Shown here piece by piece: positions 1-32,720 of a stretch of DNA of 32,720 nucleotides. The stretch covers positions 1 to 32,720 of the forward strand of contig JASBRJ010000268.1 in assembly GCA_030149525.1 (NCBI GenBank). The letters are read 5' to 3'. The stretch comes from a bacterium (lineage in GTDB: Bacteria; Vulcanimicrobiota; Xenobia; Xenobiales; JADMJV01). Below the pieces are notes generated by a model, which worked only from the letters and a program-made list of their open reading frames with translations, was not told where the DNA came from and did not search any database. Every line of letters begins with the position of its first letter. Position 1 is the first letter of the stretch. The position numbers and the translations under genes were made by a program.

Positions 1-1880
1 GGATGAGGCTTGACTGTCAGCGCCTCATCTATGATCCTGCCAGCGGTTTAGTGACAGCCGAGAAGGAGTGTCTTTTCTCCTGGGGAGACAATTTCGCCGC
101 TTCCGACACGCTGATTCTCGATGTGAACGCGAAAACCGCCGAGTTGACTCACGCCGCAGGCAAGAGTGAAGGCCTTTCGGCGGGGAGCAAATCGTTCGAA
201 GGCAGTCTCTATTTTTGGGCGGATAAAATGTACTACACCGAGGAGAGCGTGAAGCTTGATCGGGCTGTTCTGACGACTTGTGACGTTGAGGCCAACGATC
301 TCCATTACAAGATCAACTCCGAAGAGGTCACTCTCTATCCGGATGATAAGGTGATCGCAAAGAACACAAGTTTTACCATCCAGGGCACTCAACTCTACAC
401 CGTGCCGACCGTGGTGGTTCCTCTCGATCAGCAAGAACAACAGCGCCAGTCCTACTTTCCCAGTGTCGGTTACAACAGCCTCGACGGCGCCTTTCTGCGG
501 AACGCTTTCAACTACTCATTTGACCGAGGAAACTACGGCTCAGCCCATGTCGACGTCTATCAGCGCTCCGGTATAGGCTATGGAATCGAGCATTTTTTCG
601 ACTTTGGAGAATTGGGTGGCGGAAACATCTATTACTACACTCAGAACGGTCAACAGGCGGAAAGAAATCGATTCGAGTTGAGGGCCAACGGAAACTTCAA
701 GATCGACAAATACACGCGACTGGGCGTTTCCTACAACGCCAATCAATTCGAGTTGCCCGGGCAGGTGAGCCCTCTCAACGTCTCCTCAGCCATCAATGTT
801 TCAAGATATGCTCCAGGAAGCGCACTTCAGTTGGGAGCGAACTTTGCCCGGAGCGGCGAAAACGACAACCGAAGCTATCGATTTTACTACGATTTGGAGC
901 TGTCCGACCGCTGGTCGCTTCTGACCAGAGCCGATCTCTCGCACTCTTCGAACGCCATCACTCAAACCAACCGCTACCACTATCTGGGAAGCCTTCGCCA
1001 CAGAGGAGACTTCTTCGAAGGGGATCTTTCCTATGAACGTAGTGGCGGGCAACAGACCTATTTTTTGAATCGAGAGCCTGAGCTGAGTTTGCGGTCTTAT
1101 CCTTTCAAGATAGGATTTCTACCTCTCACAGTTGGCACGAGCTTCGGTATTCTTGAAGAGTCGCCATCCCTGTTTCGCACCGAACGCTACCGTTTCGATC
1201 TTCGAGTGCCAGAGCAAACTATCGAAACCGGCATGGGGAATTTTCACGCAGGCGGGGGCATCCGCCAGCAACTCTACGGGAGTGGGCAGCAACAGTACGT
1301 TCTGGGAACCCGTTTGGGTTGGACCCACGATATGGCCGATCACATGCTGTTTCGGTTTGACTATAATTGGCAGGACAGTCACGGCTTCACTCCCTTTCAG
1401 CATGATGTTGCCTACGGCTATCAGGTCTTGAGTGGGGGCGTCGAAGTCTACAACAACGATCTTTTCCGCATCTCTGCGACCGGTGCTTACGACCTCAATT
1501 ACAGCGCCTCTTACGATGTGATCACTCGCCTTGACGTCAATCCTATACCCGGTTGGGAACTGACGGCAGCGGCGACACTGGATCCCAATACCGGCAATTG
1601 GAGGACAGTGGATTCAGGGGTCACGGCCCAATTGACAGACGGCATCTCCCTGACCCATTGGAGTCTCTACGATCTCAACAACGGCCGAATGACTTATCAA
1701 AACTTCTCGGTCAACTACGAAGATCACGACTGGGTAGGGAGCGTAACCTATCGTGGAGTGCAGAATGAGATCTTTTTTCAGATGAGCCTGAAGGCGTTCC
1801 CGCTCCGCCCGATCAAGGTCGGTCCCGACCCAAGTTTGCCCATCTTACCGGCCAACCTGAGTAACGCTTTCACACGCTAG
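1..1880 (+). CDS. lptD: LptD-like LPS-assembly outer-membrane protein, 5' end missing
   Basis: LptD is the outer-membrane beta-barrel that inserts lipopolysaccharide into the outer leaflet, working with LptE and receiving LPS from the periplasmic LptA/LptC bridge. The visible 625 residues begin inside the N-terminal OstA/LptA-like jelly-roll: a segment around residues 90-140 (LTTCD, then the V-T-L-Y-P and V-I-A-K-N stretches and a V-P-T/V-V-V-P stretch) matches the usual LptD junction between the periplasmic domain and the barrel. The remainder is rich in alternating aromatic/polar strands typical of a barrel. The frame is open to the window edge, so the Met at base 3 is probably internal and the true start lies upstream. 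The gene ends 15 bases from an opposing lipoprotein gene. The C-terminus ends in FTR rather than an aromatic residue, which is slightly unusual. The family call rests on remembered features, not a search. Confidence 0.82.
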   Translation, partial: MRLDCQRLIYDPASGLVTAEKECLFSWGDNFAASDTLILDVNAKTAELTHAAGKSEGLSAGSKSFEGSLYFWADKMYYTEESVKLDRAVLTTCDVEANDLHYKINSEEVTLYPDDKVIAKNTSFTIQGTQLYTVPTVVVPLDQQEQQRQSYFPSVGYNSLDGAFLRNAFNYSFDRGNYGSAHVDVYQRSGIGYGIEHFFDFGELGGGNIYYYTQNGQQAERNRFELRANGNFKIDKYTRLGVSYNANQFELPGQVSPLNVSSAINVSRYAPGSALQLGANFARSGENDNRSYRFYYDLELSDRWSLLTRADLSHSSNAITQTNRYHYLGSLRHRGDFFEGDLSYERSGGQQTYFLNREPELSLRSYPFKIGFLPLTVGTSFGILEESPSLFRTERYRFDLRVPEQTIETGMGNFHAGGGIRQQLYGSGQQQYVLGTRLGWTHDMADHMLFRFDYNWQDSHGFTPFQHDVAYGYQVLSGGVEVYNNDLFRISATGAYDLNYSASYDVITRLDVNPIPGWELTAAATLDPNTGNWRTVDSGVTAQLTDGISLTHWSLYDLNNGRMTYQNFSVNYEDHDWVGSVTYRGVQNEIFFQMSLKAFPLRPIKVGPDPSLPILPANLSNAFTR

Positions 1881-1895
1881 AAGCCCTCGTTCTTT

Positions 1896-2630
1896 TTACC
1901 GTGCGGTGACTTCGAATCGCACGATGTCGAAATTCAGATAAGGGAAGTCCGACGGGAGATCGGAGTGAGTGACCATATCGTTGAGAGGGTCGAAGGGATA
2001 GCTCTGAGGGATCGGCTGGGTTGTTCCCTCACCTCGTCTTACGGTCAGGGTCTGCAGGCTGTTGGAGTTGATGTTGGGACCCTGACCCAGAGTGTCCAGA
2101 ATTCGCCCGAGGAACGCCCCACCTTGAGTGTCGGTCGTCACCACATGGGCGGTGAAGACATCGGCGGGGATGAACTGATTGATGAAGCTTGTAGATTCGC
2201 CGATATCCACGATAATTTGAATCGTTTTTCCATCGGGGGAGACTCGAGACTGACCGGAGAGCGGCCCCACCTGGGCAAAGGTGAATCCAGGATTGGGCAC
2301 ACCGGCGAGCCTGTGGTACCAGGAAAAGCTTTGTCCGTCGAATCGGATAAGGTCGGTAAAGGTGTCGAAATCGGTGACCTCAATCGGCGTTCCCTGGGCA
2401 TTCAGAAGCACGGCATAGGTCCCCCGGCCGGTTCTATCGACCTGTCCGTTGGGGTTCACGCCGATGGTAAATTCGAGCAAGCGAAGACTGGTCGAAGTGA
2501 AGGTTCCACCATTGCCCAGAGGATCGGTATCGCCGCGATTGACTCCGTCCCCGGCGCTGGCGCAGCCCGCTATAAGCGAAACCACCAGAAGCGCGGGAAG
2601 GAAGAGAACGACTTTGAAGTGTTTAGACAT
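1896..2630 (-). CDS. Hypothetical lipoprotein
   Basis: This 244-aa protein has a lipoprotein signal peptide: a short basic start, a hydrophobic stretch of about 15 residues, and the lipobox L-I-A-G-C with Cys23 as the lipidation site. After it comes a Gly/Asp/Asn-rich linker, then a beta-rich region with no motif I recognise. It should be anchored in a membrane facing the periplasm or cell surface. The gene is convergent with the lptD-like gene (15-base gap) and divergent from the cvpA-like gene, with 88 bases between the two starts. A weak AGGTAG lies five bases before the ATG. Function unknown. A role beside LptD, such as an LptE-like plug, cannot be inferred from position alone because the genes face each other. 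Confidence 0.8.
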   Translation of the reverse strand: MSKHFKVVLFLPALLVVSLIAGCASAGDGVNRGDTDPLGNGGTFTSTSLRLLEFTIGVNPNGQVDRTGRGTYAVLLNAQGTPIEVTDFDTFTDLIRFDGQSFSWYHRLAGVPNPGFTFAQVGPLSGQSRVSPDGKTIQIIVDIGESTSFINQFIPADVFTAHVVTTDTQGGAFLGRILDTLGQGPNINSNSLQTLTVRRGEGTTQPIPQSYPFDPLNDMVTHSDLPSDFPYLNFDIVRFEVTAR

Positions 2631-2718
2631 GGCTTCTACCTACCCAACCTGACGATGGCCAAACTGCGTAGGGAGGAAGGAGATTCGGATCCAGGAACTG
2701 GGGAGCGAGGTACTATCC

Positions 2719-3306
2719 ATGACTTGGCTCGATTTAGCATCTGTTGCGGGATTCTTTTTGCTTGTTTATCTCGCCTCAAAACGAGGTGTCGTCCTTGAGA
2801 TTACTGATATCATTTGTATCGTAGTCGGTGGTCTTTTTGCTTTTCGGTCCTATCGTCCCTTGGCATCCGGGCTGCACAGTTCGATTTTCAAAGGCTTCAG
2901 CATAGGGTTTTTGGAGAAGTTCTGCCTCTTCGGTATTTTTATCCTAAGCTGTATGGTTCTTTTTGCCATCGGTTTGACGATTCAGCGACGAGCTAAAGAA
3001 GAACATGTTCTGGAAAAAGATGTGGATGAAAAGCTAGGCATCTTGGTGGGGCTGTTTAAAGCTGCACTGGTGATCATGCTGTGTGTGGGACTCCTTTTTT
3101 ATAAGGAGGCCTTTCCGGCGAGAGAGATTCGACGCATGAAGCAAGGCCCGGTGGTCTCCAAGATGATTGGGCTTTCCGGCGCTATTAAACCGGTCGTTTA
3201 CATCGTTGCTCCCCAGGACCTGGCCAAAGATTATATGACTTATGGATTGGCTCGTTACAAAGCGCGACCGAAAGAGAAGCCGAAGTCGAAGACCGTGAAA
3301 TCATGA
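2719..3306 (+). CDS. CvpA-family membrane protein
   Basis: A 195-aa integral membrane protein with about four hydrophobic segments (near residues 5-20, 26-45, 60-82 and 108-126). An early segment carries the CvpA-like arrangement of a Lys-Arg-Gly turn followed by a second helix (S-K-R-G-V-V-L-E). CvpA in E. coli is needed for colicin V production and affects envelope stress resistance; its biochemical role is not settled. The C-terminal tail is strongly basic (repeated Lys-Pro/Lys-Ser). The ATG follows a purine-rich GGGGAGCGAGG stretch. The stop overlaps the next gene's start as ATGA, so the two are probably translated together. The family call is moderately sure. Confidence 0.62.
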   Translation: MTWLDLASVAGFFLLVYLASKRGVVLEITDIICIVVGGLFAFRSYRPLASGLHSSIFKGFSIGFLEKFCLFGIFILSCMVLFAIGLTIQRRAKEEHVLEKDVDEKLGILVGLFKAALVIMLCVGLLFYKEAFPAREIRRMKQGPVVSKMIGLSGAIKPVVYIVAPQDLAKDYMTYGLARYKARPKEKPKSKTVKS

Positions 3307-4112
3307 GTGTTCGCCTCCCCATTTTCCTCTTCATTCTCGTCAGTATTCTGCAACCCGCTCTAGCTGAGGACTCAAGCTTCCAACGTTTCGTCAAAACTGA
3401 GAAGCAGATTCTCTCTCATGAGCAACAGCTTTCCAAGATGGCCTCGGCGCTGGAAGAGTGGCTGTCCGGTAGGAGCAAGCGTTCCGTTCTTCTCGAAACA
3501 CTTAAGAAGGTGGAGTCGGCTACCTCACGTCCTCCGTCTCTTCCTGCGATGACTCAGAAGGCGGTAGAGAGTTCCGAGAGGGATATGCTCCGGATGGTGC
3601 GCGAATTTGCCACGAGCAAAGACCCCGACGGGGATGGTCAACGGAGACTTTTCTCAGGAATGAGTCAAACCACGGAGAAGCGCACCCTGGCCTTGCTGTC
3701 CTGGAGGACAGCAACTGTGAAGGAACTCTTGAGCAGGAAGCTGCCCGCCGACCGAGCTTCCCAATTGATCTGGGAAGCGGCCTGGTACCCCATCTGGGCC
3801 GAGGAGGCAAAGTACACCAGGCGTCTGCAAGCCGGACTTCTCGAAGAGGTCACAAGAGATCAAACCGATATTCTCAAGGGATTGCTCGCTCTTCGTGTCC
3901 GGGCCCAAGCGATACCTTGCCCTCCCCGGTTGACCGAGTTGCAAAAGATGAGTTTAGAGCGTCTCACGCTCCTTGCTCGTACGGCCGAACAGTTGCTTCG
4001 TTTGGAAAAAAGGCAGAGTCGAGGGGCTCTCACTCGGGTCCGTCGGCTCAGTCGAAAGTTGTCCGACTTGACCGAGCAATTTCAAAGCAGGCGACTGGAG
4101 TTATTGCCCTAG
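3303..4112 (+). CDS. Exported helical protein of unknown function
   Basis: A 269-aa protein with a classical Sec signal peptide (hydrophobic residues 5-16, likely cleavage after Ala-Leu-Ala at about residue 21). The mature part is almost wholly helical and rich in Arg, Leu, Glu and Gln, with a likely coiled-coil start (residues 25-50) and a basic C-terminal helix bundle (residues 205-265). I recognise no family. It overlaps the preceding cvpA-like gene by four bases (ATGA) and has no good ribosome binding site of its own, so its translation is likely coupled. It probably acts in the periplasm together with the CvpA-like protein. Its stop codon overlaps the stop of the opposing dihydropyrimidinase gene. 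Confidence 0.78.
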   Translation: MSVRLPIFLFILVSILQPALAEDSSFQRFVKTEKQILSHEQQLSKMASALEEWLSGRSKRSVLLETLKKVESATSRPPSLPAMTQKAVESSERDMLRMVREFATSKDPDGDGQRRLFSGMSQTTEKRTLALLSWRTATVKELLSRKLPADRASQLIWEAAWYPIWAEEAKYTRRLQAGLLEEVTRDQTDILKGLLALRVRAQAIPCPPRLTELQKMSLERLTLLARTAEQLLRLEKRQSRGALTRVRRLSRKLSDLTEQFQSRRLELLP

Positions 4113-5503
4113 ATTGGCCCACCCGCGGCCGTACGCCTTAGGAATTTTCCCCGACCTCGGACTCCCTTGAATTCCCCATCTTCAAAAGAGAGATGGCCTC
4201 TTACGAAGACATGGGACGGCCCACCCGACAGAGCGAATCCTTCGTAGACATTGGAATCGCACTTGCTGTGGTGGGTCTGTGCGCTGATAGTGCTATTCTT
4301 TTGCGGGTCGAAGATGACCAGGTCGGCGTCGGAACCGGGGGCGATCACACCTTTCTTGGGGTATAGTCCGAAGAGCTTTGCAGGATTCGTGCAACAGACC
4401 TCAACCCACCGATTTTCTGTAATCTTACCCTTCGCCACCCCGTAGGTGTAGAGTAGGGAGAGACGTTCTTCCAATCCGTTAAGGCCGTTCGGAATTTTGC
4501 GGAAGTCCTCTTTGCCTAAGTCCTTTTGACCGTGAAAGTTGAAGGTCACATGATCGGTGCCTACGGTTTGGACGATTCCGTTGGCCAGAGCCCCCCAGAG
4601 GGCGTCCTGGTCGTGTTTTTTGCGGATGGGCGGACTGAGAACATATTTGGCCCCCTCGAAGTTGGGAAGATCGTAAACCGAATCATCCAGGAGAAGGTAC
4701 TGCGGGCAGGTCTCTCCGTAGCTCTTCCAACCTTTGAGGCGAGCTCGGGACAGCTCTTCCACCGCTTCACGGCATGTCATATGAACGATGTAAGCAGGCT
4801 GGTCCGCCAGTTGACCTAGCTCCAAAATTCGACCGGTGGACTCGCCCTCGGCCACGGGAGGTTGGCACAAAGGGTGGTAGTGGGTGGTGAGCTTGCCCTC
4901 GGAGGCGAACTGGGCGGCTTTGATATTGAGGACATCCCCGTTCACAGCGTGAGCAGTCACCAGGCCGCCCAGCTTCCGGACTGTCTGCATGAGATCGAAA
5001 ATGGCGTCGTCGGGAATCATCAACGCTCCCTTGTAGGCGGTGAAGACTTTGAACGAAGTGATGCCGTGGGCGTGGATCTGCTTGACTTCTTCTTTCACGG
5101 ATTCATCCCAGTGGGTAATCGCCATGTGATAGGAATAGTCACAATAGGCTTTGTTAGCGGCTTTTTCGTCCCACACGGCCAGTGCGTCGGTGAGAGTCTG
5201 ATCTTGAGCAGGAAGACAGAAGTCGATCAGGCTGGTGGTCCCACCGGCCACAGCACACTCGGTGCCGGACTCGTAGTCGTCTTGACTGACGGTTCCCATA
5301 AACGGCATTTCCAGGTGGACATGGACATCGACCGCGCCGGGGAGTAACCATTTCCCACGGGCATTGAACACTTTGTCCACCGAGTCGCGAAAATTCGAAA
5401 GGTCGGTCCCTACGGCGGATATGGTCTCTCCGTCGACCAGGCAATCTCCCACAAAACTTTCGCCGGGGCCAACGATACGCGCGCCCTTGATCAAAAATCT
5501 CAT
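4109..5503 (-). CDS. hydA: Dihydropyrimidinase / D-hydantoinase
   Basis: A 464-aa cyclic amidase of the amidohydrolase superfamily, which opens the ring of dihydropyrimidines or 5-substituted hydantoins in pyrimidine breakdown. The two-metal site is complete: His61 and His63 in D-V-H-V-H, the carboxylated Lys152 in T-S-F-K-V-F, His185 in A-H-A-V-N-G-D, His241 in V-H-M-T, and Asp317 in G-T-D-H. Tyr157 (A-Y-K-G) and the S-P-P-I-R loop are substrate-binding elements of the family. The ATG at 5503 was chosen because homology starts there and a GTGAGG element sits upstream; an open frame runs 351 bases further but would cover the upp leader and upp itself. The gene is divergent from upp, which makes uracil metabolism a shared theme. 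I cannot tell dihydropyrimidinase from hydantoinase by sequence alone. Confidence 0.9.
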
Positions 5504-5584
5504 ACTCACACTCGCCTCACTTCTCACCCCCGCAGTTCTTGGGTCCGCCTGACGGCCCCTTTCCGTCTCCCTGCGACCAAGATA

Positions 5585-5611
5585 TCCAGAGGCGGGAAAG
5601 GAGCCTCCGGG
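5585..5611 (+). promoter_or_regulatory. Hairpin over the upp ribosome binding site
   Basis: GAGGC at 5589-5593 pairs with GCCTC at 5603-5607, extended across an A/C mismatch by CC/GG, leaving a nine-base purine loop. The upp ribosome binding site (GGAG, 5600-5603) lies in the loop and the first base of the right arm. The left part, beginning TCCAGAG and followed by AAAGG, loosely resembles the RNA motif bound by the pyrimidine regulator PyrR, but spacing differs by about two bases. The hairpin is seen; PyrR regulation is only a suggestion. Confidence 0.35.
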
Positions 5612-6295
5612 ATGCGCAAGAAAGCGCCCCCTATGAGTGTCACAGCTAAGTTTCAGGACAACGCCAACATCTGCATTATCGATCATCCGCTGGTAACCCA
5701 TAAGTTGAGTTTCTTGCGCCAAAAAAGTACCGGAAGCAAAGAGTTCCGGGCCTTGGTCGAAGAGATTGCGGCTCTCATGGCCTACGAGGCTACTCGAGAT
5801 TTGCCCATTGGAGAGGAGCCTATCGAAACTCCTCTGGAGAAAGCGACCGGCCACTTTATCAGTGGCAAAAAGCTGGGCGTTGTGCCCATCCTTCGGGCCG
5901 GATTGGGGATGCTCGAGGGGATTCTACGACTGATTCCTAATGCCAAGGTCGGTCACGTAGGCCTGTATCGCAACGAGCAGACCCTGGAGCCGGTGGAGTA
6001 CTTTTGCAAATTGCCCGACGATCTCCCCGAGAGAGATATCCTGCTGCTCGACCCCATGCTTGCCACAGGTGGCTCGGCCGTGGCCGCCATCAAATTGCTG
6101 GAGAAAAAGGGCGCTAAAGCTGAACAGATCCGTTTTCTTTGTCTGCTCGCTTCACCGGAGGGGTTACAGCGGTTGAGCGAAGCCTACCCCCAGGTTTCGA
6201 TCTACACTGCGGCGGTGGACAAGTGTCTGGATGAGAATGGATATATCCGTCCGGGACTTGGCGACGCCGGAGACCGAATCTTCGGGACCGTTTAG
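5612..6295 (+). CDS. upp: Uracil phosphoribosyltransferase
   Basis: Converts uracil and PRPP to UMP in pyrimidine salvage, in the cytoplasm. The 227-aa protein carries the PRPP loop [10 protein letters not shown] (residues 146-155), the conserved [10 protein letters not shown] segment (91-100), Y-R-N-E..L-E-P-V (119-128) and the C-terminal uracil-binding stretch [13 protein letters not shown] (210-222). It is about 18 residues longer at the N-terminus than typical Upp (about 209 aa). A second ATG at 5633 would give a shorter protein, but only 5612 has a well-placed AAAGGAG eight bases upstream, so I keep it. It is divergent from a dihydropyrimidinase gene, 108 bases apart, and directly abuts the next gene. 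Confidence 0.95.
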
Positions 6296-6298
6296 GTG

Positions 6299-6784
6299 AT
6301 GAAAGAGCCCTTGCGCGCCCTCTGGTGCCTCCTTTTCGTTTTTCTATTTTTGCCCCAGGTAGGGTGGGCCGACTCCTCTCAATTCTGGGTTAAGGGTGAG
6401 GTGCCCGAGGGGCGAGAGTGGCATATGTTTTCACCCCGCGGAGAAAAACTGCAAAAGCAAGCAGCTCTTCTCGTGGCCGACCTGGCCGTTCCTTATCAAG
6501 TGACCGACGCCCCGGAAGTTATGGGACAGCTCCACGCGGGCATCGAACGCTTCAAGATGCTGGGTCAAAAACAGGTCAATTGGGGGGAGAGTGTTGCTAC
6601 CCTCGTCAGTTTCCAAGGTCGGCAGAAAGGCCGGCGCATTCTGGGCCGCGCACTCCTCATCCCGAAAGAAGACAAGACCACCCGACTGGTTCTGTTACTC
6701 CGGCACCCCACCGCCAATGCCAGTATCGTCAAGCAGTTCAACAAAATGACCGCAGAGTCTCTCGAGGACCTTTTGAGAAAGTGA
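6299..6784 (+). CDS. Small exported protein of unknown function
   Basis: A protein of about 161 residues with a signal peptide: a basic start, a strongly hydrophobic stretch (C-L-L-F-V-F-L-F-L) and likely cleavage after G-W-A near residue 25. The mature domain is mixed alpha/beta with no motif I know. The upp stop is followed immediately by GTGATG, so initiation may be at the GTG (6296) or the ATG (6299); in either case it is probably coupled to upp. Its stop lies inside the left arm of the inverted repeat at 6777-6809, which may terminate the upp transcript. Why a periplasmic protein follows upp is unclear. Confidence 0.75.
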   Translation: MKEPLRALWCLLFVFLFLPQVGWADSSQFWVKGEVPEGREWHMFSPRGEKLQKQAALLVADLAVPYQVTDAPEVMGQLHAGIERFKMLGQKQVNWGESVATLVSFQGRQKGRRILGRALLIPKEDKTTRLVLLLRHPTANASIVKQFNKMTAESLEDLLRK

Positions 6785-6809
6785 TCCTGAAAACATTTTG
6801 ATCACTTTC
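6777..6809. repeat. 10-bp perfect inverted repeat before the pilin operon
   Basis: GAAAGTGATC (6777-6786) is exactly repeated in reverse complement as GATCACTTTC (6800-6809), separated by 13 bases whose AAAA...TTTT core could extend the pairing past a small bulge. The left arm contains the stop codon of the upstream gene, and the right arm ends eight bases before the putative -10 element of the pilin promoter. It could be a terminator for the upp transcript, although only a short interrupted T-run follows, or an operator for the pilin promoter. Confidence 0.6.
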
Positions 6810-6813
6810 CTTG

Positions 6814-6829
6814 TGTTATACTCAAGATA
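6814..6829 (+). promoter_or_regulatory. Extended -10 promoter, probably giving a leaderless pilin mRNA
   Basis: TGTTATACT (6814-6822) fits an extended -10 element (TGn followed by TATACT). The next seven bases lead straight to the ATG at 6830, so transcription would begin at or next to the start codon. No Shine-Dalgarno sequence is present before this ATG. A TTGATC at 6798-6803 is too close (13 bases) to be a standard -35 box. Confidence 0.5.
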
Positions 6830-7318
6830 ATGCTTGGCAGGCGCGCTCGTACAGCCTCTCTCCAAAGAGGATTGTCACTCCTTGAGGTGATGATCACCAT
6901 GGTCTTACTCATGCTGGTCATCACCACTTTCGCAACCATTTATCCCAGTGGGTTTCGCCTTCATCAGAAGAGCCGAATGTCTACCAAGGCCGCCCAGGCG
7001 GCGAGAGCCTTGATCAATGAACTCAAGAGTCTGCCTCTCACCAGAGAAGATGGAGGTCTCTCCCTGGCTTATTTAGCCATTAACGGTTACGATCCGTCCG
7101 ACCCCATCGTGGAGGGATTCCCTCGTTCAGAAATGCCCGAGGGATACACTCTCGATTCCACCGACGGTATAAAGGTCACTCTCTACGATCTGGCCAGTGG
7201 GACCGACCCCTCCGTGTATGCCTCTATGACGGTCACACTGGTGTACAGCGACCCTTATCGCGGCAAGGCTGAGCCCATCAAGATGACGGTGGTAGCGGGA
7301 AAGAGCTGGAATCGATGA
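6830..7318 (+). CDS. Type IV pilin-like protein, PilV/GspI type
   Basis: A 162-aa prepilin-like protein. A short basic leader ends in Q-R-G at residue 14; prepilin peptidase should cut there, leaving L-S-L-L-E at the new N-terminus with the conserved Glu at +5 (residue 19), followed by one hydrophobic helix of about 20 residues. The C-terminal domain is small and beta-rich. Such minor pilins or pseudopilins prime assembly of type IV pili or type II secretion pseudopili at the inner membrane. It is first of three genes of this kind and overlaps the next by four bases (ATGA). No assembly ATPase, platform protein or major pilin is within the window. Confidence 0.85.
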   Translation: MLGRRARTASLQRGLSLLEVMITMVLLMLVITTFATIYPSGFRLHQKSRMSTKAAQAARALINELKSLPLTREDGGLSLAYLAINGYDPSDPIVEGFPRSEMPEGYTLDSTDGIKVTLYDLASGTDPSVYASMTVTLVYSDPYRGKAEPIKMTVVAGKSWNR

Positions 7319-8175
7319 TTCTTCGCAGTTGGCGGCGTGGCCTAACTTTGAGCGAGACGCTGGTGGCTGCCTCTCTGACAGTTGTCCTTGGCTTGGTTAT
7401 GGTCAAGCTGCTCAGCTCCGGTCTGGGAGCTCATTCCAAAGGAGCCCAAAGTCGTGACGCCCAGGCCGGAGTCAGGAGTGTGCTCAGCCTACTGGTCGCC
7501 GAGCTTCGCTCCTCGGCCGCCCCCCCTCTGACCGATCCTTCACCCGTCACCCCGGTGTTCTGGCCTTCTGTGTGGGGTTCTACCCAAGAGCTCTCGATAC
7601 CACCGGAGTATCCACGCGAAATTCTGGACCACGCGAACGGCAAAGACAAGATCGATACGGCCACCAATCGATTGGTTTACGTCAGGGCCAGAGAAGATGA
7701 CATTTCCGGGGTGGTGGCTCCCCTCGACGCTTATGTCCTGGTGGAACTTGTGGTGCCTCCGGACCAGCCCAACGTCATACAACGGAAAATCTATTCTCCC
7801 ACTCAACTGAGGAACTTCCTCGAACTGCACGACGTCGAGGGAGCCGGCGGTGCTAAGACGCCGGGCTGGCTCCTGAACATCGGTGCCTTGGACAGCGCCA
7901 CGCCGAGCGGCTCTCCCGAGGTTGCCTACGATGCGGGCAAGGATGCCAGGGTGAGCTTCAAGGTCAGTCACCTCACTTTTGCGCCCGCCGGAGATCCGGG
8001 TCGAACGCGCTACCCCCAAATTTACGAGCCCGGAGTCTTCCGCTTCGAAGTTGCCGTGGCCGTCCAGGCCGAAACCGCTAACGCCACCACCGCTCCGTGG
8101 CCTCAAAAAAACGAGTGGTCGACCATTCGCGAAGAGTCCACGGAGATTCGCATACCGTCGGTAAGACAGAACTGA
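7315..8175 (+). CDS. Type IV pilin-like protein, PilW/GspJ type
   Basis: A 286-aa prepilin-like protein: leader M-I-L-R-S-W-R-R-G, cleavage after Gly9, mature start L-T-L-S-E with Glu14 at +5, then a hydrophobic helix to about residue 32. The larger C-terminal domain (about 250 aa) suits PilW or GspJ, the minor pilins that sit at the fibre tip. It starts within the stop of the preceding pilin gene (ATGA) and ends nine bases before the PilX-like gene, whose ribosome binding site overlaps its stop codon. All three are almost certainly one transcript. Confidence 0.82.
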   Translation: MILRSWRRGLTLSETLVAASLTVVLGLVMVKLLSSGLGAHSKGAQSRDAQAGVRSVLSLLVAELRSSAAPPLTDPSPVTPVFWPSVWGSTQELSIPPEYPREILDHANGKDKIDTATNRLVYVRAREDDISGVVAPLDAYVLVELVVPPDQPNVIQRKIYSPTQLRNFLELHDVEGAGGAKTPGWLLNIGALDSATPSGSPEVAYDAGKDARVSFKVSHLTFAPAGDPGRTRYPQIYEPGVFRFEVAVAVQAETANATTAPWPQKNEWSTIREESTEIRIPSVRQN

Positions 8176-8183
8176 GGAGAAGA

Positions 8184-10517
8184 ATGAAAGGCTTTCTAAC
8201 GAGAAATAAAGGTCGATCGGGGGTCACAATGATCCTTGCTCTTTTCGTCACCCTCCTGTTGTCGGCTTTAAGCTTGGCCTTCGTCACTTTGATGATAGAG
8301 GATAGTAGTGGTAGCAAGAATTCGGCCTTACAGATCATGTCGGCCGAAGGGGCTGAATGGGGAGTAGAAACCGCCCTTTCCTATATGGGAAGAGGGGGAA
8401 ACTGGCAGCCCGCCTTCGACGCAGACCGACTCGTCTTTTTTGATCTACTTAACGCCCAACAGCCTAACGGCCTGGACCACTTGGCCTCAGCTGTTGGTTC
8501 GGGGGGGATGATCCAAGTTTCTGTCACTGCCGGGAGCGGCGACGACAGCGCCCTGCGTACTTTGCAAGTGCTCGATCCAACGCTTCCCAACCGATCGGCG
8601 CTGAGACTCAATGATGATATTCTGGCTCGAGTCACGGTTGAAGTTCGGCCGGTCGACGTTCCGCTTGCGGCTTATGGACCGGGCCAAACTCCGCAGTATC
8701 TTTTGAACAGCCGATGTGAACTTTATCGCCAGAGTCCCGATCTCGACAGCAATGGGGACCCGATTCCGGTGGCCGTTTCTCAATTGGAGGTACAGGTTCG
8801 ACCCGAGGTGGAGACCACAGCGTTATTCCAGGTACAGAATTTACGCAGTTGGGATGTTCAAGGAGGCGGAATCGGGAATCCCAACCTCGCCGACCGAATT
8901 CTTATCCCGCGAGAGTACAAGAGTGCCGGCTCCGTCAAGGTGACAGGAACCGACCCACGAAACCCCGGCGCGCCGTGGTCGGCTCAGGCGGGCAACGTGC
9001 GGTTCGAGGACCCTAACTCCGATAAGATGGTTTTTCAGGGACAACTCTCGGTCAATCAACTCAACAATCTGGACCAATCGGGTAATGCGGTGAGCGGTGG
9101 CAACTCTGATCAATTCCCCGGAGGGGTGGTCTTCGGTTCCGACTTTCTGCCGCTCCCCAGTTCTAAGAGATATCTTAACCGAGACGCCAACGGAGACGGC
9201 CAGCTGGGCACGGGCAGCGCCCCAAGACCCAACGAGTTGGGTGGTTCCAATCAGGAATGGGGTCTCCTGGCGGCGGCGGCCGTCGAAAAGAACGGACCAA
9301 GCACTCCTTACGGCGACCCCGTGAGCGGCTATTACCGGGTCGGAAAAGAATTGGTGGTGGAGGCCCATCAGCGTCACCCCAAGACGGCCGACCCTTCAAG
9401 TTCAGTGCCTCTGGGGCAACAAGATTATCGACCCTCGATACCCGAGGTGGAAGTGACCCTCAAAGCCGGCGGATTCATTGAGGTCAACGTTTGGGAGACC
9501 AACTCCGGTGACGGTGGTGCAAGCTCCAGAGACGGCTCTCTGAACACCGTAGCCTCTGCCCAGATGGGATCGCTTGCCGGACCCCTCGGTCAGACTTTCC
9601 ATGTCGACCAACTCAAGAACGGGGTGCTTTATGTGGAGGGCGGTCAGGTTATCGTTCGCTCGGAACTGAGCGGAGGAGAAGCGGCAGAGTTTGAAGGGCG
9701 ACTGCAGATAGTGGCAGCCGAAGACTCCGTCCGAAGGGGACAGGTTAAGACCGGAACGGGGATGCAAACCTATCCTAATGCAGCCCGCTCTCTCTATCAT
9801 CCTGCGGCATCCGATTACCTGGCCTGGCAAGAATCTCGGATGGCGCTTGCTCCTTCCGACCCGAACTACCTCGACCCGGCCCAGTTTCAGGCGCCTCCCT
9901 ACACTGCCGCTCAGCTGAAGCAAGCAGCTTCCAACGGTGGAATCTCCACCGATCTTAACGATCTTAACGGTGTCCCCGACGCCTCTCCTTACTGGACTCC
10001 TCCCAGTGCCGGAGTGGAACGGGAGGGCAATTTAGTCATTGCCGGTGACATTGCCAAGAAGGAGGGCACAAGTTCGATCATCGGCCTGACGGCAGAGAAT
10101 TTTCTTCTCATCAATGACCGTACGGTGGGCCAGAAGAGTCAAACCAAAGAACTGAAGGTGGAAGCTGTTTTAACCTCGTTCGAGCATAGTCTTCAGTTTG
10201 ATTGGGACAACACTTCAAACAATCGCGTCAACGGCGGTGCCGCCTACCAGCAACTCGCCACTCCCGGTTTTTTTGGAAAGGTGAAGCTCAAGGGCTCCAT
10301 GTTGGCTCCCTACAGCGATGTGGAAGGGGATGCACAGGGTCGGGGATATCCCAAACAGGAGTTTGTCCACGACTCAGAACTGGCTCGCCATTCGCCTCCT
10401 TTTCAACCTCGTACCTTGCTCAGTGAGTATCCCAACGATCAGATCTCCATTGCCTGGTCTATCGTGAGCTACAAGGACAGAACCAGTAAAGGTGTGGGGG
10501 TTTCAAGCGGAGGGTAA
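8184..10517 (+). CDS. Large PilX-like pilus-associated protein
   Basis: A 777-aa protein that follows the two pilin genes. The N-terminus has a basic stretch followed by a hydrophobic helix (about residues 14-36), as in PilX N-terminal proteins; it lacks the +5 Glu of ordinary pilins. The rest is a long predicted extracytoplasmic region, far bigger than usual PilX (about 150-200 aa). It contains calcium-site-like loops: D-A-N-G-D-G-Q-L-G at residues 334-342, D-S-N-G-D at 188-192, and a D-L-N-D-L-N-G repeat near residues 589-595. I chose ATG 8184 because a GAGGAG element lies just upstream; an earlier in-frame start at 8097 would lie deep inside the preceding gene. It may be an adhesive or tip component of the pilus, by analogy with PilY1-type partners, but no PilY1 domain is evident. 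Confidence 0.75.
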   Translation: MKGFLTRNKGRSGVTMILALFVTLLLSALSLAFVTLMIEDSSGSKNSALQIMSAEGAEWGVETALSYMGRGGNWQPAFDADRLVFFDLLNAQQPNGLDHLASAVGSGGMIQVSVTAGSGDDSALRTLQVLDPTLPNRSALRLNDDILARVTVEVRPVDVPLAAYGPGQTPQYLLNSRCELYRQSPDLDSNGDPIPVAVSQLEVQVRPEVETTALFQVQNLRSWDVQGGGIGNPNLADRILIPREYKSAGSVKVTGTDPRNPGAPWSAQAGNVRFEDPNSDKMVFQGQLSVNQLNNLDQSGNAVSGGNSDQFPGGVVFGSDFLPLPSSKRYLNRDANGDGQLGTGSAPRPNELGGSNQEWGLLAAAAVEKNGPSTPYGDPVSGYYRVGKELVVEAHQRHPKTADPSSSVPLGQQDYRPSIPEVEVTLKAGGFIEVNVWETNSGDGGASSRDGSLNTVASAQMGSLAGPLGQTFHVDQLKNGVLYVEGGQVIVRSELSGGEAAEFEGRLQIVAAEDSVRRGQVKTGTGMQTYPNAARSLYHPAASDYLAWQESRMALAPSDPNYLDPAQFQAPPYTAAQLKQAASNGGISTDLNDLNGVPDASPYWTPPSAGVEREGNLVIAGDIAKKEGTSSIIGLTAENFLLINDRTVGQKSQTKELKVEAVLTSFEHSLQFDWDNTSNNRVNGGAAYQQLATPGFFGKVKLKGSMLAPYSDVEGDAQGRGYPKQEFVHDSELARHSPPFQPRTLLSEYPNDQISIAWSIVSYKDRTSKGVGVSSGG

Positions 10518-10528
10518 AGTCTTATCCT

Positions 10529-11896
10529 ATGGCTCAGTTTCGCCGCGAATCTCAAATACCCACATCAGCCCTCAATCTTTATCGTTATCATTGCAACCCC
10601 GGTGCTTTTGGTCGACTCAACCCTCCTTGGGAGCCGTGTGAAGTTCAGGAGCAAGACGCGGGAATCAAGGAGGGAGACGTTCGCCACCTTAAGGTCGGAC
10701 CGCGGCCGTTTCAGATCCCCTGGGTGGCGGCGCATCGAGAGTTCGTGGAGGGGCGCCAGTTTGTCGATATTCAAGAAAAAGGTCCGTTTAAGAATTGGCG
10801 ACACCTTCATCTGTTCACAGACGACAAAGACGGAAAAGCGCTCCTGACCGATCTGATCGACTATCAATTTCCATTGAATTTGCCTCTGAGCCCCTTTATT
10901 TTGGGAAAGCTTGAGACCATGTTCGGCTACCGGCACCGTCAGACCCGGAGAGACTTTCGTCTGATATCGTCTTATCCCGGACCGCTCTCCCCAACCCCCG
11001 GGCCGTCTTTGCAGATCGGCGTGACCGGATCAAGCGGATTTCTCGGCCAGACTCTGACATCGTTTTTGCAAGTCGCCGGTCATACGGTCGTTCCGCTGAA
11101 ACGGGGCTACGCAGGCCCGGAGGAGGATGATGTTTACTGGTGGCCGGAGCCCGATTCGGAGGGGTTGGAGGGTCTTGATGCGGTGGTTCATCTGGCTGGA
11201 GAAACGGTGGGCCAACTCTGGACCAAAGCGAGCCGGGAACGGATCTACTTCAGTCGAGCCGAGGGCACCAGACGGCTGGCTCGGGCCCTGGCCGGATTGA
11301 AGCGACCCCCGAAGACGTTCATTTCCGCCTCCGCAACAGGCTACTATGAGCAGGTTTCCGACGGGCCGGTCACCGAGTCGGCCCAGCCGGGGGAACATTT
11401 CCTGAGCGAAGTCTGTCAGGCCTGGGAAGAGGCGACCCGGCCGGCCGCAGATGCCGGCATTCGAGTCTGCAATGTTCGGATCGGTCTTGTTTTGAGTCTG
11501 GCCGGTGGAGTTCTCCCGCTTCAGATGCCGGCCTTTCGTCTCGGACTCGGAGCGGTCTTGGGCGATGGTCGTCAAATGCAGCCCTTCGTGGATCGTGATG
11601 ATGTGGTGGGAGCTATTTACCATCTCCTATTGTCGCCCGAGCTTGAGGGCCCGTTCAACGCGACGGCTCCGAATCCGGTGAGTCAGGCAGAGTTTGCCGA
11701 AACTCTGGCTCAAGCGTGCTCTCGGCCACTTTTTCTCAAACTTCCTGAAGCTCCGTTTCGATGGTTGCTAAGAGATCAAGCCGATCTTTTGTTCAAAGGG
11801 GTAGAGGCCATCCCCGACCGCCTCACCGAAACAGGTTATCAATTTCTCGCCCCGACCTTAGAAGAGAGTCTAGGTCATCAGTTAGGTCTGTCCTGA
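10529..11896 (+). CDS. SRPBCC domain fused to TIGR01777-type sugar epimerase-like SDR
   Basis: A 455-aa two-domain protein. Residues 1-147 are an SRPBCC/START-like domain (the opening F-R-R-E-S-Q-I and the L-N-P-P-W-E-P stretch are typical for this fusion). Residues 161-455 form an extended short-chain dehydrogenase-like Rossmann domain with the nucleotide-binding loop G-S-S-G-F-L-G (167-173... with G167, G170, G173) and the S-A-T-G-Y-Y segment common to TIGR01777 proteins such as YfcH. The substrate of this family is not established. It begins 11 bases after the PilX-like gene, whose terminal GGAGGG may serve as a distant ribosome binding site. The transcript ends at the strong hairpin at 11904-11926. 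Confidence 0.88.
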   Translation: MAQFRRESQIPTSALNLYRYHCNPGAFGRLNPPWEPCEVQEQDAGIKEGDVRHLKVGPRPFQIPWVAAHREFVEGRQFVDIQEKGPFKNWRHLHLFTDDKDGKALLTDLIDYQFPLNLPLSPFILGKLETMFGYRHRQTRRDFRLISSYPGPLSPTPGPSLQIGVTGSSGFLGQTLTSFLQVAGHTVVPLKRGYAGPEEDDVYWWPEPDSEGLEGLDAVVHLAGETVGQLWTKASRERIYFSRAEGTRRLARALAGLKRPPKTFISASATGYYEQVSDGPVTESAQPGEHFLSEVCQAWEEATRPAADAGIRVCNVRIGLVLSLAGGVLPLQMPAFRLGLGAVLGDGRQMQPFVDRDDVVGAIYHLLLSPELEGPFNATAPNPVSQAEFAETLAQACSRPLFLKLPEAPFRWLLRDQADLLFKGVEAIPDRLTETGYQFLAPTLEESLGHQLGLS

Positions 11897-11903
11897 CAGC
11901 AAA

Positions 11904-11926
11904 AAGAGCCTCGGGTTGAGGCTCTT
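11904..11926. terminator. Bidirectional terminator
   Basis: AAGAGCCTC (11904-11912) and GAGGCTCTT (11918-11926) form a perfect 9-bp stem with a five-base loop, flanked by an A-run on the left and a T-rich tail on the right. It lies between two converging genes and can serve both. Confidence 0.85.
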
Positions 11927-11954
11927 CTTGGATTCCGGCTTGGGTCGGTAAGTT

Positions 11955-12593
11955 CTACCAGCCGCCTTTGAGGTTGGAGAGTTCTCGTCGATAGTCTTCC
12001 AGCTTCTCTTTTTTGAGTCGGGAGTCTTCCCGGCAACGATCCACATTGTTGATCGCCTGGTCTAGACTGGTCTCCAGTTGAGAGACTTTCCTCTCCTGCT
12101 CGTGCATTCTTTCCGTCGCCTCGTAGTAGGAACTCGTGGTATCGCTCAGTTGGCTATCAAGCTCCCAACGAAGGTTTTCTCTTCGGGAAATCTCTTGCTT
12201 GATATCGCGTTTCGTCCACTCATCGTTGGTCCACTCAAGACGATCCTTAAGTTCACGAAGGTGCTGTTTGTTACCGGCTATTTTGCCCTCGAGTCCGGCT
12301 TTCTTGCGGCCCAACTCCAGATGGCGTTGGCGCGAGTTGTAGGCCGACTCTTTGGCATAACTCAAGTTGTCACGCAGAGTGTCGACTCGATTTTTTGCCT
12401 GGTCTAGCTTGTAGTCAGAATTTCTGACTTGCTCGTTAAGTTCGTATATTTTTTGTTCAAGATGCCGGATCCGCTGAATTTTCTCAACGTCATTCTTTGG
12501 ATTCTCGGTTCCCGAATGATCGGGAAACCGATTTTGCCAGTCTCCGAATCCGTAGGAAGTCACCGATCCGGCATCCCATGTTGAAAATCCCAT
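11955..12593 (-). CDS. Coiled-coil protein of unknown function
   Basis: A 212-aa soluble protein with no signal peptide or membrane segment. The first 35 residues are aromatic/Gly/Ser-rich (W6, W19, F23). From residue 38 to the end it is nearly continuous charged helix with heptad-like Leu/Ile spacing and many Glu, Lys, Arg and Gln: a long coiled coil. It ends G-G-W. I recognise no family; it could be a scaffold or filament-forming protein. It lies 50 bases downstream of the zinc-ribbon membrane protein gene on the same strand, so the two may be co-transcribed. The ribosome binding site is weak (AGGGT about 12 bases before the ATG). Confidence 0.75.
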   Translation of the reverse strand: MGFSTWDAGSVTSYGFGDWQNRFPDHSGTENPKNDVEKIQRIRHLEQKIYELNEQVRNSDYKLDQAKNRVDTLRDNLSYAKESAYNSRQRHLELGRKKAGLEGKIAGNKQHLRELKDRLEWTNDEWTKRDIKQEISRRENLRWELDSQLSDTTSSYYEATERMHEQERKVSQLETSLDQAINNVDRCREDSRLKKEKLEDYRRELSNLKGGW

Positions 12594-12643
12594 GGTGGAA
12601 ACTTACCCTGCGAACGCCGTGCAGATCATTGATAGAATGTTAA

Positions 12644-12934
12644 TTAGTCGGAAGTCACCGAAGAGCATGCCAAAAAAACCGGGATCAAGACCACCAGGAG
12701 GCTCACTTTATAGCAGACATAGAGCACGCCCAAGATGGAAGCGCAGAAGAGAGTGGCTTCCAAAGCTCCCCTGACAAAGGTTGAGCTACCCCTGAGCAAG
12801 TAGCTGAGGGTTGCCTGAGAGAACAGCGCCTGCGGGGTCCCGCAATGGAGGCAAAGGTCGCTGTGTGAGGCAACCGGAGAGCGGCAAATGCGACACTTTG
12901 TCGGAGCCGACCAGCTTTCCACGGAATGATCCAT
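12644..12934 (-). CDS. Small zinc-ribbon membrane protein
   Basis: A 96-aa protein with a four-cysteine zinc ribbon at the N-terminus (Cys14-x2-Cys17 and Cys28-x2-Cys31) followed by two closely spaced hydrophobic segments (about residues 57-71 and 73-90). This is the zinc-ribbon-plus-transmembrane layout seen in many small bacterial membrane proteins of unknown role. I chose ATG 12934; an open frame runs upstream for 58 more codons but carries no such features and would cross the divergent gene. No convincing ribosome binding site precedes 12934, which lowers confidence in the exact start. Confidence 0.62.
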   Translation of the reverse strand: MDHSVESWSAPTKCRICRSPVASHSDLCLHCGTPQALFSQATLSYLLRGSSTFVRGALEATLFCASILGVLYVCYKVSLLVVLIPVFLACSSVTSD

Positions 12935-13034
12935 AGAGCATGTGTTCGAGTGGGGAGGGGGCCTGATCCTCTTCCAGGAGTGGAAGGTTCCTCTACAAAG
13001 AGGGCTGATCGGCGAGGGCAAGAAAAGTTTCACT

Positions 13035-13280
13035 ATGCCAGCGAACCTCATTATGTACGATGTCCTGAGGGCAGGACCGGAGATTTCCGAGATCAAGTCA
13101 CGACTCAACGATCATGGCCGACGAGGCTTCCAGGTCGTTCACACCTCTAAGGATGAGAAGGGTATTTACACTTTCATCTTTAGTAAGGACACCGGTCGTG
13201 CTGCCGAAGAGGACGACAATCAAGTCGGCGGAGACTGGATCGACGATGGGTTCGTCAACGAAGAGACGTCTTGGACCTGA
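13035..13280 (+). CDS. DUF4177-like small protein
   Basis: An 81-aa protein. The first half (Y-D-V-L, then L-N-D-H-G-R-R-G-F-Q-V-V, then Y-T-F-I-F-S-K) has the order of the DUF4177 fold: strand, helix with L-N..G..G-[WF]-[EQ]-[LV]-V, hairpin strand ending in an aromatic/basic pattern. The C-terminal 30 residues are acidic (E-E-D-D, D-W-I-D-D). The longer frame from 12942 lacks homology in its first 31 residues, so I start at 13035; the GAGGG upstream is 16 bases away and weak. The gene is divergent from the zinc-ribbon gene and is followed by the exported GH31 enzyme. Function unknown. Confidence 0.6.
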   Translation: MPANLIMYDVLRAGPEISEIKSRLNDHGRRGFQVVHTSKDEKGIYTFIFSKDTGRAAEEDDNQVGGDWIDDGFVNEETSWT

Positions 13281-13302
13281 ACTTTAAAGGGTAAGAGGTC
13301 CA
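13272..13302 (+). other. 7-bp inverted repeat between the DUF4177-like and GH31 genes
   Basis: TGGACCT (13272-13278) pairs with AGGTCCA (13296-13302) around a 17-base loop that itself holds CTTTAAAG. It overlaps the stop codon of the upstream gene. There is no T-run after it, so it is not a standard terminator; it may affect GH31 translation or be chance. Confidence 0.3.
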
Positions 13303-13321
13303 CGGGGATGTAGCAGCCGAG

Positions 13322-15889
13322 ATGCTCAACCCTAAAGTCTGCTATCGCTATCTCGCACTGACGGCCCTCTTGGGCTGCTTGCTTCAACCTGCAAAGGCCT
13401 GGACTCCCACTCATAAAGTGGAGACAAAGCGAGGTCGTTTGTATTTGCGAGCCCTCGACTCGCGCTCCATCCTTTTCAGTTTCAGTCCCACCAAATATGC
13501 CCCCGTGGCGGCTCTCGACGACTCACCTTTGTGGGATCCGGATTTCATCTCAAAGCAGGTCTCTTCTGCGGCCACGGAAGAGTTGAAGCTTGGCCAGGCC
13601 ATGGAGTTAAGCCCGGATTGCAAGGTTTTCCCATTTTTCGATCCCGTCTCCGAGCGACTCACCCTCGAGGTACGCTACAAAGACTCGCAGGATCCGGTCA
13701 CCCGGACCATCAGTCTTGAGGTTAGAACCGGAGAAGGGCCCTATAGCCGTGAGGCGACCCTGAGAGTGCCTCGGGTCGATCATCTGTACGGTCTGGGCTC
13801 TCAGTTTCCCGAACGTGACCTGGGCCGGACCGAAATCGATCTTAAGGGAAAGCTTCGCCACTCGGGAGTGACACCCACCAGTTTTCAGGACGATCCTATC
13901 GGTGTTTACGGAAACTCGCTCACCAAGCTTGCCGGCGGCAATGTGGCCAACGCCCTCTTTCCCGTCCTTTACATGGTCGACGAGGAGGGGTCGGACGCAC
14001 TTCTTTTTCTCGACAATGCCGCCGACAGCCAGTGGGATTTTCGAAGCACCCCCTGGAAAATTCGACTCCGACATGGTGAGGTAAGAGGAGCTCTGGCCTG
14101 GGGTGAACCTGTTGAACACTTGCGCAGTCGCTATCTGACCTGGACCGGCCGACCTCCTGTACCGCCTCGAAAAGCCTTCGGTCTTTGGGTTTCCGAATAC
14201 GGATTTGAAAATTGGGCAGAGCTTGAGGATAAAGCGAAGTCTCTCAAGGAGAACGGCTTTCCTGTAGACGGCTTTGTGTTGGATTTACAGTGGTTTGGCG
14301 GGATTCTGGAGAAATCTGCGGACTCTCAAATGGGGCGCCTCGTCTTCGATGAAGTCCACTTCCCTGAGCCGGCCAAAAAGATTGCAGAATTGGCTTCTCG
14401 AGGGCTCGGGATTGTGGTCATCGAGGAAAGTTACATCGCTCAAAATCTCACCGAGTACGCCGAACTCGCCAAGCGAAAGTTCCTGGTGCGCTCCCCCTCG
14501 GCTCCACAAGAGCCTCACATCATCGACCGCAACCCCTGGTGGGGCATAGGCTCTATGATCGACTACACCAACCCTGAAGCCGCCGACTACTGGCATAAAA
14601 CAAAACGCCAGCCGTTAATAGAGAAGGGTGTGATGGGGCACTGGACCGATCTGGGCGAACCGGAGATCTTTCGTCATGTGGTCACCGATTCACGGGGCAA
14701 GACGGAATTCGAGACTCCTCTCTACCATCTCGATCGAGGGCAGTTGGAAATCAATAATCTTTTTGGCTTGAAGTGGGCTGAGAGTATCTTCAGAGGGTAT
14801 GGCGAGGATAGCCACACAAAAGGTCCTCGCCCCTTCATCCTGGCCCGTACCGGAACATCCGGCATTCAGCGGTTTGGAGCCAGCTTGTGGTCCGGCGATA
14901 TTGGGGCCAACTGGCAGAGTCTCCGAAGTCACTACGTAGCTCAGTCGAATATGTCGTTCTCAGGTGTGGACTACTACGGCTCCGACGTGGGAGGGTTTTA
15001 CCGGGATGCCTTCGAGGGAGCCGACTACGACGAACTCTACAGCAGATGGTTTGCGGCTGCGTGTCTAACCGATATCCCTCTTCGCCCTCATACCATGAAT
15101 CTAGGCAACAAATATGAGACAGCCCCCGACCGAACGGGCGACAAAGCTTCGAATCTACGAAATCTCAAACAACGCTATCGATTGATCCCTTACCTCTATG
15201 GTGCCGCCTACCAGGCCTGGATGAAAGGGGTCCCGGTGGTGAAGCCTCTGGCTATGGAGCCGGGCGTGACGGAGTCGACGGCACTGACGGCTGTGGCAAA
15301 GTTGGTGGGCCAGGACCTCCTCACCTACCTGGTCTTAGAGCCGGGCTCGGATAGCATGAACTGCTATCTTCCCCAGGGCACCTGGTACGACTTTCACACC
15401 TTCAAAAAACTTAAAGAGGGCAAAGCAACCTCGATCAAAGCAGCTACCCGAGAGGGGGATGTTCTGATCAATCCGGTGTTCGCTCGTGGGGGAGCAATAA
15501 TACCTTTGGGAAGCACCAAAACTTCCCAAGCGGATTATTCCGTCCTCCACCTCCTGGCCTTCCCCGGTGAGCGACCCGGCGAAACGACGGTCGTCTACGA
15601 CGATGGGAGCAGTGAGGCCTATAGAGGAGGAGCCTACGCCACCACCGAGGTGAGACAATCCGCCTGGAAAGGTCGATTTGGTTCCGTGCTCATCAAAGGA
15701 ACACGGGGAGACTTCATGGCTCAGATGCCGGCTCAAAGGGATGTTGTACTGCAGGTTGCCTACGAAGGGAGCCTTCCCACAGTGAAGGTCAACGGCGACG
15801 AATGGCCCACGAGGCGGAACGGTCATCTGGTCACCGTGGAGATTCCCGGAGTTCCTTTGAGTCGAGAACTGCTGGTGGAGTTCCGCTAA
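13322..15889 (+). CDS. Exported GH31 alpha-glucosidase / transglucosylase
   Basis: An 855-aa glycoside hydrolase of family 31, with a Sec signal peptide (hydrophobic residues 10-22, cleavage after A-K-A about residue 26), so it acts outside the cytoplasm. The catalytic (beta/alpha)8 barrel carries the nucleophile Asp443 in W-T-D-L-G-E-P-E and the acid/base Asp526 in W-S-G-D-I-G. Most alpha-glucosidases of this family read D-M-N-E-P at the nucleophile; the D-L-G-E-P-E form I associate with the transglucosylase/other-specificity branches, so substrate is open (alpha-glucans are likely). N-terminal beta-sandwich about residues 27-290, barrel 290-650, C-terminal beta domains to the end. No sugar transporter or other carbohydrate gene is adjacent. 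The start has only a weak upstream purine stretch. Confidence 0.9.
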   Translation: MLNPKVCYRYLALTALLGCLLQPAKAWTPTHKVETKRGRLYLRALDSRSILFSFSPTKYAPVAALDDSPLWDPDFISKQVSSAATEELKLGQAMELSPDCKVFPFFDPVSERLTLEVRYKDSQDPVTRTISLEVRTGEGPYSREATLRVPRVDHLYGLGSQFPERDLGRTEIDLKGKLRHSGVTPTSFQDDPIGVYGNSLTKLAGGNVANALFPVLYMVDEEGSDALLFLDNAADSQWDFRSTPWKIRLRHGEVRGALAWGEPVEHLRSRYLTWTGRPPVPPRKAFGLWVSEYGFENWAELEDKAKSLKENGFPVDGFVLDLQWFGGILEKSADSQMGRLVFDEVHFPEPAKKIAELASRGLGIVVIEESYIAQNLTEYAELAKRKFLVRSPSAPQEPHIIDRNPWWGIGSMIDYTNPEAADYWHKTKRQPLIEKGVMGHWTDLGEPEIFRHVVTDSRGKTEFETPLYHLDRGQLEINNLFGLKWAESIFRGYGEDSHTKGPRPFILARTGTSGIQRFGASLWSGDIGANWQSLRSHYVAQSNMSFSGVDYYGSDVGGFYRDAFEGADYDELYSRWFAAACLTDIPLRPHTMNLGNKYETAPDRTGDKASNLRNLKQRYRLIPYLYGAAYQAWMKGVPVVKPLAMEPGVTESTALTAVAKLVGQDLLTYLVLEPGSDSMNCYLPQGTWYDFHTFKKLKEGKATSIKAATREGDVLINPVFARGGAIIPLGSTKTSQADYSVLHLLAFPGERPGETTVVYDDGSSEAYRGGAYATTEVRQSAWKGRFGSVLIKGTRGDFMAQMPAQRDVVLQVAYEGSLPTVKVNGDEWPTRRNGHLVTVEIPGVPLSRELLVEFR

Positions 15890-15895
15890 ATGCGC

Positions 15896-15909
15896 GGCCG
15901 ATATCGGCC
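15896..15909. terminator. Small palindrome between converging genes
   Basis: A perfect 14-base palindrome, GGCCGATATCGGCC, fills the 22-base gap between the converging GH31 and beta-propeller genes. As RNA it gives only a 5-bp stem with a four-base loop and no real T-run, so it is a weak terminator candidate at best. Confidence 0.3.
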
Positions 15910-15911
15910 TT

Positions 15912-16883
15912 CTATTCCAGTTCGATAATGTGAAGGCTGTATCTTTCGGGGTCGTTTCGGCGTTTGCTCCAGTCCAGGCGCTCGAAGGCAAGAGCCTTGC
16001 CGTCGGGTGACCAACTTGGAGCGTGCTCGTCTCCGGGTAGTCCACTGAGCATCTTCATGTTTTTTCCGTCCGCATCCATGAGATAGAGGTCGGTCTCGTC
16101 CCCGCCTTCCATCGTGGACAGGAAGGCGATGCGGCGACCGTCGGGTGACCAGGTGGCGTCATAGGTGCGACCGGGGAGACTGGTCAGTTGTTTCTGTTGA
16201 CCAGTTTTAAGATCCATGGTCCAAAGATCCGACTGGGGCACCACGCGATTGTGGCGCTCGAACATGATAGTGTTGCCGTCAGGGGACCATTCCGGAGTCC
16301 TGTCCTTGTAAAGTCCTCCCTGGCCGTCGCTGATAACCCGGTCTTTTCGACCGGTGATATCGGTAATGCGGAGTTGGTAGCGCCCATCCTTGTAGGTGTC
16401 GTAGGCGATCTGATGCCCTTGAGGGTCCCAGGAAAGATCGGTTTGTTGAAGTCCGCCTCCACCCACCACCGTTGGGTTGCTTCCGTCGGCGTCGGCCACG
16501 GCGATGCGTTCAGGTGTTCCACTCTTATAAAGGGTGAAAGCGATGCGGTCGCCGGCTGGGGAATACTCGGGATTCTTGGCGTCGTTGAGAATCCGCTTGT
16601 AATTCTTGCCTTCTGAGTCGCAGGTGTAGATGCCCCAGGTAGCTCTTTCTCCCTCGGCTCGTGGAGTGTGAGCGGAGAAGGCAACCGAATCGCCCTGGGG
16701 GCTCCAGTCAGGAGTGTTCACCCAGGCGGGCTTTTCTCCGAAGCTTTCTGTTTTTGAGGGAGCGTTTCTAGTGGCAACGACCGTGTCCGAGCCCACTTCC
16801 GCAATGACCCGGCGACTGTCGGGGCTCCAGGTGGGACGGCTCTCGGTGTTGGGATAGGCTTGGGGTCGGTTTTGTAGTCTCAT
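15912..16883 (-). CDS. TolB-like PD40 beta-propeller, cytoplasmic
   Basis: A 323-aa protein built from seven copies of the PD40 motif W-S-P-D-G-x-x-[IL]-[AM]-[FY] (W-S-P-D-S, W-S-P-Q-G, Y-S-P-A-G, W-D-P-Q-G, then W-S-P-D-G three times), spaced about 40-50 residues apart, each followed by a strand and a Y/I/V-[DA]-x-D-G loop. This is the TolB C-terminal propeller type. It has no signal peptide and no TolB N-terminal domain, so it is not TolB itself and is predicted to stay in the cytoplasm. The ATG follows GGAG by six bases. It lies 102 bases downstream of the MazG-like gene on the same strand. Role unknown; such propellers often bind partner proteins. Confidence 0.83.
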   Translation of the reverse strand: MRLQNRPQAYPNTESRPTWSPDSRRVIAEVGSDTVVATRNAPSKTESFGEKPAWVNTPDWSPQGDSVAFSAHTPRAEGERATWGIYTCDSEGKNYKRILNDAKNPEYSPAGDRIAFTLYKSGTPERIAVADADGSNPTVVGGGGLQQTDLSWDPQGHQIAYDTYKDGRYQLRITDITGRKDRVISDGQGGLYKDRTPEWSPDGNTIMFERHNRVVPQSDLWTMDLKTGQQKQLTSLPGRTYDATWSPDGRRIAFLSTMEGGDETDLYLMDADGKNMKMLSGLPGDEHAPSWSPDGKALAFERLDWSKRRNDPERYSLHIIELE

Positions 16884-16985
16884 CTCTTGCTCCGGTCAAT
16901 GTTGTAGAGTGGATGAGTTCGACACCGAGAGTCTACGCCGACCGAAGGTGAGAGATTCAAATTATTTGTTAAAATTTGGCGAAAA

Positions 16986-17348
16986 TCAATCCCAATGACG
17001 TCCTCGATTGATCTCTTCCTTACGAATGGCTGCCTCTTCCAAATCGATGTCCAGGCGTCGAGCCAGGTCAAAGATATAACTCAACACATCGGCCAGTTCC
17101 GAGGCCAACTCTTGTTTTGTCTCAGCGTTTTCCGCCGCCTTACTCGGCTCGGTGAAGAGTTTTCGGTGACGGCGATAAGCCTTAGCCAGTTCTCCCACTT
17201 CCTCGGTGAGAAGAAGGAAGGTCTCCAGGTCGCTGGCTTTGTCCCAGCCGCGGGCTTTGACAAGTTCGTCGACATAGGTCTGCCAGTGGGCGAGACTGGC
17301 TCCGGGTGCAGGGATCGAGGGCCATTGGGATGGATCGGTTGAAGTCAT
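16986..17348 (-). CDS. MazG-like nucleotide pyrophosphohydrolase
   Basis: A 120-aa all-helical protein with the metal-binding signature of MazG/dUTPase-type NTP pyrophosphohydrolases: E49-E50-x2-E53 on one helix and E84-x2-D87 on the next. Such enzymes hydrolyse (d)NTPs to NMP and pyrophosphate, cleaning nucleotide pools or lowering them under stress. It is a short single-domain form rather than the two-domain E. coli MazG. Its ATG overlaps the stop of the preceding 529-aa protein (ATGA), so the two are translationally coupled and may work together. Confidence 0.9.
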   Translation of the reverse strand: MTSTDPSQWPSIPAPGASLAHWQTYVDELVKARGWDKASDLETFLLLTEEVGELAKAYRRHRKLFTEPSKAAENAETKQELASELADVLSYIFDLARRLDIDLEEAAIRKEEINRGRHWD

Positions 17349-18934
17349 GAGATGTCCTTACAAAGAGATTTGGCTCGCTGGAAATTTCGAGAAGAAAGCT
17401 TGAGTCTACCGGAAGAGAGGCTTCTTTTAAGCACTCCGGCGAGCAGCTTGAGACCGCGATCTTTTTGCAATTCCCTGGTCAATTCGCAAGCTTCGAACCA
17501 GTTGTCGAGTTGCTCCGAATCGATGGTGCAAAAGCTCGTCATGAGAACCAGGTAGAGACGATAAGCTTGCTCCAACTGACCCTTCTTGCGGGCTCGCACA
17601 GCGAGCAGGTGGAGACGCGACCGGGTGTGATGGTGAAGCCGGTCGTTTTCTCCGCGCCGGGTTTTGGCCTCTAGTGATGCATCGATGAGGGCCGCCTCGA
17701 TGGGATAGATACTGTCGCTCGGCCCGTGCTGGTCTATCACGGCTTTCGCCTGTCTGTCCAGATTTCCGGCTGTTCGAGGCTGACCCGCCTTATCGGCCAG
17801 TAGTGACCCTAGACGCAAGAAACTGTAGTGCTCCTGAAAGGAAAAGCCGACAAGTTGGGCAGTGGTGTTCTGCTCCAGCCAATGCATCAAGGTGAAGCCT
17901 TCAAAGTATCTGGCCTCTTCGAAGAGATAGAGAGCCACGCTCTCAATCCCTTTTATCATTCGAACGAGGATGTCCGACGGTGGAGGAGGGGTGAGCCGAA
18001 AGAGTTGGAGGACCATATCATAGGCCTCGTCACGCAATTCCAAGAGAAGCTCTTTCAGCGTTCTTTCTTCTACCAACGAGTTCCCTTGAAGGTCTACCTT
18101 GAGGCTATCGCATCGAATGATGATCTCAAACCCCGGGAGAAAGCCTGGTCGCTCGAAGCGCATCTTCTCTCCTCGATAGATAACGGTTTGCTCGGCCACC
18201 CCGGAGTCGTTGAGACTCATAAGTATCTCGGCTCTTAGGTGACGGGAACAGACGAAATGAACAAGAGCGTCGTGGGGCGGAAGAAAATCGAGTTGGTAGG
18301 CATGTTTCTCTCGGGGCAAAACCCGACGCCAGGCGAAAGGCCGGCGTTGGAACTCCACCTGTTTTCGCAGAGATTTTCCATTCCAGCTGAGGGGGAAGGG
18401 GGCGTGGGTGAAGGTTTTCAGAAGATCGGCCTCCCACGCTTTTGCGGTCCTTCCGCTAGTGAACGTCGGCAGCTCCAAAGAGACCAGAAGCGTTTTCTTG
18501 CCGCCGCTTTGAAGCTTTTCCCAGGCCGGGTCCCGACAGCTCCCAAAAAGGGCATCCCAGCGTTGCCCGCCGTCGTCGACACTGAGAAGAAATTCGGCCG
18601 CTCCGAGCTTCTTTGAACACACCACCGCCCGTGCAAGATCGATGTCTCGGCCGCTATAGTCCAGGATGGGGGCGGAGTCGGAGGGGGTGTCTGATTCGGG
18701 AGCGTCTCCTCGGAACTCAATCCGAGAGCCTCGGGTCTCTATTCGCACGTTAGATGAACCGTGTCGGCTGCGTTGGTGGAGCCACCGAACCAGAAAGCGA
18801 GGAAGATGATCTGGGTGACTGATGGATTGCTCCAGGCCTTTCCATGCGTGGGAGGAGGAGAGAGTAAAGCTACCCGTGCTCTCTTTCTCCCCGTGTTCAG
18901 CCAAACCGTCTAAGAGTTCGTCCAGGGTCGCCAT
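17345..18934 (-). CDS. 529-aa protein of unknown function, coupled to MazG
   Basis: I do not recognise this protein with confidence. The first 340 residues are mixed alpha/beta; segments such as L-A-R-A-V-V (about residues 99-104) followed by L-S-V-D-D-G, and D-L-Q-G-N-S-L-V-E-E-R before a long helix, have the rhythm of degenerate GHKL plus S5-fold proteins of the HtpG/MutL kind, but I cannot see the ATP-binding N, DxGxG or GxG motifs in intact form. The last 200 residues are helical and TPR-like (paired helices with repeated L-A..A..A spacing). No signal peptide or membrane helix. It overlaps the MazG-like gene by four bases and its start is ten bases from the first possible start of the opposing DUF72 gene. 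Confidence 0.72.
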   Translation of the reverse strand: MATLDELLDGLAEHGEKESTGSFTLSSSHAWKGLEQSISHPDHLPRFLVRWLHQRSRHGSSNVRIETRGSRIEFRGDAPESDTPSDSAPILDYSGRDIDLARAVVCSKKLGAAEFLLSVDDGGQRWDALFGSCRDPAWEKLQSGGKKTLLVSLELPTFTSGRTAKAWEADLLKTFTHAPFPLSWNGKSLRKQVEFQRRPFAWRRVLPREKHAYQLDFLPPHDALVHFVCSRHLRAEILMSLNDSGVAEQTVIYRGEKMRFERPGFLPGFEIIIRCDSLKVDLQGNSLVEERTLKELLLELRDEAYDMVLQLFRLTPPPPSDILVRMIKGIESVALYLFEEARYFEGFTLMHWLEQNTTAQLVGFSFQEHYSFLRLGSLLADKAGQPRTAGNLDRQAKAVIDQHGPSDSIYPIEAALIDASLEAKTRRGENDRLHHHTRSRLHLLAVRARKKGQLEQAYRLYLVLMTSFCTIDSEQLDNWFEACELTRELQKDRGLKLLAGVLKRSLSSGRLKLSSRNFQRAKSLCKDIS

Positions 18935-18994
18935 GGTTGTGGTTTGGTCGTTGCGCTAGGGCATCCCTGTTCGGCCCAGAAACGCTCCAAGGTG

Positions 18995-19924
18995 AGCGAT
19001 CAACTGCATCTCTTTTCTCAACCGGAGCAGACGGTCTCGTGTGCGGCCGACTCGCCCTTGACCACCGAATCTGCAAGGCTTGCTTTAGGGCGTTGGCCGG
19101 GATTGTATCTGGGAACCTCTTCTTGGACATTTCCCGGTTGGTCCGAGCTCGTTTACGGCGGGGAGTACAGCAAGACCGTCTTGGCCGACCGGGGGCTTCG
19201 GGCCTATTCCAATCTCGGTTTTTTTCGGACCGTCTCTCTGGACCGGACCTACTATCGGCCCATGTCGGAGCAGGGCTATTTCCACCTGGCCTCTCAGGTG
19301 CCCCAGGGCTTTAAATTTGTGGTGAAAGCCCCACGAGAGCTGTTGCGCCCTACCACTCGGGGCTTTGATCTGGCTGCCTTCTCGCGGGAGTTTCTAACGC
19401 CTCTGACCGGCGGCTTGGGAGATAAGCTCGGAGTCATTCTGATTCAGTTTCCTCCCGGAACAGCCGCCGATTACGGACGTCCCTTCTTGGGCTATCTCAG
19501 CCGCTTTCTCAAAGGTCTGCCTCGTTCTCTCACTTTCAGTCTGGAAGTGAGAGATGAGGAGTTGCTCGATTCCGATCTCAGCGAGGCTATGAAGGGAGCC
19601 CCGGTGTCCCTTTGCGGTTCTATTCATTCCTCGCTCCCTTCACCGGATCAGCAGCTCCTCAAGGTGCCGCCGACTCCCGAAATCCCTCTCGTCTTCCGCT
19701 GGAATATCAGGCCCAGTATGGCCTACGAAGACGCCAAGGGCCGCTTCGAGCCGTTTCGCGAGATCCAGATGGAAGACATCAAGCGTCGAGAGTTGCTGGT
19801 GCGCCTGGTCAAGAGAGCCCTCAAAGCCGGTCGGTCGGTGTACGTCACGGCCAACAACAAGGCGGAAGGGTGTGCGCCGCTCACTTTGCTCAGGTTTTTG
19901 GAGGGGTTGGATGAAGAGCTGTAG
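18995..19924 (+). CDS. DUF72 (YecE-like) TIM-barrel protein
   Basis: A protein of about 309 residues. It has the DUF72 opening G-L-Y-L-G-T-S-S-W-T-F-P-G-W, the Y-S..L.F-F-R-T-V segment where the family usually has a N-T-F-Y-like stretch, and the F-V-V-K-A-P-R-E-L pattern (usually F-x-x-K-x-x-x-x-x-T-H), followed by L-G-x-x-L-I-Q-F-P-P and, near the end, V-Y-V-T-A-N-N-K-A-E-G, all matching the family order. DUF72 proteins are TIM barrels of unknown function, sometimes linked to iron-sulfur or nucleic-acid work. The start is uncertain: TTG 18944 or GTG 18995; I prefer the GTG, after which D-Q-L-H-L-F begins, since neither has a clear ribosome binding site. Confidence 0.85.
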   Translation, partial: SDQLHLFSQPEQTVSCAADSPLTTESARLALGRWPGLYLGTSSWTFPGWSELVYGGEYSKTVLADRGLRAYSNLGFFRTVSLDRTYYRPMSEQGYFHLASQVPQGFKFVVKAPRELLRPTTRGFDLAAFSREFLTPLTGGLGDKLGVILIQFPPGTAADYGRPFLGYLSRFLKGLPRSLTFSLEVRDEELLDSDLSEAMKGAPVSLCGSIHSSLPSPDQQLLKVPPTPEIPLVFRWNIRPSMAYEDAKGRFEPFREIQMEDIKRRELLVRLVKRALKAGRSVYVTANNKAEGCAPLTLLRFLEGLDEEL

Positions 19925-19980
19925 CCGCCGCAAATCCTCTCATTCCTGCCGGAAATAAGAGAAAAAAATTCCTTCGAAAG

Positions 19981-20009
19981 TTGACGTTTTTTCATGGTTT
20001 TTTTAAGGT
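19981..20009 (+). promoter_or_regulatory. Sigma70-type promoter
   Basis: TTGACG (19981-19986), a T-rich 17-base spacer, and TAAGGT (20004-20009) lie just upstream of the small membrane protein gene at 20046. The spacing is ideal and the -35 box nearly perfect; the -10 box is weaker. Confidence 0.6.
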
Positions 20010-20045
20010 CGGTTTCTTAACTTCAAAATGAAGGAGAACGAAAAT

Positions 20046-20411
20046 ATGTTCGTATATCAATCCGGCCTTGACAGAGGGGCCCACAGATCAAAAGAGACGC
20101 AGGTGGAGAACTTTTTCCACCGTCCGGAGCGTTGGGCCGAGAGGGTGTCTTCAAGCTCTCTTATCCTTGTACTGTCGGCGTTAGTCCTGGGAGGAGTTTC
20201 CAAGGTGGTTTCTCTCCCGACGGCGGCCTTCGGGTTCACCATACTGGCTTTGGCCTGGGTCTTGGGAGAGGATAGGAGTGACGGGGAACCGTTGTGGATC
20301 AACCGTCTCTCTCTTGCTGCCACAGGAATGCTCTATTTTGGGATAGGGCACTGTCTTGGTCTGGTCGTCATGCTGGGCTTACCGGTTCTGGCAAAACTTT
20401 GCCGAGACTGA
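20046..20411 (+). CDS. Small membrane protein of unknown function
   Basis: A 121-aa protein with a soluble, charged N-terminus of about 37 residues and then three hydrophobic stretches (about residues 38-52, 57-72 and 88-116). No family recognised. The ATG at 20046 has AAGGAG nine bases upstream; the ATG at 20028 would put that ribosome binding site inside the coding region, so 20046 is better. The gene stands alone, with its own promoter (19981-20009) and a strong terminator (20429-20455), which argues that it is real and separately regulated. Confidence 0.72.
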   Translation: MFVYQSGLDRGAHRSKETQVENFFHRPERWAERVSSSSLILVLSALVLGGVSKVVSLPTAAFGFTILALAWVLGEDRSDGEPLWINRLSLAATGMLYFGIGHCLGLVVMLGLPVLAKLCRD

Positions 20412-20428
20412 AAGTCTGTCATTCCATG

Positions 20429-20455
20429 AAAAAAGCCGGTCTGACCGGCTTTTTT
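20429..20455. terminator. Strong bidirectional terminator
   Basis: Six A, then GCCGGT-CTG-ACCGGC, then six T: a perfect 12-bp inverted repeat with a three-base loop. It sits between the converging small membrane protein gene and the CBS-domain gene and works as an intrinsic terminator on both strands. Confidence 0.93.
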
Positions 20456-20477
20456 CGTTTTCCGTATCTCGTGCGGC

Positions 20478-20852
20478 TCAAGACTCTCGAAGCTTGATGT
20501 ACTCTTTGACCACGTCAAGGGCGGTGACAACTCCCACCGGCACCTCGCCCTCCGTCACGATGACACGTCGGATGTTGGCGTCGGCCATGCGCTTGGCTAC
20601 GTCGAGAACATCTTTGTCGGGAGTGATTTCAAAGACGAAAGGCGTCATGATGTCGCGAGCGGTTTTACCCTCAAAGTCGGTTCCGGACACCAGGTTGGTT
20701 CGGGAAATGAGGCCCACGGCAAAGCCTTTGTCGTTGACCACCGGGGCTCCGCTGATCTGATGGACTTTGAAGAAGTCGATAATGTCATTGACCTGGGCAG
20801 TGAGCTGAATGGTCTTGACCGGTGAACTCATAATATCTTTGACTGTTGGCAT
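20478..20852 (-). CDS. CBS-domain pair protein
   Basis: A 124-aa protein consisting of a single Bateman module: CBS 1 about residues 7-57 (V-K-D-I-M-S-S-P-V start) and CBS 2 about residues 66-120 (A-R-D-I-M-T-P start, ending T-A-L-D-V-V-K). CBS pairs bind adenosine nucleotides or S-adenosylmethionine and usually regulate a partner. There is no attached catalytic domain. It is the last gene of the sulfurtransferase-SufE operon (23-base gap to sufE), which suggests it senses a ligand tied to sulfur or energy state, but this is inference. GGAG lies 11 bases before the ATG. Confidence 0.92.
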   Translation of the reverse strand: MPTVKDIMSSPVKTIQLTAQVNDIIDFFKVHQISGAPVVNDKGFAVGLISRTNLVSGTDFEGKTARDIMTPFVFEITPDKDVLDVAKRMADANIRRVIVTEGEVPVGVVTALDVVKEYIKLRES

Positions 20853-20875
20853 GAACCTGAATTCTCCAGGGCCGA

Positions 20876-21346
20876 CTACTGGCCTTTCAGCTCCTCGGCC
20901 GCGGCTTCAACTTTCATTTTTTTCGCGAGAATCTTCACCAATTCGATCATTCCCATGAGGCCCTGACCTTTACCCATGGAGAGTTCTTTGCCGAAAACTT
21001 CATAGACCAGGTCGGTGGGGACGGTGGCTATAGCGTCCGGCTCCTCACCCGAGAGGGTTTCGTCCAGGATGACGGCCATAGCTTTGGCGCTTATCCCTTG
21101 AGGGTTTTCCACAGCAAAATGAAACTTCACCCCACCGTCCGGGTGCGCTGTGGTGAACACGTAGGCTTCCGACTCACAACGCTTGACATGATTTGTCTCG
21201 GGAAAGGGGCGTTTGGCTACGCTTTCGGGAACATCCTCAAACCGGTCGGCGAAGTCGATGAGCGTCATGAACCTGTCTTGACGATCCTCCACAAGCTTCA
21301 AGTCTTCCAGCAGTTCGGCCACTCGAGGTGGCAAAGGTTTGGACAT
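20876..21346 (-). CDS. sufE: SufE-like sulfur acceptor protein
   Basis: A 156-aa SufE-family protein. SufE accepts persulfide sulfur on a conserved Cys and passes it on for Fe-S cluster assembly; here Cys57 in V-K-R-C-E-S-E is the expected acceptor (usual pattern G-C-x-S). It begins at ATG 21346, overlapping the sulfurtransferase stop by one base (TAATG), so translation is coupled. The usual partner SufS is not in the window; the adjacent thiosulfate sulfurtransferase may instead supply or share sulfur. The same pairing of a CysA/SseA-type sulfurtransferase with a SufE-like gene is known in mycobacteria. Confidence 0.88.
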   Translation of the reverse strand: MSKPLPPRVAELLEDLKLVEDRQDRFMTLIDFADRFEDVPESVAKRPFPETNHVKRCESEAYVFTTAHPDGGVKFHFAVENPQGISAKAMAVILDETLSGEEPDAIATVPTDLVYEVFGKELSMGKGQGLMGMIELVKILAKKMKVEAAAEELKGQ

Positions 21347-22218
21347 TACGGTTTCTCGATGGGAGCGCCGACCAGGTTGCCCCACTCGGTCCAAGAGCCG
21401 TCGTAGTTGCGTACCTTCTCAAAGCCCAGAAGATGACTCAGCACAAACCAGGTGTGGGAACTGCGCTCACCGATGCGGCAGTAGACCACGATGTCGTCGT
21501 CTTTCTTTAAGCCCTTTTCTTCGCAGTAGATAGCTTTGAGTTCATCGGCGGTTTTGAAGGTGCCGTCCTCGTTGGCGGCGCGGGCCCACGGTACGTTGGC
21601 AGCGCCTGGAATGTGTCCGCCACGGAGAGCGCCTTCGTTGGGGTAGTCTTCCATATGAAGACGTTCACCGGTAAACTCCAACGGGGAGCGGACGTCCACC
21701 AGGGGCCGGGTCGCTTTCACATGCTCGAGCACCTGATCCCGGAAGGCACGAATCTTACTGTCGTCCCGAGTGGGAACGGGGTAGTCGGTGGACTCGAATT
21801 TGGGAATATCGCGAGTGAGTTCGCGCTTTTCCGCCTCCCACTTGGCCCGACCCCCGTCCATAAGCTTCACCTTTTTGTGTCCGAAAAGAGAGAACACCCA
21901 GAGAGCGTAAGCCGCCCACCAGTTGCTCTTGTCGCCGTAGAAAACGACGGTGGTATCGGGAGTGACCCCGATTTTACTCATCAATTGGGCAAATTTTGGG
22001 GCCGAAAGGTAGTCTCTCGTGACAGGATCGTTGAGATCGGTGGTCCAGTCGACTTGAACGGCGCCGGGAATATGACCGGAGGCGTAGAGCAAGATATCCT
22101 CGTTGGACTCTACCAGACGAACGTTCTTGTCGTCTTTGTGCTGGGCCACCCAGTCGGTGGTCACCAAGATGTCACTGTTGACGTAGCCGCGTTCTTCAAT
22201 AGGAACTGATGTTTTCAT
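21346..22218 (-). CDS. Thiosulfate sulfurtransferase, CysA/SseA type
   Basis: A 290-aa two-domain rhodanese. It moves sulfane sulfur from thiosulfate or mercaptopyruvate to an acceptor. The C-terminal domain holds the active-site loop C-R-I-G-E-R-S with Cys247; this loop and the following S-H-T-W-F-V-L are typical of actinobacterial CysA/SseA. The N-terminal domain is catalytically silent (F-Y-G-D-K in place of a Cys loop). I start at ATG 22218, which is preceded by AGAGGTGAG four bases upstream; a GTG nine bases earlier falls inside that ribosome binding site. It heads the operon with sufE and the CBS protein. The substrate (thiosulfate or 3-mercaptopyruvate) is not decided by sequence; the loop favours thiosulfate. 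Confidence 0.92.
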
Positions 22219-22312
22219 AAAACTCACCTCTGTTGTAGTTTGTTACCCGGCCGTTCGGGCTCCAAACGGTAGAGCCTTCGTGCCCACGCGATGCTCCGGC
22301 CCTGGGCAAAAG

Positions 22313-22342
22313 AAAAAGGGCGCCGAAGCCGGCGCCCTTTTT
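22313..22342 (-). terminator. Terminator of the 498-aa lipoprotein gene
   Basis: AAAAAGGGCGCC (22313-22324) and GGCGCCCTTTTT (22331-22342) form a perfect 12-bp stem with a six-base loop. It lies 17 bases beyond the stop of the lipoprotein gene, which reads on the minus strand, and separates it from the downstream sulfurtransferase operon. Confidence 0.92.
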
Positions 22343-22358
22343 AATTCTTGCCCGTCGA

Positions 22359-23855
22359 TCAGTTCTGACGAGAAAAGAAGGTGATGAAACTGGCTCCCGA
22401 GGTAGGGAAGAAAGTTGTGGTGGCGCCAGTGGTCTTGTTGATGGTGACGATATTGGTGGCGGAGTCCACTCCAAACAGGTCGGTGTTGAACGGGTTCACC
22501 GCAAGCGAGGTGAACAGTTGAGTGGGATTGGTCGTGGTGATCGCTGTACCCGTACCGGCGGTGAGGCTCAAAGACGAGAGACCGTTAGCGGTGGCACCGC
22601 CTGCGGTGTAGAGAAACTTGTTCTCCACAAAAGACTCCACCGCAAGGCCCTCACCGGTGTTGGCAAGGCCGGTGGCTCCCACGAAGGTTGCCGCACCTGA
22701 GGTGGGGTTCAGAGTGTAGACGCCGTTGGCGACTGGTCCGGCAATGTAGGCGTAGACTTTTGAGTCGGCCGGATTCACGGTGAGACCGGTGACCTGCATC
22801 GCTGCGTTGGGTGTTCCTCCAACGGTGATGTCGACAGCGTTGACGATGGCTCCCGTATCAGCGTTGATGGTCAAGAGTTGGGTGTTGCCCATGGCCTGGT
22901 CGGCTACGACCAGAATGCGTCCCTGGGCGAAAGTTCCGTGGGTCAGAGTCGCTATCCCGCGAATCTGTCCGTAGGCCGGGGCCAGCACAGCAATGGTGTC
23001 GTTGGCGGCACCTACGGTGGGGAACACCTGGCGTCTGAGCAGAGCGCCGGCGCCGGGAGCAAGATAGGCGTAGAGTTCACCGTTCACAAAGAACGGATTG
23101 GATACAGCCACGTTGCTGGAGCTGGTCGCAGCAGCCAGAACAGTGATACCACCGCCGGTTTTGACCTGCAGGTTCGGAAAACTGGCTACACCGTTGACGG
23201 TGACGGCGCTGTTACCGCTCAAGGTGGTGTTGCCGGTGGGGTCGTTGGCGACTACGATTTGCACGGTGCTGGCAGTCGATACCAGGTTTCCGTTGGCGTC
23301 GCGCACTTCCACCTGGATGGTGTTGGGGAAGTTCGTGTTCTTGGTCACGCTATTGGTAGCGTTCGGCGCAGTACCGGTCGCCGGGGGGGCGGGCGGTTGA
23401 ACCAGAAACTTGATCTGACCGGGGGTGGAAGAGGTGATGGTCAGCTGTTGGTCTGCGGTCTGGGCGCTGATCAGTCCGTCGGCGGTGGCACGGAACGCGT
23501 ACTGACCGGTTTTGTCGATGGACAAGTTGTTGAAAGTTGCGATTCCACCAACCGCGTTTTTGGTCGTTGTGCCGGACAGAGTGGCTCCGTTGGGATTGAC
23601 CAGAGAGACTGTGATCGCTCTGGTGTCTGTGGTGACGACCTTGCCGTTGTGATCGAGCACGGCGACGGTGAGACTGAAAGGGGAGTTGGCGGCACGTTGA
23701 GGTAGGGTGACGAAGCTCAGGCGAACGGGAGCATCGGCGTTCTGGAAAGTTTGAAAAGTGGGGTAGTTGTTGGTTCCGCTGGAACTTCCGCAACCGATAA
23801 ATAGGATTGCGAGAACGCTAGCGACAAAATAACTTAACACTCTACGGAGTGGCAT
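22359..23855 (-). CDS. Large lipoprotein with Ig-like repeats and a propeller-like C-terminus
   Basis: A 498-aa lipoprotein: hydrophobic residues 6-20 and lipobox F-I-G-C with Cys22. Residues about 40-140 and 148-260 are two bacterial Ig-like repeats, each with F-x-V-x-V-x-D-x-x-G-x-x-V near the start, a G-x-T-x-L-S-G-T centre and a G-V/I-A-x-F-x-N-L end, as in invasin/Big-type domains. Residues 265-498 contain repeated strands with L-x-x-I-N-x-x-T-G and similar N-P..Y-A-Y-I / N-P..D-L-F-G-V pieces, suggestive of a beta-propeller of the DUF4394 kind. Ser/Thr/Asn/Ala-rich, few charges, typical of a surface protein. The start has an excellent AAGGAGG four bases upstream. It is transcribed alone and ends at a strong terminator. 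Confidence 0.85.
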   Translation of the reverse strand: MPLRRVLSYFVASVLAILFIGCGSSSGTNNYPTFQTFQNADAPVRLSFVTLPQRAANSPFSLTVAVLDHNGKVVTTDTRAITVSLVNPNGATLSGTTTKNAVGGIATFNNLSIDKTGQYAFRATADGLISAQTADQQLTITSSTPGQIKFLVQPPAPPATGTAPNATNSVTKNTNFPNTIQVEVRDANGNLVSTASTVQIVVANDPTGNTTLSGNSAVTVNGVASFPNLQVKTGGGITVLAAATSSSNVAVSNPFFVNGELYAYLAPGAGALLRRQVFPTVGAANDTIAVLAPAYGQIRGIATLTHGTFAQGRILVVADQAMGNTQLLTINADTGAIVNAVDITVGGTPNAAMQVTGLTVNPADSKVYAYIAGPVANGVYTLNPTSGAATFVGATGLANTGEGLAVESFVENKFLYTAGGATANGLSSLSLTAGTGTAITTTNPTQLFTSLAVNPFNTDLFGVDSATNIVTINKTTGATTTFFPTSGASFITFFSRQN

Positions 23856-24192
23856 AAGGCCTCCTTCAGAAAAAGGGGTACCTCGCAGGCCCCCCCGGAT
23901 TAGGATGATTCGCCCATGTACTGCAGAGGATTGAGAGATCCTGGTTCTTCTCAGAGGCCGATAATTTCTCTGAGCTTTCTAAGAACTGTGGGCTGGTATT
24001 TGTCCACCTGACTGCTGAAAATGACTCCCAGCCCATCTGTATAGGCAAGGTCCGGAGCCTAGCTGAACGGCTTGGAGACTGAGGATGGGCTCCCTCCGGA
24101 CATCATCTGCCTTTGGAGGACTCTGGAAGATTGTGAAAGAAATCACAAAGTGTGGGGAAGAACGGGAAAGCCGTCGCGCTGACTCAATAAGA
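23856..24192. other. Structured divergent intergenic region
   Basis: This 337-base gap separates the lipoprotein start (minus) from the menaquinone operon (plus). I find no convincing gene in it. It holds three long inverted repeats: GTTCTTCTCAGAG (23944-23956) with CTCTGAG (23968-23974) and AAGAAC (23981-23986), the two right-hand parts separated by a six-base bulge; TGGGCTGG (23989-23996) with CCAGCCCA (24028-24035); and GTCCGGAG (24050-24057) with CTCCGGAC (24094-24101). The last competes with an alternative stem, GGAGCC (24054-24059) with GGCTCC (24088-24093). A CRP-type palindrome follows at 24131. Transcribed on the plus strand, these could form a structured leader of the menaquinone mRNA. 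An open frame from 24085 joins mqnP but has no recognisable content before 24193. Confidence 0.5.
24131..24148. promoter_or_regulatory. Perfect CRP/FNR-family operator-like palindrome
   Basis: TTGTGAAAGAAATCACAA is an 18-base perfect inverted repeat with a six-base centre. Its core, TGTGA-N6-TCACA (24132-24147), equals the CRP consensus. The centre lies about 53 bases before the mqnP start codon. Regulation of a respiratory quinone operon by a CRP/FNR-family protein would be sensible. No regulator gene is in the window and I cannot place a clear -10/-35 pair beside it. Confidence 0.55.
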
Positions 24193-25044
24193 ATGAAGAA
24201 CACCTTCGATAAGCTGTGGGAACTCCTTAGACTGGAGCAGACCTTGTTCGCCCTTCCGATCGCGATATCGGCCAGTTTGTGGGCGGCCCTAGGACTGCCC
24301 CCCTTAAAGGCCATGCTTCTAATGATTGTCGCCATGGTGGCCGCCCGAACCGCTGGTATGAGTGCCAATCGCCTCATCGACGCTCGCATCGACTCAAAGA
24401 ACCCTCGCACCGCAGAGCGCCTCTTGCCCTCAGGACGAATTCAGCCGGCACCGGTGCTCCTCGTGCTGATGGTCTCTCTTGCTTTGTTGGCCTGGTCGGC
24501 CTGGTCACTCAACCCACTCTGCTTCAAGCTGTGTCCACTGGCCTTTCTTCTGCTCTTGTCCTACAGCTATCTCAAGCGTTTCACCTGGGCGTGCCATTTC
24601 GGTTTAGGCGCCGTTCAGGCGTGCGGCCCTTTGGGAGCCTGGTTCGCCATTACCGGCAGCTTCGACTGGGCCGCCCTCTGGCTGGCTCTCGGCGTGGCTT
24701 TTTGGATGGCGGGTTTCGACATTCTCTACGCCCTGGCCGACGAAGAGTTCGACCGAGAGCACGGAATCTATTCCGTCCCCGGTTGTTTCGGGGCGGAAAC
24801 GGCTTGCCGGGTTAGCAAACTCTGTCATCTTGTCTGTTTTCTCTTCTGGTGTCTGTTTAGTTACACCGTAGGAGGGGGACCATTCTTAGGAGCGGGGATG
24901 GGTGCGGTTGGTTCCATGCTGGTGTGGGAACATGTTCTAGTGGGACCACAAAGGCTTGGCCAACTGCCCCTGGCCTTTTTCAAGGTCAATAGTTTTATTT
25001 CAGTCATCATACTGGGGGCGACGGTAGGAGAGATATTTTTATGA
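24193..25044 (+). CDS. mqnP: UbiA-family prenyltransferase (MqnP-type)
   Basis: A 283-aa polytopic membrane enzyme that attaches the isoprenoid chain to the aromatic quinone precursor. Both Mg-diphosphate motifs are intact: N59-R60-L-I-D63-x3-D67-x2-N70-P-R-T and D176-I-L-Y-A-x2-D183-x3-D187-x3-G191. About eight hydrophobic segments surround them. In this setting, with mqnA, mqnC and a ubiE/menG gene downstream, the substrate is most likely the futalosine-pathway 1,4-dihydroxy-6-naphthoate rather than 4-hydroxybenzoate. I start at ATG 24193 where homology begins (L-R-L-E-Q-T-L-F-A-L-P); no ribosome binding site is evident. The stop overlaps the next start (ATGA). Confidence 0.9.
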   Translation: MKNTFDKLWELLRLEQTLFALPIAISASLWAALGLPPLKAMLLMIVAMVAARTAGMSANRLIDARIDSKNPRTAERLLPSGRIQPAPVLLVLMVSLALLAWSAWSLNPLCFKLCPLAFLLLLSYSYLKRFTWACHFGLGAVQACGPLGAWFAITGSFDWAALWLALGVAFWMAGFDILYALADEEFDREHGIYSVPGCFGAETACRVSKLCHLVCFLFWCLFSYTVGGGPFLGAGMGAVGSMLVWEHVLVGPQRLGQLPLAFFKVNSFISVIILGATVGEIFL

Positions 25045-25895
25045 GTCAGAGTGAACAGTGGAAAAACCTGTTCAGAGAGCAAGACTCCACCAGGCTTGCT
25101 CTGCTGGTTCGAGATACGGGCGCCTTCGGTCCTGACAAGGCCGTGCGAGCCCTGGGAGACGACAAAATGCTGCTTCTTGGAGGCGCAAGTCACGCGGCGC
25201 GGCTCTCCAAACGGTCCTCTCAGAGGGAGCCGTCGGAGCCTTTGTGTGTTGTTGTGACGCCTGAAGAAGAGCAGCAAGATTCAGAGTTTCTGGAGGCTGT
25301 GAAGCAGGCCAGAGCCGAGTTCCCCGAGGCCGAATTGGCCGGGTTCGGTCCAAAGAGTTGCTGGCCCCTGCTGGATCGGCTGGTGATGAGAGTCGGGGAA
25401 GTCGGCAAAGATTTCACTCTCGACTCTCAGTGGGACAGTCAAAATCAGGTGGCTCAGAAACTCTCCGCCGTCTTGGTCTACTCTCCCGAGGCGAGTCCCG
25501 AAGCCCTCGAAAAGGCTTGCGAGGCTCTTCTCAGGGCCAAGAATCTCCACGGAGTCGTTGCCTTGCCTCTCGGGGCCGGAGATCGCATTCCGTTGCCTGG
25601 ACTCACCACCGCTGGAACCGTCGACATGATGATTCTCAGCGCGTTGAGGCTTTTGTTGCCCCAGGAGATCAAGGTGCGCGCTTCCTGGGCCGCTTTGGGT
25701 TGGAAGGTAGCCCAACTGGCCGTCATGTACGGCGCCAATGAGTTAGCCGGATGGAGCGCTGCCGAAACCGCGGTCTACAGCGGCCGAGTCAGGGCAGCGG
25801 CTCGAGTCGAAGAAGACGAGCTTTTGCAGGGAATGGCCGAAGCCGGTTGGAGAAGAACCCCGTGGATACCAGGCAAGGTAGGAGTCGAGTTGTGA
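25041..25895 (+). CDS. Unknown protein with an MqnE/MqnC-like C-terminal region, no radical SAM motif
   Basis: A 284-aa protein in the middle of the menaquinone operon, overlapping both neighbours by four bases (ATGA upstream, GTGA downstream). Residues about 188-284 follow the C-terminal part of the radical SAM enzymes MqnE and MqnC: L-S-A-L-R-L-L-L-P, then K-V-R-A-S-W-A-A-L-G-W-K-V-A-Q-L-A-V-M-Y-G-A-N-E-L, then a helix and A-E-A-G-W-R-R-T-P. The N-terminal 185 residues show no CxxxCxxC cluster; its only Cys are at 69, 107 and 160. It therefore cannot bind the 4Fe-4S cluster in the usual way. It may be a remnant, or a non-catalytic partner in futalosine metabolism. The similarity is my own reading and not a search result. 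Confidence 0.72.
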   Translation: MSQSEQWKNLFREQDSTRLALLVRDTGAFGPDKAVRALGDDKMLLLGGASHAARLSKRSSQREPSEPLCVVVTPEEEQQDSEFLEAVKQARAEFPEAELAGFGPKSCWPLLDRLVMRVGEVGKDFTLDSQWDSQNQVAQKLSAVLVYSPEASPEALEKACEALLRAKNLHGVVALPLGAGDRIPLPGLTTAGTVDMMILSALRLLLPQEIKVRASWAALGWKVAQLAVMYGANELAGWSAAETAVYSGRVRAAARVEEDELLQGMAEAGWRRTPWIPGKVGVEL

Positions 25896-26719
25896 GCCAC
25901 CTCAGGTTCGGAGTTCTTCGATACATTAACTGCTTACCCGCCACTATGGCCATTGAAAGAGGCGAAGTCGATCTCTGCGGCTGGGAGGTCCAGAAGGGTA
26001 TCCCGGCCGAGCTCAACGCCCGGATGAGAGCCGGAAGCCTGGATGTTTCTCTGGTCTCAGCTGCCGAGTACCTGGAAAACGAAGAGCACTACCAATTGCT
26101 TGATGAGTTTGGTCAATGGTGTCTCGGTCCGGTGGAGAGTGTTTGTCTGTTTTCGCCACGGAGCCGTCGTCAGCTCACCGACTTGCCTCAATGCGTGGTG
26201 GGCGTAACTCCGGAAAGCGCCACTTCGGTTGCGCTGACCGGATTGCTCTTGCCCAACGCGCGTACCGAAGTCTTTGCTTCCCTGGAATCGGCGGAAGTCG
26301 GCCTTAATCAGGACAGATTCCAAGCCGTTCTCCTCATTGGAGACAAGGCTCTGTCTCCGCCGGAATGGACCAGGGATTTGCAAGTTCACGACCTGAGTGA
26401 GTGGTGGAACGATGTGACCGGTTATCCTATGACCTTTGCCGTGTGGGTGGCTCGCAAAGATCTGCCTCCGTCGGAGGTGAATCGAGCTCGAAGCCTTTTG
26501 AAAGCATCGCTTGCCTGGGGGTCCGAGCACAACGACGACGTTGTGGCCGAGGGAGCCCGCCGCTCCGGACTCAGTGAGGCTCGAATTAGGAGCTACCTCG
26601 AAAATCTCAACTTTCTCACCACCGAAGAGTCCCGGCCTGGATTTTTGGAGTTCCGCACGCGCCTCAGGCAACGCCGTATCTTCGGTGTTCCCCCCGTAAC
26701 CACCGGGCTTTGCCTGTGA
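25892..26719 (+). CDS. mqnA: Chorismate dehydratase MqnA
   Basis: A 275-aa protein with the periplasmic-binding-protein-like fold of MqnA, which removes water from chorismate to make 3-enolpyruvylbenzoate, the first committed step of the futalosine menaquinone pathway. Visible family features: the start F-G-V-L-R-Y-I-N-C-L-P, the L-D-V-S-L-V-S-A-A-E-Y segment (about residues 50-60), L-L-I-G-D-K-A-L (about 147-154), and the late L-S-E-W-W-N-D-V-T-G-Y-P-M-T-F-A-V-W pattern that marks MqnA/MqnD. The GTG at 25892 overlaps the preceding stop (GTGA) and has GGAG seven bases upstream; an earlier ATG at 25751 would lie inside the previous gene. Confidence 0.92.
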   Translation: MSHLRFGVLRYINCLPATMAIERGEVDLCGWEVQKGIPAELNARMRAGSLDVSLVSAAEYLENEEHYQLLDEFGQWCLGPVESVCLFSPRSRRQLTDLPQCVVGVTPESATSVALTGLLLPNARTEVFASLESAEVGLNQDRFQAVLLIGDKALSPPEWTRDLQVHDLSEWWNDVTGYPMTFAVWVARKDLPPSEVNRARSLLKASLAWGSEHNDDVVAEGARRSGLSEARIRSYLENLNFLTTEESRPGFLEFRTRLRQRRIFGVPPVTTGLCL

Positions 26720-26728
26720 TTGGAGAAG

Positions 26729-27817
26729 ATGATTAAGATGTCTGTAAGCAGTACCAAGATTCGGGACCTTCGGGTCAAAACATCGCGACCTCGTCTGACT
26801 CAAGAAGAGGGACTGGCCCTCTTCGACGCCGATCTTTTGGATTTGGCTCGTCAAGCCGACGAAGTCCGACGAGAGCTTCACCCCGAGGGTTACGTCACTT
26901 TCATTCGTGATCGCATTATCAACTACACAAATGTATGCATCACCTATTGCAAATTCTGCGCCTTCTATCGACCTCCCGGGCACCCGGAGAGCTATGTGCG
27001 CTCAAAAGAAGAGATCTTTTCCAAGGTGGAGGAGATGCTGGAGCGAGGCGGCACCACCCTCATGCTGCAAGGGGGGCACAACCCCGAGCTGAAGATCGAT
27101 TACTACGAAGATCTTTTCAGTTCCATCAAGCAACGCTTTGATGTCTACCTTCACAGTCTCACGGCAACCGAGGTGGATCATATGGCCGAAGTCAGCGGCC
27201 TTTCACTGGAGGAGACCCTGACTCGCCTCAAGCAAGCCGGCCTGGATAGTCTCCCGGGCGGTGGAGCCGAGATGCTGGTGGACGACATCCGAGACAAGGT
27301 CGCTCCTCTGAAAACTTCGGCCGACCGCTGGTTTGAGGTTCACGAAACCGCTCACAAGGTTGGCATCGAATCCACGGCTACCATGGTGTTTGGTTTTGGA
27401 GAAACCGATCGCCACCGTATCGAACATCTGGAGCGACTTCGAGCCCTGCAAGACCGCACGGGAGGGTTCCGGTCTTTCATTCACTGGAGTCTCACACCTG
27501 GTAACAGCGGAATGATGAGAACGATTCCACCTGCCGGCGCCGAGTATCTCAGAATAATGGCTATCGCTCGACTGTATCTCGACAACTTCAGCCACATTCA
27601 CGCCGGTTGGGTGACCGAGGGGGCCAAGTTAGCCCAACTGGCTCTTCAATACGGGGCCGACGACCTGGGCAGTGTGCTCATGGAAGAGTTGGTCATTTCC
27701 GCCACCGGCGTCGCCTACGCCTACAACGCCGAGCAGATAGCCGCCATGATTCGCTCCGTCGGCCGCATCCCGGCTATTCGAAACTCCAAGTATGAGATTT
27801 TGAAAGTCCTTGACTGA
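26729..27817 (+). CDS. mqnC: Cyclic dehypoxanthinyl futalosine synthase MqnC
   Basis: A 362-aa radical SAM enzyme that cyclises dehypoxanthine futalosine. The 4Fe-4S motif is C70-I-T-Y-C74-K-F-C77, preceded by I-N-Y-T-N-V, and followed by A-F-Y-R. Other family blocks: M-L-Q-G-G-H-N-P (about residues 112-119), A-G-L-D-S-L-P-G-G-G-A-E (about 169-180), F-G-F-G-E-T and H-A-G-W-V-T-E-G-x-K-L-A-Q-L-A-L-Q-Y-G-A-D-D-L-G near the end. This last form favours MqnC over MqnE. Three starts are possible (TTG 26720, ATG 26729, ATG 26738); GGAG sits just before the middle one, which I use. It lies nine bases behind mqnA and overlaps the following methyltransferase gene if that starts at TTG 27810. Confidence 0.94.
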   Translation: MIKMSVSSTKIRDLRVKTSRPRLTQEEGLALFDADLLDLARQADEVRRELHPEGYVTFIRDRIINYTNVCITYCKFCAFYRPPGHPESYVRSKEEIFSKVEEMLERGGTTLMLQGGHNPELKIDYYEDLFSSIKQRFDVYLHSLTATEVDHMAEVSGLSLEETLTRLKQAGLDSLPGGGAEMLVDDIRDKVAPLKTSADRWFEVHETAHKVGIESTATMVFGFGETDRHRIEHLERLRALQDRTGGFRSFIHWSLTPGNSGMMRTIPPAGAEYLRIMAIARLYLDNFSHIHAGWVTEGAKLAQLALQYGADDLGSVLMEELVISATGVAYAYNAEQIAAMIRSVGRIPAIRNSKYEILKVLD

Positions 27818-28571
27818 ACCGGTGTCTCCTCAAACCCCAGCACCTCTCAGGGTTGAAGAGCCCCAACAGCGAGCAGACCTGGTCCGTCAGATGTTCGACC
27901 GGGTCTGTAACCGCTATGAGCTAAACAATCTTCTGTTATCTTTCGGTATGGATGCTTATTGGCGGTGGCGGGCGCGCAAAGAACTTCGGCTCGGACCCGC
28001 CGACCGGATCGTCGATCTCTGTTGTGGAACAGGCGCGGTGACTCGTTGTCTTGCCGGAGCCGTTCCCCAGGGCGAAGTGGTAGGGGTCGATTTCTCGGCC
28101 GGCATGTTGGAACCGGCCAGGACCCGTGGTGGTCCGGCAGGTGGTGGGAAGGTTCGCTACATCCAGAGTGATGTGTTGCAGGTTCCTTTGCCCGACCATT
28201 CCTTCGATGCCGTCACGATTTGCTATGGTCCCCGAAACATCGTGGATCTTCCCGCTTTATGGAAAGAGATGAGACGGCTGGTCAAGCCGGGGGGGCAGGT
28301 GCTCAGTTTGGAGTTGACCCGCCCTAAGGGCCTTTTAGGATTCTTTCATGAGATCTACCTTAACACCATCGTCCCCTTTCTCGGGGGATTGGTATCGGGG
28401 GACCGAGAGGCCTACAATTACCTCAGCAAAACCATTTCGGGTTTTTTGGCCCCTGAAGAGCTCGCTCGCTCCATGTCTGCAAGTGGACTCAAGAAAGTCC
28501 GCTTTATTCCGTTGAGCGGCGGCATTGTCACGATTCATCACGCCTTCACTCCCGTTGACCAGGAGGATTGA
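27810..28571 (+). CDS. menG: Demethylmenaquinone methyltransferase (UbiE/MenG)
   Basis: A 253-aa class I SAM-dependent methyltransferase that adds the ring methyl group in the last step of menaquinone synthesis. Features: the UbiE signature around residues 35-53 (N-R-Y-E-L-N-N-x3-S-F-G-M-D-x3-W), the SAM loop V-D-L-C-C-G-T-G-A (68-76), G-V-D-F-S-x-G-M-L (94-102), C-Y-G-P-R-N and the late Y-N-Y-L-x-x-T-I. The start is either TTG 27810, overlapping mqnC by eight bases, or GTG 27822, just after it; neither has a clear ribosome binding site. It is the last gene of the menaquinone operon. The hairpin CATTCC-CCA-GGAATG at 28577-28591 follows the stop, but without a T-run. Confidence 0.92.
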   Translation: MTEPVSPQTPAPLRVEEPQQRADLVRQMFDRVCNRYELNNLLLSFGMDAYWRWRARKELRLGPADRIVDLCCGTGAVTRCLAGAVPQGEVVGVDFSAGMLEPARTRGGPAGGGKVRYIQSDVLQVPLPDHSFDAVTICYGPRNIVDLPALWKEMRRLVKPGGQVLSLELTRPKGLLGFFHEIYLNTIVPFLGGLVSGDREAYNYLSKTISGFLAPEELARSMSASGLKKVRFIPLSGGIVTIHHAFTPVDQED

Positions 28572-28687
28572 GACTTCATTCCCCAGGAATGGCTGAGGTT
28601 GTGCTACCGCACTTGTATCACATAGGATAGGGTCTTGATATCCCACTACGGGCCCTGAAAGCGACAGTTCCGCACTACCCTGGGGAC

Positions 28688-30358
28688 ATGCCACGCCTGA
28701 CGCGCCTTACCATAGTGGTCGCCCTCCTGACCCTCCTGACCCTCCTGACCGGAGCCCAAGAGATCGAAGTCCGCTCCGACAGCTTTACCCCCGTTGCTGA
28801 ATTCAACCGAGGCCTCCTGGATTTTTCCAAAACGGCCGATGAACATCTCGATACCCCTCAGTCCACTTTAGCTTTTTTCGTGCGTCTCGGTTCCCAGGGC
28901 AAGTTTGATCAGGCGGCAGCCGCCCTCGATCTGAGATCGATTGACGAGCAACACCAGGCTCAACGTGGAGAAGAGCTGGCCCGGATGCTCTATGAAATCA
29001 TGGATCGCCATGTGGGGTTCCCCTTCAGTTCTCTTCCCGATGTGGCCGACGGTCGCCAACCACTCTCTCCCGGCACTCAGAAAACCCAGAAAATTAAGGA
29101 GCGAGAGACCTTCTTACTGGGTAACCTCAGTGTGCCCAACAACCAGTTCGAGATTCGGCTAACACGTCACCGGGTGGGAGAGGACGAATATTTATGGCTT
29201 TTTTCTCGTTCCTCGGTGGAACAGATTGAAGATGCCTACCAGAGGTATGGTCTCTCTGATTTTGAGAGAGCCATACCGGACACGCTTAAGATTCGTGTCC
29301 TGGGGCGTACCCCGATTTGGGCCTGGTTGCTCCTGATCACCTGTCTTGTTGTTTGCGGGGTAGTCTATCGCCAAGCGGTGCGCGCCCTTGATCGATTTCT
29401 CGACGCTGATATCATCCGAGAAATTCGAATGAGTCTCATCGTTGCCCTTACCTGTTGGACGACTCAATTGCTTCTCTTCACCGGGACCCCTCTGCCCGGT
29501 TGGGTGAGTGTCGCTCTCCTCTTGATCGGCTGCTTTTCTCTGGTCTGGGTGGGGTCGACTATCATCACTATGTATTCCCAACGGATCGTGCGGGGCGATC
29601 TCGACACTGTCAAAGAATTGGACGACAAGAATCATACCAGGCAGAAGACTCAGCTCACCTACTTGAGTATCGGACGAAGAGTCTTGTCTTTTTTCGCCGT
29701 CGTCTTCGCGGGAGGACTGGTGGTCACAAGCTTTCCCGAGTGGCGTACCACCGGGACCAGTATTCTGGCCTCAGCGGGTGTTCTCAGTATCCTTCTCGGT
29801 ATAGCTGCCCAACCCGTTTTGGGTAACTTGATCGCCGGTATTCAGATTCTGGTCAGTCGCCCTATTCGGGTCGGTGATGCCATCGAGTTTGAGGGAACTT
29901 GGGCCTACGTGGAAGAGATCACCCACATGTACGTGCTCTGCTGCACCTGGGACGAAAAGCGTTTGATCATCCCGCTCAGTCACTTCATAAGTCAACCTTT
30001 CGAGAACTACTCTCTGCGTGACTCTCTCTCCATTCGGACGATTCACATGGAGCTTGACTTCGGGGTGGACGTGAAAGCGTTTCGAGAAGAACTGGTATCT
30101 TATGCTCAAAATCATGAGTTGGCCACGGAACGCTACACCCCCAAGGTTCAGGTTGTGTCCTGTAACCGAGAGACGGTGACGATCAGGAGTCTGGTGGCTT
30201 CGGAGGACGCCAACAGTTCTTGGGATCTCCATTGTGATGTTCGAGAGCACATGTTGGAGTACGTGATGAACGATCAGAGGGAAAGTTTGCCCCGGGAGAG
30301 AGTGTTGTCGCTGGGCGAGAGTCCTGTGAAGACACACGCCATGGCAGGGGACGGATAA
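28688..30358 (+). CDS. MscS-family mechanosensitive channel with large periplasmic N-terminus
   Basis: A 556-aa protein. A signal peptide (residues 1-23, L-L-T-L-L-T-L-L-T core) is followed by about 180 periplasmic residues, then five membrane helices (roughly 210-230, 247-267, 272-296, 329-348, 354-378). The last is the pore helix with the Ala/Gly pattern L-A-S-A-G-V-L-S-I-L-L-G-I-A-A-Q, joined to the MscS beta domain (R-P-I-R-V-G-D-A-I-E-F) and a cytoplasmic alpha/beta end. It should release solutes in hypo-osmotic shock. The ribosome binding site is weak (GGGG three bases before the ATG). It is separated from menG by 116 bases and its stop lies three bases from the opposing FHA gene. Confidence 0.92.
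   Translation: MPRLTRLTIVVALLTLLTLLTGAQEIEVRSDSFTPVAEFNRGLLDFSKTADEHLDTPQSTLAFFVRLGSQGKFDQAAAALDLRSIDEQHQAQRGEELARMLYEIMDRHVGFPFSSLPDVADGRQPLSPGTQKTQKIKERETFLLGNLSVPNNQFEIRLTRHRVGEDEYLWLFSRSSVEQIEDAYQRYGLSDFERAIPDTLKIRVLGRTPIWAWLLLITCLVVCGVVYRQAVRALDRFLDADIIREIRMSLIVALTCWTTQLLLFTGTPLPGWVSVALLLIGCFSLVWVGSTIITMYSQRIVRGDLDTVKELDDKNHTRQKTQLTYLSIGRRVLSFFAVVFAGGLVVTSFPEWRTTGTSILASAGVLSILLGIAAQPVLGNLIAGIQILVSRPIRVGDAIEFEGTWAYVEEITHMYVLCCTWDEKRLIIPLSHFISQPFENYSLRDSLSIRTIHMELDFGVDVKAFREELVSYAQNHELATERYTPKVQVVSCNRETVTIRSLVASEDANSSWDLHCDVREHMLEYVMNDQRESLPRERVLSLGESPVKTHAMAGDG
28722..28748 (+). repeat. Three 9-bp tandem repeats in the MscS signal peptide
   Basis: CCCTCCTGA occurs three times in direct succession, coding for a repeated Leu-Leu-Thr unit in the hydrophobic core of the signal peptide. 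Each added or lost copy would change the core by three residues without breaking the frame. Confidence 0.9.
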
Positions 30359-30361
30359 CGT

Positions 30362-30922
30362 TTATAGACGGTTTTCGTCTCGCAAAGACTTGAGATAGAG
30401 AAACATCTCGTCGACGCTGATAAAGCGCAGCGGAATCCGGCCGAGCGTGATAATGGCTCCCGAAGGGATCTCCACCGATGACTGAGGGGCGAGCGGCTCT
30501 CCCCGAAGATAGGTGCCATTCTTAGAGCCCACGTCGGTGATCTGAAGTTTAGACTGTCCCGGTCGTAAGGTGAGAAATGCGTGGAGCTTGGAAACCGAAG
30601 GGTCGGGGAGAACCACGTCGTTGTCCTCCGTGCGTCCGATGGAGATGGCAGGCCTTAGATTACCCTCCGCTTTTTTTATCTCATAAACGGTCCACAGTTC
30701 CGCGGCTCGGTGCTCCACTTGAGTGGGCATGTAGGCCATGTTCATGGTTTGGGGACCGGAGTAATCGATGGTGGACTCCGTTTCCTCATGAATGAAGAAC
30801 GGTGCCGCGAAGCACTTTCTGAATTGCTCTACCGTGAGAGTTGAGCAGGTGGAGTTGAGTTCACTGAGCTTGTAAACGGACACCCAATGATAATACCAGA
30901 GGTTGGAAGAAAAATCCCACAC
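30362..30922 (-). CDS. FHA-domain protein
   Basis: A 186-aa cytoplasmic protein with a C-terminal forkhead-associated domain, which binds phosphothreonine peptides. The FHA residues are present: G96-R97, S111 with H114, and S133-K134-N135-G136-T137 (residues 92-170). The first 75 residues are unrelated and unrecognised. There is no membrane helix, kinase or phosphatase next to it. It starts at GTG 30922 with AAAGG about six bases upstream; a second GTG at 30883 is an alternative. It is divergent from the aspartoacylase-like gene and convergent with the MscS gene. Confidence 0.88.
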   Translation of the reverse strand: MWDFSSNLWYYHWVSVYKLSELNSTCSTLTVEQFRKCFAAPFFIHEETESTIDYSGPQTMNMAYMPTQVEHRAAELWTVYEIKKAEGNLRPAISIGRTEDNDVVLPDPSVSKLHAFLTLRPGQSKLQITDVGSKNGTYLRGEPLAPQSSVEIPSGAIITLGRIPLRFISVDEMFLYLKSLRDENRL

Positions 30923-30987
30923 TTTGTGCCTTTGCCTGGGGGAATCTCACTGGATCGTCGCGGAAAGTATTCAAGGATGGAGAGTTT

Positions 30988-31992
30988 GTGAGCAAACGTA
31001 ACCGATATCGGGCTATAGAGATCGAGGATTTTCCTCTAGGAGAGCGGTCGAATTTTTGGCGAGACCTCTACCAGGACGCAGCCGGTAGTATGGTTCAGGT
31101 GCCGTTCATCGTGGCCAGAGGAGAACTCCCCGGTCCTGTTTTAGGGATTACTGCTGCTGTCCACGGGAACGAACTCAACGGTATCAGCATCATTCATCAC
31201 TTGCTTGACGAACTCGACCTCTCGGGGCTTTCCGGAACCCTGGTCTGCTGTCCTATTGTGAACGTACCCGCGTATAATCAAGGGGTGCGATGTTTCCCCG
31301 ACGGGTTGGACCTCAATCATGTCTTCCCGGGGAAAAGAGGGGGAAAGCCCGCTGAACAGTATGCTCACGCTTTCGTTTCCACCATGTTGCCCTGTCTTGA
31401 CTACCTGGTGGACATCCATACGGCAAGCGAGGGGCGGTTGAATACTTTGTATGTTCGTGTCGATTTCGCCGATGAAGTGGCTTTAAAAATGGCCACGGAG
31501 TTCAATGCCCATATTCTGCTTCACGGGCGTGGAGGGGACGGAACCTTCCGAACCGCCGCCCGACGACGGAAGGTTCCGGCCATCACCGTAGAGGCGGGTA
31601 ACCCCAGCGTTATTCAGGGGAGAATGGTCTACGACGGGGAAATTGGCGTGCGCAACGTTATGAAGGGGCTCGGCATGCTGGAGGGCTCGGTTCAAACCAA
31701 ACGGCATCCTGTCCTTTGTCGGCGCTCGACCTGGTTGCGGACTCGAAGTGGAGGGCTCCTTGAGACTCATTTCAAGCTCTATCAACTGGTCACAAAGAAG
31801 CAGCTTCTGGCCACCGTTCGAGACCCTTTCGGGCAACTGGTGGCAGAGTATTACGCTCCTTGGGACGGCGTCGTGATAGGGAAGGCTGCAAACCCTGCAG
31901 CAGAAGCAGGCACTCGTTTCTGTCATTTGGGCGCGGTTCAGGAATTGAGCGAAATCCTCTCCGACCCGGAGTTGCGGGCCACCACAGTCTGA
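30988..31992 (+). CDS. Succinylglutamate desuccinylase/aspartoacylase-like zinc hydrolase
   Basis: A 334-aa enzyme of the M14-like AstE/AspA family, which removes an acyl group from an amino acid or peptide using zinc. Zinc ligands are H59 and E62 (A-V-H-G-N-E) and H144 (V-D-I-H-T), with the catalytic Glu202 in T-V-E-A-G-N. The loop usually reading D-L-N-R reads D-L-N-H here (108-111). The C-terminal 90 residues form the extra beta domain of the family. Substrate unknown; the arginine catabolism genes of the AST pathway are absent. The GTG at 30988 is preceded by AAGGATGGAGAG, a good ribosome binding site. Confidence 0.88.
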   Translation: MSKRNRYRAIEIEDFPLGERSNFWRDLYQDAAGSMVQVPFIVARGELPGPVLGITAAVHGNELNGISIIHHLLDELDLSGLSGTLVCCPIVNVPAYNQGVRCFPDGLDLNHVFPGKRGGKPAEQYAHAFVSTMLPCLDYLVDIHTASEGRLNTLYVRVDFADEVALKMATEFNAHILLHGRGGDGTFRTAARRRKVPAITVEAGNPSVIQGRMVYDGEIGVRNVMKGLGMLEGSVQTKRHPVLCRRSTWLRTRSGGLLETHFKLYQLVTKKQLLATVRDPFGQLVAEYYAPWDGVVIGKAANPAAEAGTRFCHLGAVQELSEILSDPELRATTV

Positions 31993-32019
31993 CTTCTGCG
32001 AGAAGGCCTTGAGATTCTG

Positions 32020-32044
32020 CCTCCAGAAGGCGTCTCTCTGGAGG
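32020..32044 (+). promoter_or_regulatory. Hairpin that hides the next gene's ribosome binding site
   Basis: CCTCCAGA (32020-32027) and TCTGGAGG (32037-32044) make a perfect 8-bp stem with a nine-base loop. The right arm ends in GGAGG, the ribosome binding site of the gene at 32052, so translation should be blocked until the hairpin opens. It lies in the 53-base gap after the aspartoacylase-like gene. Confidence 0.6.
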
Positions 32045-32051
32045 GATGAAC

Positions 32052-32585
32052 GTGACCACATTTCAGTTCGATCAAGACTTAGAGAACAAATTCGTGAGTC
32101 TGGTAGAGGAGAGTTGGAAACGATACGACGACATCGAGCGCAACAGTTGGCTGGACGATGTTTTCGTAGGGGCTTCCATCACAGCCCACCTGGACAACGG
32201 GATGTTTCTCCTCGATGCCACGTCCGACGGCAAGAGCCACTACTTCGTTTTTGCCGATCAGGAACGCAACCGTAACGTTCTCAAAGTGGACCACCGCCGG
32301 GGTGAAGACTATCTCTACTCGAAGACTGTGGGACACCTGACCGCAGTCACCCTGGCCGTGGGGCGAGCTTATCCCGATCTGAAGAAACTTTTCAAAGCAG
32401 CGCGTTCCGAGGTCCAAAGTGGTATGGCCGGTGAGGGGCGAATTGCCGGATATGAAGACCCGGGAGTTATGAAGGTCGACCGTGAGGGAAGTATCGCCAC
32501 CTGCGAAACCACTCTCCTTCTCGACCTCAACGACTACGTGAGGATCGAAGACCTGAGCGTAGACCGGGAAAAGCTTTGGATGTAA
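32052..32585 (+). CDS. Hypothetical protein, perhaps cut short by an insertion sequence
   Basis: A 177-aa soluble protein with no signal peptide and no family I recognise; acidic N-terminal helix, then mixed alpha/beta. It may start at ATG 32046 or, better spaced from GGAGG, at GTG 32052 (seven bases). It follows the aspartoacylase-like gene on the same strand behind a hairpin that hides the ribosome binding site. The stop TAA at 32583-32585 is part of the putative IS66 end GTAAGCG, so the original C-terminus may have been different or longer. Confidence 0.7.
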   Translation: MTTFQFDQDLENKFVSLVEESWKRYDDIERNSWLDDVFVGASITAHLDNGMFLLDATSDGKSHYFVFADQERNRNVLKVDHRRGEDYLYSKTVGHLTAVTLAVGRAYPDLKKLFKAARSEVQSGMAGEGRIAGYEDPGVMKVDREGSIATCETTLLLDLNDYVRIEDLSVDREKLWM

Positions 32586-32720
32586 GCGATGTTCCGCTCC
32601 CTATCCGCCACCCGTTCCGACCCCCTACCCTATGACGAGATAGGAGGTCGTAATGACAAAGATAGTACCAGCGAAGGAGCCAGACTGGCAACGTCTCTCG
32701 AAAGAGTGGGAGTGCAGTGG
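32582..32720 (+). mobile_element. Putative left end of an IS66-family insertion sequence
   Basis: IS66 elements have terminal inverted repeats that begin GTAA (often GTAAGCG) and a short noncoding lead before the first small gene. Here GTAAGCG begins at 32582, the lead is about 70 bases, and an ATG with a strong AGGAGGT follows at 32653, whose first codons resemble the IS66 accessory protein. Only this end is visible, so the right repeat and the 8-bp target duplication cannot be checked. Confidence 0.5.
32653..32720 (+). CDS. Start of an IS66 TnpA-like accessory protein, runs off the window
   Basis: Only 22 codons are visible. After a short start the reading gives W-Q-R-L-S-K-E-W-E-C-S-G, close to the E-W-x-x-L-x-x-E-W-x-x-S-G opening of IS66 accessory proteins (TnpA/OrfA), which usually continues with a small helix-turn-helix region. 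AGGAGGT lies four bases before the ATG, one of the best ribosome binding sites in the window. The match is short, so the call is tentative. Confidence 0.5.
   Translation, partial: MTKIVPAKEPDWQRLSKEWECS

Follow-up and report, generated by a model that had tools for sequence, protein, structure and literature searches.

A predicted MqnE-type barrel without the radical SAM cysteine motif is conserved in a menaquinone operon

We found that gene X, a 284-residue open reading frame in a futalosine-pathway operon, is predicted to encode a shortened paralog of the radical SAM enzyme MqnE that has lost the iron-sulfur motif CxxxCxxC, and that it is conserved across the order to which its genome belongs, with purifying selection seen in two genera. 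It most likely serves as an accessory or regulatory subunit rather than as an enzyme, and is probably not a dying gene. The reading we prefer is that X is a conserved MqnE-derived pseudoenzyme serving as a non-catalytic partner of the pathway's enzymes, and we would give it about an even chance of being right. The DNA analysed, hereafter the window, is the whole 32,720-nucleotide stretch of contig JASBRJ010000268.1 (assembly GCA_030149525.1), in which X lies in the following run of genes.

24193..25044, + strand: mqnP, UbiA-type prenyltransferase (UbiA E 1e-51; NF041586 MqnP_DT 290 bits, under the cut-off)
25041..25895, + strand: X, putative cluster-less shortened MqnE paralog (pseudo-MqnE), 284 aa (open reading frame, overlaps, HMM, hhalign and fold match)
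25617..25769, + strand: segment of X with the strongest conservation, about residues 193-243 (invariant columns of the ten-sequence X alignment)
25892..26719, + strand: mqnA, chorismate dehydratase family (PF02621 184.8 bits; GTG start overlapping the X stop)
26720..27817, + strand: mqnC, radical SAM cyclase with CxxxCxxC intact (TIGR03699 466 bits, cut-off 428)
27810..28571, + strand: UbiE/MenG-type methyltransferase, the final gene in the run (PF01209 E 8e-48; TIGR01934 205 bits)

The start of mqnP is taken as the ATG at 24193, in an open frame that extends from 24085. An earlier note on this DNA, made from the window by itself, had described four-base overlaps of X with both neighbours, and both were seen: the ATG of X at 25041 shares four nucleotides with the mqnP stop (ATGA, 25041-25044), and the X stop at 25893-25895 shares four with the GTG start of mqnA at 25892 (GTGA). 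The identities that the note gave these neighbours, mqnP and mqnA, agree with UbiA-family and PF02621 profile matches, and it was correct in finding no intact MqnE or MqnD in the window, an intact MqnE and a gene read as mqnD being encoded elsewhere in the genome.

The same note had likened the last 100 or so residues of X to MqnE and MqnC, and the HMM matches bear this out at E values around 1e-6, above chance: residues ~192-270 match TIGR00423 (E 2e-6), the MqnC model TIGR03699 (E 3e-6) and the MqnE model TIGR03700 (E 6e-6), so that the profiles placed the C-terminus with MqnE, MqnC and CofH rather than in an unrelated family, the outcome that the note had set against its own reading. The match to Pfam CofH_C (PF19288; E 6e-6, 26.5 bits) lies just under the gathering cut-off of 27 bits, and three copies from a sister family described below score 31.7-35 bits. 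Against the MqnE equivalog TIGR03700, X reaches 25.3 bits, below the cut-off of 434.55, its C-terminal part alone being recognised.

The first two thirds of X, which the note held to be unlike a radical SAM core, proved recognisable as a shortened core when relatives were used in profile alignments and models. By hhalign, the X family aligns with 13 intact MqnE proteins over 219 columns (probability 98%, E 2e-14) and slightly more weakly with MqnC (E 3e-13), these E-values being pairwise and having relative meaning only. The N-terminal part taken alone gives a suggestive 48% probability against MqnE, and 96% (E 1e-9) against the sister-family intermediates. An AlphaFold model of X made from an alignment of the ten X sequences alone is of mixed confidence (pLDDT 66.5) and poorly modelled at the N-terminus (pLDDT about 50); its top four matches in a fold search of the PDB are MqnE crystal chains (6XIG/6XI9, E 8e-5). 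The model of the ortholog in genome G001, for which the input alignment included sister-family intermediate rows, is confident (pLDDT 85, pTM 0.86) and matches MqnE first (E 2e-11), followed by the radical SAM enzymes BioB, HydG, ThiH and PylB. Querying solved-structure sequences with X as a single protein returned nothing relevant, with one sorbitol dehydrogenase match at E 0.25. The comparison with MqnE and MqnC that had been proposed thus upheld the kinship, with MqnE the best PDB match, and did not uphold its confinement to the last 100 residues.

Profile and fold likeness over most of the length argue for MqnE-related descent and fold, and, judging from the alignments and models, most of X is a shortened MqnE-type barrel, so that it is no unrelated protein that merely ends like MqnE. 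It resembles MqnE (TIGR03700; PDB 6XI9/6XIG) in fold, over most of its length, in its slot by mqnA and mqnC and in several C-terminal residues, but it is about 75 residues shorter and without the CxxxCxxC, HIVGG and GGGAE motifs. With MqnC and CofH (TIGR00423 family) it appears to have the C-terminal CofH_C region in common; however, the second gene downstream of X encodes an intact MqnC, and X aligns slightly better with MqnE.

The claimed loss of CxxxCxxC holds for the window protein and for all ten X proteins, the cysteine loop being deleted in a joint alignment with MqnE. The SAM-binding GG that follows strand 2 (G107-G108 of MqnE) is gone from X, the first glycine alone being kept in the sister family, and the GGGAE motif is mostly gone as well; X therefore has neither of the features expected of a functional radical SAM enzyme, CxxxCxxC in the first barrel loop and GG at the SAM site. 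From what is established for the superfamily, radical SAM chemistry cannot begin in a protein that lacks the ligands of the cluster, and X would be unable to make the 5'-deoxyadenosyl radical. Among 82 columns conserved in MqnE, 18 are kept in X and 40 in the sister family (joint alignment). The residues left in X are mostly C-terminal (R274, A285, W287, G291, G302, A303, D304, G308 and E313, in MqnE numbering). The X family has 33 invariant columns among its ten sequences, concentrated from R203 to E242 in window numbering; the segment at 25617..25769 contains R203, R213-A-S-W216, G220, K222, Q225, G231 and E242 and aligns without gaps with R274, W287, G291, G302 and E313 of MqnE.

Orthologs of X were found in nine other genomes of the window's order, which settles the earlier question of whether the gene is kept in relatives, and the reading frame is intact in all ten. 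The order mqnP-X-mqnA-mqnC holds in every X genome whose contig reaches that far. G001-G006 each offer a possible start for X that overlaps the stop of mqnP as GTGA, and in genus g6 the start lies farther from that stop. In the ten-sequence alignment, loop loss has gone further in some X proteins than in others. Within the phylum, a joint-profile search of 149 genomes scored X and intermediate forms at >200 bits and all else at <=132 bits; rows of the joint profile score high by construction, and the meaningful result is that no further genome joins the X and intermediate set. One or the other form is present in 13 of 13 class genomes with an mqnA-mqnC operon, and neither occurs in four class genomes without MqnA, MqnC and MqnE; in G011 (85% complete) MqnE was seen and no operon contig. 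All the genomes are in draft form, and those with names are mostly titled as MAGs.

Outside the phylum, X was sought by scanning 84,980 species genomes for matches to the X family profile, which returned nine loci, all apparently from this group; their titles name Candidatus Eremiobacterota (three), SZAS-1 (contig EREM-KAN-1), UBP9, which we take to correspond to Xenobia (two), 'bacterium' (two) and Burkholderiales (one). The Burkholderiales-labelled bin (L085, JAAZKF010000342.1) has this X operon just as the UBP9 bins do and is probably a mislabelled MAG. From these titles, and from the classes listed in PMC9758169, we name this class of uncultured bacteria within the Eremiobacterota Xenobia/UBP9.

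Elsewhere in the class, beyond the window's order, three genomes (G015, G016 and G017, family f4) encode a full-length MqnE relative directly before mqnA. These intermediates score 100-158 bits against TIGR03700 (cut-off 434.55) and have three cysteines in every case: two show the spacing CxxxCxxC and one the spacing C-x5-C-x2-C. They lack the second glycine of the SAM site and the greater part of the GGGAE motif. In outgroups G019, G022 and G025 an intact mqnE adjoins mqnA and mqnC, and X sits in the slot that intact mqnE holds in other Eremiobacterota. X and the f4 intermediate group together in the tree with support 97/97, a join that carries a long-branch warning as both are long branches; when either was removed, the other still fell outside the MqnE, MqnC and CofH clades. 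The window X is the most divergent member of its family (terminal branch 2.2). Placement of X among the MqnE clades was distrusted owing to the long branches.

A separate intact mqnE, which the note had proposed looking for, is present in the window genome (C43:684-1763, 457 bits, CxxxCxxC present), and an intact MqnE above the TIGR03700 cut-off is encoded elsewhere in all 13 genomes with X or the intermediate. The window genome has a second PF02621 gene (MqnA/MqnD family) outside the window, read as mqnD. Three PF02621 genes instead of two are found in G001-G005, the third at a separate locus.

In genus g2 (five species), Nei-Gojobori dN/dS ratios are 0.07-0.19 for X, 0.05-0.16 for mqnA, 0.04-0.11 for mqnP and 0.02-0.08 for mqnC, the values for X lying near those for mqnA and mqnP, and in genus g6 they are 0.26-0.36 for X as compared to about 0.13 for mqnC; several dS values are near saturation and the ratios are approximate. 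Both halves of X are constrained, the C-terminal half generally more so. X is under purifying selection, and a neutral relic would not show such ratios; the protein is evidently in use, and its sequence changes faster than that of MqnC, the operon's catalytic radical SAM enzyme. Loss of catalytic residues (18 of 82 columns kept) together with purifying selection (dN/dS 0.07-0.36) is the mark of a pseudoenzyme.

The earlier note had left three options for X: a scaffold or regulator, a functional replacement, or a decayed copy kept for coupling. X is not simply decaying, because purifying selection acts along the whole protein, and it is not a replacement enzyme, because intact MqnE coexists with X or the sister form in all 13 genomes; with these two disfavoured, scaffold or regulator is left as the candidate. 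X would thus derive from an mqnE that formerly occupied the operon slot, with the second, intact MqnE encoded elsewhere carrying out catalysis. In one branch, represented by the sister family, the operon copy would have lost SAM-binding motifs and kept three cysteines; in the window's order the iron-sulfur loop would have gone entirely, along with several loops of the barrel, and the gene would have been retained under selection, overlapping its neighbours. Keeping the C-terminal end of the barrel, X may have become a non-catalytic partner that stabilises, activates or organises the pathway enzymes, intact MqnE being the first candidate because it is a paralog, and MqnC or MqnA the next because they are translated together with X. 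Against this, X adjoins mqnA and mqnC, not the intact mqnE, and it diverges faster than mqnC. The window X itself, as the most divergent copy with a weak N-terminal model, could be drifting in its own species.

X is proposed as a partner or regulator for one of the enzymes MqnE, MqnC and MqnA, a kind of role that has precedents. The AdoMet decarboxylase prozyme and FAM20A are pseudoenzymes that partner active enzymes (PMC10211241), and the prozyme, an inactive homolog that activates its enzyme by heterodimerisation, works as X might (PMC10211241); it belongs, however, to another enzyme family, and its partner and activation are proven, whereas the role of X is proposed. QTRT2, a subunit of eukaryotic tRNA-guanine transglycosylase (PMC6165067), is likewise a retained non-catalytic relative of an active enzyme, again from another family and with its pairing proven. 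The heme chaperone HemW (PMC10320005) is a radical SAM family member with a non-enzymatic task, but it still has a [4Fe-4S] cluster and X is without the motif. A more specific form of the partner reading, that a cluster-free radical-SAM pseudoenzyme is a dedicated and obligatory subunit or activator of futalosine-pathway enzymes in one Eremiobacterota class (Xenobia/UBP9), with a preserved series from intact MqnE through a cysteine-bearing intermediate to a cluster-less barrel, is tentative, and we lean somewhat against it.

The main rival to a partner role casts X as a sensor or allosteric regulator that binds metabolites and would hold aminofutalosine or a related intermediate in a remodelled MqnE pocket and adjust flux without entering a stable enzyme complex. 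Its descent from an enzyme with a solved product complex (6XI9) and the retention, towards the C-terminal end of its barrel, of R274, W287, G291, G302 and E313 would suit such a protein, but many other MqnE-conserved residues are lost and Pfam showed no output domain in X, DNA-binding or otherwise; we regard this reading as unlikely, if still deserving of attention.

A second alternative is that X is an mqnE relic in slow decay, its frame held open only for translational coupling to mqnA through the overlapping codons. The overlap between the C-terminal end of X and mqnA is indeed kept, the window X is very divergent and loop loss is uneven among X proteins. However, dN/dS is well below 1 in both halves, and coupling alone would not preserve invariant residues along with an open frame across ten species, so a relic appears improbable.

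Marginally less probable again is that X has taken over another reaction, such as the MqnB/MTAN step, in which aminofutalosine is hydrolysed. Recognition of the MqnE product would be expected of X, and no gene passed the MqnB (TIGR03664) or MTAN (TIGR01704) cut-off in any X genome, that of the window included; but the same gap exists in outgroups G019 and G020, which have an ordinary mqnE and no X, and weak nucleosidase-family relatives occur in several X genomes (PF01048 search). X was therefore rejected as the missing MqnB, since the gap does not track it. The PNP_UDP_1 fold of the MqnB/MTAN hydrolases was not found in X, for which Pfam gave the borderline CofH_C match alone and the fold search gave MqnE-type barrels. 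A gene on C296 was also considered as MqnB (25.9 bits to TIGR03664), and reading it gave no basis for the call. At L105:1201-2283, a 360-aa open reading frame has a stretch read as DUF952-like at its N-terminus, followed by a nucleoside-phosphorylase-like region.

Catalytic replacement of MqnE by a new, cluster-free mechanism is the least credible reading, and X was rejected in that role, for it occupies the mqnE slot but lacks the cluster and most SAM-site residues and has an intact MqnE above the equivalog cut-off alongside it in every X genome.

Pseudoenzymes are known in many families. We found no account of a degenerate MqnE in open-licence PMC papers, and no radical SAM pseudoenzyme of this sort was apparent in the portions available of the literature naming both 'radical SAM' and 'pseudoenzyme'. 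In this pathway for a respiratory cofactor (vitamin K2/menaquinone), cluster loss can be traced stepwise in a single class whose genomes also have an intact paralog. A partner role for X would predict a regulated or multi-enzyme futalosine pathway; if true, the series shows a radical SAM enzyme stripped of its chemistry and yet kept. A further caution is that an inactive protein can be taken for MqnE from its place in the operon and its C-terminal HMM matches.

Unusual reading frames were also seen in outgroup G019. One, at L071:4078-5757, is a 559-aa frame that combines an intact MqnE with a region read as a UbiX-like flavoprotein. Another, at L071:6600-7550, is MqnC-like but lacks ~46 internal residues, its matches to the MqnE model covering 2-212 and 259-351, which reflects either a deletion or an assembly error.

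Follow-up and report, generated by a model that had tools for sequence, protein, structure and literature searches.

A gene that ends close to the edge of a contig raises the question of whether its stop codon is its own. The window (the whole stretch of 32,720 nucleotides that was analysed) is the entire contig C111 of a draft genome, G000, of 8.27 Mb in 398 contigs. Close to its right-hand edge, positions 32571–32588 read AAG CTT TGG ATG TAA GCG, as the first-pass annotation had it, and the stop of the frame is the TAA at 32583–32585. That annotation proposed that an insertion sequence has cut the gene and that the first bases of the element make the stop codon; the proposal is borne out by the right flank, the target duplication and the empty site described below. 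It also placed the gene at 32052. The frame is real, but 32052 is a GTG and the frame opens six bases earlier, at the ATG of 32046. The features of the region are as follows.

32046–32585, plus strand: the cut host gene; 178 host codons, then a Met codon completed by the element and TAA.
32574–32581, plus strand: left copy of the 8-bp target duplication CTTTGGAT; the right copy lies directly after the right end on contig C60.
32582–32720, plus strand: left end of the insertion sequence, to the contig end; present at 7 places in its own genome with one breakpoint.
32582–32600, plus strand: left terminal repeat; its first 12 bases equal those of the right end, its extent was judged by eye.
32583–32585, plus strand: TAA stop codon, wholly within the element.
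32642–32648, plus strand: AGGAGGT, like a ribosome-binding site, before the tnpA-like start; read from the sequence.
32653–32720, plus strand: first codons of a tnpA-like frame that the contig end interrupts; a weak profile match.

From 32582 to its end, a stretch of 139 bases, the window is occupied by the left end of a multicopy insertion sequence. This left end is found at seven contig ends of the genome, at 100% identity over 138–140 bases each, and the seven copies have seven different flanks, each broken exactly before GTAAGCG. Contigs that end about one word length inside an element are, we infer, the usual result of short-read assembly across a multicopy element. With at least seven near-identical copies, the element has probably been active recently. 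The left end has eleven other matches in the same genome, all of them short, with E 0.003 to 6.5, which we attribute to chance.

The right end was reached through the neighbour of the host gene. In G003, which belongs to the same family, a second gene comes after the homologue of the 32046 gene; this second gene has a match in G000, at 52% identity, that begins at base 225 of contig C60. The first 140 bases of C60 end in GGAGCCGAAACATCGCTTAC, and then come CTTTGGAT and TCACTTTCAGGCGACC onward to a TAG; CTTTGGAT is followed by the final 18 codons of the host gene and by the neighbour gene. The right-hand repeat, suggested earlier as a check, is therefore present on C60, and with the end of this contig as query seven right ends were found in the genome, six with 138–141 element bases and one, C258, with 38. 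Read inward, the right end is GTAAGCGATGTTTCGGCTCC. Both ends of the element start GTAAGCGATGTT, so that the terminal inverted repeats begin with GTAAGCG as in the IS66 family; by eye, a single substitution and one inserted base separate them over the first 20 columns. It is because of these two differences that an 18-base pattern search with up to three mismatches did not reveal the right end.

Left and right ends can be paired by the eight bases that flank them. Exact repeats of eight bases, and not longer, join C111 to C60, C349 to C374, C212 to C234, C62 to C258 and C107 to C375. The target duplication that the first-pass annotation had proposed to look for, of the 8-bp length used as a mark of the IS66 family, is thus seen as an exact match for five of the seven left ends, against 0.0007 exact pairs expected by chance among the 49 (7 × 7) combinations. 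The C62–C258 pair is confirmed independently by a split AlkZ-like glycosylase gene, the two pieces of which cover profile positions 1–259 on C258 and 261–328 on C62. The left ends on C63 and C165 and the right ends on C54 and C48 have no partner, perhaps because contigs are missing, the sites were rearranged later or the duplications have changed. An 8-base inverted match noticed by eye between the partnerless flanks of C63 and C54 was not borne out by alignment.

When the element and one copy of the duplication are deleted and the flanks rejoined, the empty site is a single frame of 197 codons. Matches to the window protein occur in 5 of 58 genomes searched (its own genome counted in both numbers). 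Residues 2–197 of the 197-residue rejoined protein align with 3–194 of 194 in the G003 homologue at 46% identity, reaching the last residue of both proteins, and the other alignments extend to residue 194 (G006), 197 (G033) and 196 (G017) of the rejoined protein. Since the empty-site protein aligns to the last residue of its relative, the frame has been cut after codon 178. The gene is longer in all four relatives with a homologue, as it is in the rejoined flanks, and none of the four homologues ends at residue 179 as a naturally short protein would; the window protein therefore lacks 19 residues and carries one extra Met. The window protein has no Pfam match (E ≤ 1) and no NCBIfam match (E ≤ 10), and the G003 homologue has Pfam and NCBIfam matches below threshold only. 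In G003 (L034, 1609–3294) the homologue is the first of three genes in a row, the other two encoding proteins of about 165–205 residues; between the third gene and the homologue there is a weak match (34% over 65 residues), a hint of a tandem family.

Taken together, a multicopy IS66-type insertion sequence has very probably jumped into the gene for this 197-residue protein, towards its 3′ end, duplicating the eight target bases CTTTGGAT and cutting the frame. The cut after codon 178 left two host bases, AT, in a split codon. Base 1 of the element completes an ATG, and its next three bases are TAA. The repeat begins at 32582, so the A and T of this ATG are host bases and the following G, T, A and A belong to the element; with a new ATG followed by TAA, the gene encodes 179 residues, the last 19 having been lost and one Met gained. 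The truncated protein is presumably made, with its function reduced.

Whether an element of this kind closes a frame at once depends on the phase of insertion. If the split codon retains two host bases, TAA falls at element bases 2–4 whichever end is entered. With no host base, the first stop is complete at base 54 (left end) or 96 (right end); with one, at base 62 or 23, respectively. Among the paired sites, C349–C374 interrupts no frame of at least 90 codons, and the other four interrupt frames of 197, 245, 374 and 804 codons. An immediate TAA is met at C111–C60 (left end), C107–C375 (right end) and C212–C234 (right end, after 19 codons); the C62–C258 frame would stop at base 96, judged from the right end of other copies, and for the partnerless C63 and C165 the stop comes at base 62. 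The frame on C63 is perhaps no gene. An immediate stop is therefore found in three of six interrupted frames, against one third expected; this count leaves out a 62-codon frame on C212, antisense to the 245-codon one and with its stop at base 54, the inclusion of which gives three of seven. Chance allows such a count, and no preference for an immediate stop can be claimed from it. It is, in our judgement, very unlikely that IS66-type elements, through their GTAA terminus, bring immediate closure to host frames at a rate above chance; if true, such closure, seen here at both element ends, would spare the cell long fusion proteins. A limited literature search found no statement that an element end supplies the stop codon for IS66, and the accessible text of PMC3196728 and PMC3498117 holds no description of a stop codon supplied by the end of an element. 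As for the genes at the other sites, the C107/C375 copy interrupts a frame with a sulfatase domain, the C62/C258 copy an AlkZ-like DNA glycosylase gene, and the C165 copy ends a frame with an S-layer homology domain.

GTAAGCG was regarded in the first-pass annotation as the usual start of an IS66-type repeat. Both ends of the element carry it. According to the accessible text of PMC11946415, IS66 terminal repeats are 20–30 bp long and start with GTAAGCG. As a control, inverted ends and flanking 8-bp repeats were sought around 17 IS66 transposase genes (seven plasmid references, nine elements of relatives and C323 of the same genome). GTAAGCG was found at both ends in 4 of the 17, three of which also have exact 8-bp repeats (ISPpu14, ISEc23 and G012:C325); the fourth, ISKpn24, is without a repeat in the copy examined. 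A Bradyrhizobium element has GTAACCG ends and an exact repeat, G013:C374 has GTAACCG ends and a repeat matching at 7 of 8 bases, and exact repeats also flank the Thiodictyon (GTGTCC ends) and C323 (GTGTGC ends) elements. The remaining 9 of 17, among them fragments and elements interrupted by a contig end, showed no convincing end pair. Those control elements that are complete measure 2.4–3.2 kb. GTAAGCG is thus common in IS66, though not universal.

The window element resembles ISPpu14 (L122), ISEc23 (L124) and ISKpn24 (L121) in having GTAAGCG at both ends, and shares an exact 8-bp duplication with the first two, unlike the ISKpn24 copy. In these three elements tnpA starts 80–100 bases from the left end, and the weakly scored tnpA-like start of the window would lie near the left end too; their TnpAs are of another type with no similarity to the 23-residue start in the window, and their interiors are known, whereas the window element is seen by its ends alone. 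Another parallel is G012:C325 (L111), from the same order, which has GTAAGCG ends and an 8-bp duplication (TCTCGTCG), and whose TnpA, a member of NCBIfam NF047593, has a DW...SG start like that in the window; its repeats, unlike those of the window element, read GTAAGCGGTGCC. In G012, TnpA, TnpB and TnpC score above the cut-offs of the NCBIfam models for IS66 (NF047593, NF033819 and NF033517). The insertions in pyrF of Frankia casuarinae are likewise similar: in the accessible text of PMC11946415, two new IS66 insertions disrupt this gene, with 8-bp direct repeats and the GTAAGCG start. There, transposition was observed in mutants, and the same text makes no mention of a stop codon supplied by the element. 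A second IS66-type element in G000, on C323 (L031, about 1644–4199, minus strand), is apparently complete at about 2556 bp; its ends, GTGTGCTTTCCGCAAATG, match at 18 of 18 bases, its 8-bp duplication is TTTCAAAA, and its tnpB and tnpC score above the NCBIfam cut-offs.

The TnpA-like start claimed 70 bases into the element begins with an ATG at 32653, 71 bases after the first base; its likeness to TnpA consists in a weak profile score. The frame encodes 22–23 residues (MTKIVPAKEPDWQRLSKEWECS) before it runs off the contig. Against a profile built from 13 reference TnpA proteins (G012 and 12 plasmid proteins) it scores 5.8 bits, a weak match aligned over DWQRLSKEWECSG; of 2000 shuffles of it, 1717 were reported by the program and 11 scored as high, the best reaching 10.0. 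No signal emerged from pairwise comparison with four reference TnpAs of other types, where between 113 and 872 of 1000 shuffles scored as high, and the start has no Pfam or NCBIfam family match and no match in plasmids. Of the 13 reference tnpA genes, 8 have GTAAGC at 80–94 bases ahead of their annotated start (six times as GTAAGCG, twice as GTAAGCA), compared with 71 in the window.

The interior of the element was not found in its own assembly with either the left- or the right-end query. The only PF05717 (tnpB) match in the genome lies in another element, C323, and its three PF03050 (IS66-type transposase, tnpC) matches lie in C323, C250 and C118. The last 141 bases of the right end hold a 39-codon frame, open to 20 bases before the end (e.g. 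L060/L062), for which neither TnpC ends nor Pfam families offer a counterpart; it is perhaps non-coding, or else a piece of a passenger gene. At E ≤ 1 this frame has matches in 48 of 147 genomes of the phylum, G000 included; the best outside match (G086, E 0.003) falls within a repeat protein and was rejected as chance, and a single plasmid match (E 6) was of no use. Element DNA has no match in 72,556 plasmid records, and across 148 other genomes of the phylum the left end has a single DNA match, of 25 bases (G074). The exact left repeat was absent from genome_contigs. Its degenerate form occurs in 16 stretches there and in 6 in viral_contigs; all 22 were taken as chance, because tblastn with four kinds of query (the IS66 proteins of C323 and of C118, the TnpA-like start, the right-end frame) yielded just one match at E ≤ 0.1, with E 0.047.

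These results leave some room for a real insertion sequence with 8-bp duplications that belongs to another family with GTAAGCG ends, or is a non-autonomous derivative moved by an IS66 transposase. The elusive interior, the short and weakly scored TnpA-like start and the lack of a useful match for the right-end frame would all fit such an element. The GTAAGCG ends and the 8-bp duplication nevertheless speak for IS66 itself, as does a TnpA-like start at 71 bases, given the spacing in 8 of 13 references, and we consider the other origin unlikely. Far less credible still, and almost certainly wrong, is the notion that the gene ends naturally at residue 179 with a repeat at its stop by coincidence, or that the contig ends are assembly artefacts. 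All copies do lie at contig ends, a pattern that a collapsed repeat would give, as would some artefacts, but five exact paired duplications, the missing end of the gene on C60, the empty site and the further extent of all four homologues contradict it. Insertion by an IS66-type element thus remains the preferred reading; membership of the IS66 family is likely, and the missing interior would presumably encode an IS66-type transposase.

The insertion event is real but ordinary. It matters in that a truncated gene at a contig end looks complete: automatic annotation would log a protein of 179 residues and take its stop to be natural. The large genome of a thinly sampled group also gains an IS66-like element. 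Elsewhere in the window, at 25751–28571, three adjacent genes match PF02621 (menaquinone biosynthesis), CofH/MqnC C-terminal plus radical SAM, and UbiE methyltransferase; together they resemble a futalosine-type menaquinone cluster.
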